Positions 1 through 64,000 of a stretch of DNA of 64,000 nt are shown here, piece after piece. Below the pieces are notes generated by a model, which was not told the origin of the DNA, did not search any database, and saw nothing but the letters and a program-made list of their open reading frames with translations. The stretch lies in assembly GCA_021324115.1 (NCBI GenBank), contig JAJPJS010000024.1, positions 1 to 64,000 on the forward strand. The letters are read 5' to 3'. The DNA is from Nitrososphaerota archaeon (GTDB lineage: Archaea > Thermoproteota > Nitrososphaeria > Conexivisphaerales > DTJL01). Made by a program: the position numbers and the translations under genes. The stretch's first letter is position 1, and every line of letters begins with the position of its first letter.

Positions 1-212
1 AATAAAATCTCTAACAATATTCCTGAACCTATTCATGCTGTACTATAATCATCTGAGGTGGCATCAGGGGATAATGTCTGTTCCAGGAGGTGAGGTTATT
101 TGAACAGTATCACAATCATCTGTTGTGCGATATCCCGACTGGTAAGACATTCCGGTCGAGGCCTTTCCGTGTATGTCTCTGGTAGACTGGCGGCTGAAAG
201 AGCCTTGCATCA

Positions 213-521
213 TTAAGAAATTTTTAGCCCCTTATACCTGCCTGCCTCTAATGAACAAGTCGCAACAGTTCTTGGTATCATATCGGTTGCGGCAGAGTTC
301 CCAGTCTCTGTCATGATGTGGCAAACCAATATTTCCAATTCCTCTTCAAGTATCGATTCGCCACGCTTTACAACATGTAAAGCACTCCGTGCCGCTTTAG
401 TGAGTAAGAATTGATCCATATGATTCAAGCCTGATTGCACTTCCAAGAATAAGCCTATTAATTTTTCAGCTGTAGCTTGCTTGACTGACCGGAAGCATTT
501 ACATTTTCTCCCCGTATTCAA
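213..521 (-). CDS. Hypothetical protein, 102 aa, doubtful
   Basis: Open frame on the minus strand upstream of, and divergent from, the solute-binding protein gene. The central part (about residues 17-75) could form amphipathic helices rich in Leu, Glu and Lys. The N-terminus is basic with two cysteines. I recognise no domain or family. It is the only sizeable frame in the first 600 bases, and the sequence 5' of it (1-212) shows nothing I can name. It could be a small regulator of the divergent gene or simply a chance frame. Confidence 0.3.
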   Translation of the reverse strand: MNTGRKCKCFRSVKQATAEKLIGLFLEVQSGLNHMDQFLLTKAARSALHVVKRGESILEEELEILVCHIMTETGNSAATDMIPRTVATCSLEAGRYKGLKIS

Positions 522-591
522 ATCACCCGCCTACAGCCTATCATTAGTCCCAGACATCATGAAATATGTCACAGTCCCAACCACCTCGCAA

Positions 592-600
592 CATATAAAT
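592..600 (+). promoter_or_regulatory. TATA box of the solute-binding protein gene
   Basis: The sequence catataaat is a good archaeal TATA box. A start site about 26 bp downstream falls near 621, next to the TTG at 621 and the ATG at 633, so the transcript would be leaderless or nearly so. Confidence 0.6.
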
Positions 601-620
601 AGGCCACGAGAGTTTCAAGG

Positions 621-3488
621 TTGAAAGTAACGATGTCATACAAAAAGGAAATATTACTAGGATTCGCCTTAGCTTTAGTTGCTTACGTGACGCTGTTCAT
701 GGCTGTTGCACCCGTTGCAACATCCGTGCACGCACAGACATCACCATTGTTCAGCATTACACTGCTCGCTCCTACATCGAATGCTGCCCGAAGGCAGTAT
801 GCGGCAATCATTGCTAGTTCGTTCCAGCAGGTTGGTATCGCAGCCACGCCTTTCTTCGTCAACTTTGATCAGTTGGTGGGTAGGTTGTTCTTCACGAATG
901 CCTATTTCTTCAACGGGTCGGTGGACTGGTCCAAGGTGGGGCTTGACTTTGCCCACGGTGGATACGATGCCGGCTTTATCGGCTGGATATCATTCAGCCC
1001 AGCCCCCGATACCAGTTTCACAAACTGGAGGGGAGACTATGCCGACTGGGCTCCGAACGGCAATAACTACTATTTCTACAACAACAGCCAAGCTAACTTC
1101 CTTATGAACCAGATCGAGTCGACTGTGAATCAAACCCTTCAGATAAAGGATATCTATCAGCTGCAGCAAATTATTCAGAATGACTCTCCTGACCCAGTCA
1201 TTTACTACGAGCAGGAAGTGGTCGCTCGCTCCCCCCAGATTCAAGATTATGGTGGGGTGAACACCTACAGTCCATTCTCCTGGCCTGACCCGCAGCATGT
1301 GAGCGGAGTCAGTACGATTAACTTCGCAGAAGCCGGCAACGTCTTTCCAGGCAACACGCTGTGCGGCGCTGTTGTCACTACATCATGTAACTCGTTGTAC
1401 GCTACCTATATCACTAACCCGCTCTACGGGTTCTTGCTTGAATGGAACCCGGTTCAGGGGCAGTTCTATCTGGCCCTGGCCAACTATGTCCATGTTACTC
1501 CTGACGGTCTAACTTGGACAATCAACTTCAAACCTAATAACTGGGCAGACGGTGTACCAGTGACTTCCAACGACTTTGTGTTCGCCTATGAAGCTTCATT
1601 CCTCCCCGGAAGTGGATCTGTCAGCATCGGAACATACAGCTCACAGCTTGGAAACATAGCCAAATTCACATACCTTAACGGCACATCTGTGATAGTGGAC
1701 AACACCAACGGCGCGTCCCCAGTATGGTGGAACGTCACAGCCGTGGATGCTCATACATTCACGGTTTCACTTACTCACCCATATGCATTCTTCAACGAGA
1801 CGTACACGCCCATAGCACCGGTACCCCTGCACTATTTCCAGGGCTTCCCTGTCGACCAGTGGGCTTCCCTTCCATTCTCAACGTGTTCTGGACCTGACAA
1901 GTTCGCGAACGGCACAACAGTGATGGTCAACGGCGCGCCTGTATCTGGTCCGTTCGGTAATGGGCCGTATGTGCTCACAAGCTGTGATACTGCAAACAAC
2001 GTATTCAAGGAAGCGGCTAACCCCAACTACTGGAACGCGAGCGGTCTTCAGTCCATCGGTCAATTTGCTGTTAAGAATTACAACGTACAATGGATAAATG
2101 GTGCTCAGGCGGCTATCGCAGCCTATTCAACTGGTACAGTGAACCAGCTTGATTCAGAGTACGGTCTTGCGCCATTTGCGTCCCAACTTCAGGGAATCGG
2201 CGCAAACATAATTCATGCTCCTGGTGCTCTTGAGCAAGAGATGGGATTCAACCTGTTCAACCCCATCTGGGGAACCGGAACCGGGACCCCACTCGGTCAG
2301 TCTAATCCATCCCAGGCGGCCAATGCCGCTAGGGATGTGAGGCGTGCCATGAGCTACCTGATACCAAGGCAGCAGATCATATCCAATCTTCTCTTGGGTG
2401 CAGCGGCGCCCGGTCTGACGTTGATCAGTCCTGCGAGCGGCATATTCTACGATTCTAACCTACAACCAGACCCCTACAACCCGTACATAGCCAAGCAGTA
2501 CCTTGCCTCCGCAGGGTACAACACTGGTGTTTCACCATTCGAACAAACCAGTACGCCTGTAACCCTGTCGAGCTATAATGTGTGGGGATTCCCAATAGCC
2601 CTGACCGGGACATTCAAGAACCCAGTCACTGGGCTAGCATACAACAACTCCCTTGTCTATCTCCAGACCAGCCCTGACAATTCTACCTGGACCAGCGTTC
2701 AATCCACAACGACTTCCGCCAACGGTAGCTTCACCTTTGATTGGACACCGCCCACGCCTGGAACATGGTATTACAGGTACTACTTCCCAGGTGTGACTGT
2801 ACCTAACTTCGCTCCAAAGACGTTTAGCTTCGAAGGAACCCTAACCAACTCATCAGGTGCACCTATTGACAACATACTTGTCATAATGCAGGTCAGTACC
2901 GACCAGCAGACCTGGACCAACGTTGGAGCTTGGGTAACTGGCTCGCCATTGAGTGACGGTCAGTATCTGTTCGACTGGCTGCCCAACCAACCAGGTGTGT
3001 ACTATTACAGGTACAACATCACCGGCTACTATGTACCTTCATCAGATATTGCGGCCGTGCAAAACCTTTACGGAGAAGCTGCCCCTGGAGACGCCTACAA
3101 CTCACTTATCTCAAGTCACCAGATCTCGCAGGTGATGAGCGCGTCCCTGACCCCGGTTAGCTCCGTCGCATTCTCAAGCGGCAATCAGCTGATCGCCAGT
3201 GGACAACTGCCTGTCGTAGCGCCTCCATCGTTCAGCAACACGTACTCGATAACCACCACCCCACTGTCGACCGCACTTAACTCGGTGCTATCGTCGTACC
3301 CAACATCTTCGCAGCTAAGCCAAGCGGTAAGTGGCCTTGCTACTCAGAGCAGTGTAAGCAATCTACAAACTTCGATAAACTCCCTGCAGGGACAACTCCA
3401 GACAGCAACTTACGTAGGCTACGGAGCGATTGTAATAGCCATCATCTCCATAATAGTAGCGATCCTAGCAGTAACCAGAAAGAAGTAA
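621..3488 (+). CDS. Membrane-anchored ABC solute-binding protein (family 5-like) with swapped lobes and two beta-sandwich domains
   Basis: Probably binds oligopeptides or similar solutes outside the cell for an ABC importer, but no permease or ATPase gene is in the window. A signal peptide (residues about 5-39) is followed at 41-230 by a segment that looks like the C-terminal lobe of SBP_bac_5 proteins (helix SSFQQVGI, then YDAGFIGW, then DPVIYYEQE). The typical N-terminal lobe comes afterwards: DGLTWTINF with NWADGVPVTSNDFVF at about 295-320, GNGPYVLTSC, the RDVRRAMSYLIPRQQI helix, ending at IAKQYLASAGY (about 624-634), which is where the C-lobe normally begins. Two Ig-like repeats follow (about 645-727 and 728-815, each with an YYYRY-type strand), then a Ser/Gln-rich coiled-coil stretch and a C-terminal membrane helix (about 929-951). 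The start is TTG 621 or ATG 633; the TATA position fits either. Confidence 0.85.
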   Translation: MKVTMSYKKEILLGFALALVAYVTLFMAVAPVATSVHAQTSPLFSITLLAPTSNAARRQYAAIIASSFQQVGIAATPFFVNFDQLVGRLFFTNAYFFNGSVDWSKVGLDFAHGGYDAGFIGWISFSPAPDTSFTNWRGDYADWAPNGNNYYFYNNSQANFLMNQIESTVNQTLQIKDIYQLQQIIQNDSPDPVIYYEQEVVARSPQIQDYGGVNTYSPFSWPDPQHVSGVSTINFAEAGNVFPGNTLCGAVVTTSCNSLYATYITNPLYGFLLEWNPVQGQFYLALANYVHVTPDGLTWTINFKPNNWADGVPVTSNDFVFAYEASFLPGSGSVSIGTYSSQLGNIAKFTYLNGTSVIVDNTNGASPVWWNVTAVDAHTFTVSLTHPYAFFNETYTPIAPVPLHYFQGFPVDQWASLPFSTCSGPDKFANGTTVMVNGAPVSGPFGNGPYVLTSCDTANNVFKEAANPNYWNASGLQSIGQFAVKNYNVQWINGAQAAIAAYSTGTVNQLDSEYGLAPFASQLQGIGANIIHAPGALEQEMGFNLFNPIWGTGTGTPLGQSNPSQAANAARDVRRAMSYLIPRQQIISNLLLGAAAPGLTLISPASGIFYDSNLQPDPYNPYIAKQYLASAGYNTGVSPFEQTSTPVTLSSYNVWGFPIALTGTFKNPVTGLAYNNSLVYLQTSPDNSTWTSVQSTTTSANGSFTFDWTPPTPGTWYYRYYFPGVTVPNFAPKTFSFEGTLTNSSGAPIDNILVIMQVSTDQQTWTNVGAWVTGSPLSDGQYLFDWLPNQPGVYYYRYNITGYYVPSSDIAAVQNLYGEAAPGDAYNSLISSHQISQVMSASLTPVSSVAFSSGNQLIASGQLPVVAPPSFSNTYSITTTPLSTALNSVLSSYPTSSQLSQAVSGLATQSSVSNLQTSINSLQGQLQTATYVGYGAIVIAIISIIVAILAVTRKK

Positions 3489-3503
3489 GATTAACATCAT
3501 CAG

Positions 3504-3520
3504 GATTTTTTGTTACTTTT
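3504..3520 (+). terminator. Oligo-T terminator after the solute-binding protein gene
   Basis: Two T-runs (six and four T) lie 16-32 bp after the stop codon, with no strong hairpin. This is the usual form of archaeal intrinsic termination. Confidence 0.5.
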
Positions 3521-3570
3521 GTGATTCAGCGCAAGCTTTGTTTAATTATTGGCAGTTCTAGCTCTTCAAA

Positions 3571-3909
3571 TCATATATTCAATACCAAGAATATCAGAGC
3601 GACTATGACAAACCAGACTCCAGCCAGTATAAACGACGCTCCTTTCTTCTGAGCATCTCTGTGTCTTTGGGCCGAATACGCGCGACCGTCTCTCCAGATC
3701 ATTCTCCTCGCGGCGACGCCCGAGCCCGACTGCCATGCGTCAAGCATCCCCCCAACAATGAAGAGTATTGCCATTTCAAAGAGGGCGAGGTATCCGAATA
3801 CAGTTGTTATTATGGATACTCCCATGAAGATTGCAAGTACCAAAGAAGCAACCATATCAACCGTAGCCAATATGAGGAAATAGACCAGAGATTTTTTGAG
3901 CACCTGCAT
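3571..3909 (-). CDS. Small membrane protein, unknown function
   Basis: A protein of 112 residues if it starts at MQVLKKS (ATG at 3909). The frame stays open upstream to 3999, but the extra 30 residues are polar and would crowd the divergent neighbour at 4002, so I prefer the shorter form. Predicted hydrophobic segments lie near residues 6-27, 28-55 and 90-112, with a basic stretch (ARRMIWRDGR) between the second and third. RDD-like or DUF-type small membrane proteins look similar, but I cannot name a family. It is convergent with the solute-binding protein gene. Confidence 0.55.
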   Translation of the reverse strand: MQVLKKSLVYFLILATVDMVASLVLAIFMGVSIITTVFGYLALFEMAILFIVGGMLDAWQSGSGVAARRMIWRDGRAYSAQRHRDAQKKGASFILAGVWFVIVALIFLVLNI

Positions 3910-4001
3910 GGCTGTTACATACAAATATCCAGCATCCCTGCCGTTATTATGCCCAGCCAGACTCAGATAAATGCTACGAAACGTTTTTTTGGTGCGCAAA
4001 G

Positions 4002-4946
4002 GTGGGGAAATTCAGATTGGCCAACAAAGCAAAGAAACGCTTGGCGGTAACAGTCACCTTTTCCATAGTGTTCGCCGTGCTTTTATTAGGTACGTTTGCA
4101 GTTATATTTTTCAACGGGCCAACAATCTACCACTTTCCCAGCAAATATTCTATACCACTAGCAGATTGGATGGGATTGATACCGCAGCAGGCGACCTCAT
4201 TTGAAGCGATAAATGTGACTGCTGTGAAAGCATCTTCAGTCGCATTCAATCCTGCAGCAGCTTACTTCGTAAATATCCAGCAGACCGGTCAGAGAATCGA
4301 CTTCACGAATACCCAGCTTGTAGCTACATACTATCTACCCACATCAAATCCTCAATCCAATGAAACCGAAATAATCATATTTCAAACACCCACTAATGTA
4401 TACGAACAACTCGAGCAGAGTCTTTCAAATAGTTCAAAAATTCCAAAGCTTACATACGCTGGCTATACTTTGTACTTTATCACAAACAACGATACTCTGA
4501 CAAGGACGGTGGCTCAGGGAGTAATGGTATTCTACAAGGAATTCATTCTTTACACACAGAGTACCCCCTCGCCGGAAGGCTCAATGGAGTCGGCCCTTCA
4601 GCTCCTTATCCAAAGTGGCCAGACTCTTGTGCAGCAGAACGATGTTGTGAGGTCCCTTTATGCGGCGCTGCAGAACAGGTCAAATTACCTGGCGCTGTTT
4701 TACCAAGGTCATCTGACGCAAATACCGAATTCGATTGGTGGCGCCAAATCCGTCCAGGTCTTAAATGATCACATAATAGGCACCTATGCATTCGAATTCA
4801 GCAACCTGAGTGCAGCGAAGGGTGAATACAAGACCGTGACTTTCACATATTCAAATGCTACGAGTGCATATATTCTGGATAACTACGTAGTGACCACCCT
4901 GATATTCTCTCCGCAGGCGGCAGGGGCCGAACTGCAGGGATTCTGA
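4002..4946 (+). CDS. Surface protein with N-terminal membrane anchor, unknown function
   Basis: 314 residues from a GTG start. A basic N-terminus (KFRLANKAKKR) precedes one hydrophobic segment at about 14-37. The rest is predicted extracellular, rich in Ser, Thr, Asn and Gln with many N-x-S/T sequons (for example in SQSLSNSSK and NRSNY), so it is probably an anchored, glycosylated surface protein. No enzymatic motif is visible. The next gene follows 28 bp after its stop in the same direction and also encodes an anchored surface protein, so the two may work together. Confidence 0.65.
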   Translation: MGKFRLANKAKKRLAVTVTFSIVFAVLLLGTFAVIFFNGPTIYHFPSKYSIPLADWMGLIPQQATSFEAINVTAVKASSVAFNPAAAYFVNIQQTGQRIDFTNTQLVATYYLPTSNPQSNETEIIIFQTPTNVYEQLEQSLSNSSKIPKLTYAGYTLYFITNNDTLTRTVAQGVMVFYKEFILYTQSTPSPEGSMESALQLLIQSGQTLVQQNDVVRSLYAALQNRSNYLALFYQGHLTQIPNSIGGAKSVQVLNDHIIGTYAFEFSNLSAAKGEYKTVTFTYSNATSAYILDNYVVTTLIFSPQAAGAELQGF

Positions 4947-4974
4947 GTTTGAACAGGCGAGACTTGGATCTAAC

Positions 4975-5556
4975 TTGGCCTCAAAGCTACCTTGGCTGAC
5001 CATGTTCTCGATAGCTGGTATATTGATAGCGGCAGCGATAATAGGACCAAGCCTTTACGTCCCCAGCTCGATATCCGAGAGCGGGCCTCACATATTTAAC
5101 GCGCAGAATCCGCCTTATTGGGTGGATACGTTCGCTATTCCTCCGGTCCGTGCAGGCACCGTGATTCATATCGTGGCGTCCGAGCATGGGCCCGGCAATG
5201 TCACAATCGTGTTGGAAAGCGAAAAGTATCCTGGCCAGCCACTTCCCAACGTCATCTCTTACTATCTTACGAATAAAACCAGCTCCATCGACGTAAAGGT
5301 CCCGTTAGAGGAGTCGTCTATCTACGACGTATACGTGATATCATACCATGCTACATACACTATCCAGATATCCGGCGTATGGGCAGAGTTCTATTCCGCT
5401 GAACTTGGATTGTACTGGGGCATTGTGGCAGCGATCGCCGGCACTGCCATGTACTTTTATTACAGGGGGTCGAAGTCAAGGGATCAAATATACGAGCAGA
5501 CATTGGCTGAAATAAGGAAGAAGGAAGAAGAAAAGAGGAAAGCATCCAATAAATGA
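4975..5556 (+). CDS. Membrane protein with extracellular beta domain and cytoplasmic charged tail
   Basis: 193 residues from a TTG start. A hydrophobic segment at about 9-30 and a second at about 148-165 bracket an outside domain of roughly 115 residues that looks beta-rich (strands such as GTVIHIVAS, NVTIVLES, YTIQISG). The C-terminal 25 residues are strongly charged (EIRKKEEEKRKASNK), typical of a cytoplasmic tail. No family is recognised. It is likely in one transcription unit with the preceding anchored surface protein. Confidence 0.65.
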   Translation: MASKLPWLTMFSIAGILIAAAIIGPSLYVPSSISESGPHIFNAQNPPYWVDTFAIPPVRAGTVIHIVASEHGPGNVTIVLESEKYPGQPLPNVISYYLTNKTSSIDVKVPLEESSIYDVYVISYHATYTIQISGVWAEFYSAELGLYWGIVAAIAGTAMYFYYRGSKSRDQIYEQTLAEIRKKEEEKRKASNK

Positions 5557-5898
5557 AGATCGCTGATCATCCGTATCCTCCACAGAGATTTCTGGACAAA
5601 TTCAGGCTCATGAAAACACCGAATTCTGGTTAATGATGGAAAGCGAATCACACCTTCTAATTACCCGGCCCAGGCTCTCTTTCAAGACAAGCGTTGTATC
5701 AGAATCGTCACCTTTTGACGAAATGATATTACTTGACATATTCAAAAGATGGTTGCATAAGGTACAAACGAGTCCTGCGAATCAGAAGGGTGATCCAGAT
5801 CCTTGTTCGGACAGCACTCTGCCTTTACAGGATTGATTCGCGTGCCCGCTAAACACAATAAGGCAATACCATGTACCCATTGCAGTCCTGAATTCCAG
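5557..5898 (+). other. Intergenic stretch without a recognised gene
   Basis: About 340 bases between a membrane protein gene and the glycosyltransferase gene. The glycosyltransferase frame is open back to a TTG at 5803, but those 32 codons do not resemble the family. Another short frame (5633-5836) shows no recognisable feature. I see no tRNA or clear hairpin here. Confidence 0.4.
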
Positions 5899-6963
5899 AT
5901 GACGCAACAACTGAAGGGCTTAAGGGTCGTGTACGTTACCACAGAACCAACGAATCAGCCCAGGCTACGCAAAATCGGCAAGTCACTTTCAAAGTTTGGA
6001 GCTGATTTTGTAGTTTTCAGACCAACTTACCCTGCAGTCATCAGGAATCGCACGCTCAGGGCGCTGATCAAGTACATATTCTTTCTACTTCAGGCTGCCA
6101 CGGTAAACGCCGATGTAGTATGGGTATCAAACTGTCCAGACATAACTGCTCTTCCGTTCGCATTGACGGGACGAAGATATGTGTATGACTTCAGATCACC
6201 ATGGTCTAAAGAACTTGCAATAGAATATGGCAGGGGTCTATTTTTCAGGCTAAGTGAAATAATTGAAAAGACTGCGAGACGATATGCATCAGTACTGGTA
6301 GTGGTTTCGAGGCGCATGGTACGTGATGTCTCAAGCTTGGGGACTCCCGTATTCGTTGTACCTAACTATCCACTTGGGAATTTTTCGGCCAGGGGAGATA
6401 AGCAGACGATAAGAAAGGGCATGGGTGTATCTGATCAAGCGAAAATTGCAATTTTTGTGGGAAGACTAACCAAGATAGAGGGCGCAGACCTTCTTGAAGA
6501 TGTCGCCAGAGCACTTTCAAGCGTGCCTGAAGCCAGACTCTGGGTGGTGGGAGACGGGCCTCTCGGATTGGACATCAAGAAACTCGAGCTGAAGTACCCA
6601 TCCACGGTAAGATACTTCGGATGGGTGCCCCATCACGAAGTTCCAGATCTGATCGTCGCATCAGATGTTTCAATAATGCCTAGACACAGGAATCCCAATG
6701 CCGATTACTACAGCGAAGAAGGAGTTCACAAGATATCGGAAAGCATATGGCTTGGAACCCCTGTCATCGCATGCAACGTTGCTGAATCATCTTACTACAC
6801 ATCTACCGTTGAATCCAGATTTGTGCAGGAAGTCGTCTCCTTTCTGACCAGGGGGTCACGACCTGCTTTAAGAATCCCTTCTTGGGAAGATGTGAGCGAG
6901 CCCGTCCTCGTAAATGCGGTGCTTGCTGCTGCGGGTCGGAGGAAGTCCCAATATGAGCACTGA
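5899..6963 (+). CDS. Glycosyltransferase, GT4-like (GT-B fold)
   Basis: Transfers a sugar from a nucleotide donor during assembly of a surface glycan or glycolipid; the acceptor is unknown. The N-terminal Rossmann half begins at LRVVYVTTEP. The donor-binding half carries IFVGRLTKIEGADLLEDVA (about 195-215) and WVVGDGPL, followed by a GT4-like EEGVHKISESIWLGTPVIA motif in which glutamates contact the donor. I take the ATG at 5899 as the start because the sugar-binding fold begins right after it; the frame remains open upstream to a TTG at 5803. It overlaps the next glycosyltransferase gene by 11 bp, so the two are probably translated together. Confidence 0.82.
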   Translation: MTQQLKGLRVVYVTTEPTNQPRLRKIGKSLSKFGADFVVFRPTYPAVIRNRTLRALIKYIFFLLQAATVNADVVWVSNCPDITALPFALTGRRYVYDFRSPWSKELAIEYGRGLFFRLSEIIEKTARRYASVLVVVSRRMVRDVSSLGTPVFVVPNYPLGNFSARGDKQTIRKGMGVSDQAKIAIFVGRLTKIEGADLLEDVARALSSVPEARLWVVGDGPLGLDIKKLELKYPSTVRYFGWVPHHEVPDLIVASDVSIMPRHRNPNADYYSEEGVHKISESIWLGTPVIACNVAESSYYTSTVESRFVQEVVSFLTRGSRPALRIPSWEDVSEPVLVNAVLAAAGRRKSQYEH

Positions 6964-7924
6964 GTCGGCGGTTCTTCTTCTTGCCGGTGGAGGAGGACAC
7001 ACCGGTTATGCATATGCGCTTGCACAGGCGCTCCATGGACGATGTGAACTCTACAGTCTCGTTCCCGAGGGGGACAGACTAAGTCTACAGCGTCTGTCGA
7101 AGTATTCCACCGTCAGTCAGCTCACCAAGCCGAGGGGACCCAAGACCCCGACATACAGGTTTGTCTCCCGGCTCATTACTTCAGGGATAAAATCTCTGCA
7201 ACTTGTGAAATCAAGGCACAGGGTGGTTGTGAGCACGGGAAGTAACTTCTGCATTCCACCATCCCTGGCGGCTTACCTGAAGGGTGGGCAGTTAATCAAC
7301 ATCGAAAGTTCAGTAAGATTCACCAGAGCTTCAAGTACCGCAAGGATACTTTCCAGGATTTCAAAGATAACAGCCTTACAGTGGGAGGACCAGAAAGAAC
7401 TCTTCCCCGGCGGGACTGTTTATGGCCCCTTTGTTCCTTCACCGGAGGCTCCGATAACCGATGGTGGTTACATTCTTGTTACAGGCGGTACCTTTGGTCA
7501 CAAAGCGCTTTTTGATGCTATTTCTGCCACCAGCTATAAAAATGTAGTTTTGCAGACGGGGGTGGTGGCCCAGGAGCCATACAGGCTGCAACACCCGGAG
7601 TGGGAAATATTCGACTTCTCACCAACTTTTTACAGGTATATAGCGGCTGCCAGCGTTGTGGTCACTCACTTCGGAGAGACGGCCCTCGAATCGGCATTGG
7701 TATATAAGAAACCCACGGTGATAGTCGTGAATCCTGAATGGACCAGGACCGTCGGAGTCGAAGATGCGGCAAGACTCACAAAACATCTTGGCGCACAGCT
7801 CGTAACGGAACCTAACACGGATTCCTTGAGAAATGCGATCGAAGCTTCTTCCAGCTTCACCCCCCCTGCCCTGCCAGATGGGTCGAAAAGGCTCGCGGAT
7901 GATATACTTCAGCTCCTGAAGTGA
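6953..7924 (+). CDS. Fused Alg14/Alg13-like glycosyltransferase (MurG/GT28 type)
   Basis: A GT-B transferase in one chain of 323 residues. The N-terminal half starts LLLAGGGGHTGYA, matching the glycine-rich membrane-associated motif of Alg14 and MurG. The C-terminal half contains VTHFGETALESALVYKKP, matching the donor-binding region of Alg13/MurG. Eukaryotic Alg13 and Alg14 together add the second GlcNAc to a dolichol-linked sugar; here both parts are fused, so a lipid-linked GlcNAc or related sugar transfer is likely. The start ATG lies within the end of the preceding glycosyltransferase gene. The following epimerase and dehydrogenase genes supply amino-sugar donors, supporting a role in protein or surface glycosylation. 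Confidence 0.75.
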   Translation: MSTESAVLLLAGGGGHTGYAYALAQALHGRCELYSLVPEGDRLSLQRLSKYSTVSQLTKPRGPKTPTYRFVSRLITSGIKSLQLVKSRHRVVVSTGSNFCIPPSLAAYLKGGQLINIESSVRFTRASSTARILSRISKITALQWEDQKELFPGGTVYGPFVPSPEAPITDGGYILVTGGTFGHKALFDAISATSYKNVVLQTGVVAQEPYRLQHPEWEIFDFSPTFYRYIAAASVVVTHFGETALESALVYKKPTVIVVNPEWTRTVGVEDAARLTKHLGAQLVTEPNTDSLRNAIEASSSFTPPALPDGSKRLADDILQLLK

Positions 7925-7937
7925 AGAATGGCACTGC

Positions 7938-7945
7938 CTTTATAC
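7938..7945 (+). promoter_or_regulatory. TATA box upstream of the epimerase gene
   Basis: The sequence ctttatac lies 39-46 bp before the TTG start. The predicted transcript would have a leader of about 15 nt. It suggests that the epimerase gene has its own promoter in addition to read-through from the glycosyltransferases. Confidence 0.45.
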
Positions 7946-7983
7946 CCGCATGAATTGGCTTTCAGTTAAAGACTGGTGCTGGT

Positions 7984-9075
7984 TTGAGCCTCATTTCGTT
8001 GGTCGTCGGAACAAGGCCACAGGTGATCAAGCTTGCTTCACTCTGCAGGGCCTTTCGTGAGGAAGGCCTCAACTTCGAAGTTGTTCACACCGGCCAGCAC
8101 TACGACTTTGAGATGGATAGGGTGTTTTTTGATGAGCTGGGGCTTCCGAAACCCTCAAGAAATCTTGGAGTGGGAAGCGGTTCCCATGCGAGGCAAACCG
8201 CAGAAATAATTGTCCGCCTTGAGAAATACTATGAGAATGTACGGCCAAGGATTGTTGTGGTTCCTGGAGACACGAACAGCGCGCTTGGAGGGTCGCTGGT
8301 CGCTCCCAAGATGGGTTTGAAGCTGGCGCATGTGGAAGCGGGGTTACGTTCAAACCAACGCTTCATGCCCGAAGAGATCAACAGGGTGATCATCGATCAC
8401 ATTTCGGATTATCTCTTCGCGCCGACCGCTGTCGCAAAGGCAAATCTTGAAAGGGAAGGTTTAGCAGCGAACACAATACTTACGGGTGACGTAATGGCCG
8501 ACAACGTACTGATGATGCGCAGCAAAATATCGAGGGCAAAAACTGGGCTCGATGTGCGCAAAGGAAGTTATGTCTTTGTCACCATACACAGGTCTGAAAA
8601 TGTTGACGATAAGGCAAGGCTCAGTTTACTAATCAAAGCCATATCATCGATACCGAATCGTTTCGGTTTGGAAGTCGTATTTCCATTGCATCCCCGAACC
8701 AAGTCGAGGCTCAAGCTCGATGCCGAAGCTGGCCCGTTTGGCCCAGAGGTTCACCTGATAAATCCCGTGGGTTATCTGGAAAGCCTCAAGCTTGTAAAGG
8801 ATGCCAGGATTGTTGTCACGGACAGTGGGGGGCTTCAGAAGGAGGCGTTTCTTCTGGGCACCCCCGTTATTACACTCAGAAGCACAACAGAATGGGTGGA
8901 GACGGTGGAATCCGGATGGAACAGGGTGGTCGGTCAGGATGTGAAAGCGTTTGCAGATGCAATGAATCATTTCATGCAAAACAAGCCTCCCAAGGTGGAC
9001 CCTTTCGGGTACTACGGAAATGGAAAGGCTGCATCCTCGATCGCGAGGTTTTTGAGGAAGGCTCTTGAAACCTAA
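7984..9075 (+). CDS. wecB: UDP-N-acetylglucosamine 2-epimerase (non-hydrolysing)
   Basis: Interconverts UDP-GlcNAc and UDP-ManNAc in the cytoplasm. The 363-residue length is normal. Family motifs are present in order: GTRPQVIKLA (usually GTRPEAIK), HTGQHYD, VPGDTNSALGG, HVEAGLRS, MPEEINRVIIDH, TIHRSENVD, HPRT and TDSGGLQKEAFLLGTP. The start is a TTG at 7984, the only sensible one before the GTRP motif. The next gene encodes a WecC-like dehydrogenase, so the pair would make UDP-ManNAcA for surface glycans. The glutamate-to-glutamine change in the first motif is unusual but need not abolish activity. Confidence 0.88.
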   Translation: MSLISLVVGTRPQVIKLASLCRAFREEGLNFEVVHTGQHYDFEMDRVFFDELGLPKPSRNLGVGSGSHARQTAEIIVRLEKYYENVRPRIVVVPGDTNSALGGSLVAPKMGLKLAHVEAGLRSNQRFMPEEINRVIIDHISDYLFAPTAVAKANLEREGLAANTILTGDVMADNVLMMRSKISRAKTGLDVRKGSYVFVTIHRSENVDDKARLSLLIKAISSIPNRFGLEVVFPLHPRTKSRLKLDAEAGPFGPEVHLINPVGYLESLKLVKDARIVVTDSGGLQKEAFLLGTPVITLRSTTEWVETVESGWNRVVGQDVKAFADAMNHFMQNKPPKVDPFGYYGNGKAASSIARFLRKALET

Positions 9076-9157
9076 CCTGACGAAATGTCTTTCATACATC
9101 TTTTCTTGAAGGCCCCTTTGGTCGTATTCAACTCAAATGCGAGTAGGCTCGAATCAA

Positions 9158-9165
9158 TTTTATAC
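9158..9165 (+). promoter_or_regulatory. TATA box of the nucleotide-sugar dehydrogenase gene
   Basis: The sequence tttatact rules out the upstream start at 9137 for a transcript from this promoter. The predicted start site, near 9188, coincides with an in-frame TTG. Confidence 0.5.
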
Positions 9166-9187
9166 TCTATGTTGCGAACCTGTGACA

Positions 9188-10543
9188 TTGAATTCAAACC
9201 GAAGCAATGTGGTAATGGATGAACGTTCAGACAAGTCTGGCCCAAAAAAAATCAGCGTATATGGCGCGGGCAGGGTAGGCGCCACGATCGCCGCAGCCTG
9301 GCTGAGGGCCGGAACAAACGTCATGCTGGCAGATATCGACGTTAGCAAAGTAACCAGAATAGAATCCGGGGAGAGCGTGTTCAGGGACGAGCCTGGAGTA
9401 GATGAAGCTCTGATCAAAGGAGTCCGAAGCGGCACGTGCATCGTTACTTCAGATACCAAGTACGCAGCCTCGGGATGTGATGGAGTCTTTATCGCAGTCC
9501 CATCCGGTTTCCGAGAAGGCAAAATAGAGCTGGATGCTGTAAGGTCTGCAGCAAGGGACGTCGGCTCATCGATGAAGCGGGGAGCCCTCGTTTCTCTGGA
9601 AACCAGTGTGCCACCAGGTACCACAAGGAAATTACTCGTAAAAGAGCTTGAGCATTCTTCTGGAATGAAGGCAGGAACTGATTTCTACGTTGCTTACAGC
9701 CCGGAGAGAATTTTCGAAGGAAGGGCCTTGCACGACCTTGAGGAGAACTACCAAAAGGTCGTATCCGGAATAAATGAAGCTTCACTTGAAAAGGCAGCAA
9801 AATACTACAGCATTATAGCGAAAAAAGGCATAATCAAAATGAGCAGCCTAGAGGCCGCAGAAACCGAGAAACTTTTCGAGGGAATATACAGGGATGTCAA
9901 CATTGCCCTCTCTAATGAGCTGGCAAAATACTGTGAAGCATCGGGTCTGGACTACTGGGAGGTGAGGTCTGCGGCAAATTCTCAGCCGTACTCCCATCTT
10001 CACAAACCGGGCGCTGGTGTGGGTGGAGCATGCATCCCTGTTTATCCATGGTTTATAATCTACGAGGCCGATCGAGTAAGGCTCGACCTCGAGCTTGTAA
10101 GAACCGCCAGAAAGGTGAACGACTCTCAACCTGAGCAGGTTGCGGCGGCCGCCCTTGCCGACACCGACCTGCAGCCGGGGGACAGGGTGGCGATACTAGG
10201 CCTTGCCTTCAGGGGAGATGTGGATGATGACAGGTTCTCCCCTTCCTATTCGCTGGTCAACTACTTTGTTGCCAAATCGTTCGCAGTAACCGTACATGAT
10301 CCATACATTTCGAAAAGTAAGCCCAAGGGGTTCAGTCTTACATCTTCAATCGAACAGGCTCTTCATGGTGCAAAACTGGTTATTGTGGCCACAGACCATT
10401 CAATGTATAGGGATCTGTCCTTTTCAGACGTTGCCGGGATGGCGTCGCCCGGCTCAAAGATCCTGGACGCGAGGGGCGTATTAAAAAGGCCAAACCCAAT
10501 GAACGAAAAATGGAAGGTTTTGGGTGTGGGTTCCAGAGGTTGA
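9188..10543 (+). CDS. wecC: UDP-N-acetylmannosamine dehydrogenase-like nucleotide-sugar dehydrogenase
   Basis: Oxidises a UDP-sugar, probably UDP-ManNAc, to its uronic acid with two NAD+. An N-terminal Rossmann motif (GAGRVGATIAAAW) is followed by SLETSVPPGTT, YSPERIFEG, the central helices SSLEAAETEKLFE, the catalytic cysteine in GVGGACIPVYPW, and a C-terminal NAD-like domain (ILGLAFRGDVDDDRFSPS). In relatives the cysteine motif usually reads GGHCIPVDP; here His and Asp are replaced by Ala and Tyr, so substrate choice may differ. The start is TTG 9188 (leaderless) or ATG 9215; an open frame back to 9137 lies upstream of the TATA box. It sits directly after wecB, and the hydrolase gene follows after 2 bp. 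Confidence 0.82.
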   Translation: MNSNRSNVVMDERSDKSGPKKISVYGAGRVGATIAAAWLRAGTNVMLADIDVSKVTRIESGESVFRDEPGVDEALIKGVRSGTCIVTSDTKYAASGCDGVFIAVPSGFREGKIELDAVRSAARDVGSSMKRGALVSLETSVPPGTTRKLLVKELEHSSGMKAGTDFYVAYSPERIFEGRALHDLEENYQKVVSGINEASLEKAAKYYSIIAKKGIIKMSSLEAAETEKLFEGIYRDVNIALSNELAKYCEASGLDYWEVRSAANSQPYSHLHKPGAGVGGACIPVYPWFIIYEADRVRLDLELVRTARKVNDSQPEQVAAAALADTDLQPGDRVAILGLAFRGDVDDDRFSPSYSLVNYFVAKSFAVTVHDPYISKSKPKGFSLTSSIEQALHGAKLVIVATDHSMYRDLSFSDVAGMASPGSKILDARGVLKRPNPMNEKWKVLGVGSRG

Positions 10544-10545
10544 AC

Positions 10546-11169
10546 ATGTTGAGGGCAGAGCCCGGTTATGAAGTTGTCCAGCTGCTTGTGGGGAACATGC
10601 AGAACTTCTCGTATATCATATCAACCGAGGGAATATGCGCCGTTGTGGACCCCAGTTTTGGAGGAAGGATAATCTCTGGAGAAGTCAGGAGGCGAAAGCT
10701 CACGGTTGAATACATCCTATCCACTCACAGTCATTTTGACCATAACCACGACAACGAGATCCTCGTGCGGGAATTTGGTGCAAAAGTATGTGCACATTCC
10801 AGGTCACCAATAGACAAAGCGGTTGCGATTGAAGAGGGCGACAGTCTAAAGTTGGGTGGCATCCAAATTAGGGTTTTTGCAACGCCGGGTCACACTCCGG
10901 ATTCTGTATGTTACGTTGTTCCGGGCGGCATATTTACGGGCGACACTCTTTTTGTGGGAACATGTGGACGCGCCGACCTTCCCGGGAGTGATCCCAAATC
11001 TCTCTTCCGCAGTTTGAAGCGGCTCTCTGCGCTCCAACCAGACACGATAATCTACCCCGGCCATGATTACGGTGCCACAAAAACCTCCACTATTGAACAC
11101 GAGAAAATGGAAAACCCTGCACTGCAACAGCGTTCGGAAAACGATTTTGAGCAATTCGTCCTGGGATAA
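10546..11169 (+). CDS. Metallo-beta-lactamase fold hydrolase, glyoxalase II / ETHE1-like
   Basis: Binds metal through STHSHFDHNHD (the HxHxDH motif), the histidine of TPGHTPDS, the aspartate of FTGDTLFVG and the histidine of YPGHDYG. The CGRADLPGSDP segment is typical of the persulfide dioxygenase / glyoxalase II group, so the likely role is hydrolysis of a thioester or oxidation of a persulfide. The length, 207 residues, fits ETHE1-like proteins better than full glyoxalase II. I take the ATG 2 bp after the dehydrogenase stop as the start; the frame is open upstream but overlaps that gene. Its role in a sugar cluster is unclear; the close spacing may only reflect co-transcription. Confidence 0.82.
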   Translation: MLRAEPGYEVVQLLVGNMQNFSYIISTEGICAVVDPSFGGRIISGEVRRRKLTVEYILSTHSHFDHNHDNEILVREFGAKVCAHSRSPIDKAVAIEEGDSLKLGGIQIRVFATPGHTPDSVCYVVPGGIFTGDTLFVGTCGRADLPGSDPKSLFRSLKRLSALQPDTIIYPGHDYGATKTSTIEHEKMENPALQQRSENDFEQFVLG

Positions 11170-11618
11170 TGCCTTTGATTGACAAATGGCTCCCGAAATA
11201 ATCGAGATGTTGTACATTTCCCCCGATATGCCTTCAAAACTTTTCCTCCTTTGACCAAGCCATCAGAATATAACAGTCACATTATGATTCACCGCATTCG
11301 AAGTCTAGATCTTCATGGTGGATATGAGTAGAAATCCGAATATCAAAAGTAGAAGAACGAGCAAAAGTACCGAAATTATGGAGGCACTTCCTTGAGTTCG
11401 GCCAAACACGTGGCGGTATCGGTTTGGAAAACAGCGGAGATGCCGCAATGTGCTCACAAGACGGTTGAGCATGAAGCATATTTAGTTCTAAAATTTAGAA
11501 CAACCCGTCGAATCTGCGTTTGTGCAGCAGCAACAAGCTGGAAATGAGAATGCCACCCAAGAATGGACATTTGTGGCCCGCGATGAGTATTACCGACGCA
11601 AAATAGAGGCAGTATTAT
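11170..11618. other. Intergenic region between convergent genes
   Basis: About 450 bases between the hydrolase gene and the 3' end of the thiolase-like genes. No convincing gene on either strand. It contains one perfect AT-rich palindrome (11485-11501, listed separately) and no tRNA that I can fold. Confidence 0.5.
11485..11501. repeat. Perfect 17-bp palindrome
   Basis: The sequence gttctaaaatttagaac is an exact inverted repeat of 8-bp arms around a single central A. It may be a binding site for a dimeric regulator or part of a 3' end. No promoter for an annotated gene lies beside it. Confidence 0.5.
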
Positions 11619-12776
11619 TCAACGCCGCAGGATTATAACAGTACCTACCTGCATTAAATCCCCCCACGCTTGTGCCAAGCCCGTGTTAACCTCTTTGGTA
11701 ACCTGCCTCTTACCAGCCTCACCCCTCAGTTGCCAGTAGATCTCGCAGACCTTCATCAGTCCCGCAGCAGCAATCGGATTACCCACGCCAAGAAGACCCC
11801 CCGAGGGGTTGATGGGGAAGTCTCCGTTGCGCTGTGTGACACCTTCCTTTGTCAGCTTCGGTGCTTCCCCCTTATCTGCCAACATCAGGCCTTCCATGTG
11901 GTGCAGCTCCTTGTAGTCGAATGGATCATAAACCTCAGCGAGATCTATCTGTTTTCTCGGGTCATCTATTTTTGCCATTTTATACGCCATCTTCGCCGCT
12001 CTCTGGACATACTCAGGGAAATAGAGGTCCCTGTTGGTCCAGTACTGTGTATCTACATTCCACCCCACGCCGTCTATCCAGACAGGTTCGTCTGTGTACT
12101 TTCTCGCAACTTCCTCTGACGCCAATACTAGTGCTGCGGCTCCGTCTGACGGAGGGGACACATCAAGCCTTTTGACAGGCCAGACCATAGGTTCGCTCTT
12201 CATCACATCCTCGACGGTTATGTTGGCTGCAAGCTGTGCAGCGGGATGGTCCAGTGCATTTTTCTTGTTCTTTACGCTCACCAGGGCTATGTCTTCTTCT
12301 TTCACGTTATGTGCATGCATGTACCTCCTCATTTCAAGAGCGAATATCCACAGAAGTGTCGTGCCAAGCGGTCTTTCCAGCGTGTGGTCGAATATACTCC
12401 AGAATGCATACTGGGGATGCGGGTGAAGGGGAGACATCTTTTCTTCTGCTACCACAAGGCAGGTGTCAAACATGCCTGAAGCGACATGCCACCAGCCACT
12501 TACCGGGGTGAAAACGCCTGTGCCTCCACCCACGTAAACCCTGCTGTAAGGTTTACCGGCTCCTCCTGCACCATCCATCAGATACTCTCCTTTCATATGC
12601 ACCCCATCAAAGGCGTCAGGGGCTGTACCAAGAGCAACTGACTGAACGTCCTTCAGTTCCATGCCAGCAGAATCAAGTGCCATCTTTGATGCTTCGAAGG
12701 AGAGTTCCCGCCCGGTTTCAAGCAAACGCCTTCTGAAAAGCGTCATTCCGGCTCCTATCACCGCTACTCTTCTCAC
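11619..12776 (-). CDS. Thiolase-like protein lacking the catalytic cysteine
   Basis: Belongs to the thiolase superfamily (SCP2/archaeal thiolase type, 385 residues). Fold hallmarks are present: an N-terminal VAVIGAGMTLF, VSPPSDGAAALVLAS in the middle, and a C-terminal NPSGGLLGVGNPIAAAGL. However, the nucleophile position (normally ACASG) reads GGGTGVF with no cysteine, and the usual GHP motif is GNP, so both main catalytic residues are missing. It is therefore probably not a classical thiolase. It may be a non-catalytic partner, or an aldolase-type member of the superfamily such as Ltp2. Its gene follows 6 bp after a second thiolase-like gene, so the two products probably form a heteromer. 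No DUF35 partner gene lies next to it. Confidence 0.8.
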   Translation of the reverse strand: MRRVAVIGAGMTLFRRRLLETGRELSFEASKMALDSAGMELKDVQSVALGTAPDAFDGVHMKGEYLMDGAGGAGKPYSRVYVGGGTGVFTPVSGWWHVASGMFDTCLVVAEEKMSPLHPHPQYAFWSIFDHTLERPLGTTLLWIFALEMRRYMHAHNVKEEDIALVSVKNKKNALDHPAAQLAANITVEDVMKSEPMVWPVKRLDVSPPSDGAAALVLASEEVARKYTDEPVWIDGVGWNVDTQYWTNRDLYFPEYVQRAAKMAYKMAKIDDPRKQIDLAEVYDPFDYKELHHMEGLMLADKGEAPKLTKEGVTQRNGDFPINPSGGLLGVGNPIAAAGLMKVCEIYWQLRGEAGKRQVTKEVNTGLAQAWGDLMQVGTVIILRR

Positions 12777-12782
12777 TGACCA

Positions 12783-13898
12783 TCACCTCGACAGTAACAC
12801 CACGGCTCCTGTGGCCGTAGGATGCCCCCTCCACGAAGCAGCAAGGCCCTTGCTCGCATTTTTCAGTTGAATTGCACCCGCTTCCTTCCTCAGCTGGAGA
12901 ACGACTTCAAGAACCTTCTGGAGACCCGTGGCTTCTATCATGTGCCCGACACCCAGCGAGCCCCCCGAGGGGTTAATGCGTTTGTCATTATATTCGAAAT
13001 CACCCTTACCTCCAACCAACGCCGAGAGGTGCTGAAGAAGTTTGTACGAATAGCTGTCGTCCACTTCGAGCACATCAATTCGTGAGACGGAAGGTTTGAT
13101 GCCCGCCTGTTCGCAGGCCCTCTTGAATGCATCAGAAAGATATTGGGCGGATGGCTCACCTTCCTCATACCATGGGTTTGAAGAGGACCAGGAAATACCA
13201 TCGATGTACACAGGGTCTGCCCTATTTTTCTTTATCCAACTCTCAGAAGCCAAGACGGCATTGACGGAGCCCTCTGTATGCTTCGCGATATCCATCTCTC
13301 TTAGGGGGGGCGAAACGGGCTCGGATTCTTCCACCTCCTTACTTGTCAAACGACCGGCATAAGAAGCCCTGGCATTCTTCAGGGCCTTTCTTTTCATATC
13401 GACAACTACGGCAGTGCAATCGGACCTTTTATAACCAGAATTCCTCAGGAACATGCTCATTTCGAGCCCGGCCAGCGAGGTAGGCGATATCCCGAGCGGC
13501 CTGAGAAATGTGGGGTCTATACTCAGCAGTTCAACTTCATCTTTTCTTACGACGTCCGCCACCTTGCTGTGTGCTTCGACTGCAACCACATCTGCGAGAC
13601 CAGCTCTAATCTGCATGACAGCATGGCCCAGCCCCGTTATTCCATCCCCCGAAACAGTGCAGACTGGTCTCTGCGCACCGCCCAGCTGGTCCGGTACCAT
13701 TTCATCCGTGATGCTCCATCCATCCCAAAGGTCTTCATCACAGGAGATAAAGGAGCCAATATCCTTCCTGGGGTCCACCCCCGCATCTTCATACGCCTTG
13801 TACGACGCTTCGAACATAAGTTCCCTCGTCGAAAGGTCTGAAATACTCGGCCTGAAGCCTTCGTAACCGATGCCCACGATCCCAACTTTTTGGTACAA
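12783..13898 (-). CDS. Thiolase-like protein, partner of the following gene, with serine at the nucleophile position
   Basis: A second thiolase-superfamily protein (371 residues), first gene of the pair. It has an N-terminal VGIVGIGYEGF, the alternating central motif, and a C-terminal NPSGGSLGVGHMIEATGL that keeps the GH histidine. By alignment of the flanking helix, the catalytic cysteine is replaced by Ser in TVSGDGITGLG, although a Cys occurs three residues earlier. With its neighbour lacking both residues, the only intact standard catalytic group in the pair is this histidine. A TATA box at 13934-13943 fits the ATG at 13898. The substrate is unknown; CoA thioester chemistry in lipid or isoprenoid metabolism is the family default. 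Confidence 0.8.
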   Translation of the reverse strand: MYQKVGIVGIGYEGFRPSISDLSTRELMFEASYKAYEDAGVDPRKDIGSFISCDEDLWDGWSITDEMVPDQLGGAQRPVCTVSGDGITGLGHAVMQIRAGLADVVAVEAHSKVADVVRKDEVELLSIDPTFLRPLGISPTSLAGLEMSMFLRNSGYKRSDCTAVVVDMKRKALKNARASYAGRLTSKEVEESEPVSPPLREMDIAKHTEGSVNAVLASESWIKKNRADPVYIDGISWSSSNPWYEEGEPSAQYLSDAFKRACEQAGIKPSVSRIDVLEVDDSYSYKLLQHLSALVGGKGDFEYNDKRINPSGGSLGVGHMIEATGLQKVLEVVLQLRKEAGAIQLKNASKGLAASWRGHPTATGAVVLLSR

Positions 13899-14265
13899 AA
13901 CAGGCTCAGTCCCTCAGGTGGAGAAGGCTGACCAGTATAAAAGGGAAATCGCGGGCTTTATCGATACCCGCATTGTCTGCCCGAGTTCCCTTCTGTGCAT
14001 TGTACCTACATTTACTGATTTATATTTAGAAGATCCTGATTCGTACCCTCCGACTCCATCTGCATGAAGCTTCTTGAATATTCATCCCTGAAATTGTACC
14101 TCTGAATAATCATTTGTTTAAAGCAAAGAATGGATTGTAACTCAGAGAAAAAACCACTCACGCTCGTATCTTTAAACAGCACTTTCCAGCAAAATGCTTA
14201 TTCCAGTTAGCTAGTGAATCTCTTGGTGAACTGGAATCATACTGTGATATATGCCTGCTTTGGCC
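13899..14265. other. Intergenic region with one hairpin
   Basis: About 370 bases between the thiolase-like promoter and the 3' end of pxpC. Besides the TATA box at 13934 it holds an inverted repeat, attccagtt at 14200-14208 and aactggaat at 14229-14237 (9 bp arms, 20-nt loop), 29 bp after the pxpC stop. This may mark the 3' end of the pxp transcript. No gene is recognised. Confidence 0.5.
13934..13943 (-). promoter_or_regulatory. TATA box of the thiolase-like gene pair
   Basis: On the minus strand the sequence is cttttatact, 36-45 bp before the ATG at 13898. It gives a leader of about 14 nt. Confidence 0.55.
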
Positions 14266-15177
14266 TTAGGCAAATTCGAAGAAGACCAGACCACCAGGCC
14301 CAGCCTGAGCCAACTTCGATATGGAGTCTTCTTCGAGCATACCTATTACAGGGTAACCACCTGTGGTTTGTCCATCATTCAGGATGACAACCAGATCGCC
14401 ATTGGGTAAAAGCTGCATCATGCCGGGAAATACAGGGAGGGATAACAATTCGGGTATTCGCGGCACAAATGGCTTCCCAAGACTACGGAGCCTGTAACCT
14501 ATTCTGCTGCTTTCGGCCAACACTTCGAATCCCTGAGTAAGGTACTCGCTTAATCTCCCGAAGTCCAGCAATTCACTGTGAAGACACTGAGTAATTCGCA
14601 ATCTGGGCGAATCTTCGAAATTTGGAGTTGCTATTGTGGATGAGTGCTTTCCTTTCCTGCAACCAAGGCTCGACAGGATGTCACCTTCTCTGATGGCCCT
14701 TCCAGCGCTACCCCCGAAGCCGCCGGGCACGTATGTAGAGTAACTTCCCAGCACCATGTCTCCGGCGACCCCATAGTCGAATGCTACATAGTTGATGAAT
14801 CCCTTCTCGGGGAATCCAAGAGACAGCATTTCTCCGGGTTGAATGTCGAATGTGCATGGGGTTCTCGAATTCTTCGATTCCGTCTTTACCTCGGTCACGG
14901 CGCCTGTGACGGCCACCTTGGTGCCGGCAAAAAATCGGAGCGTCATGTTTCCCCCGAGAACCTCGAGGGCTGGCGTATCGGATGTATTTCCAGCGAGACT
15001 ATTTGCAAGATGGTAGGACGTTCTGTCCAACGCACCCGACGGCGGAATTCCGTACCTCCTGTATCCGAATCGCCCTTCATCCTGAATCGTAGTGAGAAGC
15101 CCCGGAGAAATCGTTTCGGCTACTTTCTCAGAATTCAGGGAGCCAAAAACCTTCCTGGTCGGCAATTGTAGGATCAC
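14266..15177 (-). CDS. pxpC: 5-oxoprolinase subunit C (biotin-dependent carboxyltransferase-like, KipA family)
   Basis: Part of the PxpABC complex that opens 5-oxoproline to glutamate using ATP. The 303-residue chain shows the family signature TISPGLLTTIQDEGRFGYRR near residue 25, then GIPPSGALDR, NSLAGNTSDTPALEV and a C-terminal LPNGDLVVILNDGQTTGGYP. It overlaps pxpB by 4 bp, indicating coupled translation. The N-terminal 20 residues before the signature are longer than in many relatives, so an internal start is possible. It is the last gene of a minus-strand run birA, pxpA, pxpB, pxpC. Confidence 0.88.
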   Translation of the reverse strand: MILQLPTRKVFGSLNSEKVAETISPGLLTTIQDEGRFGYRRYGIPPSGALDRTSYHLANSLAGNTSDTPALEVLGGNMTLRFFAGTKVAVTGAVTEVKTESKNSRTPCTFDIQPGEMLSLGFPEKGFINYVAFDYGVAGDMVLGSYSTYVPGGFGGSAGRAIREGDILSSLGCRKGKHSSTIATPNFEDSPRLRITQCLHSELLDFGRLSEYLTQGFEVLAESSRIGYRLRSLGKPFVPRIPELLSLPVFPGMMQLLPNGDLVVILNDGQTTGGYPVIGMLEEDSISKLAQAGPGGLVFFEFA

Positions 15178-15929
15178 CTAATTTCCACAAATTTTACATC
15201 ATCTCCCGGGCGCACCTTCGAAGGTTCTTTGAGACGAACATCGAAGCTTCTCTCAGCGAGTCGCCCGATTATCCTCCACCCCCCAGGGCTGCTTATTCCG
15301 TAGAAGCCCGTCTGAGAACCTGCCAGTCCGACCGATCCCGCAGGGACCTTTGTCCTTGGTGTGTCCAGTCTTTTAACCCACAGCCTGGGATCCAATTCAC
15401 CAAGATACACGAAACCTGGAGAGAAACCAAGCATATAGCAATGATAAATTCTTGACGTATGCATCTTCACCACCTGCTTAATTGTGAGACCGGTCTCCTT
15501 TGCTACCATTTCAATGTCTGGCCCATATTCTCCACCATATTTCACCCCAAGTGTAACTACCCTGCTCCGGAATCCTTTCTGGCCTTGAAGCATGGCAGAA
15601 TTGAAGGCACCGAACACGTACTCCCTCACCTCATGCATGCTGGTTTTTTCAAAATCTACGATCAAGGCAAGCGTTCCGTACGCCGGCACCCCCTCCAACA
15701 ACCATTTGAACCGTTTCTTCCGGAGGAGGTAGTCCATCGAATGAACAACCCTGTTGCAGTCGATGTCAATTTTGTCGCAGAGCTGGACATAGACGTATTT
15801 TCCGAACCTTGTTATCCTTGGTTCATAATCCAGTGCATCAAACCTGTCCGACCCAGCTCCTTTCGTACTGGCTATCCGCCTCCTATGATGATTAACAAGT
15901 ATGATTTCCCGCCGACGACATCGAGTCAA
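15174..15929 (-). CDS. pxpB: 5-oxoprolinase subunit B (KipI family)
   Basis: The second subunit of the ATP-dependent 5-oxoprolinase. The C-terminal half carries the clear family motif YMLGFSPGFVYLGELDPRL, then RLDTPRTKVPAGSVGLAG and TGFYGISSPGGWRIIGR. The first 25 residues (rich in Arg and Lys) overlap the end of pxpA and look unlike the family, so the true start may be further in, near DRFDALDYEPRI. The length of 251 residues is then slightly above normal. Gene order and overlaps imply one transcript with pxpA and pxpC. Confidence 0.88.
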   Translation of the reverse strand: MTRCRRREIILVNHHRRRIASTKGAGSDRFDALDYEPRITRFGKYVYVQLCDKIDIDCNRVVHSMDYLLRKKRFKWLLEGVPAYGTLALIVDFEKTSMHEVREYVFGAFNSAMLQGQKGFRSRVVTLGVKYGGEYGPDIEMVAKETGLTIKQVVKMHTSRIYHCYMLGFSPGFVYLGELDPRLWVKRLDTPRTKVPAGSVGLAGSQTGFYGISSPGGWRIIGRLAERSFDVRLKEPSKVRPGDDVKFVEIR

Positions 15930-16695
15930 GATGTCTCAAAGAAACTACCTTTACTCCTGCACTTTCGAGTCTGCTTCTCACTACGCGTGCGATACCACAG
16001 GAGTTGGGCGTGTCACTATGGACGCAAAGGCTCTGCACGGAAAGCTCCAGATTCTTCCCTTCCACAGTCCTTATGGGCTTTCCCTCAACCATCCTGAGCG
16101 CTCTTTCGGCCGCAAGAGCGGGATCTTTGATAATCGAATCCGGCCTGCTTCTCGGAACCAGCAAACCATCAGCGCTGTAATTTCTGTCAACGAAGCCCTC
16201 CCTGAAGAAGGGGACTTCCAGTTTTATGGATTCCATGATCATGGCCGAACCGGCTGGCGCCAAAATGTGCAGGCTGTGCCTGCTGGCGGTTTCTGCTATG
16301 GCTTTCGCGTAATCCTTTCTCCTCCATGCCATATTGTAGAGGGCTCCGTGAGGCTTGAGATGATACAGACTCACCCCCGCCTTGCCCGCGAGCACTTTCA
16401 AGTGCCTGACCTGGCGATCCAGCTCCTTCTCAAGATCCTTCCGTCCTACTTCAAGTTCTCTCCTTCCAAATCCTCTCCTGTCCCTGAAGGAGGGGTGGGC
16501 ACCCACCCCCGTACCGGCCTTTTTGCAACTCGAAAGCGTTTTCAATATAAGCTCGTCCGAGCCGGCATGTGCTCCACAGGAAATGTTGGACGAAGTAACA
16601 TATTTCATGAGGCATAGGTCACGACGGAACTCCTGAATGGTGGATGCTTCGCCCATATCCGAGTTCAGGTCAATCGCCAGCAAACTATCAGACAA
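15892..16695 (-). CDS. pxpA: 5-oxoprolinase subunit A (LamB/YcsF family)
   Basis: The first subunit of the ATP-dependent 5-oxoprolinase, 267 residues. The start IDLNSDMGE, then SSNISCGAHAG, GVGAHPSFRDRRGFGRR, LKPHGALYN and FREGFVDRNYSADG are near-complete family motifs. In relatives the last reads EAFADRRY, a modest change. A TATA box at 16717-16729 places the transcript start almost exactly at the ATG, so this gene begins a leaderless transcript that continues into pxpB and pxpC. The pathway recycles pyroglutamate, which forms spontaneously from glutamine, giving glutamate. Confidence 0.9.
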   Translation of the reverse strand: MSDSLLAIDLNSDMGEASTIQEFRRDLCLMKYVTSSNISCGAHAGSDELILKTLSSCKKAGTGVGAHPSFRDRRGFGRRELEVGRKDLEKELDRQVRHLKVLAGKAGVSLYHLKPHGALYNMAWRRKDYAKAIAETASRHSLHILAPAGSAMIMESIKLEVPFFREGFVDRNYSADGLLVPRSRPDSIIKDPALAAERALRMVEGKPIRTVEGKNLELSVQSLCVHSDTPNSCGIARVVRSRLESAGVKVVSLRHLDSMSSAGNHTC

Positions 16696-16716
16696 TCATC
16701 TTGCTGAGGTGGGAGT

Positions 16717-16729
16717 TATTAAATTAAAT
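16717..16729 (-). promoter_or_regulatory. TATA box of the pxpABC operon
   Basis: Read on the minus strand the sequence is tttaatttaataa. Its centre lies 28 bp before the pxpA ATG, giving a leaderless transcript. Confidence 0.6.
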
Positions 16730-16743
16730 GACCTCTTGGCTTT

Positions 16744-17508
16744 CTAACCCTGTGTCCGTTTCCGTACAATCTCGCCTGTAAACACCTTTTCCAAACCCTT
16801 ATCTGTCCTTATGATAAGGGCGCCATCAGAATCAAGGTCGACCGCCTTTCCGGATATCATCCAGTTACCGGACTTCACGGTCACAACTCTGCCCAGTGTT
16901 TGCAGCTTCGTCCTGTACTCCTTAATTGTCAGATCCTGCTCACCGTTGAAAGCTCTTATGAAAAGAATTTCAATCAACCTTTTTCTTACAGATTCGAAAT
17001 CAATACTTGATTTCAAATTATCGAGCATGTTGGTCACCGGGTAAGGTGCTGCGACCCGGCTTACATCATTGGTGACATTGAGCCCGACCCCCACTGCCAG
17101 CGGGTGGCCGGATTCGGTTTCTTCAATCGCCTTTTCGTTGCCGTTTAACCTGGCTTCGGCAAGAACTCCTGAAATTTTAGACCCGTTGACCAAAACATCG
17201 TTCGGCCATGAAATCGAGGCCCGGATCTTGAATTCGGAGAGAAGTTCCACCACCGAAAGGGACGCAGCAAACCCGTACACCCAGGCGTTGTGAAATTTCT
17301 TCCTGTCCTGTTCCAAAAGCAACGTAAGCCAGGCTCCTCCTCGTCCGGAGACCCAGGGACGATGGTACCTTCCTCTCCCGCTGGTTTGAATATCTGAAAC
17401 CACAAAGAAAGGTGGAACTTCGCCGGAATCAAGCAGTCTGAATGCTTCATCCTGAGTCGAATCCACTTCCTTCCTGTAGAATATTCTCGGCTCCCTTTGG
17501 GATGGCAA
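16744..17508 (-). CDS. birA: Biotin-[acetyl-CoA carboxylase] ligase
   Basis: Attaches biotin to a carrier lysine through biotinyl-AMP. The catalytic domain shows STQDEAFRLL, the adenylate loop GRGRYHRPWVS (normally GRGRxGRxW), ISWPNDVLVNGSKISGVLAE and GVGLNV. A C-terminal beta-barrel of about 50 residues (LQTLGRVVTVKSGNW to IVRKR) follows. There is no N-terminal DNA-binding helix-turn-helix, so it is the non-regulatory form. The 254-residue length is typical. It precedes the pxp operon on the same strand, but pxpABC has its own TATA box. Confidence 0.9.
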   Translation of the reverse strand: MPSQREPRIFYRKEVDSTQDEAFRLLDSGEVPPFFVVSDIQTSGRGRYHRPWVSGRGGAWLTLLLEQDRKKFHNAWVYGFAASLSVVELLSEFKIRASISWPNDVLVNGSKISGVLAEARLNGNEKAIEETESGHPLAVGVGLNVTNDVSRVAAPYPVTNMLDNLKSSIDFESVRKRLIEILFIRAFNGEQDLTIKEYRTKLQTLGRVVTVKSGNWMISGKAVDLDSDGALIIRTDKGLEKVFTGEIVRKRTQG

Positions 17509-17595
17509 TTTTCAGGCTACCATACCAGAAAGAAACGGTGGGAATATTCACTGGCGATGCAGTTCCTTTGAACCACTCGACCCAAGTTCTATCCT

Positions 17596-18810
17596 TCAGC
17601 TCGGCTTTCTCGTGGCAGACACAAGACTAAGAACATCCCTGTCCTTGAGGACATACTCGTTCGGGAGGCGCAGTCTTGACCTTACGTCTATGGCGTAAAG
17701 AAGACCCTTCGCAAGGTCCGAGTGTATGTGCTGGGCGAGGTCCTTGACCGTGGACCCATCAGGCATCAGATATGCATCAGGAAGCACGTTTTTGTGTTTG
17801 TCGGAAAGCTTTTCGATGTCGTAAACCGGAAACACGACATTCATCCTCAGCAGCTTGAATACAGCGGTGTTGAGGGCGAACTGCACACCGGTCCTCATGT
17901 ACTCTTTAAGCACCATCCTCTGTATCAACTGAAGTGCCGCCCTCTGGGCCTGGGTGAGAGACTTTTCGTCCAGTATCTCGAAATTCTCGTCGCCCGGGTT
18001 GTATCTTATCAGATTAGACTGCTCCGCCTTTCTAAGCGCAAGCTCTGATTCTGCGCTGGCAGGAACCACGATAAGGTCGGTGTGGGCATCCCTGAGTCTT
18101 TTGTAGTTCTTCGTCGCACCAGGCAGGTCCATCTTGTTGGCAAGTATAATCGTGGGCTTCGATATCTCACGCAGGTTACCGGCGAATTTCCAAAGCTTGT
18201 CCGCGTTCCAGGAATCAAAGCTCTTCCCATCGAGGGCCGCCCGCTCAAGGGCGAGGGCGACATCGGCTGGCTTTATTCTCATACCCCTCAGTGGTTCCGC
18301 AAGTGCTTCTGCAGGGTCGCCGCTCTTGGCCAGCTTGCTGACCTTGTCTCTGTTATTTTCTATTATTTTTACATACCATGCCACAAGCTCCCCCTCTATC
18401 TCTTCAAAGTCCTTAAGTGGGTCACCTGTTCCAGGGTCCGCAAGCCTCCCTTCTTCGTCTATGCTTCCCGAGGCATCGATGACGTGTATCAGGGCATCAG
18501 ACTGGGATGCAACTGTGAGGAACTGATTGCCCAGCCCCCTACCTTCGCTGGCCCCCTGTATCAGGCCTGGAAGGTCCACCAGCTCTATCGGTATGTATCT
18601 CCAACCATCCTTGCACTTCGAATTGACCGGATTATCCGTAACCTTCAGTTCCCTGCACACACAGGGGGATATCGCATAGGCAGTTCCGATAGTTGGTACC
18701 TTCGTGGTGAAGGGATAATTGGAGATCTCACCCTGCTGAAGAGTAGCTGAGTTGAAGAAGGTCGTCTTACCCGTATTGGTCTTTCCAACCAGGCCAATTC
18801 GAACCGTCAT
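17596..18810 (-). CDS. ychF: YchF/Obg-type GTPase with C-terminal TGS domain
   Basis: A translation-factor-like GTPase of 404 residues. G1 is GLVGKTNTGKTTFFN, the Obg-specific G2 region is SNYPFTTKVPTIG, G3 is DLPGLIQGASEGRGLGNQFL and G4 is NKMD. A central all-helical part is followed by a C-terminal TGS domain (PVYDIEKLSDKHKNV to YVLKDRDVLSLV). The NKMD motif predicts GTP specificity, unlike bacterial YchF, which has NxxE and prefers ATP. A TATA-like tcttaaag about 26 bp before the ATG suggests a leaderless mRNA. Confidence 0.9.
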   Translation of the reverse strand: MTVRIGLVGKTNTGKTTFFNSATLQQGEISNYPFTTKVPTIGTAYAISPCVCRELKVTDNPVNSKCKDGWRYIPIELVDLPGLIQGASEGRGLGNQFLTVASQSDALIHVIDASGSIDEEGRLADPGTGDPLKDFEEIEGELVAWYVKIIENNRDKVSKLAKSGDPAEALAEPLRGMRIKPADVALALERAALDGKSFDSWNADKLWKFAGNLREISKPTIILANKMDLPGATKNYKRLRDAHTDLIVVPASAESELALRKAEQSNLIRYNPGDENFEILDEKSLTQAQRAALQLIQRMVLKEYMRTGVQFALNTAVFKLLRMNVVFPVYDIEKLSDKHKNVLPDAYLMPDGSTVKDLAQHIHSDLAKGLLYAIDVRSRLRLPNEYVLKDRDVLSLVSATRKPS

Positions 18811-19241
18811 GTCACCTCGCTTGTTACCCTACGTTCTTTAAGATATCGTCATACTCTGGAGCACATCTGGCGTTGTATGATTCCCGGATCCACTGTATTC
18901 GTGAAGCAGATCAGACCCGCAGGCGAAAGTTCCGGTACATTGTCTGTGATCAGATTTCGCAAAAATTTCTGCATCGGATCTGTGCTTGAGACATGTACAC
19001 ACGAATTCGAAGCGCCGGAATATTTCGTAAAATGAAGTATAAACAAGAACGCGTATCGATATAGCGACCACATGACTGCAACGGAATGGTTCCGCTCGGC
19101 TGTTTCGTACTTTCGATGTGACGCGAAATTTGCCAATTCGCCTGCCCCCTGCGACCTGTTGTTGTTAAATCAATCATATGACCCGAACCGAGTGGGAGAG
19201 TTTTAAAGACACAACTTCGTGTCTTTCCGGTCATTTGTCCA
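18811..19241. other. Intergenic region between divergent genes, with promoters
   Basis: About 430 bases. It holds the ychF promoter at its left end and, at the right end, the TATA box (19201-19207) and hairpin of the next gene. I see no tRNA and no convincing gene between; short minus-strand frames here are not recognisable. Confidence 0.5.
19205..19226 (+). promoter_or_regulatory. Inverted repeat overlapping a TATA box
   Basis: A perfect repeat, aaagacac and gtgtcttt (8 bp arms, 6-nt loop), begins inside the TATA-like ttttaaa at 19201-19207 and ends 15 bp before the TTG start. This position suits an operator for a dimeric repressor or a 5' hairpin in the mRNA. Confidence 0.5.
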
Positions 19242-19691
19242 TTGAACGAGGAGCATGACAAAAGGTTGGTTAGAATCATCGAGTTCATACTGGACACGAT
19301 GCAGCGGAACCCGGGGTCCGTTGATTCAGGAGCTGCGTTACTCGCGCTTATGGGGGAGCCCGCGGTACCCTTGTTGTGCTCTTTCTTGAAGGTACGCGCG
19401 AGAATGGTAGAAGACTACAGGCATCTTGAGGAAGAACTTAGAGGCTCAAGAGGCGTCTACACACCAAAATACAGAAATCTCGAGGGTGAATTTATGGAAA
19501 GATACCACCATAATGTAGATTTTGAGCAGATGTCAGAACTAACATCCGGCAAGGGGATGTGGTACAATCCAGTCAGGGGAGCACTTAAGGCGCTTGAATT
19601 GATCGGTGACAAGAGCTGTATCGGTTTACTGGCGTCCCTTCCGTTTGATGATGCCAAATCCACCATGGCAAATATAGCTTCTCTTTCATAA
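19242..19691 (+). CDS. Hypothetical helical protein, possibly HEAT-repeat-like
   Basis: 149 residues from a TTG start that lies about 10 bp downstream of the predicted transcript start. Two stretches (SGAALLALMGEPAVPLLCSFL and ALKALELIGDKSCIGLLASL) have the paired-helix and mid-helix glycine/proline pattern of HEAT repeats, separated by a charged helical segment. No family is recognised. The only regulatory feature is the inverted repeat in the promoter. Confidence 0.55.
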   Translation: MNEEHDKRLVRIIEFILDTMQRNPGSVDSGAALLALMGEPAVPLLCSFLKVRARMVEDYRHLEEELRGSRGVYTPKYRNLEGEFMERYHHNVDFEQMSELTSGKGMWYNPVRGALKALELIGDKSCIGLLASLPFDDAKSTMANIASLS

Positions 19692-19746
19692 CCAAAACTC
19701 AGTAAAGAACAATAAGGCAGGCCAATTCAAATTTGGCACGGGACTG

Positions 19747-20751
19747 GTGGATTTGTCTCATTCGGGCCTTCTTCTCAGGGAAACTCCAAAAGGGCTCTTC
19801 CTCGAAATGGGTACTAAGAAGATCGCCCTCGACCCCACGAGAAAGGTTTCAGCGGACTACATATTCATCTCGCACGCGCATTCTGACCACCTGCCGAAGT
19901 CCGTGGGCGACGCAACGGTGATAGCTTCAGAAGAAACGGTCAGCCTTGCCAGGCAGCGTGGCCTCAGGATCGAAAGGCATCAGGATTCTGCACCGGGAAT
20001 ACAGCTCGTTGATACAGGGCATATTCTTGGATCGAGGGGCTTGCTGGCGGATGGCGTTTTCTACTATACAGGAGACCTTGGGGGAAGGTCGAGGGGTTTC
20101 ATGAAGGCTCCACGAAGGGTGCGGTGTGGAACCCTGCTTATCGAAAGCACCTACGGCAGACCACAGTACAGGTTTCCCCCGCTCGCCACCGTCCTGCGGA
20201 CCGCAAATGAGTTGATATCGTCCGCGATAGAGGCTGGCCGTCCCGCATTTATCGAAGGCTACCCGCTGGGCAAATCGCAGGTGCTCACCTACCTTTTCCA
20301 GTCGTGGTCACCACTGCATGTATTCGGAACGGTCAAGACGTATAACGACATATACAGAGACTTCGGCGTCGACCTTCCTTCTCCTTCACGCCATATCAAG
20401 ACGGCAGATGAGCTCAGGCGAGAAAAGGGTAAGGGAAGTCTGATAATCGCTCCGTCCACTTCAGTGAAAGGCGAAGTTAGGAGTGCCGTATCAGACATCA
20501 ATGCCATGGTTTTGAGATTCACCGGCTGGGCCCTCCTGAGGTCGGCTGGTTTTCATGATACCTCCATGCTCCCGATAAGTGATCACGCGGATTACTTCGA
20601 ACTGATCAAGTTTGTGGAGCAGTGCAGGCCGGATGAAGTTATCACAACCCACGGCTATGCTTCTGATTTTGCGATATCCCTGAAAAGGCTGGGCTATTCT
20701 GCAAGGGCACTTGGGCAAAGGCAGTTCAGAATCACAGATTACCTCAGATAG
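19747..20751 (+). CDS. MBL-fold beta-CASP exonuclease (ligase-associated type)
   Basis: A predicted nuclease of 334 residues in the metallo-beta-lactamase/beta-CASP group. The metal-site motif is FISHAHSDHLP, followed by DTGHILGS, YTGDLGG, IESTYGRP (start of the beta-CASP part), PISDHADYFEL and THGYA. Bacterial relatives of similar size occur beside ATP-dependent DNA ligases and act in repair; archaeal relatives may also process RNA 3' ends. No ligase gene is next to it here. The start is a GTG at 19747; a TTG two codons on is possible. Confidence 0.82.
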   Translation: MDLSHSGLLLRETPKGLFLEMGTKKIALDPTRKVSADYIFISHAHSDHLPKSVGDATVIASEETVSLARQRGLRIERHQDSAPGIQLVDTGHILGSRGLLADGVFYYTGDLGGRSRGFMKAPRRVRCGTLLIESTYGRPQYRFPPLATVLRTANELISSAIEAGRPAFIEGYPLGKSQVLTYLFQSWSPLHVFGTVKTYNDIYRDFGVDLPSPSRHIKTADELRREKGKGSLIIAPSTSVKGEVRSAVSDINAMVLRFTGWALLRSAGFHDTSMLPISDHADYFELIKFVEQCRPDEVITTHGYASDFAISLKRLGYSARALGQRQFRITDYLR

Positions 20752-20892
20752 GCAAGGGAATGACCTGGACGATTCAGTTACAAATGATACAGATTCAATC
20801 TTTACATTTGAGTGTTTCATGGCTGCAAAAAACCTGTATCTCCCAACCCCTGTCGAAAGGTTTTATGTCTGCCCTTTGCAACCATAAGGTTG

Positions 20893-21900
20893 ATGCTCAA
20901 GGTAGCCGTAAATGGATACGGGACGATAGGCAGGCGGGTTGCGGACGCGTTAGAATTGCAGTCCGACATGGAGCTCGCAGGTATCACAAAGTGGACTCCT
21001 GATTACTACGCCTTTCTTGCCACCCAGAAAGGGATCCCCATATTTGCAGGTGACGAAGCCGCAAGGCAGAAGCTGGTTTCTTCCGGCATCAAGGTCGCAG
21101 GACTGGTGCCGGACTTGCTTTCCTACTCGGATATAGTTGTTGACTGTTCACCGGAGAAAGGGGAACAGAACAGGAAGATGTACGAGGAATTCGGAAAAAG
21201 GGTGGTTTTTCAGGGGGGCGAGGAATCATCCATCGCCGAATGCAGTTTTGTCGCGCAGTGCAACTTCGAAGAAGCGCACGACAGAAAGTATGTTCGTGTC
21301 GTATCATGCAACACCACCGGGCTTTGCAGGATACTCAAGTCTATCGATGATTCGGTCGGTGTGGAGAAGGCGATAGCAACACTCGTCAGGCGTGCCACAG
21401 ACCCGAATGACACGAAGAAGGGTCCGATCGACTCCGTTGTGCCAGACCCCGTGGAACTTCCGAGCCATCATTCAGAGGATGTGAAGACGGTTCTTCATGA
21501 TATTAATCTAACAACGATGGCGGTCAAGGTGCCGACCACACATATGCACCTGCACGCGCTTGCGGTAAAGGTCAGGGAGCCCGTTCTGGAGAAGGCGATC
21601 GAAGGGGTGTCCCGGGCGACAAGAATCATACTGATGAGCTCAAAGCAGGGGCACAGTTCCACTTCGACCGTTATGGACTACGCAAGGGAACTTGGAAGAC
21701 CGAGAGGGGACCTCTATGAAGCGGCAGTCTGGAGGGAGTCAATGAAAATCGAAGAGGGGTGGCTCTATTTGTTCATGGGAATCCACCAGGAAGCAATAGT
21801 CATCCCCGAAAACATAGACTGTCTCCGGTCCATGACGGGACTGATGGACTCCTCCTCTTCCATCCAGGCGACGAACAGGTCGCTCGGAATATCGAAGTGA
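20893..21900 (+). CDS. gap: Type II glyceraldehyde-3-phosphate dehydrogenase
   Basis: Phosphorylating archaeal GAPDH acting in gluconeogenesis and possibly glycolysis. The NAD(P) motif is VAVNGYGTIGRRVADAL and the catalytic cysteine is in VVSCNTTGLCR. MHLHALAVKV and the C-terminal IVIPENIDCLRS are conserved in the archaeal type. A TATA-like ttttatg at about 20861-20867 places the start site at the ATG 20893; an open frame running up to 20812 is not likely to be translated. The length, 335 residues, is normal. Other enzymes of the same pathway (PGK, TIM, FBP aldolase/phosphatase) lie elsewhere in the window. Confidence 0.92.
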   Translation: MLKVAVNGYGTIGRRVADALELQSDMELAGITKWTPDYYAFLATQKGIPIFAGDEAARQKLVSSGIKVAGLVPDLLSYSDIVVDCSPEKGEQNRKMYEEFGKRVVFQGGEESSIAECSFVAQCNFEEAHDRKYVRVVSCNTTGLCRILKSIDDSVGVEKAIATLVRRATDPNDTKKGPIDSVVPDPVELPSHHSEDVKTVLHDINLTTMAVKVPTTHMHLHALAVKVREPVLEKAIEGVSRATRIILMSSKQGHSSTSTVMDYARELGRPRGDLYEAAVWRESMKIEEGWLYLFMGIHQEAIVIPENIDCLRSMTGLMDSSSSIQATNRSLGISK

Positions 21901-22024
21901 ACTCAAGAGCGAAGAAAAGAAGAGAAGAGAAAGGAGAAAAAGTGATCAATCTAAAGCCGTTCACAACTCCGACAATCTCCCAGGCTTTGGGCTCGGTGAT
22001 TCATCTTCTATCAGGACACGGCTG

Positions 22025-22675
22025 GTGTTAGAACCTATGGGCACCGCCAAGAGTGCAGTTTCTTCTTCAAGTCGCCCTTCGGTGAAGAAGCTGTTCATCG
22101 CCACTACGAATGGCAGAGCTTACTATACATTTGTCACATTGCTCACTAACCTTGGACTGAAGCATAAGGACCTGCTCCCCGGACAAATGACGGATGCTCC
22201 AGACCTACTCTTAACAACGAGGAACGAACTTCCAGAGGGCTACACGGGAGAACGCCTGCTTTACGATGACCTGACGGGAGAAAAGGACCTGGATTCCCTT
22301 CTTCTGATATCCAAGCTTTACAAAGAAAGGGTCGACTCCCTTGTGATCGGTGTAGACCCCGGTGGGGTCACCGGCATCGCCATCCTGTACAAAGGTACAG
22401 TCACGTTCAGAACCTTCGCAGATGCCGGGTCGGCAGTGGATTACATAAGGAGGGTTCTGGGGTTCATAGCAGCGTCAAAGACCGTCCGGCTGGGGACAGG
22501 GGACAGACGGTACGTGCATTTTCTTTCTGATTTGCAAGAAGTACGCGGCGTTACACTGGAGCTGGTGGATGAAAGCGGAACCACTTCGAAAGGTCGAGCG
22601 ATGAAGGGTGGTCAGAGGGACGCTATCGCCGCCCTACACATAGCCAGACGGCGAGGAAAGCAGCCAAAATCGTAA
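22025..22675 (+). CDS. RNase H-fold (YqgF/RuvC-like) protein, archaeal conserved
   Basis: 216 residues. The core motif VIGVDPGGVTGIAILYKG (about residues 106-123) places an aspartate and glycines as in the first strand of RuvC/YqgF-type nucleases. A second acidic segment (TLELVDESGTT) and the late RDAIAALHIARR helix match the remaining active-site region of that fold. It may process Holliday junctions or act on rRNA precursors; neither is shown. The N-terminal 100 residues form a separate, unassigned domain. The start is GTG 22025 or ATG 22037. Confidence 0.7.
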   Translation: MLEPMGTAKSAVSSSSRPSVKKLFIATTNGRAYYTFVTLLTNLGLKHKDLLPGQMTDAPDLLLTTRNELPEGYTGERLLYDDLTGEKDLDSLLLISKLYKERVDSLVIGVDPGGVTGIAILYKGTVTFRTFADAGSAVDYIRRVLGFIAASKTVRLGTGDRRYVHFLSDLQEVRGVTLELVDESGTTSKGRAMKGGQRDAIAALHIARRRGKQPKS

Positions 22676-22712
22676 CGGGAACTTTTTTAGCCTGCATCCT
22701 ACCCTGTGGACT

Positions 22713-23201
22713 ATGAAGAACCTATGGGCGCCCTGGAGGGTTGAATTCCTCGAATCCATACCGGACGAATGCATATTCTGTGAGAATCCCAAGAGGGGCG
22801 ATGACGAAAAGTATCTCATTCTGATAAGGGGAAAATATTCATTCGTCATGCTGAACAAGTATCCCTACAACAGCGGACATCTGATGGTATCCCCCTATAG
22901 GCATGTGCTTAAACTGGAAGAATTGAACCAAGGCGAATCACTCGAAATGCTTCGGCTGTTGCAGACATGCAGCACCCTGCTGGAGAAGGCATACGAACCT
23001 GCGGGCTTCAATCTGGGTGCCAACATAGGCTCCACCGCCGGCGCCGGGTTCGAACATCTCCACATCCATATAGTTCCGAGGTGGAACGGAGACTCAAATT
23101 TCATGCCGGTGCTGGCAGAAACCAAGGTTCTCCCGGAGCATCTTGATTACACTTACAGAAAGCTGAAGCGGGCGATGAAGAAAGATAAGCAGTCTAGGTA
23201 G
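22713..23201 (+). CDS. HIT-family nucleotide hydrolase
   Basis: A cytoplasmic phosphohydrolase or nucleotidyl transferase acting on AMP-linked substrates such as Ap4A. CIFC near residue 20 resembles the zinc-binding cysteines seen in some HIT proteins, NSGHLMVSPYRH is the second conserved region, and HLHIHIVPRW is the catalytic histidine triad. The length of 162 residues is typical. A TATA-like cttttttag about 26 bp upstream gives a leaderless start at this ATG. The 3' end overlaps the convergent MBL-fold gene by 8 bp. Confidence 0.9.
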   Translation: MKNLWAPWRVEFLESIPDECIFCENPKRGDDEKYLILIRGKYSFVMLNKYPYNSGHLMVSPYRHVLKLEELNQGESLEMLRLLQTCSTLLEKAYEPAGFNLGANIGSTAGAGFEHLHIHIVPRWNGDSNFMPVLAETKVLPEHLDYTYRKLKRAMKKDKQSR

Positions 23202-23868
23202 ATGACTTTTCCATTACGGTTGCCTTTACTCCATCGGCTGAGGCCAGTTCCTGGAACTTCAGCGCATCCTCCCTCTTCCCCACGATAGCACCCCAGTGCA
23301 TCGGAACCGATACGTCCGCCCTGATCACCGCGGCTGCCTTTGATGCTTCTTCGGGGGTCATCACATAGGTCCCGCTCACGGGCAGAAGTGCCACCGATAT
23401 GTCCTTCAATGAACCCATTTCCTGTATGTTATCTGTGTCTCCGGCGTGATAGAGCTTAGAACCTGAATAGTCGATCACGAATCCAACTCCAAGGTACTCC
23501 CTCGGATGAAAAACGATGCCCGGCCCCCTGAATTTATTGATGTTGTAGGCTGGTACGGCTTCGAATGTAAGACCAAGCCGCTCAATTCTTGAACCCGGCT
23601 TTACAAACAGCTTCTCCTTCGCCTCGAACGCCTTGAGTTTGTCGGCGCAATTCACAGACGCTATAATTATCGTGTTTTCCGAAGTCACCTTTCTGAGATC
23701 ACTTTCGCTCATATGATCATAGTGGTCGTGTGTGATGGTGACGATGTCACCCTTGATGTTCTGTGGCATGATCTGAAAAGGGTCGGTGTAGACCACCAGA
23801 CCCCCCGCCCTGATCCTGAAGGTATCATGCTCGAGATATGTCAGTTCAAATCCTCCCTGGGTCAGCAT
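23194..23868 (-). CDS. MBL-fold metal-dependent hydrolase (UPF0173/UlaG-like)
   Basis: 224 residues. Metal ligands are in ITHDHYDHMS, HAGDTDN and VPMHWGA, and the internal fold matches the UPF0173 / UlaG-like group of metallo-beta-lactamase proteins. The substrate is unknown; relatives hydrolyse cyclic esters or lactones. The minus-strand TATA-like gattttaa centred near 23893 puts the start at the ATG 23868. It overlaps the HIT gene tail-to-tail by 8 bp. Confidence 0.85.
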   Translation of the reverse strand: MLTQGGFELTYLEHDTFRIRAGGLVVYTDPFQIMPQNIKGDIVTITHDHYDHMSESDLRKVTSENTIIIASVNCADKLKAFEAKEKLFVKPGSRIERLGLTFEAVPAYNINKFRGPGIVFHPREYLGVGFVIDYSGSKLYHAGDTDNIQEMGSLKDISVALLPVSGTYVMTPEEASKAAAVIRADVSVPMHWGAIVGKREDALKFQELASADGVKATVMEKSST

Positions 23869-23913
23869 ACCTGTATTCTCGATGATGCGGTTAAAATCTC
23901 TTGCGGATGAGCC

Positions 23914-24228
23914 TCAAAAAGAAAGCTCTGAGAGGGTCTTTGTCACTTCATCCTTCAGGTCCTGTATCCCCACACAGTCGCTGAACTTTGCGATAGCTAC
24001 TCCAGTCAGCGCAAGGGCTGCACCTGGCACGTCGCTAATGGGGTCGGGTATGGCGATCAGTGCGATTCCCGCTTTTATGAGCTTCTTTCCGACATGTCCC
24101 CTCTTTCTGGTGGCTGATAGCCTGTCCGAAACTTCTGTCATATCCATGGCTGCTGCTACGTCTACGGCAGTTGCGGCTCTTCTCTTCACGGATTCATGCA
24201 ATACATGAAGAGATTCGGACATCACCAT
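23914..24228 (-). CDS. Conserved hypothetical protein, 104 aa
   Basis: A small protein whose middle is hydrophobic with the pattern KAGIALIAIPDPISDVPGAA, preceded by a basic KRGHVGKK stretch and followed by an acidic helix. It could be a peripheral or single-span membrane protein. The P-D-P motif suggests a conserved family, but I cannot name it. A TATA-like sequence (ctttaac) about 27 bp before the start supports a leaderless transcript. It is on the same strand as the hydrolase gene downstream. Confidence 0.55.
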   Translation of the reverse strand: MVMSESLHVLHESVKRRAATAVDVAAAMDMTEVSDRLSATRKRGHVGKKLIKAGIALIAIPDPISDVPGAALALTGVAIAKFSDCVGIQDLKDEVTKTLSELSF

Positions 24229-24303
24229 TCCAGTTTTTGTAGAAGGAAAGGGTTTGTTAAAGACAGATGATAAACACTATTTGACATCTTATGTAATTTC
24301 GGT

Positions 24304-24768
24304 TTACGCATTCTTTCGCTGAACCTGGCATTCGGTGGTTATCTTCGCCCCATTCTTGATTGTCAAAGAAACCGAGCAGTACTTTTCCATCGAGAGCTGG
24401 ACGGACTTTTCCAGATCTTCCGTGTTAACGTCGGACGAAAGTGTAACATAGCGCAGCGAAATCTCGGAATACCTTGTGGGGTAACCATCCACCCTCTCTC
24501 CTACCACCTCGACTTCGAGTCCATCCAGCTTCTTGCGTCTTTTGAGAAGTATTGATACGACATCCACTGAGGAGCATCCTCCAACGGCGGCAAGAAGAAG
24601 CTGGGAAGGGGATAGAGAATGTGAATCTTGGTCTCCTTCCCCCTCTTTCCTCAAGCTGCTCGCTTCCATGATCACAGAATTTCCCTGGTCATCGAAAGCC
24701 TTGAACTTGCCATCCCCCAGCCATTTTACCGTAACCCTTGTTCTTACGGGCATGCCGGTTGAGGACAC
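24304..24768 (-). CDS. OsmC-like peroxiredoxin family protein
   Basis: A thiol-dependent peroxide reductase family member of 154 residues. The two conserved cysteines appear in AAVGGCSSVDVVSILLKRRK and EKYCSVSLTI, at the spacing usual for OsmC/YhfA-type proteins; the SPSQLLLAAV motif also fits. The start is GTG 24768 or the ATG 15 bases further in. No neighbour suggests a specific stress regulon. Confidence 0.88.
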   Translation of the reverse strand: MSSTGMPVRTRVTVKWLGDGKFKAFDDQGNSVIMEASSLRKEGEGDQDSHSLSPSQLLLAAVGGCSSVDVVSILLKRRKKLDGLEVEVVGERVDGYPTRYSEISLRYVTLSSDVNTEDLEKSVQLSMEKYCSVSLTIKNGAKITTECQVQRKNA

Positions 24769-24816
24769 GCGCAGGTGGCTATATTGGCTTTGGTGGGTTT
24801 ATCCTCCTCGATGCCT

Positions 24817-25998
24817 TCAGTAGAATAATGATACGACATCATAAAGTGTCTTGTGCCCGCCTTCCTTGATCTTCGATTCTCCCTTTGTTTTCATCAGCTG
24901 CCTTTCGAGTCCGTTCAGAGCTGCACGAAGCGCCTGGTCGTCACCCCAACCCTCCCCCACGGAGGCGTAGGAACCCATCGGACCCGAGAGCATTATCCTT
25001 ACATGGAAAAGATTCCTTCCCTTTCTTTGCTCCCTCCTCGATTTCACAAAAACAGAAAGGTCGGCTCCCTCAAATGCCCTTTCGAACTTTTTAGTGAGTG
25101 AAGCGAGATAGGTTCTGAGTCTCTTGACATCGAAATCATTGCTTCCACCAGGGATTCTCAGTGAGAGCTGCACCTTCAGTCCGGAATCCGCCTTGATATA
25201 CTGGGCAAGGGGCCTAAGTGCATCATGCTTGGTAACTATTCCAAGCAGTTCACCCAGTTCGTTTACCACAAGTACAGAGGAGATTCCCCGGGATGTCATC
25301 ACTTCGAGGGCTGTGGATATGGTTTCTTCCGGTCCAAGGGATACCGGGGGGGATGACATTATGGATGATACGGGGTCCCTCAGCAGGCTTATGCTCTTTC
25401 CAGACCCCCACCCCCTCTCCATCCTAATCTTTGGGCGGACCACCTTTTCCAGTATATCATTCAGTGTGACAACCCCAACAACCTTGGGCCCCTCCTTGAC
25501 GGGGAGCCTCGTAATACCGAAATGTCTCATCAGGCTCAGTGCCTTGCCAATGCTATCCTGTTTGGCTACCGATATCACGGCCCTCGTCATCACCTCCTTC
25601 AGCTTCATGCTTCCCAGCCGTGACCTTGCCACCATGTCAAGGACGTATGATTCATGAATGACTCCCTGCAGCTTACCTTCCCTGACGACAGGCAGGAGGG
25701 TGGCGCCAATTTCCACCATCTTCTTCGCGGCATCAGACAGACCCGCGCCATCCGATATCGGAGGCACGTTCTGCATTACAGTTCTTACCTTCGTTCTGGA
25801 AGGGTCCAGAAGAGACCTGCCAACCTTTCTTTCGGTTACAATTCCAAGGTAAGATTCAGGCTTACCACCATCAACCACGATGACAGCCTTCTGCCCACTT
25901 TTCTCCATTTTTCCTATGCACGACGAAAGAAAATCGTCCGGCGAAACTTTTTCAAAATCCTTCCGAACGGCCTCGTCCAGCCAGTTCTTCGCTGACAT
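24817..25998 (-). CDS. Four CBS domains fused to an HPF-like ribosome-binding domain
   Basis: 393 residues. Residues about 10-270 form four CBS motifs (for example VMTRAVISVAKQDSIGKAL and SIMSSPPVSLGPEETISTA), which bind adenine nucleotides. The C-terminal 100 residues (VQLSLRIPGGSNDFDV to ALNGLERQLMKTKG) match the beta-alpha-beta-beta-beta-alpha pattern of hibernation-promoting factor domains, including the late EGWGDDQALRAAL and LERQL helix. This suggests a nucleotide-sensing factor that acts on ribosomes when energy is low; this is an inference from domain architecture. The TATA-like attaaa near 26025 makes the ATG at 25998 the likely start rather than the GTG at 26004. Confidence 0.75.
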   Translation of the reverse strand: MSAKNWLDEAVRKDFEKVSPDDFLSSCIGKMEKSGQKAVIVVDGGKPESYLGIVTERKVGRSLLDPSRTKVRTVMQNVPPISDGAGLSDAAKKMVEIGATLLPVVREGKLQGVIHESYVLDMVARSRLGSMKLKEVMTRAVISVAKQDSIGKALSLMRHFGITRLPVKEGPKVVGVVTLNDILEKVVRPKIRMERGWGSGKSISLLRDPVSSIMSSPPVSLGPEETISTALEVMTSRGISSVLVVNELGELLGIVTKHDALRPLAQYIKADSGLKVQLSLRIPGGSNDFDVKRLRTYLASLTKKFERAFEGADLSVFVKSRREQRKGRNLFHVRIMLSGPMGSYASVGEGWGDDQALRAALNGLERQLMKTKGESKIKEGGHKTLYDVVSLFY

Positions 25999-26041
25999 AT
26001 ACACAAGTGGGTTCTGGTTTGTATTAAAGTAGTGCGCAGTT

Positions 26042-27304
26042 TTATGATTGGGCCTTTAAATTATCAGACATCTTGGTATATCCGCCTGACCTGAATCTGG
26101 ATGCCGAATCAGAAAGGGCCTTTATGAGAGGAAGCTGCTTCCCGGCAAGGTAAAGGATCAGTGCCCCACCAGCAGAACTTACATGGTCGATCCAGGAGTG
26201 GATGTTGAAAAGCTTCAGAGCGGTGCTCAGGTGTCCACCACTCACAATTGTAGTGCCGTACGAAGTGGCCATTATCCGCAGCAGTGACTCGGTTCCCTTT
26301 CCAAATCCCTCCTTCTCAAATGCCCCAGCAGGTCCACTCATGAATACCGTGCCGCTGCTTCTGATCACCTTCTCATAGTTCTGTATTGTCTTGGTGCCTA
26401 TGTCCAGCGCCTTGTGATGGTCCAGGTCCGCAACATCCACCTCCCTTCTTTCACCTTCATGCTCGTACGCCAGGTCGACAGGCATTTCAAAAACCTCCGG
26501 ATACTCAGAAAGAAGTGCGGCCGCCTTCTGAACAGCCTTGTCCTGGTCAGCTATTCCCAGTTCTGATCTGTATTTTCCTGCGGCCTTCAGGAATGCCAGG
26601 GCGGCCAGCCCTCCTAGCAAAACCTTGTCAGCCTTCTTGTTTTCAATTAATGCCGTGATGGCCTCGAGCCTGTCGCTCACCTTGCTTCCCCCAAGTACAG
26701 CCGTGTATGGACCCTTGGCGACCTGCTGGATTCTGCTAACCGACTTCAATTCCTTGGCTACCAGCCTCCCCCCTGCCGTGGGAAGCAGCTGAGGAAAACC
26801 GACGATCGAAGGGTGCGCCCTGTGTGCCGTGGGGAAGGCGTCGAGAACAAATCCATCAAAGCTCGAAGCAAGCTTTAGGACTATCTGCGTCTTTACAGCA
26901 TCTTCCGGCCTGTACTCCTGTGCCTCCTCTGCGCAAAATCTCAGGTTGTCAAGAAGAAGTATCTCCCCGTCATTGAGTTCGGATATCCTGCGTCTTGCGG
27001 CCGGTCCGTGCACATCATCGATGAATTCGACCCTTTTGCCGAGTGTTTCAGAAAGGGCCTTCGCGTGCTGCTCCATCGAGATATAATCATCCCGCCCAAC
27101 TCTTCCCTGGTGGCTGCACAGAACCACCTTCGACCTGCCCAGGTCCCTCAGTGTGACAGCAACCTCCTCAATTCTCATTCTTTCAATTAGGCGACCATGC
27201 TTGTCCACGGGCGTGTTCATGTCAGCCCTAACCAGAAGGGTTTTTGATTCAGGGGAGATGTCCTCGATGGTCAGGAAATCTATTCCGTTGCCGCCCTGAG
27301 CCAT
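26042..27304 (-). CDS. pgk: Phosphoglycerate kinase
   Basis: Interconverts 3-phosphoglycerate and 1,3-bisphosphoglycerate with ATP. Clear motifs are LLVRADMNTPVDKHGRL, VLCSHQGRV, LLDNLRFCAEE, FVLDAFPTAHRAHPS, AVLGGSKVSDRLEAI, LLGGLAALAFL, FMSGPAGAFE and TTIVSGGHLSTAL. The length is 420 residues, normal for the archaeal type. A minus-strand TATA-like sequence about 30 bp before the start suits a leaderless mRNA. GAPDH, TIM and FBP aldolase/phosphatase genes are nearby in the window but not in one operon with it. Confidence 0.95.
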   Translation of the reverse strand: MAQGGNGIDFLTIEDISPESKTLLVRADMNTPVDKHGRLIERMRIEEVAVTLRDLGRSKVVLCSHQGRVGRDDYISMEQHAKALSETLGKRVEFIDDVHGPAARRRISELNDGEILLLDNLRFCAEEAQEYRPEDAVKTQIVLKLASSFDGFVLDAFPTAHRAHPSIVGFPQLLPTAGGRLVAKELKSVSRIQQVAKGPYTAVLGGSKVSDRLEAITALIENKKADKVLLGGLAALAFLKAAGKYRSELGIADQDKAVQKAAALLSEYPEVFEMPVDLAYEHEGERREVDVADLDHHKALDIGTKTIQNYEKVIRSSGTVFMSGPAGAFEKEGFGKGTESLLRIMATSYGTTIVSGGHLSTALKLFNIHSWIDHVSSAGGALILYLAGKQLPLIKALSDSASRFRSGGYTKMSDNLKAQS

Positions 27305-27390
27305 TGAATATCAGTGACCATAGGCCATACTGTATTTTAATGTTAATCCGTCCCTCCAGCTTTGGGAATAATGCCAAGGCGTAGAACACA

Positions 27391-27400
27391 TTTATAATAT
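27391..27400 (+). promoter_or_regulatory. TATA box of the pilin gene
   Basis: The sequence tttataatat puts the start site near 27421, directly before the TTG start at 27424. Confidence 0.6.
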
Positions 27401-27423
27401 TCTGATACGGCATTTGAATCTGT

Positions 27424-27858
27424 TTGCGAAAAAAGCGTGCCGTAACTCCAGTGGTGGCCACCGTTATACTGATCGCCGTCGCGGTCGCTCTTTCAATAGC
27501 GGTTGCCTTCTGGGCGGGGGCACTGACAGGCAGCTTTTCCAAATATGGGAAGCTTCAGCTACTTATAACCACTCACTATGCGACTTCAGGCATGGGAAGC
27601 TGGAGCGTGACACTGGGCGGAGTGAACCAGGGAAGTCAGGATCTGAGCATAACCCAGATCCAGCTCAACGGACAACCGTTTTCAAATTATGGTGCAAGCA
27701 TATCGCCTGCCACGCTTCCTATACCTGTTCCTAGCGGCGGCAACTTTTCCCTTGTGATGACTGTCCCTATGGGTGCGTTCACATCAGGACAGACTGTGCT
27801 GATTACGATCATAACAGATCAACCCGAGGACTATTCGATATCCCTGGTACTCCCTTAA
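27424..27858 (+). CDS. Archaeal type IV pilin
   Basis: 144 residues from a TTG start. The N-terminus RKKRAVTPVVATVILIAVAV is a class III signal peptide of archaeal pilins: a basic stretch, a prepilin-peptidase cut before Ala, then the conserved hydrophobic helix. The remaining part is a beta-rich, Gly/Ser/Thr-rich head. It is transcribed alone, about 2 kb upstream of the secretion ATPase, and is the most typical major pilin of the window. It probably polymerises into a surface filament or the pseudopilus of the machine encoded downstream. Confidence 0.85.
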   Translation: MRKKRAVTPVVATVILIAVAVALSIAVAFWAGALTGSFSKYGKLQLLITTHYATSGMGSWSVTLGGVNQGSQDLSITQIQLNGQPFSNYGASISPATLPIPVPSGGNFSLVMTVPMGAFTSGQTVLITIITDQPEDYSISLVLP

Positions 27859-27876
27859 TCAGTTAACGCTATATGC

Positions 27877-28161
27877 ATGTGGGAGAAGCCTGCGATGGCG
27901 GCATTGACACAAGCCAGGTACCAGGTTCCCGTGTATAAGACAGACAAGAAGTACAAGATTCCTAAGGAGATAACGTCCCAGTTGAAAGGAGCAGTGAGTG
28001 CAAAGATGATATCATCGATGAAGATTGAAGCGGTGGACTGCCCGGTGGCCAAGACGGAGATTCCATTTCTTGCCTGCTTCGTCTGTCCCTCGTTTTTGAA
28101 CAGGGTGAAGGGCGTCGTCGGTTGCGCGGGCGAAAAGGGTCCCAACTGGCCTCCAAAATGA
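27877..28161 (+). CDS. Small Cys-rich conserved protein
   Basis: 94 residues (88 if started at the second ATG, 27895). The C-terminal half has four cysteines in the arrangement CPVAKTEIPFLACFVCPSFL followed by VVGCAG, which looks like a small metal-binding or Fe-S motif. The N-terminal half is basic. I do not recognise the family. The opposite-strand frame over the same region lacks any such pattern, so I prefer this strand. The gene begins 18 bp after the pilin stop and could be read through with it. Confidence 0.6.
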   Translation: MWEKPAMAALTQARYQVPVYKTDKKYKIPKEITSQLKGAVSAKMISSMKIEAVDCPVAKTEIPFLACFVCPSFLNRVKGVVGCAGEKGPNWPPK

Positions 28162-28165
28162 TTTC

Positions 28166-28393
28166 GTGGGCGAATCTTTTTCAATAGGCAGTTACATTGT
28201 ACAGGCCGTGTCAGAAAGGAGCTTTCGGTTTCAAGTTAACTTCAAGGCAAAAGAGGGGTGGGTGGACGATATATTTCTGGGTAACCTGCTTGCCGAGGTT
28301 TTGGGCTCTGTCCAGAAATCCACGAATGCCTTTGACTTTGAAATTAAGAATCTTCAGCAGGAAGGAAGCGGTAGCCAGGGTCAGACCAAGTGA
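28166..28393 (+). CDS. Small hypothetical protein, 75 aa
   Basis: GTG start, 4 bp after the Cys-rich small gene. The chain alternates charged and hydrophobic residues (FRFQVNFKAKEGWVDDIFLG) and ends in a Gln/Gly-rich tail. No family is recognised. The short spacing to the previous gene supports translation from the same mRNA. A minus-strand frame also covers this region but has poorer composition. Confidence 0.45.
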   Translation: MGESFSIGSYIVQAVSERSFRFQVNFKAKEGWVDDIFLGNLLAEVLGSVQKSTNAFDFEIKNLQQEGSGSQGQTK

Positions 28394-28414
28394 ACAATGC
28401 TCAGATGGCACTAC

Positions 28415-28570
28415 TCACTTGGGGTTCAGACTCTTGTACTCTTTTACAAGTTCCCTTGCCTGGGATAAAGGGAGCTTGAAGTTTTCCGATATCTTCTTCG
28501 CAACATATTCATCCTTATCCACTACATCACTGTCGGCAAAGTCGTACAGGATTTCTATCTGGAACATCAT
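28415..28570 (-). CDS. Short gene for a 51-residue acidic protein
   Basis: A small frame, MMFQIEILYDFADSDVVDK at its start and ARELVKEYKSLNPK at its end, preceded by a possible extension to a TTG. The predicted structure is two or three short helices with a strongly acidic patch. The composition and codon structure look genuine, and an AT-rich possible TATA element (ttaaatc) lies 50 bp upstream on this strand. It converges with the 75-residue gene. No function can be suggested. Confidence 0.5.
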   Translation of the reverse strand: MMFQIEILYDFADSDVVDKDEYVAKKISENFKLPLSQARELVKEYKSLNPK

Positions 28571-28659
28571 TTCATCCTTACTCTGTCCCAAGCTGCAACC
28601 GTCTGGCCTTGGGATGATTTAATCATTCTGCTCTGGGTCATATTTTGTTTGCCGTGCGC

Positions 28660-29012
28660 CTGTGACCGCTCTCCATCAATAAGGTGAACCGGCTGGTAAG
28701 GGGTACCGGTCGCCTCCCCAGATTGTCGACGGCACTTCGGGACGAGGCCCCTCCGCGACGGCGACGCAAAGGTTACGGACGACTTTCTCCCCGGCCCTCC
28801 GGGCCTCCTTATTGCCGAGTCACGGTTGGCCGGTACGGACGCAGACCGACCCGCTCTGGGTTAACCCTCTTGGGAACCACTAGTGGTCCCCAAGTCCGGT
28901 AGAGGGCAGGGCAACCTGACCCCCGGACCGACCTATCGGCGCACGGGCGTAGGTAGGTAGGCCCCCTGCCTAATAGACGGGAGGGGTCCCTTTAGCCAAC
29001 ATAGTGGTCTAA
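28660..29012 (+). ncRNA. Structured RNA candidate, family unknown
   Basis: A GC-rich stretch of about 350 bases with no supportable gene. The ends pair: gaccgct (28664-28670) with agtggtc (29003-29009), 7 bp including one G-U. Inside are accgg/ccggt, gtcgcc/ggcgac, ggccc-tcc-gggcc, a long hairpin at 28865-28906 (ccctct-tggg to agaggg) and, as an alternative, gtccgg...ccggac enclosing cagg-gcaa-cctg with a GNRA loop. G-U pairs and the GNRA loop favour the plus strand. A TATA-like catatttt at 28640-28647 suits a start near 28665. It lacks the RNase P core motif GAGGAAAGUC and the SRP helix 8 motif, so I assign neither. A chance GC-rich island is the alternative. Confidence 0.55.
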
Positions 29013-29120
29013 TCTCATTTACCTAGCCGAGTCAAGTCGACATGTAACAAACGTAATAGATGAATTCTATAGAATGGACGCGGGAATACACAAAATCGTA
29101 CTTTCTTTCCTTTTGTCGTA

Positions 29121-29459
29121 TTACCAGGAATCAGCGGAAGGGTAGTTCGATTCCTTCAGGGTAATACACAACGTGCTTTCGCCCGATCCAACTTCGCGGA
29201 TGAATACGTTGTAGGGGGTCAGACCCATCCTTATTACTGCCTTCCTCATCCGCATGTATGCTTCATCTGTAATTGTCTGCGTTATGACGAGCCAAAGACC
29301 GTTCAGATAGGGCGGTCTTATCACCCTGAGAACATTCATACCAGATTCGGTACATGCGTCCATTATCTTATTCCTCAGAAGAATGTACTCGTCTGTATAC
29401 CTGAGCCTGGCCGATGCCCTGTGAACCCTGCCCGGATTCGGTTCAAATTCTCCAGCCAA
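29121..29459 (-). CDS. Hypothetical protein, 112 aa
   Basis: A mixed alpha/beta protein from a TTG start. A strand-helix pattern appears in TDEYILLRNKIMDAC, MNVLRVIRPP, LWLVITQTITDEAYMRMRKA and TPYNVFIREVG, resembling a small ferredoxin-like or ACT-like fold. No family is recognised. It is divergent from the secretion ATPase gene, with a 253-bp AT-rich space between them. Confidence 0.55.
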   Translation of the reverse strand: MAGEFEPNPGRVHRASARLRYTDEYILLRNKIMDACTESGMNVLRVIRPPYLNGLWLVITQTITDEAYMRMRKAVIRMGLTPYNVFIREVGSGESTLCITLKESNYPSADSW

Positions 29460-29602
29460 TTAGACGTTCTCCTTTAACTTTACCCCTAAAAATCCAATAA
29501 TTTAAGCTCTCCGGCCGGCGAAAGCGTTGTTACAAATAAAATTGTATGCTATAAGATTATAATACAAACCGAGACGAAGTACGCCTGTACGATAAAAAAA
29601 TT

Positions 29603-29621
29603 AGAACGAATGTTACGTTCT
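29603..29621. repeat. Inverted repeat upstream of the secretion ATPase
   Basis: agaacg, 7-bp spacer, cgttct: perfect 6-bp arms in an AT-rich region about 70 bp upstream of the ATPase TATA-like element (ttattaaat near 29690). It could be an operator for the pilus locus or for the divergent 112-residue protein gene. Confidence 0.35.
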
Positions 29622-29712
29622 TGATATATCAGAAAACTATGTCAAACTATCTGAACTAAAGTAACAACTCATTATCAAAACCCTTATTAAATGATTTAGG
29701 CTCGTTCGCTAA

Positions 29713-32700
29713 TTGCTAATGGTCAGTATACTGAAACCTGCACGGAAGAAGCCGAAACCGAAGCCGTCGCAGGAAATGGTGAAGGGTCTTCTTGCAACCG
29801 TGGAACCTACGATAAAATCAGGTTATTTGAACGAAACTATACCGGAAACTGCGGAGGTTGTGGAGAAGTACTGGATCAAGGAACCCTTTTCAGGCGTCGT
29901 AATTGCCAAGCTCCCCGAATCGGGTGGCTCTCTGGAGTACTTTGTCCAGGAGGTTACCCTGACCGAGCTTGAACAGAACATCCTTGATAAGATAATAGAA
30001 GTGGTTTCCGTCGAGATCAATCCAAGCGCGCTGGAGAAGCAGGAGGATGTGAAGGTAGCCCTTCTTGATGAAGCAAAGAGGATAATGGCAAAGTACGTAA
30101 GGAAGTTTCCGATCCTAATGGATGAGCATGTAAGAGAGAAGGTTTACTATTACCTGGAAAGGGACCTGCTCGGCTACGGACCAATACACACCCTCATGAA
30201 TGACTGGAGGATAGAGGATATCTCCTGCGATGGTGTCAATTCAAACATATACATCTGGCACAGAAGGTACGAATCTGTGCCGACTTCGATAAAGTTCACG
30301 GACAGGAAGGCGCTCGATGACTTCATAGTCAAGCTTGCCCACAAATCCGGAAAGCATGTGTCCTCGGCTTTCCCGATCGTAGACGCAATGATCTTCGGAA
30401 AGCACAGGCTCGCAGCGAGTTTCAGGGAAGAGATATCTCCCAAGGGGTCAACATTTACGATAAGGAAGTTCAGGGAGGAACCGTACTCTATAATAGACCT
30501 GATGAATCTGAACACGGTCAGCGACAGCATTGCGGCGTATCTCTGGCTCATGATGGAGAACAGGGCTTCGATTCTTGTAATAGGAGGTACGGCTGCAGGT
30601 AAAACCACCATACTGAACGCGATTGCGGGTCTCATCAAGCCTGGTTACAAGGTCGTAACTGTGGAAGAGACGGCAGAAATAAACATCCCGACCGAAAACT
30701 GGGTCCAGTTCACCAGCAGGGAAAGCTATGGACTAAGCGGAAACAAGGTGGGTGAAGTATCCCTGTTCGACCTTGTGCGTACTTCACTGAGGTACAGGCC
30801 CGACTTCCTTATAGTCGGAGAGGTCAGAGGGGAAGAAGCATTCGTGCTGTTTCAGGCAGTGGCCAGCGTGACAGGCGACACACCGATTCTGATCAGAGAG
30901 AAGGGAGACGTAAAGCTGGTTAAAATCGCCGAACTTGTAGACAAGTATTACAGAGAAGGGGAAGAGAGGGTCGCAAAATTCACGGACGGAGTCGACGTAC
31001 TTACCTTAGGGACCCGTAATGAAGTAACCTTCAGACCTATCAGTTACGTCTTGAGGCACCGCGCGAGCGAAGTCTATAACATCAGATACACCGGAGGCTC
31101 CACAAGAGCGACGGGAAATCATTCGGTATTCGTACTTGCCGATGACGGCTCGATAAGGGAAAAGCCCGTGTCTGAACTTACAACAGGCGACCTTCTTGTT
31201 AGCTTCTGCGATTCACAGATCGAAAGGACGAGTAAGGTTCTAGACGCGGAGAAGCTGCTGGCCACACCCGCAAGAAAACTTCTGGTTTCTCAGGATACGA
31301 TGGGCAACAATTATGTCTCTTACTCCAGATCATTTTCGGTCCCAGCAAAAATACCGGTTGATGAGGAGTTTGCCTTTACCCTTGGTGCATACTTGGCCGA
31401 CGGGTGCGTAAAGTACGGTAGAGGCAGTGACGGAAGGATTGTATTCTCGTTTGGTGAACCGGAGAAGAAGTTCTTCGCAGAAAGGGTGGGGCGCTTCTTC
31501 CGTGGTCTGGGCTCGTCGGCTTCGGTGGACGAAAGGGAAACCTATTCACTTTACGATTACAATCACACTCCAGCCGCTGTCCTGTTCGAAAAACTCTCGG
31601 GCAGGACACTTGAGTCAAAGCAGGTGCCGTCTGCGTTGTTCGAAGCTCCGAAATCCGTGGTCCGTTCATTTCTTGACGGGTACAAGGCTGACTCAAGGAG
31701 AACCCAGGTTTCCCATCGAAACTTCACTGTGTACAGTTCAGCCAAAGATGAACTTATCAACGAAGTATCTTGGCTGGCGCGTCTGAACGGAAGGACTTCA
31801 TTCATCTCTGAAAGAAACAGCAAGTACCGTTCCGTATACGTCTGGGATGGCCCAGACGACCCGAAGCAGTGGGTCCCCATTAATCCTCTACGAGAATTGA
31901 GGCGATTGCTGAACCCAGCGAGCATGCCAAGGAAAATGACCTATGTATTCAACCGACACCAGACTGTGATCTCCAAGCAAGTCGCGTCGAAGGTGCTTGA
32001 ATGGATACTGAGCAAGAGGCGGAACCAGATTGGTTCCGAAGCCCAGAGGATAATAGACAATTATAAGGCACTTTTAAGCAGCAGTCTGATAGCAAGCAAG
32101 GTCCAGAGTATAACGAAAGAAGAATACAACGACTTTGTGTATGATGTATCCGTGCCCAATTCCGAGGCGTTCTTTGGAGGCGAATCTCCCATCCTGCTTC
32201 ACAATACCGGCCACGGTGGCCTTTGCACAATACACGGAGAGTCTCTCGATACAGCGGTCAAGAGACTTACCAGCCCACCAATGAACGTCGCCGAGAGCTA
32301 CATACCTCTGATGAACGTGGCAATTATGCTTGAAAGGGTGGTTCTTCCAAAGACTGTTGCTGGGGTTCCGTTCGGAAGACGCACCACAAACGTCTGGGAG
32401 ATCGAGGATTTCTCGAAGTACGTCAGCGTTTTCGAGTGGAGTCCAACAGAGGACATCTTCTACGACTATACAAGGCGCAGTGTGATGCTGCACAGGTTCG
32501 CCTACAGAACAGGCAGAAGCTTTACGGACATGCTCGAAGAAATCGAAAGAAGGCGTGCTTTGCTGAAATACCTTCAGGTCAATAACATACGGCAGGTAAG
32601 GGAGGTGTACAAGTACATCACAGAGTACTATGTTGACAGAGAGGCTCAGTTCAAGAGGCTTGGGATCAAAGTGGAAGAGCTGTCCCAGGCAGAAAAGCCT

Positions 32701-33081
32701 GAGGCTCCGGTTGTGCGTGTCCAGGAGGATGCTGTACAGCCCTCAGAACCACCAAGGCTTACGGCGCTTCCTACAGAACCAATCAAAGTCCTTCAGTCCG
32801 GCAGCTACCAGATCCTCGGCACTCTTTTCGAGGCTCGTGGCCCCGTAGATGAGGAAACCCTGATGCAATCGGTTGGTCTGGGGAAGGTGGAGTTCGATTC
32901 ACTGCTTGCCATGCTCGTAAAGGTGGGTCATGCGGCCATAGAGGTAAGAGGGGACGGAGCCAACTCAAAGAAGTACATAATGATAACACCAGACGGCACA
33001 AGGGCGTACTCCCTTATTTCAAAGAATGTGGCAGAGTCGCAGGGCAAGAACAGGCCCTCGAAGGTAACCAGGCCCAAGTAG
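29713..33081 (+). CDS. Type II/IV secretion ATPase (TadA/GspE-like) containing an intein
   Basis: Hexameric ATPase powering assembly of a type IV pilus-like structure. 1122 residues are encoded, of which 447 are an intein, leaving 675. Extein motifs: Walker A GGTAAGKTT (about 291-299), TVEETAEI, and the region LIVGEVRGEEA before the intein, then TGHGGLCTIHGES after it. The N-terminal 280 residues are the usual GspE N-domain type. After about 950 there is an unusual C-terminal extension: a Pro/Glu-rich linker, then a winged-helix-like segment (VLQSGSYQILGTLFEARGPV and so on). The start is TTG 29713 or ATG 29719, about 26 bp after a TATA-like element. It is upstream of, and probably partner to, the TadC-like gene at 34940. 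Confidence 0.9.
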   Translation: MLMVSILKPARKKPKPKPSQEMVKGLLATVEPTIKSGYLNETIPETAEVVEKYWIKEPFSGVVIAKLPESGGSLEYFVQEVTLTELEQNILDKIIEVVSVEINPSALEKQEDVKVALLDEAKRIMAKYVRKFPILMDEHVREKVYYYLERDLLGYGPIHTLMNDWRIEDISCDGVNSNIYIWHRRYESVPTSIKFTDRKALDDFIVKLAHKSGKHVSSAFPIVDAMIFGKHRLAASFREEISPKGSTFTIRKFREEPYSIIDLMNLNTVSDSIAAYLWLMMENRASILVIGGTAAGKTTILNAIAGLIKPGYKVVTVEETAEINIPTENWVQFTSRESYGLSGNKVGEVSLFDLVRTSLRYRPDFLIVGEVRGEEAFVLFQAVASVTGDTPILIREKGDVKLVKIAELVDKYYREGEERVAKFTDGVDVLTLGTRNEVTFRPISYVLRHRASEVYNIRYTGGSTRATGNHSVFVLADDGSIREKPVSELTTGDLLVSFCDSQIERTSKVLDAEKLLATPARKLLVSQDTMGNNYVSYSRSFSVPAKIPVDEEFAFTLGAYLADGCVKYGRGSDGRIVFSFGEPEKKFFAERVGRFFRGLGSSASVDERETYSLYDYNHTPAAVLFEKLSGRTLESKQVPSALFEAPKSVVRSFLDGYKADSRRTQVSHRNFTVYSSAKDELINEVSWLARLNGRTSFISERNSKYRSVYVWDGPDDPKQWVPINPLRELRRLLNPASMPRKMTYVFNRHQTVISKQVASKVLEWILSKRRNQIGSEAQRIIDNYKALLSSSLIASKVQSITKEEYNDFVYDVSVPNSEAFFGGESPILLHNTGHGGLCTIHGESLDTAVKRLTSPPMNVAESYIPLMNVAIMLERVVLPKTVAGVPFGRRTTNVWEIEDFSKYVSVFEWSPTEDIFYDYTRRSVMLHRFAYRTGRSFTDMLEEIERRRALLKYLQVNNIRQVREVYKYITEYYVDREAQFKRLGIKVEELSQAEKPEAPVVRVQEDAVQPSEPPRLTALPTEPIKVLQSGSYQILGTLFEARGPVDEETLMQSVGLGKVEFDSLLAMLVKVGHAAIEVRGDGANSKKYIMITPDGTRAYSLISKNVAESQGKNRPSKVTRPK
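30865..32205 (+). other. In-frame intein with LAGLIDADG endonuclease
   Basis: The 447-residue insert interrupts FQAVA/TGHGG in the ATPase. Its first residue is Ser (block A SVTGDTPILI), block F is VYDVSVPNSEAF, and it ends in LLHN with Thr as the first residue of the C-extein. Two LAGLIDADG-like motifs are present, LGAYLADG (protein residue about 557) and FLDGYKAD (about 653), so it is probably a functional or recently functional homing endonuclease intein. Exact removal restores a standard ATPase sequence. Confidence 0.9.
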
Positions 33082-33269
33082 GCAGTCTGGGCGACCCTAC
33101 TAATTATTTACCAATCAGTCACAATTGGACAATCAAGCGGGCAAATTTGTTAATTCTACTAAAGTAATCTTTTCGGCCATCCATCCATTCTCCACATTTG
33201 GATAGCATCCAGCATAATCGATGGTATTCACCATGATGACAGGCTTGGTTCCAATTCAGTCAGCCGTTT

Positions 33270-33560
33270 CTATCTTGACTCAAGCTTGTCTATCTCGGCT
33301 CTGAGGCTCTTCAGAACTTCCGTCAGCTTTCCGTACGCGTCGAGCTTCTTCTTCAGTCCTATCATTTCCTGGTTCAGCCTGTCGTTTTCCATCTTCAGAG
33401 CCGCCACTTCCTCCTGTGACGACTGGAGCGTCCTTTTCAGTTCCTCGATCTCCTTCTGCCTGTCCTGAACCGAGCTTTCCAGACCCTGAATCGTCTGCTC
33501 GACTGCCGCCCTCAGTTCCTCCAACTGCTTCAGAGCTTCCTGCTTTGTTGTCGCGCTCAA
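33270..33560 (-). CDS. Coiled-coil protein, 96 aa
   Basis: Almost the whole chain (about residues 5-95) is heptad-like and strongly charged, for example KQEALKQLEELRAAVEQ and LKSLRAEIDKLESR, with one possible break near Gly 66. No other domain. Its start codon overlaps the end of the upstream zinc-ribbon gene (4 bp), so the two are translated together and the products may interact. Function unknown. Confidence 0.75.
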   Translation of the reverse strand: MSATTKQEALKQLEELRAAVEQTIQGLESSVQDRQKEIEELKRTLQSSQEEVAALKMENDRLNQEMIGLKKKLDAYGKLTEVLKSLRAEIDKLESR

Positions 33561-34669
33561 AATTTCACCCCTATCTCTCCTACCTTGCCGCTTAACCTTG
33601 CGCCAAGGTCCTTTATCTGTTGTACGACGTCGTTCCAGTTGTCTCCCGCACCGCTCTCAAGAGTTTCAGCCATCACTTCCGTGCTTCCCGATAGAACAGG
33701 TGCCAGATAGCCCTCAAGTACATGCTCGTCCATCAAGGTCTCGAAGTGAGAATCAAGTACGTATATGTTCTTTTCAGAGAGCTTTGTTGCGATCGCCTGT
33801 GGCACCTGCGCGGGACTTATCACCACCATCGACTTGTGACCGGACTTCTGCTTCTTCGAAACCAGTTCATCCACGGATTCCTCTTCCAGCTGGTCAGCAA
33901 GAGGCAGCACGGTAACAATCACGTTGCTTTCCGCTTCAGCCGAGCCTCTGCTGGCGTAAAGGTCCCAGTACAGCAGCTCATCCTCCCTTTCCTGGACATA
34001 GTAAAGTTTGGTTTCGTATCCCTGCTTTGTTAGGTACTGGGCTACCCTTTCATTTATCTTGAAGGAGTTGGATATCAGTGGTTTCTTGGCTGTCAGAGGC
34101 GCCGTAGGCTCGTACACAACGAACTCGATTGAGGGAGCCTGGTCCTCTTCATAATACGCGTGACAGTTGGGGCACTGATAGTATGTGGCATACTTGTCAA
34201 ATATGTTCCCGCAAGTCATGCATTTGAACAGCATCCCTTCATCTTTGAAGTCCGCCCCGTTCATGTACAGCTGCTTCTGGCACTTCGGGCACACCCACTT
34301 CTCCCCCTGCTTGTAAAGCTCCTCGAATCCCCTGTATCCACACTTGTGGGACAGGACTTTGCCCCTCCTGATCCTGGTGGAGCCGCAGAAGGGACATCTG
34401 CCGACAAGGCTGAGTCCCATCGTGAAACACTCGACGCAGTACCTGGTAACTGAGCGTGAGGAGGAAAGGTAACCCCAGCCATCCATTACGGAAAGAGCAT
34501 TCAGTATATCCGAATACGGGACGGAGGTCTCTTTGTCAATAGCAGGGTCAAAAAAGTAATGATTCGAAAATTTCTCCTGAATGCTGACCACTTTGCTTAG
34601 CTTGCCAAACGCGAGGTTTTTCGAAAGATAGTTCACGGACAGTTCAGAACCGGCATTCAGGCCCTTCAT
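33557..34669 (-). CDS. TackOD1-like zinc-ribbon protein with C-terminal alpha/beta domain
   Basis: 370 residues. The middle part (about 75-185) has four to five CxxC pairs (CVEC, CPFC, CPKC, CMTC, CPNC) interleaved with KCGYRGFEELY, a pattern like TackOD1, the thaumarchaeal output domain. A further C-terminal part (200-340) has a Rossmann-like strand pattern (ESNVIVTVLPLAD, KSMVVISPAQV, NIYVLDSHFE), perhaps a receiver-like or Toprim-like fold. Its gene lies, on the opposite strand, between the pilus ATPase and TadC genes. It may regulate or assist that machine, but this is inferred from position only. Confidence 0.7.
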   Translation of the reverse strand: MKGLNAGSELSVNYLSKNLAFGKLSKVVSIQEKFSNHYFFDPAIDKETSVPYSDILNALSVMDGWGYLSSSRSVTRYCVECFTMGLSLVGRCPFCGSTRIRRGKVLSHKCGYRGFEELYKQGEKWVCPKCQKQLYMNGADFKDEGMLFKCMTCGNIFDKYATYYQCPNCHAYYEEDQAPSIEFVVYEPTAPLTAKKPLISNSFKINERVAQYLTKQGYETKLYYVQEREDELLYWDLYASRGSAEAESNVIVTVLPLADQLEEESVDELVSKKQKSGHKSMVVISPAQVPQAIATKLSEKNIYVLDSHFETLMDEHVLEGYLAPVLSGSTEVMAETLESGAGDNWNDVVQQIKDLGARLSGKVGEIGVKF

Positions 34670-34911
34670 AATACGAAGTTACGTCCGGCAGGCGTTATTT
34701 AATCTTTTCCGCACAGATCTCCCAAATCACTAATTCTTCATGTTTACATGTAAAAATCAGTGGCATCGACCCGCACTATCTGTACGATGATGGGTGTCAT
34801 TCGGACATTTGATACATGATACTCTCCGAATCATATCCTGACCAAATTTCTTGGATATTGCGCAGCCAGAAACTCCCATCTTTCCCAATCTGCCAATCGG
34901 GTATGAATATG

Positions 34912-34920
34912 TTTAATAAA
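34912..34920 (+). promoter_or_regulatory. TATA box of the pilus operon
   Basis: The sequence tttaataaa lies 20-28 bp before the ATG at 34940, so the transcript starts at or beside the start codon. It probably drives the whole run from 34940 to 44296. Confidence 0.55.
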
Positions 34921-34939
34921 TTGATACGGGCTCGCTTGA

Positions 34940-36676
34940 ATGCATATGGGTATTCAGGCCTTTGCCTATGTCAATTTTGATTGGATCGGCAGGGTCTTCC
35001 TGAAGTTTAACAAGAACCTGGGAGGACAGCTGCAGGCTGCCAACCTCAGGCTTCATCCCGAAGTTTACGCTTCCCTGGTGGGGATGTTCACCTTTCTTGG
35101 TGGTGTGGTAGCCCTTCTGATAGGAATAGTTGGCGCGCTCCTCGTCTCCCCCCTCGCACTTCTTGTCCTGATTGTCCCTCTCGCGATATTCGGCATCTCC
35201 TACATCTACCCGAGCTTCAGGGCTCACAACAGGGCGTTCAACCTGGAGAGTGAAGTACCGTATGCTGCTGCCTACGTGAGTGTCATGTCCACGGGGGGAA
35301 TCTCCCCTTACAAGGCAATCCAGAGGCTCCGGAACGTCAAGCTTCTTCCTAGCCTTTCTCAGGCTGCTCAGTTGATGGCCGTGGATGTGGAAGCGATAGG
35401 GATGGACCCCGTGTCATCAATGGAGAAGATGGCAAGGTCGTTACCTTCGCCTGATTTCAAGGACCTCCTTCTTGGCTACGCATCGACCCTTAGCATAGGC
35501 GGCGATGTCGTGCACTACCTGCAGAGAAAGGCATACACGATATTTGAGAACAGGGCCCGCTCGATGAAGAGCATCGGGGAAAGAATTTCAGTCGTGATGG
35601 AGAGCTATGCGGTTGTCGTGATACTTCTCGCCCTTGGTCTGTATATCCTGTTCATTATATCCAAGATACTGCCAGTGGGGGCGGGTGGATTCACGGTCGG
35701 AAACTTCGTCATATTTGCATACTTTTTGCTCCCCGGGCTTACCGCAGTGTTTCTGTTCATGCTCGACATGTATGAGCCCAGATACCCGACATCCGACTGG
35801 AGGGCATACAAGATCTTGGCAATCACCCTGCCTGCAGGCATAGTTTTTGCGCTACTCAGCGCGGGGCCGTACTACTTCAACATCCCCAGCCCTTTGTACG
35901 GTACGATGCAGCAGCTCGGTGGCCTGATGAATATTCCCTACGGAGCCCAATCGGCAGTTGCGATAGCGATTTCTTTCATCATAATGTTTCTACCCCCCGC
36001 CGTGGTTCACATCCGGGTGACAAGGGAAGGGGGAGAAATGGGAACCCAGCTTGTATCATTTCTTAGAGACATGGTGGAAACCAGAAAGACGGGGATAGCA
36101 CCAGAAAGGTGCATACAGCTTCTTTCAAAGAGGGACTATGGCAGGTTCACACCAAGGCTTGAGAAGATTGCATCCAAGCTGAGCTGGGGTGTATCCTTCG
36201 ATTCTATTCTTTCAGACGAGCTGAAGGCAACAAGGAACTGGTTCGTAGCGATCAATCTCTTCCTCCTGATTGACAGCATAGACGTGGGAGGCGGCACCCC
36301 AGAAACACTTGAGGCACTCGCCTCATTCGGTGAACAGATCCTTATACTTGAAAAGGAAAAGGCCTCCACCCTAAGGCCGCTTCTGCTGATCCCCTACATC
36401 GGTGGAGTAACCACACTGCTGACCGCAACCGTCTTTCTCAGTTTTGTACAGGGACTGTCCCAGATGAGCAACTTCTCATTCAGCTTCAACCAGTTTGCAC
36501 TCATATTCCTGCCACCGGTCGTGATAAATTCGATACTGGCGGGGCTGGTGGCTGGCAAGGCAAGCGGAGAGAAGATATCAGCCGGCTTCCTCCATTCAAC
36601 AATACTGGCGGTCGTGGTAATAATATCCATATCGATAAGCCCGCTCTTCATAAAGAGCTTCGCTCCTCTCGGGTGA
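34940..36676 (+). CDS. TadC-like double T2SS F-domain membrane protein
   Basis: The integral membrane platform of the pilus machine. 578 residues contain two related modules, each with a cytoplasmic helical T2SSF domain: around SVMSTGGISPYKAIQRL (about 110-128) and around LRDMVETRKTGIAPERCIQLLSK (about 375-397). Predicted membrane segments flank them at about 45-90, 210-300, 325-355 and 490-575. The doubled form is usual in archaea. It is the first gene of an operon with five pilin-like genes, with the next gene only 4 bp away. The ATG at 34946 is an alternative start. Confidence 0.88.
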   Translation: MHMGIQAFAYVNFDWIGRVFLKFNKNLGGQLQAANLRLHPEVYASLVGMFTFLGGVVALLIGIVGALLVSPLALLVLIVPLAIFGISYIYPSFRAHNRAFNLESEVPYAAAYVSVMSTGGISPYKAIQRLRNVKLLPSLSQAAQLMAVDVEAIGMDPVSSMEKMARSLPSPDFKDLLLGYASTLSIGGDVVHYLQRKAYTIFENRARSMKSIGERISVVMESYAVVVILLALGLYILFIISKILPVGAGGFTVGNFVIFAYFLLPGLTAVFLFMLDMYEPRYPTSDWRAYKILAITLPAGIVFALLSAGPYYFNIPSPLYGTMQQLGGLMNIPYGAQSAVAIAISFIIMFLPPAVVHIRVTREGGEMGTQLVSFLRDMVETRKTGIAPERCIQLLSKRDYGRFTPRLEKIASKLSWGVSFDSILSDELKATRNWFVAINLFLLIDSIDVGGGTPETLEALASFGEQILILEKEKASTLRPLLLIPYIGGVTTLLTATVFLSFVQGLSQMSNFSFSFNQFALIFLPPVVINSILAGLVAGKASGEKISAGFLHSTILAVVVIISISISPLFIKSFAPLG

Positions 36677-36680
36677 AAAC

Positions 36681-37682
36681 ATGTACAGGCGAAGAGCGCT
36701 TTCTGAAGTAATATCGACTACGATACTTGTTGCTGCGATGCTCATAATCGTAATCGGTGTTATGGGGTTTGCAATAGACCTGTTTAACACCCAGACTCAG
36801 GAGGCAGAATTCTCACAGGCGCAAAATGGGGTGGTATCCTTGGCGCAAAGCGTGGATTCCATCCTTCCGAGCCAAGGCTCCGGTGCTTATGTGACTTTCA
36901 ATGCAAGGTCTGGTGGCCCTGATTTCTTTTCGGGTTACGATACGATGAGCCTAAACGTGGCATCCACATCCTACGCTTTGCAATGTAGCTCCGGTTTGCT
37001 CGCGGTTAAAAGTGGCTCAACCGTGACCGCCTGCGGTCTTTCAACACCAACTGGTGAATTCGCGTACAGAGCTGGGTCTCTCGTAAGTTACTCGGGTGCG
37101 CAGTGGATTCGTGCGGGGGGATACACAGGTCAGCCATTCCTCACCACTTTTGATAATACTCTCATAATTCAGAACAACTCCGCCCCCCTTGGATTTGTTT
37201 ATGATTCACATGTAAATGGCTCGACATGGGTAACCATGGATTATCGCAGAATCAATGTTAACGTTATGGGGATATTCAATATCAGCGAGGGAATCGCACT
37301 CAATCCGAACCAGCCCAGCGATCTTGCCGGGAACCCTAACTGGGTCAACCAGTTCAAGCAGGTTGAAATAATCCAGATTAACCTGGTCAACGTATCCGGA
37401 GGGACCTTTGCAGGTTCCAATAGCCTTGTTGCAAGTGCGTTGAACAAAGGAGCGCTGCACTACAGCGTCTCCATACATGACCCCAATCCGACTGGCAAAG
37501 GCACATACCAGTTCACAATCACCTTCTCCCTCAGCAAGCAGCAACTACTGCCAGGGCAGCCATTTACAACGCCTCAGGCTTCCTTAACAATAAATGTCGA
37601 TGACCAGTACAATGGACAACCTGTGGACGCTCTCATAAACATAGTTCTTTCAAACGTGCAGATTTCAATATCGGGAGGCTGA
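36681..37682 (+). CDS. Pilin-like protein with class III signal, 333 aa
   Basis: The N-terminus YRRRALSEVISTTILVAAML is a class III signal followed by the pilin helix; cleavage is expected before Ala. The remaining 290 residues are a beta-rich, Ser/Gly/Asn-rich extracellular domain with several sequons (for example NVSGGTF, NISEG). It begins 4 bp after the TadC-like stop. It is longer than a typical pilin, so it may be a minor or adhesive subunit. Confidence 0.78.
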   Translation: MYRRRALSEVISTTILVAAMLIIVIGVMGFAIDLFNTQTQEAEFSQAQNGVVSLAQSVDSILPSQGSGAYVTFNARSGGPDFFSGYDTMSLNVASTSYALQCSSGLLAVKSGSTVTACGLSTPTGEFAYRAGSLVSYSGAQWIRAGGYTGQPFLTTFDNTLIIQNNSAPLGFVYDSHVNGSTWVTMDYRRINVNVMGIFNISEGIALNPNQPSDLAGNPNWVNQFKQVEIIQINLVNVSGGTFAGSNSLVASALNKGALHYSVSIHDPNPTGKGTYQFTITFSLSKQQLLPGQPFTTPQASLTINVDDQYNGQPVDALINIVLSNVQISISGG

Positions 37683-37686
37683 ATCC

Positions 37687-38220
37687 TTGCCTTCGGTTCC
37701 CCTGACTTACGTTATCGGCACGATAGGAATGCTCGCCATACTTGGAATAGTCACACTGATCTCGACAGAAACCGGTCTCTCGATAGGCAGTCAGTCTGCG
37801 GTTTCAAACCTGCAGGATGCGGCTCAGTACACTGCCACCGAGCTCAACACCATCGCGACCACGGCTATGGCATCGCCCGGGGAAACCGTGATGTTTCACG
37901 TCTCTATGCCGAAATCGATTAATTCAAACGGATACGGGGTCAACCTGACAAAGACATCCAGCGGCTGGGAGGTTGTTGCATTTCTTATTTCGACTCCTTC
38001 CGTCAAAGCAACAGCCTTGCTCAATTTTCAGGCTGCAGCAACAAGCAGCAATCTGGGGGTATGCGTTTACAGCCTACCGGGGAACCCGGCGGGATGCACG
38101 ACACCGCCAAGCACCGTGAATCCGGTTCAAACCCTTTACAGCGGAGCGCTCAACGAAGTCGTCTGGGCGAGCGGAAATAGCAGTGGTGTGACGGTAGGAA
38201 TCGGTGAGCTCATAAATTGA
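37687..38220 (+). CDS. Pilin-like membrane protein, 177 aa
   Basis: TTG start 4 bp after the previous stop. One hydrophobic helix at about 6-26 (YVIGTIGMLAILGIVTLI) with no basic class III cleavage motif, then an outside domain of about 145 residues containing Gln/Ala-rich segments and a Cys pair (GVCVYSLPGNPAGC). Its size and its place in the operon suggest a minor pilin or an archaellar FlaF/FlaG-like stator protein, but the sequence does not decide. Confidence 0.65.
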   Translation: MPSVPLTYVIGTIGMLAILGIVTLISTETGLSIGSQSAVSNLQDAAQYTATELNTIATTAMASPGETVMFHVSMPKSINSNGYGVNLTKTSSGWEVVAFLISTPSVKATALLNFQAAATSSNLGVCVYSLPGNPAGCTTPPSTVNPVQTLYSGALNEVVWASGNSSGVTVGIGELIN

Positions 38221-39512
38221 ACCCAATCTTCCAGTACATAGCCGCCACACTCATCGTGGTACTGACACTGGGGTTTGTTCTTTATGCAGTAGCCTCGACA
38301 TCAACCGTAGAACTCGGTACCTACAGCCAGTATCAGCTCATTCCCGTGGCAAACGACCTGATGCAGAACTTTGTGCAAGAGGGGGGAATACCTGCAAACT
38401 GGGGTACAAACGCCTCCCTTACTAGTGGTTCTCTGATAAATTTTGGCCTTGCTCAGACCTCCCCTCTTGGCCCGGCATATTCACTGGACCCATTCAAACT
38501 GAATCGTATAATCAATAACAGCTTCGTGAACAATACCCTTTACATACCTCCCACGGCTGCAGGCAAACTGCTCGGTATTTACCAGAACAATCATTTCAGC
38601 TATGGCTTCAACTTCAGAATGGTACCAGCGCTGAACATAACCATCTGCGCGCAGGGTGGCGGAGGTTGCAACCAGAACGTGGATCTTACACAGCAGAACA
38701 ACTTCACGATAACTGTCACAGACTTCAATGGCCAGCCAGCGGTGAATGCAATCATAAAGGCCACCGAGTTCACATTCTGCGAATCTCCCGGCTCGGGCAA
38801 GTCGCCATCAACATTCGGCGCGTCATCAAATGTCACTTACGGCGAAACCAACCTTACCGGTCAGACCTTCGGTGTGATTAAGGCACCATCTCCAAATTGT
38901 GGTTCCATCACCCAAAACACCTGTTCAGGGAACAATCAGTGCGCATATCTGCTTACAGTCAGCGCCAACTATTACGGTCTACAATTCCAGAATTATCTGG
39001 GTCAGGGAGTTTGCAAAGCCCAGATGATCATCGAGGGACAGTATCTGGTTGCCAACTTCACAGGTAAATCGAACCCACTTTGCAACATTGGATCAAACAA
39101 CGGAGTGGTGTTTACCCAAACTACCGTATTTGAGGTAACTTCGAGTCTTAATGTTATTCTGAATCCGGCAACATACTGTGGCTCAAAACCTCCCTGCAAC
39201 ATACTCAATAACGGTGCGAAGAATTATTCGGTATTTCAACTCGATAACCCGATGTCTTCCTCCGTGGTGTTCGCAGGCCTGATCATAAACACCAACGGAA
39301 AGAACTTTTTTGTCATAACTTCGAATCCAATCACATACACAGGGATAATAGAATATGCTTCCGACTCGCTGACCACCGTTGGAGCAAACGCGGGCCAGCA
39401 AGGACTTCAGCTGGCGCAGGTCAATGGTGCGGTCACTGTAACGAGGTATGTAACTGTAGGTACCAACACATGGTTTGCAAGTCTTACGGTTTGGAGGATG
39501 GGCTCTCCATGA
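38217..39512 (+). CDS. Large pilin-like surface protein, 431 aa
   Basis: The TTG start overlaps the previous stop (ttga). One hydrophobic helix at about 6-26 (IAATLIVVLTLGFVLYAV), then a long outside region with an Ig-like domain from about residue 135 (NITICAQGGGGCNQNV, then TVTDFNGQPAVNAIIKATE) and at least ten cysteines, among them CAQGGGGC, CGSITQNTCSGNNQC and CGSKPPC. Disulfides are therefore likely. It is probably a minor, exposed subunit of the filament or a cargo of the same machine. Confidence 0.7.
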   Translation: MNPIFQYIAATLIVVLTLGFVLYAVASTSTVELGTYSQYQLIPVANDLMQNFVQEGGIPANWGTNASLTSGSLINFGLAQTSPLGPAYSLDPFKLNRIINNSFVNNTLYIPPTAAGKLLGIYQNNHFSYGFNFRMVPALNITICAQGGGGCNQNVDLTQQNNFTITVTDFNGQPAVNAIIKATEFTFCESPGSGKSPSTFGASSNVTYGETNLTGQTFGVIKAPSPNCGSITQNTCSGNNQCAYLLTVSANYYGLQFQNYLGQGVCKAQMIIEGQYLVANFTGKSNPLCNIGSNNGVVFTQTTVFEVTSSLNVILNPATYCGSKPPCNILNNGAKNYSVFQLDNPMSSSVVFAGLIINTNGKNFFVITSNPITYTGIIEYASDSLTTVGANAGQQGLQLAQVNGAVTVTRYVTVGTNTWFASLTVWRMGSP

Positions 39513-41488
39513 TTAAAGGCAGAAGAAGGGGCATATCAGTACTTATCGAAGCAATTGTGGTTGCAATTATGGTGATAAGCGCTTTCGCAGTTTCGTACTA
39601 TTACATTACCCCCTCAAACCCGTTGCTTCAGAGGAATCAAGTCAACCTGAACCAGCTCGGGTTCAATATATTGAATTCGTTGGCATCCGAAAACGCATTT
39701 GATTCGAGCATAATAAATGGCACCGCCATATTCAACTACTACAATAACTGCAGCAGAACTGCTCCCTCGGTAGTTGTGACTCCACCAATAAAGTGGACAT
39801 CTGCGGGACAGCAGGTGGCATATACGGTAACAGTCGTGAACAATGATTATGAGTGTGGAACCGAAACATTCTCGCTCATCGCGACTGCCCCGAGTGCAAG
39901 CTGGACGCTTTCATTTTCCCAATCCTATGTGTTTGTGCCCTCAAATGGCGGCCAAGGAAGCGTCACGCTGTATGTTGTCTCACCCACAACGGCGCCGCTT
40001 GGAAACAACTCCATCAGCATAACCGCCGTCAACGTGACCCCGGGGCTCTCATCGTCGGTTGCATCGGGTACTGGGGCAGGTGTTTACTGGGTGATGAACA
40101 GCTGCGTATATGCAGCGCCATCTATTGCCGTTAACCCGCCTGCCGGCTGGCCTAAATCCAACACAACCGTTATGTACACGGCCGTAGTCGTGAATAACGA
40201 CAGCCCATTATGCGGGAACGGACTGTTCCGTCTTACCATAACGATACCTAATAATGGCAGCTGGATCGCAACTTTCTCTGGGGGCTCATCCAACAACGCG
40301 AGCATCACCATATCTGTACCACCTGCCGGTGGCAGTGTCTCTGTGGATTATTGGATAACACCAAAGTCTGGTTTCTCTGGCTCAAGGAATATCAACATCA
40401 CCGCGACAAATCTGGTTAAGGGCATTCCCCCTAGCCTGTCGACAGCGTCTGTAATTGCACCCTATACGCAATACATGTCTTGCAAAAGTCTGCCTTCAAC
40501 CACCATATTGCCACCTTCCCAGTGGAAGAATGCCTCGACTACAGCATCATACACTGTCGTTGTAGTAGATAACGATGGCGGAGGGTCTTGTGGTTCTGAC
40601 ACATATACACTTTCATTGCCGTCAGCATCAGGGTGGACATTTTCGTACCCCGGTGGGAACTCAATTACTCTCAACAGTCCAGGCGCGACAGGAAATGTAA
40701 CGCTCAATGTAACCTCGCCTTCGGCAACCTCCGGAAACCTATCATTCAGCATAACAACTACAAGTCAATACTCCAAAACATCGGTATCGAATGCGATGTA
40801 CGTGATAAATCAATCCCCGCCGAGTTCATGCACACCCCGTGTTCCTCCCTCACTTGCTCTGTATCCTCCATCCGAGTGGGGCGTGGCGGGTTCCATGCTG
40901 ACCTATACAGTCCAAATTGTGAACAATGACCCGTCTCCCTGCGGAAACGAGTACTTTGTTCCGAAGGCAACAGTTCCATCTGGTTTTTCTGCCTCCTTCA
41001 GTTCAAACAACATAACTATCCCCTCGGGTGGGAATGCATCTTCATTCCAGGTATTTGTGACCTCTTCGTCCGGTTCACTTCTTGGACTCAATTCGTTTAC
41101 GGTATCCGCCAGCACCACCGGTGGGCCAACCGGGACCGCAAAAGGCGTGTACTATGTTCTTGGAAGTTGCGCCTTCGTCAGCTATTCCTGTCTTTCTCAG
41201 ATCGGCGGAATTATTCCCGGATGGCAGAGGACGATCGGCCTGGCCCTGCAGACATTGGTGCCCCAGGGGTATATCTACAACCTTTCCGTCGAATATCTTG
41301 CCGTATCAGTTTATTCCCCCTATAACCTGACGTCTATTCCGCTCAACAATGGGGTTGTCATAAGCAACGGCTCCCCCACGGCATTCAAGAACGCAGTCCA
41401 GGTGGGAGAAGTGAACTATGTTTATACCACGCCAAAGCTGTACATTCTCCTGTTTCAGCTTCAGCTAGCGCAGGTGACTTCGCCGTAG
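39509..41488 (+). CDS. Giant pilin-like protein with four Cys-paired Ig-like repeats
   Basis: 659 residues. The N-terminus KGRRRGISVLIEAIVVAIMV is pilin-like (basic stretch, then a Glu five residues into the hydrophobic helix). Four repeats begin near residues 80, 197, 323 and 439 (spacing about 113-126). Each has the pattern C-x4/6-PS or PP-x4-PP-x2-W, then YT-V-V-D/NND and a second Cys in CG, so one disulfide per repeat is likely. A remaining C-terminal domain starts near 552 with SCAFVSYSC. The ATG overlaps the upstream stop (atga). The domain type resembles NEW3-like beta-sandwiches. Confidence 0.75.
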   Translation: MIKGRRRGISVLIEAIVVAIMVISAFAVSYYYITPSNPLLQRNQVNLNQLGFNILNSLASENAFDSSIINGTAIFNYYNNCSRTAPSVVVTPPIKWTSAGQQVAYTVTVVNNDYECGTETFSLIATAPSASWTLSFSQSYVFVPSNGGQGSVTLYVVSPTTAPLGNNSISITAVNVTPGLSSSVASGTGAGVYWVMNSCVYAAPSIAVNPPAGWPKSNTTVMYTAVVVNNDSPLCGNGLFRLTITIPNNGSWIATFSGGSSNNASITISVPPAGGSVSVDYWITPKSGFSGSRNINITATNLVKGIPPSLSTASVIAPYTQYMSCKSLPSTTILPPSQWKNASTTASYTVVVVDNDGGGSCGSDTYTLSLPSASGWTFSYPGGNSITLNSPGATGNVTLNVTSPSATSGNLSFSITTTSQYSKTSVSNAMYVINQSPPSSCTPRVPPSLALYPPSEWGVAGSMLTYTVQIVNNDPSPCGNEYFVPKATVPSGFSASFSSNNITIPSGGNASSFQVFVTSSSGSLLGLNSFTVSASTTGGPTGTAKGVYYVLGSCAFVSYSCLSQIGGIIPGWQRTIGLALQTLVPQGYIYNLSVEYLAVSVYSPYNLTSIPLNNGVVISNGSPTAFKNAVQVGEVNYVYTTPKLYILLFQLQLAQVTSP

Positions 41489-44296
41489 ATGACAACATAT
41501 AGGAGAAGAAGGGCACAGGTCCTGATAATCGTCGGTGTAGTCCTTTCTCTTCTGATACTCTCCGTCGCAATAACACTTTATGCGGGTAGCCTGCAGTTCA
41601 ACCAATTCGATCAAAGCACATACAACAGCGCTGTGCTGAATATATCTGACGATTTCAATCGTGTTCTCACCAACATACTGGCAGGGGCAACACTTTCGTT
41701 CAACTCCACTGCGGATATTTCGACCCCGAGGGCGTGGGCAAACACTAACTTCACGGACTGGGTAGCGGCGATGCAAAGCACATACTCCACATCAGGCATA
41801 CAGAGTGAATTCTTCCCTACAAACGTATCAATCGGTGGTGGGATTGAAACTAATGACTCACTTGTCAAACTGTTCTGGTACGCGCCCACGGCCGTATCCA
41901 TGATTTCGGCTGGGTACAAGCTTAACTTGACCGGGCAGGGGCTCTACGGCGTCTCTTCGAATTCCACGGTTCTTCTGCAGACCACACTTGTAAATTCGAC
42001 TCAGTCATCCGCTTCATGCTCAAATTCCAAGAAGCTTCCAGCTTCAACCCAGATTTACATTAGGGTGTTGAGAGAGAATAACCAGCCGGTGGACGACCTG
42101 GGCATTTCATCGTTCAAAGTGGACTACTTCAACAACGCTACCAATGTCAACACCTGGGTTACTGCAAACAATACCGCGATTGAAGACCTTGGAGGCGGAA
42201 ATTATATCCTTTCTGTTACAGCATCGGGTGGTTGCGCGATACCGAGTCCGCTTTACAAATATATCATTCTCTGGGTCAGAGATAACAGAGGAATCCTGAC
42301 CGAATCATATTCCTATACATCTGTACAGTACGTGATTCAAGAAAATGCCATCGCAGCCTCGAATCCGAAACCTTCAGAAGTGTATGTGCTGGAATCGATA
42401 AACAACGGAAGTATTATTTGGTTCAACAGGACCCTCAGCTTCGGGTCAGGGGTAACACCCGTACCCATACCGATACCTCCCGTTAAGCAGCTTAGAGTTA
42501 CAACGGCGCCCGTGTATTCCAACGGTACTGTTGGAAAGTTCCAGAATACGCCGAATCAGGTAGAAGTATGGAATTCAAAGTATACCGTCCCAACCCTTGA
42601 GTTTGCGAACTGGAGAACGAGGTTCGACCTTGGCGACAAGCTGGTATACGATGTTAGCTTCGCGGGAGCCAACATCAACCGTGTGGCCGTGAACATAACA
42701 TGGGAGAGGGACGCAGACCAGCCACCACCTCAATATCTGCTGCAGTTCAGCAACAGCTCGAACTACTGGATTGTCAACAATCTGCAGTACAGTTTGGGAT
42801 TGGTGACAAATGCAAACCTTGTTAATTATGAAGGACCGTACTCAAAGTGGATAGACTACAACCTCCAGGTGAACGCAACCTTCACCAACGGTCTGTACTA
42901 TCCAAACGGAACTCAGATGGCTTCGAGTCTCTACACCTCAAACGGAGGGTTATTCCCCAATGGCGTGTACTATCCTGTTGCTTATTTCAACTCCACAAGC
43001 GGCAATCTGATCAATGTCACGTGCAACTACCTGCCTCCCGGCAGATACGTCCCCACAAGTGCTCCGCTGCCTTCCGGGGCCTATTTCCCTAACAGTACCA
43101 CACTTATCGGCCAGATTGTGCTATCGCCCAATGAGTATGCTTGCATGTCTACGGGTAATCCAGTAAACGGAACTGCGCTTCCAGCAGGTTCCCCCATACC
43201 TGCAGGCTCCTATTTCACCACAGGCGTCATCAAATCCTACCTGGTATCATCGAACGGGAAGCTGACACCAACATCCGGGTATTATACTCCAGCAATCTAC
43301 AATCCTTGGGGGTATCATGTAGAATACACCCTCTTCGGATATGATTCATTTCCCTTCGGAGGTGGCACCTGGTTCCCAGCCAAGCTGCCATGGGGCCCTG
43401 GAACAAATGAGGGGTGGACGGTACTTCCTGGACCGGTCAGAGCGGTTGCCTACAGAGTATCGGACTTTTCATACGAGCCACCCAGCGAAACCTACTACTG
43501 CAGCTCGGGCGAGATAGGCTGCCCCACAAACCATCAGCCGGCCGACTTTCAATTTACACAGGTGATCCTGATACCGTATAACGTCTCATACTTCGAGTCG
43601 TTCTTCACCGCATCTGCTCTCAGAACAATACCCTTCAGCCAGCAGTATGTTGAAATGGTTGGTATGATTGGCGGGACTGAAACATTCAACACCGGCCCTA
43701 ATTCATGCACCTCCAGTGCAAACTGGGCAAGCGCCTACTGCGTTCGGCCGAACTGGTCTGCGATACAGTATACGAACCTTAACCTAATATCTGGTCAGTA
43801 CTACAATAAGAGTGGTTGCGGAATATCCTGTCCTTCCCCCTTCCATGTATACTATCCAGGCGATGGCTCCACTACTGTTAAACAGATAGGCCACTGGATA
43901 AGTGAATATGGTGTCTACAGAGGACAGGCCATAATGCTGGATGATCCATCATACAATGCGGCTTTGAATGCCGCTTCTAAGGGCAATGGCGGATACTGGT
44001 TCTGGACCACTGCAGATGGATCAAGAAGGGTAGCGGAGTATGACTATGCCACATGGAACCCGAGCAATACCAAGTATACAATACCCAAGGGCACTGTGAT
44101 CACAGTCAATTTCGGTGGCTGGATTTACAACGGCGGAGAACCAAATTTTGGCTCGCTCACTTCAGGTAATGCGTGGTCGAATGGCGAATATACCACACAA
44201 TCAACAGGCTTTACATCTCCTCAATTATACTATCAGATGTTTATGGTATCCTATTATCCTACCATAGTCAACTCGACAGCTACAGGCGTTCCTTGA
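41489..44296 (+). CDS. Giant pilin-like surface protein, 935 aa
   Basis: Starts directly after the previous stop. The N-terminus YRRRRAQVLIIVGVVLSLLI is a class III-type signal and hydrophobic helix. The next 130 residues (NQFDQSTYNSAVLNISDDFN and on) look helical, as in pilin stalks. Between about 465 and 620 a short motif built on PxGxYFP or NGxYYP recurs at least six times (GLYYPNGT, GVYYP, GRYVP, GAYFP, GSYFT). The last 300 residues are rich in Tyr, Trp, Asn and Gly. Many sequons suggest glycosylation. It is by far the largest subunit of the operon and the likely tip or adhesive component; function is inferred only from position and composition. Confidence 0.75.
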   Translation: MTTYRRRRAQVLIIVGVVLSLLILSVAITLYAGSLQFNQFDQSTYNSAVLNISDDFNRVLTNILAGATLSFNSTADISTPRAWANTNFTDWVAAMQSTYSTSGIQSEFFPTNVSIGGGIETNDSLVKLFWYAPTAVSMISAGYKLNLTGQGLYGVSSNSTVLLQTTLVNSTQSSASCSNSKKLPASTQIYIRVLRENNQPVDDLGISSFKVDYFNNATNVNTWVTANNTAIEDLGGGNYILSVTASGGCAIPSPLYKYIILWVRDNRGILTESYSYTSVQYVIQENAIAASNPKPSEVYVLESINNGSIIWFNRTLSFGSGVTPVPIPIPPVKQLRVTTAPVYSNGTVGKFQNTPNQVEVWNSKYTVPTLEFANWRTRFDLGDKLVYDVSFAGANINRVAVNITWERDADQPPPQYLLQFSNSSNYWIVNNLQYSLGLVTNANLVNYEGPYSKWIDYNLQVNATFTNGLYYPNGTQMASSLYTSNGGLFPNGVYYPVAYFNSTSGNLINVTCNYLPPGRYVPTSAPLPSGAYFPNSTTLIGQIVLSPNEYACMSTGNPVNGTALPAGSPIPAGSYFTTGVIKSYLVSSNGKLTPTSGYYTPAIYNPWGYHVEYTLFGYDSFPFGGGTWFPAKLPWGPGTNEGWTVLPGPVRAVAYRVSDFSYEPPSETYYCSSGEIGCPTNHQPADFQFTQVILIPYNVSYFESFFTASALRTIPFSQQYVEMVGMIGGTETFNTGPNSCTSSANWASAYCVRPNWSAIQYTNLNLISGQYYNKSGCGISCPSPFHVYYPGDGSTTVKQIGHWISEYGVYRGQAIMLDDPSYNAALNAASKGNGGYWFWTTADGSRRVAEYDYATWNPSNTKYTIPKGTVITVNFGGWIYNGGEPNFGSLTSGNAWSNGEYTTQSTGFTSPQLYYQMFMVSYYPTIVNSTATGVP

Positions 44297-44342
44297 GGAA
44301 AGAGATTGTATTTTAAAACAGTCATTTCTTCCTATCGGTGCA

Positions 44343-45053
44343 GTGGAACCCAAAGCAGTTGTTGTAGATGTCGACGGCACAATCACGGACGGTTATCCGG
44401 TTCTTGATTTCGATGCCGCCTCTGTATTGAGGAACATCGAAAGACAGGGAATACGTGTCGTGCTGGCTAGCGGCAGGGCTGCCTGGGAGCTCTATTCCCT
44501 GTCCATGTTTCTCGGTTTGTGCAGGATTGCAGTCGGTGAAAATGGAGCAGTTGTTCTGAACAAAGACCCGATGACTCTCAAAATGCTCGCGGACAGCTGG
44601 GAACCACTTAGAGCGTTAGCTTACCTAGAAAAAAACCTTCAGGGGGTGAAGGTAAAAAGGACTCTTCCGCGCTTTACCGAAGTGGTGCTGGAAAGGTCCC
44701 CCGAGGTGGAACTCGTAAGGAAATCCCTACTTGAATCCGGCATCCCTGTAAAGGTTCTCGACAGTGGATACGCATATCATGTAGTCTGTCAGCACGTTGA
44801 GAAATCACTCGGTGTCAAAGAGGCCTTAAAAATACTTGAAATCGACCCGGCCGAGACAGTAGCAATAGGCGATAGTGAAACAGACGTCAGCCTCTTCGAC
44901 CTCTGCGGACTCGGAATTTCTGTCGGAAACGGAGACGAAGAAGCAAAAAGGCGCGCAGATTACGTAACCAGAGGCTTCGGGGGACAGGGTCTGGTCGAAG
45001 CGATCGACTATGCCCTTGAAAATTTTGACCCAAGCAGGAGGGTGTTAGAATGA
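44343..45053 (+). CDS. pgp: Archaeal phosphoglycolate phosphatase, HAD family
   Basis: Removes phosphate from 2-phosphoglycolate. Motif I is VVDVDGTITDGYP, motif II LASGRAAWEL, the lysine is in QHVEKSLGVKEAL, and motif IV is AIGDSETDVSLFDLCGLGI; a C2-type cap domain lies between, as in the Thermoplasma TA0175 type. The length, 236 residues, matches. A GTG start about 26 bp after the TATA-like ttttaaaa fits a leaderless mRNA. Its stop overlaps the start of argS by 4 bp, so the two are co-transcribed. Confidence 0.85.
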   Translation: MEPKAVVVDVDGTITDGYPVLDFDAASVLRNIERQGIRVVLASGRAAWELYSLSMFLGLCRIAVGENGAVVLNKDPMTLKMLADSWEPLRALAYLEKNLQGVKVKRTLPRFTEVVLERSPEVELVRKSLLESGIPVKVLDSGYAYHVVCQHVEKSLGVKEALKILEIDPAETVAIGDSETDVSLFDLCGLGISVGNGDEEAKRRADYVTRGFGGQGLVEAIDYALENFDPSRRVLE

Positions 45054-46948
45054 CATTCAAAATCGTACTTGATGAGGCTAGGAGAATACTGGAAAAGGCT
45101 GTCGTCGAGCTTGGTGTTCCACGGGTTCAGTATAATTTTTCGAAACCCCCCTCCGACCAGCTTGGTGATTTGTCCAGTAATGTTGCATTCATAATTGCAA
45201 AAACAAGTGGCGGTAGACCGGGTGAATGGGCGGAGAGAATAGCATCGAAAGCAGACTTATCATCTTCAATATACTTTACTGGTGTCACAGCCCACCCTGG
45301 TGGTTACGTCAACTTTCATCTGAACATGAAGAATTTTGCCGAATTTACTTTGAAAAATGTACTGTCAGATGGAAGGTATGGACTTCCCCAGGCAGAACCC
45401 AAGCAAAGAATATCCGTCGAGCACACCAGTGTAAACCCAGCGCATCCGTTGCACATAGGTCATCTGCGAAACGTGGTACTGGGTGACAGCCTCGTAAGGC
45501 TACTACGTGCGTCAGGACATCAGGTGTACGTACTGAACTACATAGATGATACGGGCCTTCAGGTGGCTGTGGCACTTCTTGGAATACTCGAACTCGGGCT
45601 GTCTCCCGAACCGATGAAAGGCACAAAGGCTGACCATCATGTCGGAGAAATCTACGTCGAAGCAAACAGGAAGGTGGAGAGCGATCCAGCTTTACAAGAG
45701 AAGAGAAGGAGGATAAGTCAGCAACTTGAAAGGAACCAAGAGCCGACCGCAACGGCTGCAAAGAATATCGTTGACAGAGTCGTCAGGGCCCAGCTGGAAA
45801 CCTGCTGGCGCATTGGGGCCGAGTATGACCTGCTGAACTTCGAGAGCCAGATACTCAAGACCGGTCTCTGGGACAAAGTCTTTGAAAGGTTGAAAGAGAA
45901 GGGGGTTGCGAAGCTTGCAAAGGATGGAAAGTTCGATGGTTGCTGGATTATGGAAGGGGGGGACGAAAACGAAGAAGAGAAGGTCCTTGTACGTAGCGAT
46001 GGAACGACAGTATACGCCGCCAAGGACATACCATATGCTGCGTGGAAACTCGGAATGCTCGAGGATCCCTTCAGATATGGAGTATTCGCCGAACACCATG
46101 GCAAGAAGCTCTGGGCGACCTCTGATTCAGGAAACCCGAACCCACCTGAGAGGTTCAACGTCGTGCAGAGAACAATATCGGTGATCGGCGTAGAGCAGTC
46201 GAGGCCGCAGAAGTTCGTCAAGGCTGCCCTGCTTGCGCTGAGCCCGAGGGGGTCAGGGTACCATCATCTTGCCTATGGCAAGGTCGCTCTGAGTCCAAAG
46301 ACAGCGAAGCAGATAGAGTCCGGCATTTCGTCTGAAGGACCGGTGAGCATGAAGGGGAGGACAGGCATGTACGTCACAGCCGATGATGCGATGGATGCAC
46401 TGAAAATCAAGGCCGCAGCCGAAACCAAGAAAAGGAATCCGGAAGCTTCCCCGGAGTGGGTAGAAGACATTTCAGAATCTATTGCAGTGGGAGCCCTCAG
46501 ATATGAACTGATAAAACAGGATCTGAACAAACCAATCGTATTCGATATGGATGAAGCGTTACGTCTCGAGGGTGATACCGGACCATACCTGATGTACTCT
46601 TACGCCAGGGCAAGGAGCGTGTTAAGAAAATCCGGCTCATTCGATATGCAGAACATGAACACAACTCCCCCTTCCGACTTGGAACCATCAGAAAAGAACC
46701 TGATACTCGCAATATCAAAGACAGAGTTAGAACTCGAAGAGGCGCTGAAGTACCTGAGTCCGAGGGTGGTGGCGAACCATGCGTATTCGCTTGCGATGTC
46801 ATTCAATTTGTTCTACGAGAAATGCCCAATCATGACGGCCCCAGACGTAGCACTTCGTGACTGGAGATTGCTTCTTACCGACTGCTTTTCCATCGTCCTC
46901 GCAAGAATAATGGACATCATCGGTGTCCCTCATCCCGAATCCATTTGA
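45050..46948 (+). CDS. argS: Arginyl-tRNA synthetase
   Basis: Class I synthetase of 632 residues. The N-terminal Add-1 domain precedes the HIGH region EHTSVNPAHPLHIGHLRNV (about 125-143). The catalytic domain includes NYIDDTGLQVAVAL and HLAYGKVAL, and the KMSKS position reads SMKGRTGMYV, the degenerate form usual in ArgRS. The C-terminal anticodon domain of the DALR type (LMYSYARARSVLRK and following) ends the chain. It overlaps the phosphoglycolate phosphatase gene by 4 bp. Confidence 0.95.
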   Translation: MTFKIVLDEARRILEKAVVELGVPRVQYNFSKPPSDQLGDLSSNVAFIIAKTSGGRPGEWAERIASKADLSSSIYFTGVTAHPGGYVNFHLNMKNFAEFTLKNVLSDGRYGLPQAEPKQRISVEHTSVNPAHPLHIGHLRNVVLGDSLVRLLRASGHQVYVLNYIDDTGLQVAVALLGILELGLSPEPMKGTKADHHVGEIYVEANRKVESDPALQEKRRRISQQLERNQEPTATAAKNIVDRVVRAQLETCWRIGAEYDLLNFESQILKTGLWDKVFERLKEKGVAKLAKDGKFDGCWIMEGGDENEEEKVLVRSDGTTVYAAKDIPYAAWKLGMLEDPFRYGVFAEHHGKKLWATSDSGNPNPPERFNVVQRTISVIGVEQSRPQKFVKAALLALSPRGSGYHHLAYGKVALSPKTAKQIESGISSEGPVSMKGRTGMYVTADDAMDALKIKAAAETKKRNPEASPEWVEDISESIAVGALRYELIKQDLNKPIVFDMDEALRLEGDTGPYLMYSYARARSVLRKSGSFDMQNMNTTPPSDLEPSEKNLILAISKTELELEEALKYLSPRVVANHAYSLAMSFNLFYEKCPIMTAPDVALRDWRLLLTDCFSIVLARIMDIIGVPHPESI

Positions 46949-47011
46949 ACTCTCTCGGCTTACCGAGACTAATATATGGCCGTCGAAGGTGGCCAAGGAT
47001 GACAGTGGTTC

Positions 47012-48013
47012 ATGTCAGCGCCTCGTTACGCCCGCTGGTTACCCCTTCTCGGCATCATCATCAGTCTTGTGATCCTGGCCATTGTCGCGAACCAATTCGG
47101 ATACAACTTCCAGGTGGTGTTCAAGATAAAACCTGTTTACCTGATACTGGCCATGTGCACTTCTGCGGGCGTCCTGCTTCTACAGGGACTCAGGTTCAGG
47201 TACGTGGTTCATGCGTTTACAGACATCGAGAAGCTTCCCCTGTTGGAGAGCCTGATCATAAGGATGGGAAGTCAGTTCGTCGCAATGACCACACCTGCCT
47301 ACGTCGGGGGGGAGTTCGCGAGGGCCGCCTGGCTGACAAAGAAGGGAGTTTCGGGGGGCACCGCCCTCTGGCTTCCGTACATCGAAATAATATTTGACGT
47401 ATTCGCAACGGGCATTGTAGCGGTAATCGGCGGATTACTGGCACTGGAAGAGGGGCAATTATTCCTTGGCGGTATTCTTACACTGATGTCCGCCGTGATG
47501 CTAGGCCTCATGATACTCGCTATCAGCTATTCAAGAAGCTCAAGGTTTCGTTTCCCTTCCTTTCTGGTCAAACTGACTCACCGCGTAGCCGGCGAACACC
47601 ATGCATCCTGGCTGCAGTCGTGGGGTACGAAGCTCTTCAACGAGCTCAGGGCGGCGTCATCAAACACCTTGAACTCGGGTCACAAGATGGCCATATTCTG
47701 GACGAGCCTTTACACATTATTCATAACGCTTCTGACTGGGGGGACCCTTGTCTTCACCGCCCAGGGTCTGGGCATTACACTGAACTTCTATGAAGCAACC
47801 CTTGCCGTCTTTGCCTCCATTATGCTTGGGAATCTGCCTGTAACGTTTGGGGGGTCCGGACTGGCTGAACTGGGTGTATACTACTACTCGAGCATTGTGT
47901 TCGGCGTCTCATCCTGGCCAATGGTCTTTGCATGGCGTGTAAGTAGCTACATAATGCCCCTCGTCGTTACCTGGGCTGCGGCTACTATATCCCTGCACAG
48001 ATACGCCCGTTGA
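47012..48013 (+). CDS. Flippase-like membrane protein (UPF0104 / LPG synthase TM family)
   Basis: 333 residues with about eight hydrophobic segments. The arrangement and the motifs YVGGEFARAAWLTKKGVS and FGGSGLAELGVYYYSS fit the UPF0104 family that includes AglD and the membrane part of lysylphosphatidylglycerol synthases. Relatives act in lipid or polyprenol-linked sugar export or modification. The start is the ATG at 47012, after a TATA-like aatatatgg near 46971. It overlaps the next HAD gene by 4 bp. Confidence 0.78.
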   Translation: MSAPRYARWLPLLGIIISLVILAIVANQFGYNFQVVFKIKPVYLILAMCTSAGVLLLQGLRFRYVVHAFTDIEKLPLLESLIIRMGSQFVAMTTPAYVGGEFARAAWLTKKGVSGGTALWLPYIEIIFDVFATGIVAVIGGLLALEEGQLFLGGILTLMSAVMLGLMILAISYSRSSRFRFPSFLVKLTHRVAGEHHASWLQSWGTKLFNELRAASSNTLNSGHKMAIFWTSLYTLFITLLTGGTLVFTAQGLGITLNFYEATLAVFASIMLGNLPVTFGGSGLAELGVYYYSSIVFGVSSWPMVFAWRVSSYIMPLVVTWAAATISLHRYAR

Positions 48014-48774
48014 AGCAGACTGATGCAGCTATTCGAACAATTAGCTTCGTTAAAATACCGGCCATGTCAACAGGAATCCGGCACATCTTGACAGGTGTTT
48101 CGGGTCACGAAATTGCGAAGAAGCATATTCTTCTGCTCGACCTAGACGGCACCCTCGTTACCTCAACGTTCCGCGCGGTCGAAGCCAAGGAAGAGGTGTT
48201 AAGAAAACTGGCCGCTCTCTCGCCAACAAACGGTCTTTCAATCAAGCAGCACATAAGAGATTACTTCCTGTTCGCAGAGCGGCTTCCCTATCCCCTCAAC
48301 ATCAAAGCAAAGAACGAAATCTCAGATGTCATCACTAAGTATGAACTCGAATCCGTGAACAAGAGCGACCTGAAGCCTGGCACAAACGAACTTCTCTCAT
48401 ATTTCAGGACATTCATGCCTGTGTGCGTGGTTAGCAACTCCGGACGCAAGGCGGTGGACACGACATTGAAGCGATTCGGACTCGAAAACAGTTTCGACCT
48501 TGTCCTTTCAAGGGACGAAGTTTCTGACCTGAAGCCCGACCCTGCTGGCATACTTCAAGTTCTTGGGAAATTTGGGGTGAGCCCGGCAGGCGCGGCCATG
48601 GTCGGGGACACCCCGATGGATGTTATTGCCGCATCCCGGGCGGGCGTGATATCCATTGGGATAACCGACGGTGTGGCCTCCGTAACCGACCTTGCGAGGG
48701 AGTGGCCTGATTATCTGATGCATGACCTGATCGAAACAAGGCTTCTTCTCTCTAGACTCTGGTTGCTCGCCTGA
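48010..48774 (+). CDS. HAD-superfamily phosphatase
   Basis: 254 residues with motif I LLLDLDGTLVTS, motif II VVSNSGRKAVD, the lysine in DLKPDPAGI, and motif IV MVGDTPMDVIAASRAG; the cap is of the helical C1 type, as in phosphoglycolate phosphatase or beta-phosphoglucomutase relatives. The substrate is unknown. The frame starts at a TTG overlapping the upstream stop; an ATG at 48064 is an alternative, giving 236 residues. Its 3' end overlaps the convergent TIM gene by 23 bp. Confidence 0.82.
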   Translation: MKQTDAAIRTISFVKIPAMSTGIRHILTGVSGHEIAKKHILLLDLDGTLVTSTFRAVEAKEEVLRKLAALSPTNGLSIKQHIRDYFLFAERLPYPLNIKAKNEISDVITKYELESVNKSDLKPGTNELLSYFRTFMPVCVVSNSGRKAVDTTLKRFGLENSFDLVLSRDEVSDLKPDPAGILQVLGKFGVSPAGAAMVGDTPMDVIAASRAGVISIGITDGVASVTDLAREWPDYLMHDLIETRLLLSRLWLLA

Positions 48775-49447
48775 GGGCATCCGCCAGCTGAAGCATCTTC
48801 TGCTTGCTGTCGGTAGCCTTCACCACAGCACTGGCTACAAGCACCCCCTTGGCCCCGAGTGCTACGGCAGCCCTCACATCCTCGGCGGTCGTGATGCCGG
48901 CGCCACAGAGAACCGTCATATGAGGGTCCACCTTCCCCACCGCCTCCACCCCTCTGCTCACAACATCGGGTGAAACCCTGGATACAGCTCTTCCTGTCCC
49001 TATCAGCTCGGGTGGTTCAAGCGCCACGATATCCGGCGCAAGCGTAGCGAACGCGCCGGCTTCTTCGGGTGTTGCTGCACAAACCATGGAGAGCAGACCC
49101 CAGTGTCTTAACTCATCTACGAGGTTCTTCACGGCATCCTGTGCAATCCTGTGTTCGCTATGGTTCACCAGGCTTCCCACCACTCCGTTGTCCAGCAAAG
49201 TCCTCACGGGAAGGAAACCGGTGCTGGCTTCAGCCACCCCAGGATCGCTGTGCTGCGCAAAGACAGGAAGCCTGCAGTTTGAAGTTACATAAAGAAGGGT
49301 GGGGGTGGACGGAGCCACCACCACGGCAACGCCTGTTTCCTGCGCTATGACCTCCGCATCCCTGGCCAGCTGAAGAGCCTTTTTGCCGATCGCGGCATCG
49401 AAGTTCTTAAAATTCACCGCGAGAATCGGCGGCTCAAGACGGTACAA
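48752..49447 (-). CDS. tpiA: Triosephosphate isomerase, archaeal type
   Basis: Interconverts dihydroxyacetone phosphate and glyceraldehyde 3-phosphate. The short archaeal form (231 residues) with ILAVNFKNFDAAIGKKAL (Asn and Lys of the active site), VNHSEHR (catalytic His) and VALEPPELIGTGRAVS (catalytic Glu), then VLCGAGITTAEDVRAAVALGAKGVLVASA as the phosphate-binding end. TTG start; overlaps the upstream FBP aldolase/phosphatase gene by 14 bp, so the two gluconeogenic enzymes are translated from one mRNA. Confidence 0.93.
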   Translation of the reverse strand: MYRLEPPILAVNFKNFDAAIGKKALQLARDAEVIAQETGVAVVVAPSTPTLLYVTSNCRLPVFAQHSDPGVAEASTGFLPVRTLLDNGVVGSLVNHSEHRIAQDAVKNLVDELRHWGLLSMVCAATPEEAGAFATLAPDIVALEPPELIGTGRAVSRVSPDVVSRGVEAVGKVDPHMTVLCGAGITTAEDVRAAVALGAKGVLVASAVVKATDSKQKMLQLADALRRATRV

Positions 49448-50564
49448 CTAGCATCTCAGCTGCTGGCCTCATCCGGGTCGCCAGCGATTTTAAGACTTCG
49501 TTGAGCTGTGTGTACTCCATTTCTTCGGGACCGAGCCTGTGGGGCATGAATGGTCCATGCCTTCTCATGTAATCGGCTACCCTGTTCGCTTCTGCCCTTG
49601 CCCCGTCGAACGCGACATCATCGAACAGGTCAGCCGGCCCGATCAGCCTTCCATCCGTGACCTGAAAGCCCAGCGCAAGCACCCTGGGAGGCCCATCAAA
49701 CCTCGTGCACTGGTTGTCTTTGAGAGAAACAGGCATGAGCGGGCCGATGTGAGACCCCCTCGTCCAGCCTGCCACAAGATGGGGAAATGCAAACGGGTCA
49801 AGTATTTCCCCCATTGCAGGATACCCTGCCTGCGCCCTTATCCAAAGACAGGGGTCATCCTTTCCGACATACCTTCCTGCCATGAAGCTAAGTCTTGAAG
49901 TGGATGAGACCGCAGCGAGTGTCATATCGGACCTCCTCCAAACACTCTGTATTGCATACCTGCCCGTCGTACCAATGAGTGCAAGCACGTCATAGCTCTC
50001 CTCCGGCGTCTTCAGGTCTACGAACTTGTCCTCCATCATGTCCATGATTCTGAAGATGAACCCCTTCCTCATGCTGCTGTCTATTACAAGGCCGGGGGAA
50101 CTCATCGGGTCCGCAAATATCTTGTAAACAGGCCAGTTCCATGCGCCGGGTTCGGTCTTGTCAGCCATGAGGACGATGACGGGTTCGCTCTTCCTCTCGT
50201 CAAATTCACCTTCTGCGTAGCCCGGACCCATCCCCCTGAGGTTGCCCGAAAAGGCATCTGAAAGCAGGTCCTGCCCAGCGCCGTAAAGCCTTAGAGGCTT
50301 GGAAACCTTATCCGTTACAGCTCTGAATGTCTGCCACGCCAGGTCATGTATTTCCGGGTTGTCCGGACCTTTCGTATGTGTCATTATGAGTTCGATATCG
50401 TCACCCGCGGAGGTGACGTGAAAATCCAACAGTGTTCCACCCTTTTTGGCTGCCTCCAGGGACTCGCGGGCAACTTCGAGCTGCTCGGGGATCACCTTGT
50501 GGTGCCCTGCCAGGCTGCCCACGTCCGCCTTGATCACGGAAAATGTCACTTTCAAACCAACCAA
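49434..50564 (-). CDS. fbp: Bifunctional fructose-1,6-bisphosphate aldolase/phosphatase
   Basis: The archaeal gluconeogenic enzyme that condenses triose phosphates and removes a phosphate from the product. Motifs include VTFSVIKADVGSLAGHHKV (N-terminal metal and substrate region), DFHVTSAGDDIELIMTH, GPGYAEGEFDERKSEPV, and near the end MRRHGPFMPHRLGPEEMEYT. The 376-residue length is typical. The start is TTG 50564, or a TTG three codons on, which would give MKVTFSV as in relatives. It is the first gene of the operon with TIM. A minus-strand TATA-like tttttaataag lies about 30 bp upstream. Confidence 0.94.
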   Translation of the reverse strand: MVGLKVTFSVIKADVGSLAGHHKVIPEQLEVARESLEAAKKGGTLLDFHVTSAGDDIELIMTHTKGPDNPEIHDLAWQTFRAVTDKVSKPLRLYGAGQDLLSDAFSGNLRGMGPGYAEGEFDERKSEPVIVLMADKTEPGAWNWPVYKIFADPMSSPGLVIDSSMRKGFIFRIMDMMEDKFVDLKTPEESYDVLALIGTTGRYAIQSVWRRSDMTLAAVSSTSRLSFMAGRYVGKDDPCLWIRAQAGYPAMGEILDPFAFPHLVAGWTRGSHIGPLMPVSLKDNQCTRFDGPPRVLALGFQVTDGRLIGPADLFDDVAFDGARAEANRVADYMRRHGPFMPHRLGPEEMEYTQLNEVLKSLATRMRPAAEMLVVPS

Positions 50565-50732
50565 TCACTCTCTCTGCTTGAGGTGTACTTATTAAAAAAT
50601 GTTTGACTAAATGAACCTGACGCACGCCCCCGGCAGATACATGGGTCAAGAGATTCATCTCATGCACTCAATCTGGTTCATAAGTCAAGCTAGGCGACAA
50701 ATAATGAAAAAACCCTGTACCCCTGATGTCAC

Positions 50733-50825
50733 TCAGAAGTCGTTTTCGTCATCTTCCTCTTCAAAGTCTTCGTCGAAATCATCGTCTTCTTCTTCCCAGT
50801 CTTCATCTTCTTCGAATGGAGGCAT
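50733..50825 (-). CDS. Very acidic 30-residue microprotein
   Basis: A short frame MPPFEEDEDWEEEDDDF... with 21 Asp/Glu in 30 residues and only Phe, Trp, Pro, Asn and Met besides. A minus-strand TATA sequence (aaatttatatgg, 50864-50875) lies about 45 bp upstream, so the transcript would start with a short leader. The same TATA region serves the THUMP gene on the other strand. Such tails occur in nucleic-acid-mimicking proteins. It may instead be just the end of a longer antisense frame. Confidence 0.4.
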   Translation of the reverse strand: MPPFEEDEDWEEEDDDFDEDFEEEDDENDF

Positions 50826-50863
50826 TGGTAAAACCAGCGATTCGTTAAGCCTAATAGGTACTC

Positions 50864-50875
50864 CATATAAATTTA
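50864..50875. promoter_or_regulatory. Bidirectional TATA element
   Basis: ccatataaattt can be read as a TATA box on both strands. For the plus-strand THUMP gene the start site falls just before the ATG at 50901. On the minus strand it falls near 50843, just before the acidic microprotein. Confidence 0.5.
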
Positions 50876-50900
50876 TCGCGCGGCGGGGGATGTCAACAGT

Positions 50901-51431
50901 ATGATCACGAACCCTAATTTCGTTGTCACCACCCTGAAGGGGAGGGAGCCCGAAGGGTGCAGGGAGATAAGGGGACTTCTTACGGAGTTCGGAGATGAGT
51001 CGGCCAAGGCGGAAATCACAGACGTAACAGGTGTGATACTGGGCCGGACGGCACTCGATCAGGTCGTCGTGCTGGAAGGTCTCAGGCGTGTTGTGGCATC
51101 CGAACCCTGGAAGATCCAGCTGGTTCAAAGATATATCCCACTTGAGATAGCAGTAAAGACATCCCTCCCAAACATCGTGGCAGCCGTCAAGGAGATCAAG
51201 GGTAGAATGCTTGACTCTGACTCATTCAGAATAACCGTCGAAAGGAGACACACGTCCGTGGAAACCACAGACATAATCTCACAGGTTGCGGAGCTTTTCA
51301 AAAACAGGGTGGACTTGGAAAAGCCGGACAAGGTGATTGTTATTGAGATAGTGGGAGGTGTGACAGGTGTGAACATACTGGAACCTAGGTCGATATTCAG
51401 CAGCAACCAGGAAAAGAGGGGAATTCCCTGA
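50901..51431 (+). CDS. THUMP-domain protein, TAN1-like tRNA acetylation adaptor
   Basis: 176 residues. The C-terminal half is a THUMP domain (RRHTSVETTDIISQVAELFK, then DKVIVIEIVGGVTGVNIL), preceded by a ferredoxin-like segment starting LVTT-like VVTTLKGREPEG. In eukaryotes TAN1 presents tRNA to the NAT10-type acetyltransferase making ac4C; archaeal stand-alone THUMP proteins are believed to act similarly. No acetyltransferase gene is adjacent. A leaderless start follows from the TATA box at 50864. Confidence 0.82.
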   Translation: MITNPNFVVTTLKGREPEGCREIRGLLTEFGDESAKAEITDVTGVILGRTALDQVVVLEGLRRVVASEPWKIQLVQRYIPLEIAVKTSLPNIVAAVKEIKGRMLDSDSFRITVERRHTSVETTDIISQVAELFKNRVDLEKPDKVIVIEIVGGVTGVNILEPRSIFSSNQEKRGIP

Positions 51432-51482
51432 GTAAGTTTAAACAGTTATAACTTAATCTTAATAGGAAGCCATCCCCCTACC

Positions 51483-52313
51483 ATGGCCATGCAGATTCCC
51501 GCCGAGGAAAGGCTGCGTAGTCCTGCGTTCTTTGTTGCAAATGTTGCCATCTGTGCCGCACTTTATGCCATAGTGATAGGCGTCACCGCATTCATCCCCA
51601 CCCCCTGGGGGGTCGGCCAGGTACTTCCGGGCGTCGTGGTGCCTGCACTCTTCGCGATCGCCATGGGTCCGTGGGTTGGCGGGCTGGGTGCTGCCATAGG
51701 CACATTCGTTGGCGATATGGCGTTTCAGTCGCTGATTCATACAAATATAGTGCTTATACTTGTGGCAGGAGTCCCTGGAAACTTCTTCGGATTCTTCGTG
51801 TTGGGTTACCTGCTTAGAAAGAGGAAGAACTGGCGCAGCTTCACGTCGGCCACAATCGTGTCTCTTTTTGTGGGCAACCTGATAGCGGCCACTGGGGTGG
51901 ACGTTGTTGTGTTCAGCAAGCTTAGCCAGGGTGCACAGTTCATTCTCGTGATGGGTTACACATTCTTCTGGATCGACACGATGGTACCGTTCATGTTCAC
52001 GATCCTGCCTCTTATGATGAGAGGGGTTGCAGCTTCCCCCGCCGGAAAGAGATGGTTCGGGCAGGGGACATCGTGGGGACCCGAGGGGCTGGCGGGCGTT
52101 TTCGTCGCCGGTGCGCTTTCGTCCGTGCCGCTCTTCCTGCTTTTCATTGCCACCTTCATCCCCTCTTTCACTCAGATAACGGGTGCGCCAACGATACTCG
52201 GTTCCCTTCCGGCCGTGGTTCTTGTGAGATACCTGGTGCTGGCAAGTGCAATCATCATGCTGTTTGCACCCGTTGCCCCCATTCTCGGCGTTCAGAAAAA
52301 GTCTGATTCCTAA
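51483..52313 (+). CDS. ECF transporter S component-like membrane protein
   Basis: 276 residues with about six to seven hydrophobic segments. The N-terminal part (ICAALYAIVIGVTAFIPTPW, then LPGVVVPALFAIAMGPWVGGLGAAIGTFVGD) is typical of vitamin- or cofactor-binding S components of energy-coupling factor transporters. No EcfA or EcfT gene is in the window. The pantoate kinase-like gene follows 27 bp downstream, so a pantothenate- or CoA-related substrate is conceivable, but nothing in the sequence proves it. Confidence 0.7.
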   Translation: MAMQIPAEERLRSPAFFVANVAICAALYAIVIGVTAFIPTPWGVGQVLPGVVVPALFAIAMGPWVGGLGAAIGTFVGDMAFQSLIHTNIVLILVAGVPGNFFGFFVLGYLLRKRKNWRSFTSATIVSLFVGNLIAATGVDVVVFSKLSQGAQFILVMGYTFFWIDTMVPFMFTILPLMMRGVAASPAGKRWFGQGTSWGPEGLAGVFVAGALSSVPLFLLFIATFIPSFTQITGAPTILGSLPAVVLVRYLVLASAIIMLFAPVAPILGVQKKSDS

Positions 52314-52340
52314 CACTACTGCCATTGCCTGGTCTCTGAA

Positions 52341-53291
52341 ATGACGCTCATATTCGTTCCAACAGCAGTCTCTTCCTTCTTTACGATTGAAGGACTCGAC
52401 GAAAACGGCAATCCGGTTGTGCCGGCCCAGCTCGTGGGGGCAAGAGGGGGAGGCTTCAAACTTGCCCTTGGAACCTACACCAAGGTGGAAAGAAGGCTTG
52501 ATAAGAAGGAGGGTGATGGTGGATATGGTGACAGGGTGATCTTCAACGGCAATCCTATCACCGACTCCACAACCCACAAAGTCATAGCAATAATCAGGGG
52601 GAGATTCAACTTCAAGGGTTCTCTCCTGGTGCATCATCGTGTACCGCTTCCGTGGGGCTCTGGATTCGGCACGAGCGCTTCAACGGCACTCGGCGCTTCG
52701 GTGGCAATACTGATGGCTTTCAGGGCCAGGGTGACACTGAAGACGGCTGCCCAGATCGCCCATCAAGCCGAATTGATGGCTCACACCGGCCTGGGCACTG
52801 TGGGCTCCTTTTATGCGTCTGCCGGGTGCGGTGGCCTGATCACCAGAGCAGGCGGTCCTGGGGTCTGCGAGCTCGAACCGTTTCTGGAGGATTACTCCGA
52901 ATACGTCATTGTGGCCACGACCCTCAGGCCAAGGCCAAAGGGGCCCGTATTCATGAGTCGGGAGCTGACGTATGAAATAAACAGGAACGGACTGGATACA
53001 CTGGAAAAAATATCCAAGAATCCGAACGCCGCAGTGCTCTTGAAAGAAAGCAGAATATTCGCCGACCGCACTGGATTCATGACAGATGAAGTCTCATCCA
53101 TATGTGACATGATGATCAAGGGAGGAGCCATAGGGGCGACACAGAACATGATAGGGGATGCAGCACACTGCGTTGTTTCAAGAACGAAATCCGAAAAACT
53201 CGCAAATGAACTCCGGGACGCCTATCCAAAAGGCGTGACACAGGTCAGCGAATTCTGGGAAGGAGGGGTTCGCATCGTCAGGGAACGCTGA
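52341..53291 (+). CDS. GHMP-family kinase, likely pantoate kinase
   Basis: Phosphorylates pantoate in archaeal CoA synthesis, if the assignment holds. 316 residues; the ATP-binding GHMP motif is PLPWGSGFGTSASTALGASV, followed by AELMAHTGLGTVGSFYASAGCG and the C-terminal GGAIGATQNMIGDAAHCVV. The N-terminal FVPTAVSSFFTI with GARGGGFKLA fits archaeal pantoate kinases (COG1829) better than mevalonate or homoserine kinases. It is probably co-transcribed with the ECF S component-like gene. Confidence 0.8.
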   Translation: MTLIFVPTAVSSFFTIEGLDENGNPVVPAQLVGARGGGFKLALGTYTKVERRLDKKEGDGGYGDRVIFNGNPITDSTTHKVIAIIRGRFNFKGSLLVHHRVPLPWGSGFGTSASTALGASVAILMAFRARVTLKTAAQIAHQAELMAHTGLGTVGSFYASAGCGGLITRAGGPGVCELEPFLEDYSEYVIVATTLRPRPKGPVFMSRELTYEINRNGLDTLEKISKNPNAAVLLKESRIFADRTGFMTDEVSSICDMMIKGGAIGATQNMIGDAAHCVVSRTKSEKLANELRDAYPKGVTQVSEFWEGGVRIVRER

Positions 53292-53314
53292 TAAGGAAGG
53301 ATTGCTTTCTCCCT

Positions 53315-53902
53315 TCAGGTCTTCGGCTCCTGCTTCGCAGTTATTTCGATGATTCCTTCTGACGCCCTGCTCTTCAGTACCTTCATCGAATATGCACTGA
53401 ACACCCCCAGAACGAGCTGTTCTGCACACCTTGTAGATTCAGGGGAGAGGCCGGCACCCACAGCCCTTACGATGTACTGATTTCCTGAATCTGTTTCCAC
53501 CTTCTGTATCTCTGCCTTCTTCACCGGCAACAGGAACTCCATCTCCTTTGTAAGTTCCGAAAGCTTCTCGAAGTCTGACTCGTACATATTAAGGTAAGTA
53601 CCGAGTCTCGTCCCCTCTTCAAACCAGGTTTCAAGGAGCCACTTCTCGTCAAGGGAGAAAAGCTTCTTCAGCAGCTTCTCCACAAGGTCACCAGGAAGCG
53701 GAACCGAGTCGACCTCCTTCACCATTCTCATGAACCGCCAAGAGGGGTAAATCTCGGTTACGTTTCCCCCTTCTTTGCAAACCCTCAGGGATGATTTCAG
53801 AAGCTCATTGGTGAATGCGTACAGCGTCTTGTTCTGACGTGCAGCTTCGTCCGCTAGGATATATGCAACGGATTCTTCAACTGCTACGTTAGTCCTTCCC
53901 AT
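53315..53902 (-). CDS. Unrecognised protein, paralogue of the divergent gene
   Basis: 195 residues from the ATG at 53902 (MGRTNVAVEES). It is clearly homologous along its whole length to the divergent protein at 54148-54735: shared features include the start RTNVAVE/RTNLSVE, RQNKTLYAFTNE/EQNKTIFAFANE, a central SxDExW motif, LLPVKK/LLPVKH, AGLSPEST/AGHNIEST-like segments and CAEQLVLGVFSAY. Mainly helical, no membrane segment, no known domain. The frame is open to 53947 but the minus-strand TATA-like cttatcta near 53920 and the paralogue alignment support 53902. It may be a dimeric partner of its paralogue. Confidence 0.65.
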   Translation of the reverse strand: MGRTNVAVEESVAYILADEAARQNKTLYAFTNELLKSSLRVCKEGGNVTEIYPSWRFMRMVKEVDSVPLPGDLVEKLLKKLFSLDEKWLLETWFEEGTRLGTYLNMYESDFEKLSELTKEMEFLLPVKKAEIQKVETDSGNQYIVRAVGAGLSPESTRCAEQLVLGVFSAYSMKVLKSRASEGIIEITAKQEPKT

Positions 53903-54147
53903 AACGGACACCTTTGGTTCCAGCAATAGATAAGCATTACAAATCAAGCCGTCGTCTGCGGCGTTTTCAACTTGTCAAAAGAGTCCTGATCATCTGAAAC
54001 GAATGACAGGCTTGTGTGCCAATCATCTAAGACTTAGAAAAATGTGTTTTTATATTCAGGTTGACATCATCCGTTATCAACTCCATCTTCGGCTTTCGGG
54101 TGAATCGCCCCAAAGATTAATACATGCCCCGAATATTCTTCTGGTTA

Positions 54148-54735
54148 TTGAAAAGAACCAATCTGTCCGTGGAAAGCGAGACATTCGAAAAGTTTTCCAG
54201 GGTTGCACGTGAACAAAACAAAACAATTTTCGCGTTCGCCAATGAAACCCTTGATTTTGCAACAAGCGTATACAATGACGGAGGAAGCCTCGCGGACGTC
54301 AGAAAACTATGGAATGCCTTCCAGCTTATCCGTTCCATAGACGTTCTGACACTTCCTTCCGACTTTGTGGATGAAATAAACCAGAAGTTAATGACATCGG
54401 ACGAAAACTGGACCTCGAACGCCTACTTCAGGCTGGGGTCTAACGTTGGGGCGCTTCTGAGGTTCTCAGCTCAGTCGATCGATTCACTATCAGCAGTCGC
54501 GGAAAACTTCTTCATACTTCTGCCGGTGAAGCATTTCAAAATGACCTCACTCGAGGGGACCAAGTCGATCCAGATCGATATAGCAGGTGCTGGGCACAAC
54601 ATTGAATCAGCCAAGTGCACTGCTGAATTCCTGAAGGGGATTCTGAGTTCATACGAATACGAAGCCAACAGGGTTGAACTGAACGTGGGGACCGTTCGAA
54701 TCTGGGCGGTTTCGAAGGAAAAGAAGGAGTTCTAA
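54148..54735 (+). CDS. Unrecognised protein, paralogue of the divergent gene
   Basis: 195 residues if started at the TTG 54148 (MKRTNLSVESE), which aligns with the start of its divergent paralogue and lies about 26-30 bp after the TATA-like gattaata at 54113-54122; an ATG at 54124 is an alternative. The predicted fold is mostly helical in the first 120 residues, then a beta-alpha unit FFILLPVKHFKMTSLEG to IDIAGAGHNIESAKCTAEF, ending with strand TVRIWAVS. No recognised domain. The divergent paralogue pair probably arose from a local duplication with inversion. Confidence 0.65.
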   Translation: MKRTNLSVESETFEKFSRVAREQNKTIFAFANETLDFATSVYNDGGSLADVRKLWNAFQLIRSIDVLTLPSDFVDEINQKLMTSDENWTSNAYFRLGSNVGALLRFSAQSIDSLSAVAENFFILLPVKHFKMTSLEGTKSIQIDIAGAGHNIESAKCTAEFLKGILSSYEYEANRVELNVGTVRIWAVSKEKKEF

Positions 54736-54840
54736 ACCATAGGTTCGATCAAAAATCATGGCTTTTGCCTCGGAAGAAGAAAATAAAAAAATTACCGCGG
54801 TCGCGCCTTTTCACGTCGCGCTGCACAAGATTGTATTGGT

Positions 54841-55572
54841 TTACGGGGGCGATGCGAGGTGTGCGGGAATCGTGTTGAAGGCAACGTAGCCCGACAGCAG
54901 CCCGGCAGCGATTATGAGTACCCAGAATATGCCCATTACGACAATCTGGTTCCTCAGCAGCCAGCCAGCTGACACACCCACCGATATAGATGGTACCTGG
55001 CTAGTAGCGCGCGTGATCGCGGGATTGGGTTGTACGATTCCCTGTCTTGCTGGCACCTCAGCTTCAGGAGAGACCGCCTTAACCCATTTGTCAAGGATCC
55101 TTGTGACAGGATACCCTGCAATCGAGGCTAGGCCAAAGAGGCCATACATGCCCAGAAGGGCAAGCGGTTCCTTGGTGAGGCCAAGCCAGTATCCGTTAAG
55201 GCCGTACCAGATCGTAATCAGCCCGCTGATTGCTGCGAGCACTCCAGAAGTGGTGACTCCCTTTCCGAAAAGCAAGGATGCCGAAAAGACGGTGATTGTT
55301 AAACCCAGTAGAAGGTATGCATCATTGAACAGTATGTTGTAACTGCCAGGCAGCGTCCAGGTTGCCTCTCCCCAAAGGGCTAGGACGATGATCACAAGGC
55401 CCAGACCAAGGAGCGGAGCGGCCCCCTCTGAAAGCACGTTCTTTACGCGTCTGAAATCTTCTGACTTTCTCTGTAGATATGCGCGAGCGGTCATATATAT
55501 TAGCAGGAGGCTCACGACTGGAAGAGTCATAAGCTCCAGCCCGAGGTTATCGACGAATGGCATTTCACTCAT
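54841..55572 (-). CDS. Membrane protein, DUF981-like
   Basis: 243 residues with about six to seven hydrophobic segments, for example LPVVSLLLIYMTARAYL (15-32), LLGLGLVIIVLALWG, AYLLLGLTITVFSASLLFG, LAAISGLITIWYGLNGYW, LALLGMYGLFGLASIAGYP and QIVVMGIFWVLIIAAGLL. The start (PFVDNLGLELM) and the order of segments fit the archaeal DUF981 family. A charged loop of about 45 residues precedes the last segment. Function unknown. Confidence 0.65.
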   Translation of the reverse strand: MSEMPFVDNLGLELMTLPVVSLLLIYMTARAYLQRKSEDFRRVKNVLSEGAAPLLGLGLVIIVLALWGEATWTLPGSYNILFNDAYLLLGLTITVFSASLLFGKGVTTSGVLAAISGLITIWYGLNGYWLGLTKEPLALLGMYGLFGLASIAGYPVTRILDKWVKAVSPEAEVPARQGIVQPNPAITRATSQVPSISVGVSAGWLLRNQIVVMGIFWVLIIAAGLLSGYVAFNTIPAHLASPP

Positions 55573-56104
55573 TCACCGGTGTATTTGTTTCTGCGGCTCT
55601 ATTTAATGGCCTGCCCCACGGTGCCCACAAATATGCACAGGTTTGGGTAACAGTGCACGAGAAATGAGTGGCTTGCTTCATATATTGACCCAGCAATATT
55701 TCATAGTGTAGATTTCTTTCGTTATGGAAGATTCAATCTGGCCAAGGAAATTGTCTATTGGGAAAAGCTATATTCTCTAGCTCATTTCAGGCTGATTATT
55801 CCCGCTGAGCTACAGAGTCTTAATAAATAATTACACGTTGGTTTCACAAACTGCAGGGTAAAGCCGCCATAAGGATTTATCTTCCAGGTTCTGATGATTG
55901 AAATTGCAGTGGGCGTAGGCCTCACCCTCCACTGTTGTTTTCTCATCATTAATCGACAAAGATTGAGATATAAGAAGGCTGCAATGTTGATTCTTGAGTC
56001 TGCAAGTCTCTCCTATCCCTCTCATGCAATTCAAAAAGAAAGACTGATAGAGGCGAGATTTCCGACAGTTCCCCACGAAACCAATCATTAATTCGACAAA
56101 TCGT
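55573..56104. other. Intergenic region, nothing recognised
   Basis: About 530 AT-rich bases. Small frames on both strands (for example near 55831-56145 minus and 55894-56091 plus) do not resemble any family, and I can fold no tRNA here. Promoters for both flanking genes should lie at its ends. Confidence 0.45.
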
Positions 56105-56686
56105 TTGTTACCAGCGATAACTCGATTAAGTGTTGCATCATTCATACTGGTTCTCGCCGAAGTGGCTGTCTATGCATATCCAAATTACGATCTTTCCACA
56201 TTTGTCCTTGGGGTGCTTTCCCCTGTATCAGCGGGGATAATTCTGATGTGGAAACCAGCGTACAGGGTCGCACTCTATTCGTATCTGGCGATTTACTTTT
56301 CGCTTGCCGACGATGCACCCATCTTCCTGGATTCCGTGCTCACCTGGCCCGAAGTCACCAGATACCACCCATTTCTACCCCATTTATCTTTGGAAATCAC
56401 ATTGCATCTGCTTACGGGCGTCTTCATCTACCTTGCATTGAAAGAGGTGGCGCCTAGAATCCGCTGGCTTTCTTTCAGGGGAGTGGCATCCATACTCCTT
56501 GGCTTCTTTGCACTCGTTTTCTGCTACGCACAGAATCTGCCGGTGCAATGGATTCAGTTAATTGTCGAAAAAGACTGGTATACGCTTGACGTGGTGGAGC
56601 ACATGATCGCTATCCTGTTCCTACTGTCAGGGTTGATGGTTGCACGAAGCTCTGACATAAATCAGAATGGGCTTAAAGACAGATAA
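56105..56686 (+). CDS. Multi-span membrane protein, unknown
   Basis: 193 residues from a TTG start with about five hydrophobic segments: residues 8-25, 32-50, 55-75, 95-115 and 125-145, then a last one near 165-182 (EHMIAILFLLSGLMVA). Charged His-containing motifs (RYHPFLPHLSLEITLHLL, VVEHMIA) lie inside or next to these segments. No family is recognised. Confidence 0.55.
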   Translation: MLPAITRLSVASFILVLAEVAVYAYPNYDLSTFVLGVLSPVSAGIILMWKPAYRVALYSYLAIYFSLADDAPIFLDSVLTWPEVTRYHPFLPHLSLEITLHLLTGVFIYLALKEVAPRIRWLSFRGVASILLGFFALVFCYAQNLPVQWIQLIVEKDWYTLDVVEHMIAILFLLSGLMVARSSDINQNGLKDR

Positions 56687-56890
56687 AACAGAACAGAAAG
56701 TCATTACTTCGTGTTTTAAAGCACAGTATATTGTGTGGAAGTTGAAAGAACTATGAGACTATTTAGACAATAATCAAACACTTGGGAGAATTTTCCCTGT
56801 CGGTGGAAGGTTGTGGACACATTGCCATGTTGTCGAGCACCTTCTTTTGTGCAATAGGTTTTTACGACTTGTACCCCGATTTTAATATTT

Positions 56891-57430
56891 GTGGATAGCG
56901 GCGCAGAAGGAGGGAAGGAAGGGTCAACTGATGATGCTGTAAAAGCACCGAGCCTTGTAACAAGAGGCTCAAAGGGCAACCTCCTTCTGGGGCGGCATAC
57001 ATGGACGCTCACAAGGGCAGAATTCAGAAAGATAATCGGACCAATCGCTTCGGATGTAATTCTGTTCAATCTCTGGCGGGTCTATGGTAGGGCTACGGCA
57101 AGGGACCTCTTGAAAAGGATGCACACTGTACAACGGCATGAGCAGAGAGCTCTTCGTGACGCCCTCTTCGAGTTTGTGGATGCTAATGGCTGGGATCAGC
57201 GCAAAGTGGAGATCAGGGAAGCCGAAGGAGAGACTTCCCTTTCCCTGTCAGAGTGCCCTTTCTGTGAATATGAGACATCTGAAAAGCCCGTGTGTTACGA
57301 AATGCTCGGGATGATTGCTGGATTTGCAGACCTGATAATGGGGTCTGAAACGGATGTGAGGGAGCTAAAATGCATAGCAGCGAAGGACAGAACCTGTACG
57401 TTCGTGATAAGATACAAAAACGAGGTATGA
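56891..57430 (+). CDS. V4R-domain protein
   Basis: 179 residues from a GTG start. The C-terminal half is a V4R (4-vinyl reductase) domain: CPFCEYETSEKPVCYEMLGM, then ELKCIAAKDRTCTFVI, with the conserved cysteines that may bind metal. Such domains bind small hydrophobic ligands in bacteriochlorophyll synthesis and in signalling proteins. The N-terminal half is helical and ends in a predicted dimerisation helix (EQRALRDALFEFV). A weak TATA-like ttttta near 56849 gives a leader of about 10 nt. Its ligand is unknown. Confidence 0.78.
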   Translation: MDSGAEGGKEGSTDDAVKAPSLVTRGSKGNLLLGRHTWTLTRAEFRKIIGPIASDVILFNLWRVYGRATARDLLKRMHTVQRHEQRALRDALFEFVDANGWDQRKVEIREAEGETSLSLSECPFCEYETSEKPVCYEMLGMIAGFADLIMGSETDVRELKCIAAKDRTCTFVIRYKNEV

Positions 57431-57547
57431 CCAGCCTAATTGGGAATGAGTTGCTGAATGACCAACCTGTTCCGGCTTTCGTATATCGTGGCTATCGAAC
57501 AGCACTTCTCCCATTTTTGAGGCGTGGCATTCGTCCCCTATTTGTGG

Positions 57548-57636
57548 TGGGCGTGGGAGGATTCGGACCTCCGATTCCCGCTGTCTTCTCGGCTAACCTG
57601 TGAGAGCGGTGTCTTGGACCACTGGACCACACGCCC
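57548..57636 (-). tRNA. tRNA-Val (anticodon CAC) with a 15-nt intron
   Basis: On the minus strand the acceptor stem gggcgtg pairs perfectly with cacgccc. The D arm (gtccagtggtccaagac), anticodon stem ccgct/agcgg and T arm ggagg/cctcc are all present. The anticodon loop, ctcaca plus c after removal of 15 bases at 57584-57598, reads CUCACAC with anticodon CAC; the intron lies at the canonical 37/38 position. A73 is followed by an encoded CCA (57545-57547). The T loop is tccgaat instead of ttcgaat. A direct reading without the intron would not form the anticodon stem. Confidence 0.82.
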
Positions 57637-57757
57637 GCCGGGCACCATTGAAAGAAAACAGCTAAAAGCATTAAGGACGGGCATTTAGATTTATACTCTA
57701 GTATCTGTTAGATTTGTCGCAGACGAGCAAGTTCTTTAGCTAAAAATTTCGGTATTC

Positions 57758-57928
57758 TCAACTGGGCGATCCTTGCTTCAGTACAGGATTGTTCTTCATG
57801 TACCACAGTATTGCCGCCTGAAGCTCTTCGCTTGCCTTCCTTGTACTTCCATGTTTTTCCAGACAGTACAGTAGAAACGTAGTCCATACCTCTTTGTCGA
57901 GCGATATGCTTGTCTTTGTCTTGGTCAT
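57758..57928 (-). CDS. Small ribbon-helix-helix DNA-binding protein
   Basis: 56 residues: MTKTKTSISLDKEVWTTFLL, then a second helix (KASEELQAAILWYMKNNPV). This is the strand-helix-helix layout of CopG/Arc-type regulators, with a basic strand (KTKTSISL) for base contact. It is the first gene downstream of a promoter region full of short GGTATA-type repeats and divergent from a small acidic gene. Autoregulation is likely but inferred. Confidence 0.65.
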   Translation of the reverse strand: MTKTKTSISLDKEVWTTFLLYCLEKHGSTRKASEELQAAILWYMKNNPVLKQGSPS

Positions 57929-57948
57929 TGACCGTTTGACGCTTCCTG

Positions 57949-58000
57949 ACGGTATAACTTTACAGTGGTATATATATTTCCACCGCTATACCGCTATCCT
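57949..58000. promoter_or_regulatory. Divergent promoter region with GGTATA-type repeats
   Basis: The region contains acggtata (57949-57956), a second ggtata in the TATA-like ggtatatata at 57968-57977, and an inverted copy in ctataccg at about 57986-57993; gtgg and ccac flank the central TATA tract. Such spaced short repeats overlapping a TATA box fit an operator for the adjacent ribbon-helix-helix protein. Both divergent genes start within 60 bp. Confidence 0.45.
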
Positions 58001-58005
58001 TATAT

Positions 58006-58155
58006 GTGTATTCTTCTTCACCTAATACGTTGTCAAAAGATGAAGAAGGAGCCCTTTTTACCCTAAAGGAGTATGCTTCCGCCGATTCCGATCTGAAAGT
58101 AGCAATCAGTAGGATGCTGGACGATATGAAAATTTATGATATAGAAAAGGAATGA
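58006..58155 (+). CDS. Short acidic helical protein, divergent from the RHH gene
   Basis: 49 residues from GTG 58006 (or 41 from TTG 58030). It is acidic and helical (TLKEYASADSDLKVAISRML). GTG 58006 lies about 30 bp after the TATA tract at 57968, so a leaderless start is plausible. Its position opposite a small DNA-binding protein suggests a regulated pair; nothing in the sequence reveals more. Confidence 0.4.
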   Translation: MYSSSPNTLSKDEEGALFTLKEYASADSDLKVAISRMLDDMKIYDIEKE

Positions 58156-58407
58156 TTGTCCGCACAACGGCCGCTCATATTTAGCTTGACTTATACATGA
58201 TGTTCTAGTTCATCTGATAAAAGGGGGCGCGCGAGAAGTACTGCGGCTGGTGAGACCCCTACGACCCAATCCCTCTTCCTCCTCGATCAGAACTTCATAC
58301 TCTCTGCGGTCATCTTCGTCGCTGTTTTTGTACTTCTGATCGTAAGAAGAAAGGGCAGACAGCTGCTTCCCGTCTGGGCGGTTTTTCTTCTTGCATCTGC
58401 CCTTGTT

Positions 58408-59550
58408 TTGCTTCTTGGACTTGCCACCCCTGGTCAGGCAATATCAGCGGTCGACCCTCAGGTTCTGCTCTTCCTGTTCTCCATGTTCGTCATATCAAAG
58501 GGACTGGAAATGTCTGGAGACCTTGAGGCGTTCTCTTCATGGCTGATATCAAAGAGTAAGGGAGGATTGAAAACTTACTTTCTTTTCTCATATGCATTCG
58601 GCCTTGCGTCCGCAGTCATAATGAACGACTCCCTTGCTATAATGGGCACCCCGATCGTTCTGAACTACGCAAGAAAGGCGAAGATGAATCCGCGCCCACT
58701 TCTCTACGTTCTTGCCTTTGCGGTGTCACTTGGGAGCGCAATGACGCCCATAGGCAATCCTCAGAACTCCATAATAGCCATCGAGAGTGGCCTGAAATCG
58801 CCTTTTCTTGACATGCTGTTCTACATAACGCCATTCAGCCTGCTCAGTCTCGGAGCCCTCAGTCTGATCTCTGTGGTGCTCTTTGGCAGATTGAAGGGCG
58901 TGGAGAGAGTGCAGGCAGGTAACCCAGAATTGACTCATACATCATCAGGTCTGGCTAGGCTGAGTCTGCTGGTTGCTGTGGTTGGCATACTGCTGTCCGA
59001 CATACTACGCATATTCGGGTACGGAGGACTAACCATCGCCGAAGGCGCTCTCCCTGGCGCATTGTTACTTCTGCTGTTCAGCAACCGCAGGCTCGAGCTT
59101 CTGAGAAGAGTGGAATGGAAGATTCTCTTGATGTTCGTGGGCCTTTTCATATACGCGCGTGGAATCTATGACGGTGGCTTGCTTTCACCTCTTCTTCCCT
59201 CAGGCGGTACCGTCCCCGGCAACAGCGGCCTTCTTTTCACGATAATAATATCGAGCATTGTACTCAGCCAGGTGGTGAGCAACGTTCCGGCCGTCATACT
59301 CCTTATGCCTTATTTACGTTCGGCGATACCCGCATCCGACCCTCTGCTGTGGAGTTCATTTGCTGCTGCGAGCACGCTTGCGGGGACACTGACCCTCCTG
59401 GGTGCTGCGAGCAACCTGATAGTGGTGGAACAGGCCGAACTCCAGGGTGTGAAGATATCCTACGCAGGTTTCCTGAAGTATGGTATTCCTGTCACAGCCA
59501 TCAGTGTTCTGATATTGTTCATCGTCTTCAGGGGCTACATGCTTGTCTGA
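58408..59550 (+). CDS. Anion permease (ArsB/NhaD/DASS-like superfamily), start unclear
   Basis: A transporter with about ten to eleven hydrophobic segments. Signature motifs of the IT superfamily are present: SAVIMNDSLAIMGTPIVL and GSAMTPIGNPQNSI, and in the second half VVSNVPAVILLMP followed by LGAASNLIVVEQAE. The substrate (arsenite, sodium/proton exchange or dicarboxylate) is not determined. The first in-frame standard start is the TTG at 58408, but the frame is open upstream to 58201 and reads through a good transmembrane segment (NFILSAVIFVAVFVLLIVRR) with no ATG, GTG or TTG. The real start probably lies upstream, perhaps non-standard. Confidence 0.8.
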   Translation: MLLGLATPGQAISAVDPQVLLFLFSMFVISKGLEMSGDLEAFSSWLISKSKGGLKTYFLFSYAFGLASAVIMNDSLAIMGTPIVLNYARKAKMNPRPLLYVLAFAVSLGSAMTPIGNPQNSIIAIESGLKSPFLDMLFYITPFSLLSLGALSLISVVLFGRLKGVERVQAGNPELTHTSSGLARLSLLVAVVGILLSDILRIFGYGGLTIAEGALPGALLLLLFSNRRLELLRRVEWKILLMFVGLFIYARGIYDGGLLSPLLPSGGTVPGNSGLLFTIIISSIVLSQVVSNVPAVILLMPYLRSAIPASDPLLWSSFAAASTLAGTLTLLGAASNLIVVEQAELQGVKISYAGFLKYGIPVTAISVLILFIVFRGYMLV

Positions 59551-60293
59551 GGCTCAACGTCAAAACGTAGGTCGAATCCTTCCTGTACATTCCTTACTTC
59601 CACCAGCTTGACCTTACCTATCTCCCCGAGGGCATGAACATGAGTCCCGGCACAGGGTACCGGCTTTAACCCGTCGATCTGCACAAGTCTAACCTCGTCG
59701 AGGGACTGGATGACGGAAGACCACAGCGCTCTGGTCTCATTGAGCTCTTCTTTCTTCACAATTCTCGCAGTCACGGGTAGGTTCCTGGCAATACTGTCGT
59801 CGATGAAGCTGGTCATACTGGAAACCTCATTCGGGTCAGGCGGCTTCCCCCGATAGCCCACGTAGGCTTCATCCCCTAGCCATGAATCCTTAGGGTCGCA
59901 CGTTCCACCCATGGCATGCTCGAGCGCGGCATCGAAAAGGTGAGCGGCTGCGTGCCTCCTCATGTACAGGTACCTTTTGCCCCAATCTATGCTTTCCTGG
60001 ACTTTACCGGGCTCGGGGGATCCCTCTGCCTTACCCCACAGTACAACATGCCCTCCAACTTTGAATACCTTTCTCACTTCCAGTGTGAATCCATTTCCTT
60101 TCAGCCATCCGCTGTCGGACGGTTGCCCCCCGCTTTTCGGGTGGAAAATCGTGGAATCCACCACGGCATAATAATTTCTGCCGCTTTCCCTTACCGACCT
60201 CAGAAGCTGGCTCGAATTTACCTGCCTGTAAGGGTCTTCAAGGTATATCAATCCTGTCTCGGGCAATCCACTTGCTATTTCCTTCAGGTCCAT
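59535..60293 (-). CDS. AlaX-type alanyl-tRNA editing protein
   Basis: Hydrolyses mischarged tRNA-Ala. 252 residues with FHPKSGGQPSDSGWL (metal-site region), YMRRHAAAHLFDAALE, and PCAGTHVHALGEIG (Cys and His zinc ligands), the three hallmarks of the AlaRS editing domain. The length matches AlaX-M or AlaX-S with an extension. The 3' end converges with the anion permease gene, overlapping by 16 bp. Its start overlaps the Nudix gene stop by 10 bp, so they share an mRNA. Confidence 0.9.
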   Translation of the reverse strand: MDLKEIASGLPETGLIYLEDPYRQVNSSQLLRSVRESGRNYYAVVDSTIFHPKSGGQPSDSGWLKGNGFTLEVRKVFKVGGHVVLWGKAEGSPEPGKVQESIDWGKRYLYMRRHAAAHLFDAALEHAMGGTCDPKDSWLGDEAYVGYRGKPPDPNEVSSMTSFIDDSIARNLPVTARIVKKEELNETRALWSSVIQSLDEVRLVQIDGLKPVPCAGTHVHALGEIGKVKLVEVRNVQEGFDLRFDVEPQTSM

Positions 60294-60715
60294 TTCAAAG
60301 CACCGGATTTCATGAGGAAAGCGTGGGCGCTTTCCAGAACCTTCCTGGCATTTTCATAGCTCACACGTTTTATTGCCCTGTCATAATCGAGCCATACGTA
60401 ACCCAGGTGTTCGTCGGATACGAGCACGGGCCCTGGTTTTGTCTTCATCAGGTAGAACACAACCTGCTTGGGGGCCTTTCTCTTGCCCGAACTGTAAACG
60501 TAAGAAATCTCCTTCTGGAAGCCGGGCACGATTGAGACCTCCTTCAACCCCGTTTCTTCACTCACTTCCCTCAACGCAGCTTCTTCATCCGTCTCGCCCT
60601 TGTCCACATGTCCCTTAGGGAATTCCCAGTATCCCTTTCTGTTTACCATTACAAGATATACAGGCCCATTTCCGCCAGAATCGTAGAACACAACACCCCC
60701 TGCAGACCTTTCCAT
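60284..60715 (-). CDS. Nudix hydrolase (Ap4A hydrolase type)
   Basis: Removes nucleoside diphosphate-linked moieties, probably Ap4A. 143 residues: SAGGVVFYDSG at the start and a perfect Nudix box GHVDKGETDEEAALREVSEE (20 residues of the 23), followed by QVVFYLMKT. The size and N-terminal motif fit bis(5'-nucleosyl)-tetraphosphatases. It lies between a HAD gene and the AlaX gene on one strand. Confidence 0.9.
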   Translation of the reverse strand: MERSAGGVVFYDSGGNGPVYLVMVNRKGYWEFPKGHVDKGETDEEAALREVSEETGLKEVSIVPGFQKEISYVYSSGKRKAPKQVVFYLMKTKPGPVLVSDEHLGYVWLDYDRAIKRVSYENARKVLESAHAFLMKSGALKWT

Positions 60716-60729
60716 AAAATGCTACACCC

Positions 60730-61878
60730 CTATGAAAGAACATCCCTCAGCTGGTTGACGGTTGGTAGTACGGCGGAGGCGCCCATTTCGATGAAGATGT
60801 TTTCCATGACCCGCGGCTCCATGTTGTACCTGTAGACACCTATGAAGTGTACATCCTTACCATATCCCTCCATTCTGCGAGCCATCAGCATATCCTCCGT
60901 CGAATCACCCACATATATCAGTCCTCTGCCGGGTTTCAAGCCCGCGGCAGCATGCTTGAGCGAAAACGGGTCCGGCTTTCCGGGGTATGTGCTATCCCCA
61001 GCCACAGTCCTTCTTTTCCCTTCTTCCAGGACATCGTCAAAGTAGGTGGCGGCACCTTCTGCAATCAATTCTGAAATGTATTTCGGTAGCACCTTGTCGG
61101 CCGCGTACTTGGGACGACCCGTGGCCAGTCCAACACCGCCGGGAAATCTCCTTTTCACGAAGTTCGCTGTGTCCGACTTCATGATCTCCCTTTCATTATT
61201 GCTCAGTCCTACATTAAATTCAAGCGGAGGTTTTGAACCATGCACGTCCCTGTACTTACGCGCCCCGAGGAAAAAGGAGTCGAAGACGGCAGGAATGATG
61301 GATTCATGTGCCCCTCCTGGGTATTTCAGCGCATCCCTCAACTTCCTCAAGGCCTCCCGCTTCTTTTTTCCTCCATACAACCTGTCTATTCCTTCGATGA
61401 TACTCTGGACCCCCCTTTCGTCGGCGTATTGTATCACTTCAGCCATGCATGTTTCGAGGTCCCTGGGTGAACAATCACTCACCCTTTTGGACAGTATATC
61501 GGCAATACCTACCGGACCCTGATCCATGAGCTCGGCCAGATTCAATATGCAGGAATCATCTAGAGATGTGGCAAGGGCGAGGGTGAGAGAGAATGCCACA
61601 TCCAGGGGATTGTTGAAACCGCCTGTTTTTCTCAGGTCGAAACTGGCCTTCTCTAGCCTTTCTCTTGGGACCATCTGCCTAGACATGGCAGCGAAAATCG
61701 TCTTCACGGATGCAAGCATCGACTCATCCAATGACATTCTTGAATCCACGAGGGTACCATCAAGGTCGAATATGATGGCCTCAGACTCCAAGAGCCCGCC
61801 CAACTCCGAACGAATGAAGTGGCCCTCCCCTTCCGAAGATGCCAGAGACACGTATTCCACCATGGGTGTACCGCCCAA
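60730..61878 (-). CDS. HAD-superfamily hydrolase with a large cap insert
   Basis: 382 residues. Motif I AIIFDLDGTLVDS (about 35-47) is preceded by a 30-residue extension. Motif II is GLATGRPKYAA, the lysine is in GKPDPFSLKHAA and motif IV is YVGDSTEDMLMARRM. Between motifs I and II there are about 200 residues, much more than in ordinary phosphoglycolate-type phosphatases; this insert is helical and contains GGKKKREALRKLRDAL and PPLEFNVGLSNNER. The substrate is unknown. Start at ATG 61878 or the ATG five codons on. Confidence 0.78.
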   Translation of the reverse strand: MGGTPMVEYVSLASSEGEGHFIRSELGGLLESEAIIFDLDGTLVDSRMSLDESMLASVKTIFAAMSRQMVPRERLEKASFDLRKTGGFNNPLDVAFSLTLALATSLDDSCILNLAELMDQGPVGIADILSKRVSDCSPRDLETCMAEVIQYADERGVQSIIEGIDRLYGGKKKREALRKLRDALKYPGGAHESIIPAVFDSFFLGARKYRDVHGSKPPLEFNVGLSNNEREIMKSDTANFVKRRFPGGVGLATGRPKYAADKVLPKYISELIAEGAATYFDDVLEEGKRRTVAGDSTYPGKPDPFSLKHAAAGLKPGRGLIYVGDSTEDMLMARRMEGYGKDVHFIGVYRYNMEPRVMENIFIEMGASAVLPTVNQLRDVLS

Positions 61879-61921
61879 ATGCTTTCGAACCGATGGATAT
61901 AGTGCTTTGCTTTACCAAAAT

Positions 61922-62068
61922 TTACTTCGTGTTATCATAATTTTACCACCATCCGAAGGAAAGACATCCACCGAAGCCGACATTTTATCATCCTCATTTG
62001 AATCGAAATTCTTCCAGGTCGAGGGCCGCTGGAAGCACATCATCAGTCTACTCAGGCACCTTAGGTGA
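61922..62068 (+). pseudogene. Remnant of a YaaA-like (UPF0246) gene, N-terminal part only
   Basis: The frame here reads VIIILPPSEGKTSTEADIL, matching the conserved start (LLPPSEGKT) of the YaaA/UPF0246 peroxide-stress family. It ends after about 48 codons at a stop; the family is normally about 240-260 residues. No good start codon precedes it (ATG, GTG and TTG are absent except an upstream TTG), and I find no continuation in the other frames. It is best read as a decayed gene fragment. Confidence 0.45.
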
Positions 62069-62140
62069 TTGTCATTCTCACCTACCTACCAGCAACCCGA
62101 ATGAAGCCCACGCTTTTTGTAAGATCATTCTCGTTATCAA

Positions 62141-62150
62141 TTCTTAAATC
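62141..62150 (+). promoter_or_regulatory. TATA box of the PadR-family gene
   Basis: ttcttaaatc, 22-31 bp before the GTG start at 62172; it implies a leaderless transcript. Confidence 0.45.
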
Positions 62151-62171
62151 TTCATCTGTTGTCGTCCTGTC

Positions 62172-62594
62172 GTGGAAAAAACCTTCAAGGCTCCTCAGGG
62201 AGTTTTGCGTGCGCTTATACTGGTTCTTTCGTCAAGGTCTCCAGTGACCGGAACTGATGTTATAAACGAAGTCAAGAGGGCAACGTCAGCCGGCTGGGTC
62301 CCGAGCCCCGGGTCGATATACTATCTGATCGGGCAGCTCAGGAAGGGGGGTCTCCTCATGATTACCCCCGGATCGAATGAAAAAAGGTACATAGCCACAT
62401 CAAAGGGTGAAGAGGAGATTCAAAGAATACGGCAGTCTTTCAAGTCGGGACTCATGAAGAATGCCATTATTCTGCACACACTGGCCGCTATCATAGACCC
62501 GCGTGAAGCGGCAAGGCTCAGCATGGTGAAAAGAATTCTCGAAATGTCTGAAGAAGGGGTTCGTCAGCTAACTGAAAAGATCTCGATGACCTAG
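62172..62594 (+). CDS. PadR-family transcriptional regulator
   Basis: 140 residues from a GTG start. A winged helix-turn-helix (LRALILVLSSRSPVTGTDVIN, then PSPGSIYYLIGQLRKGGLL and the wing EKRYIATSKGEEE) is followed by a C-terminal helical dimerisation domain. The SPGSIYYLIGQLRKGGLL recognition-helix region is typical of PadR proteins. A hairpin-like repeat (aggtga...tcacct near 62065-62083) lies about 90 bp upstream and could be an operator. Target genes are not evident from position. Confidence 0.85.
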   Translation: MEKTFKAPQGVLRALILVLSSRSPVTGTDVINEVKRATSAGWVPSPGSIYYLIGQLRKGGLLMITPGSNEKRYIATSKGEEEIQRIRQSFKSGLMKNAIILHTLAAIIDPREAARLSMVKRILEMSEEGVRQLTEKISMT

Positions 62595-62621
62595 GGAGCC
62601 TGCTCAGGTTCAGGTTTCGGG

Positions 62622-63056
62622 TCAGACTTTTCCTTTACAGTAGCGATAAAGTGCATCGTACATTGGGAACTCCTGTTTCAGTTTTTCCAAGTCATTCTCA
62701 ACAAGGTCGTGGAAGCCATCTGCAATTGCCTTCAGACCGACGGATTCAGGAGGTGGGCTCTGGGTTCTTACGTCTGCTCCACGGACTATTTCTGCCATCT
62801 TCTTCAGTGCTTCTTCGTTGAGGCCATACTTTCTCATTATCGAGTCGAATGAGCAGTATTCCCTTCCGTCGATCACAAAATGACTCAGCTCAACGCCTGT
62901 CATGTCAAACGGAATCGCCCCGGTCTCCTTTGCTACGTTAAGCACATCCTCCTTTGGCACGAACAGAAACTCCGGTTCTTTATCGATGAATCTGCTGATA
63001 AGCCACGGACAGGCAACCCGATCGACTCTTGCGGAACTTCGTGTTACCCATTTCAT
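62622..63056 (-). CDS. ChrB C-terminal-domain protein
   Basis: 144 residues. The sequence KWVTRSSARVDRVACPWLIS, then KEPEFLFVPKED, GAIPFDMTGVELSHFVIDGR and CSFDSIMRKYGL closely fit the chromate-resistance exported protein/ChrB C-terminal domain. The domain may be enzymatic with a metal site (Cys, His, Glu); resistance to chromate is not implied here because no ChrA gene is adjacent. A TATA box at 63084 gives a leaderless start. Confidence 0.85.
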   Translation of the reverse strand: MKWVTRSSARVDRVACPWLISRFIDKEPEFLFVPKEDVLNVAKETGAIPFDMTGVELSHFVIDGREYCSFDSIMRKYGLNEEALKKMAEIVRGADVRTQSPPPESVGLKAIADGFHDLVENDLEKLKQEFPMYDALYRYCKGKV

Positions 63057-63083
63057 TTTGTTTCGAACGATATATCATTCAAC

Positions 63084-63094
63084 CATATATAAGA
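63084..63094 (-). promoter_or_regulatory. TATA box of the ChrB-like gene
   Basis: On the minus strand cttatatatgg, centred about 30 bp before the ATG at 63056. Confidence 0.55.
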
Positions 63095-63193
63095 AATGTC
63101 CTATTACTCCGAACTTTATTCTAAATAGTGAGCATCCGTCTACATCTTAACACTACTGGTCTAATAGTGCAGAGGACATAACATAGACCTGTC

Positions 63194-63487
63194 ATGCTGG
63201 ACAGGAAATCTTCAGATGTCAATCCCCCCTCAATACCCCAGGTGAGGCGGGCTCTGTCCAGGCTTTTGCCTGCCGGAATGTCGATCATCAGGCTTGACAT
63301 CACCAGATCAACCAGGATTGATGGCGGTTGGAATCTTGCTGGTTACATAGAATATCATTCCTCCTCAAAGAAAGCCAACTTCTTTGTAGACTTTGAAAGC
63401 AACTACTGCCAGGGAGGTATTTCTGGTCTGGTCATAGGGGACCGTTTGTACGTTCCCAGACGTAGAAAACTGGCGAAGAAGGCTTAA
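63194..63487 (+). CDS. Hypothetical basic protein, 97 aa
   Basis: A small alpha/beta protein: an N-terminal linker, then IPQVRRALSRLLPAGMSIIR, and strands IEYHSSSKKANFFVDF and GLVIGDRLYVP, ending in the basic tail RRRKLAKKA. No family recognised. It is followed 26 bp later by the membrane protein gene. Confidence 0.5.
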   Translation: MLDRKSSDVNPPSIPQVRRALSRLLPAGMSIIRLDITRSTRIDGGWNLAGYIEYHSSSKKANFFVDFESNYCQGGISGLVIGDRLYVPRRRKLAKKA

Positions 63488-63513
63488 AGCATATTGTATT
63501 CTGGCAAGAATCC

Positions 63514-64000
63514 ATGGTAGACGAGCTTTACCTCGCGAACGCGGCGCTCGAACTCGCGAGCGGGGTCGTCGCCCTGCTGGTCAGCTACACCGCCTTCAGG
63601 TACAACAGGCTTCTCAGGAGCGAAATCCTGAGCTTTTTGAGCTTCGGCTTCATGCTTCTCGGCGTTGGTCTTCTGGCCGAAGGCTCTCTCCATTCGTTGA
63701 TATCATTTAACATAGGCCAGATACTCGAGGACAGGGCAGTGGTTTACGTTGCGTCTGTGATATACCTGATACTACAGCTTATTGCATACTCAACTTTTAC
63801 AATAGGGTACTACAGGGGATCATTCGGAAGGGTCAGGGAAGAGGGTGTCTTGCCTGCCCTGGTATTCATTATATTCGTCCACACCGCGAGGAATCCGCTT
63901 CTTCTAGGCACATATGTCAACGCCACGGTTCAGCTTATTGTGGTGCTTCTCCTCGCTTTCATAGTATTTCAGGGGCTGCTTGTTCATGGCGGTTCAACCG
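63514..64000 (+). CDS. Multi-span membrane protein, cut by the window end
   Basis: A frame open from ATG 63514 to the last base, 162 residues so far, with no stop. Five hydrophobic segments are visible: ALELASGVVALLVSYTAF, LSFLSFGFMLLGVGLLAEG, VVYVASVIYLILQLIAYS, VLPALVFIIFVHTA and ATVQLIVVLLLAFIVFQGLL. An opposite-strand frame at 63484-63693 overlaps it and is a shadow. No family recognised. Confidence 0.6.
   Translation, partial: MVDELYLANAALELASGVVALLVSYTAFRYNRLLRSEILSFLSFGFMLLGVGLLAEGSLHSLISFNIGQILEDRAVVYVASVIYLILQLIAYSTFTIGYYRGSFGRVREEGVLPALVFIIFVHTARNPLLLGTYVNATVQLIVVLLLAFIVFQGLLVHGGST

Follow-up and report, generated by a model that had tools for sequence, protein, structure and literature searches.

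The locus considered here raises the question of whether a chain whose binding-protein segments stand in an unusual order is a genuine and functional solute-binding protein, and, if so, how it came to be rearranged. It lies near the start of the window, i.e. the whole stretch of 64,000 nucleotides that was analysed, from a Nitrososphaerota archaeon, where the forward frame 621-3488 is a real gene coding for 955 residues, probably starting at ATG 633 (MSYKKEI...; relatives open with MSPKKEI). The protein scores 142.1 bits against PF00496 (SBP_bac_5), for which the curated cut-off is 32.4, and so belongs to the family by score. It lacks the colinear order of the family, the matched pieces being swapped, with profile positions 288-363 found at nucleotides 750-1037, upstream of positions 3-283 at residues 283-638; the protein is thus a permuted variant of SBP_bac_5 and not a canonical member. 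If the canonical order is written A-B-C, the protein reads C-A-B; behind these segments come two Ig-like repeats, a linker and, at the C terminus, a membrane helix (Table 1).

Table 1. Features of the permuted binder and its companion genes (window coordinates), and loci encoding binders of the B-C-A order
Feature	Position	Strand	Basis or remark
Signal peptide, ends ...ATSVHAQ	633..737, aa 5-39	+	Hydrophobic aa ~9 to 37; relatives share N terminus MSPKKEI...; predicted cleavage site
Segment C (canonical C-terminal third), now first	750..1253, aa 44-211	+	PF00496 288-363; canonical HMM 365-511 at aa 44-207; AppA 358-507 (start of query)
Linker of ~24 aa between ancestral C and N termini	1254..1325, aa 212-235	+	Gap between canonical HMM 515 and 45
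Segments A+B (canonical N-terminal two thirds), end AKQYLASAGY	1326..2534, aa 236-638	+	PF00496 3-283; canonical HMM 77-257 at aa 268-508 and 301-365 at aa 571-637; AppA 46-112 (middle of query) and 281-344 (end)
Ig-like repeat 1	2556..2813, aa ~646-731	+	Weak CarboxypepD_reg match (24.5 bits, under the cut-off of 32.3); 42% identity to repeat 2 over 69 columns
Ig-like repeat 2	2826..3038, aa ~736-806	+	Closest relatives have one repeat only and lack repeat 2 (alignment)
S/T/Q-rich linker, likely coiled coil	3039..3395, aa 807-925	+	Judged from composition and alignment
C-terminal membrane helix, positive tail (...RKK)	3396..3473, aa 926-951	+	Kyte-Doolittle mean up to 2.75
Companion gene, 314 aa, N-anchored	4002..4946	+	No Pfam family above cut-off
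Second companion gene, 193 aa, membrane-associated	4975..5556	+	No Pfam family; similar gene follows in G001
B-C-A binders	L030:7279-9924, L039:1621-4002, L096-L105; ammonia-oxidiser proteins L032-L036, L048

Nine canonical archaeal proteins were used to build a separate HMM, which places the segments in the same swapped order, as does alignment of a profile of the family with Bacillus subtilis AppA (PDB 1XOC). All 40 canonical-order controls were colinear with the HMM, so the swap is not an artefact of the method, and a paralogue in the same genome has the canonical order. A preliminary description of this DNA had placed the second half of an SBP_bac_5 protein before the first and had read this as a circular permutation; the Pfam profile, the separate HMM and the AppA alignment bear out the first point and, together with the more than 35 homologues that share the order and the break, support the second. 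The two Ig-like repeats and the C-terminal membrane helix that it described have likewise held. Its account of the lobes was right as to the swap but not as to where the chain was opened, because the break falls in the loop that follows the AGY helix (AppA ~345-357), which, with the lobe limits that we assume for OppA and DppA, lies inside the second lobe and not at the lobe boundary. Hence one lobe is split between both ends of the chain, as opposed to whole lobes having been exchanged.

A search for homologues with the same domain order, which the preliminary description had proposed, reveals that the C-A-B order, the break and the short C-to-A linker recur in more than 35 proteins from many Thermoproteota families, Halobacteria and Alphaproteobacteria. 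The break is near-constant, with C starting at HMM ~362-368 and B ending at ~359-366 in nearly all of them, and the linker is 14-26 residues long in nearly all homologues. In two genomes of the same family a counterpart with the same order is ~50% identical, and more distant members occur in other families of the class; among the named hosts are a Nitrososphaeria MAG, 'archaeon 13_2', a groundwater Thaumarchaeota MAG, a Bathyarchaeota chromosome and Marsarchaeota G2. With the segment order confirmed by HMM, a C-A-B protein is present in at least 27 of 398 sampled genomes of the phylum. A scan of genome contigs with a single sequence gave no match; an alignment-based scan gave six loci. A query spanning the junction recovered plasmid-borne C-A-B proteins in Alphaproteobacteria (Salipiger, Neorhizobium, Nitratireductor, Roseomonas and Maritalea) and in Halobacteria (Halalkalicoccus, Halobaculum, Natrononativus and Halostagnicola), annotated simply as substrate-binding proteins (L148:4698-6437, L149:4671-6425, L150-L156). 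The Salipiger and Neorhizobium genes adjoin those for LLM-class flavin oxidoreductases or nitrilotriacetate monooxygenases, possibly a hint to the ligand. One archaeal C-A-B protein (L106:712-2472, genome G518) ends 20 residues past the break, has no membrane helix and groups with the bacterial and haloarchaeal permutants. Three further proteins with an N-terminal extension of ~270 residues (L043:3393-5990, L044:2891-5497 and L050:3012-5633) were considered as a third rotation and rejected, since the canonical order follows the extension, which by eye consists of PKD/Ig-like repeats.

The breadth of these relatives bears on two other readings of the locus. That the order results from misassembly, a frameshift or a decaying pseudogene might be suspected of a gene 620 bases from a contig end, but the 955-residue frame is open and the same order is repeated in independent assemblies, complete chromosomes and finished plasmids, and in an operon context; the homologues refute this reading, to which we attach next to no probability. 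A chimera, in which the N-terminal segment was acquired from another binder and forms a domain of its own before a truncated binding protein, is also improbable. It would have to account for an identical break and complementary halves, with neither overlap nor loss, in more than 35 proteins, and A-B alone would be without most of the second lobe. The smallest C-A-B members, of 579-584 residues, among them Salipiger WP_066111853.1 with 579, hold little beyond a signal peptide and C-A-B, and two bacterial chains stop two or three residues past the AGY motif, e.g. Salipiger ...MTKAGYVY. Moreover, distances for segment C and for A+B correlate at 0.97 (r = 0.966 over 32 proteins of the main clade; at most 0.32 in 2000 shuffles), which means that the halves travelled together and speaks against a recent chimera.

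What a chimera has in its favour comes from modelling. The preliminary description had suggested an AlphaFold model of the binder portion and its comparison with known structures. An AlphaFold2 model of residues 40-640 (six sequences) was of moderate quality (pLDDT 64.5, pTM 0.62; 46-54 for the other four models), with low confidence between model residues 51 and 115, so that its packing of the N-terminal segment is tentative. The best Foldseek matches were AppA, AapF, NikA and OppA, with E values from 5e-11, and the listed top ones were all family-5 binders; the alignments were sequential, with low TM scores, none above 0.48, and the best gave 0.41 by query and 0.48 by target at an rmsd of ~8 Å. 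The model and the Foldseek matches thus agree with a family-5 fold but do not, taken alone, establish that the second lobe is completed by C. A model of the L055 protein was too poor for use (pTM 0.48).

The gene neighbourhood suggests what the permuted binder may do. Genes for oppB and oppC, usually with oppD and oppF, adjoin the C-A-B binder gene in the relatives whose context was read (L024, L026-L028, L053-L056, L059, L148 and L150-L153). In the genome of the window, oppB-C-D-F, with OppC_N and oligo_HPY domains, lie at the very end of another contig (C16, locus L058), which is closed by a small reverse gene; in relatives the same gene sits between oppF and the binder. The contig of the window (C3) begins where the opp cluster would continue, so that the operon appears to run off the end of C16 and to resume at the start of C3, a join that synteny with genomes G001 and G002 predicts. 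Opp/Dpp-type permeases and ATPases thus accompany the binder in its relatives and, across a contig break, in its own genome. Genes resembling the first companion gene follow the binder in G001 and G002, and also at L053 and L054, judging by position and by N-terminal similarity seen by eye. On C16 (28000-36088), genes for SDR, PTPS/QueD, QueC and FolE2 (a preQ0-type pathway) run directly into oppB-C-D-F, and in G001 genes like this set are divergent from oppB. By eye, D-aminoacylase-like amidohydrolase genes lie directly upstream of two C-A-B operons (L026:1410-2993 and L028:7356-8939).

This synteny weighs on the proposal that the fold is correctly permuted but that the protein serves in sensing or surface binding and not in import. 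Rotated binders of the second type, described below, have no permease gene beside them in the stretch read in ammonia oxidisers G025, G161 and G061, but the window's own family adjoins oppBCDF genes, and we consider such a role unlikely. As judged from sequence and gene context, the window protein is most likely functional, serving an Opp-type importer as its membrane-tethered binder. It is very probable, in our assessment, that the explanation as a whole is correct, i.e. that the protein is a natural, circularly permuted C-A-B binder of the SBP_bac_5 (cluster C, OppA/DppA) type that is exported, tethered and serves an Opp-type importer. The short linker would bridge the ancestral termini, with new ones created in the second lobe, in the loop that follows its AGY helix; the rotated chain would still fold into the usual two-lobed clam-shell. 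The signal peptide would direct its export, the stalk of Ig-like repeats and the membrane helix, both added where the chain was newly opened, would keep it tethered, and its ligand, in this family a peptide, nickel complex or sugar, would be handed to the OppBCDF-type importer encoded alongside. On the domain limits that we assume for DppA/OppA, the C-A-B break would fall in domain III, whereas the canonical termini belong to domain I; we hypothesize that the stalk therefore exits from a different lobe than that holding the canonical termini.

A second rotation occurs in the same family. The binder of genome G005 and a set of other Thermoproteota proteins read B-C-A (Table 1). They are like the window protein in being rotated SBP_bac_5 proteins in which C is fused to A and which usually end in a membrane helix, but their break lies after the GxGPY...NPxYW region (HMM ~227-231, i.e. 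~230), whereas that of the window protein follows AGY (HMM ~363). Of 200 genomes sampled from the class, at least 72 have a PF00496 match confined to positions ~130-365 in a long frame. Nine genomes (G025, G161, G061, G136, G079, G069, G092, G022 and G066) carry archaeal amoA and are therefore ammonia oxidisers. In the amoA genomes searched, the B-C-A profile matches at near full length once per genome, the G069 copy reading through two stop codons, and most have one PF00496 match only, among the matches listed; the B-C-A form is thus the only family-5 binder found in most of the ammonia-oxidising archaea examined. The direct HMM match to segment A in these proteins is weak. A profile of the ammonia-oxidiser proteins aligns with that of the B-C-A family at 95% probability (E 3e-8), with the first half of A and part of C, including its end, in the same alignment, as against 10% with the canonical profile, and an ending ...SNGPFYL... 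is seen by eye; the case for segment A being present in these binders is fair but not strong. Two other family-5 matches (L147, i.e. G118:C104:26051-28006, and G168:C1:986977-988467) lie inside open frames of 2102 and 2456 residues, possibly large fusion proteins.

The permutation is most likely ancient and recurrent. In a tree (LG+C20) for which the permuted sequences were re-ordered to A-B-C, the main C-A-B group, which includes the window protein, forms one clade (support 100/100), and a second, small C-A-B group (G045, G041/G047 and G397) is sister to B-C-A (100/98). A single origin of all C-A-B proteins was rejected by the AU test (p = 0.003 without L106 and 0.014 with it), as was, without L106, a single origin of all permuted forms (p = 0.009), these p values being optimistic since the groups were chosen after the tree had been seen. 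When bacterial and haloarchaeal sequences were added, three C-A-B groups were recovered, two of them with Alphaproteobacteria. The trees indicate more than one rearrangement, and the placement of Alphaproteobacteria within two groups suggests transfer. The simplest route to a rotated gene would be for the gene to duplicate, for the copies to fuse in frame and for the outer parts then to be lost. An Opitutaceae contig (L057) has tandem canonical family-5 binder genes (3188-4801 and 4782-6380) with a 20-base overlap, a layout of the sort that could yield a fused permutant.

A C-terminal helix is present in 33 of 38 C-A-B proteins (including those of L024, L025 and L053-L056), in 21 of 23 B-C-A proteins and in 11 of 40 canonical ones, some exceptions being fragments cut by the end of the locus. 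We considered, and set aside, the idea that permutation causes the helix to be acquired, because the two are inseparable from ancestry, with two or three independent contrasts only, and because the bacterial C-A-B proteins have no C-terminal membrane helix. The broadest reading combines repeated permutation of the cluster C fold at two loops (C-A-B and B-C-A), spread over archaea and Alphaproteobacteria, a role as the sole family-5 binder of most ammonia-oxidising archaea, a displaced archaeal tether and altered docking to the importer; taken jointly, we give these elements an even chance.

Natural circular permutants are rare and are usually found structure by structure. That a large and routinely annotated family holds two kinds of rotation, each with many intact descendants, provides a natural test of whether binding proteins depend on chain order to fold, to be exported and to dock. 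It also exposes a weakness of annotation, in that a single colinear profile misreads permuted binders by scoring their halves separately and recognizes only the first half of the ammonia-oxidiser proteins. The permuted sites may be useful as natural guides for biosensor engineering, in which binders are permuted artificially.

Circular permutation of an SBP_bac_5 binder is thus real and widespread and, apparently, undescribed. The preliminary description knew of no account of it in the family, and our search of the open-access literature (most subscription papers lay outside it) likewise found no report for family 5. Nor was a solved permuted member found among the PDB chains matched by the bacterial C-A-B queries, which appear canonical: 1XOC by alignment, and the others in that their best stretch begins at query position ~186 or later and maps to the start of the chain. 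The window protein shares with AppA, OppA, DppA and NikA (family 5, PF00496, cluster C) the three segments with their motifs (DG..T..D..F, GxGPY, VRxA.....R..I and LAxAGY) and the oppBCDF partner genes, but differs from them in reading C-A-B and not A-B-C, in having its chain ends in the second lobe and in carrying an Ig-like stalk and C-terminal helix at the new break. Outside family 5 a precedent exists in TpMglB-2 (Tp0684) of Treponema pallidum, a binding protein from a different cluster that is also circularly permuted; the 2016 study that solved its structure proposed a 'Cluster Bc' for it and its relatives and suggested that permutation may be linked with membrane tethering (PMC4990184). 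The sequence and fold matches examined for the window protein are to family 5/cluster C and not to the cluster B (type I) fold that membership of Cluster Bc entails. TpMglB-2 is a glucose binder of cluster B, a different fold class, with a different break, and is a bacterial lipoprotein (PMC4990184). Nevertheless, both are natural circularly permuted ABC-type binders, and TpMglB-2 still binds its ligand and changes conformation (PMC4990184).
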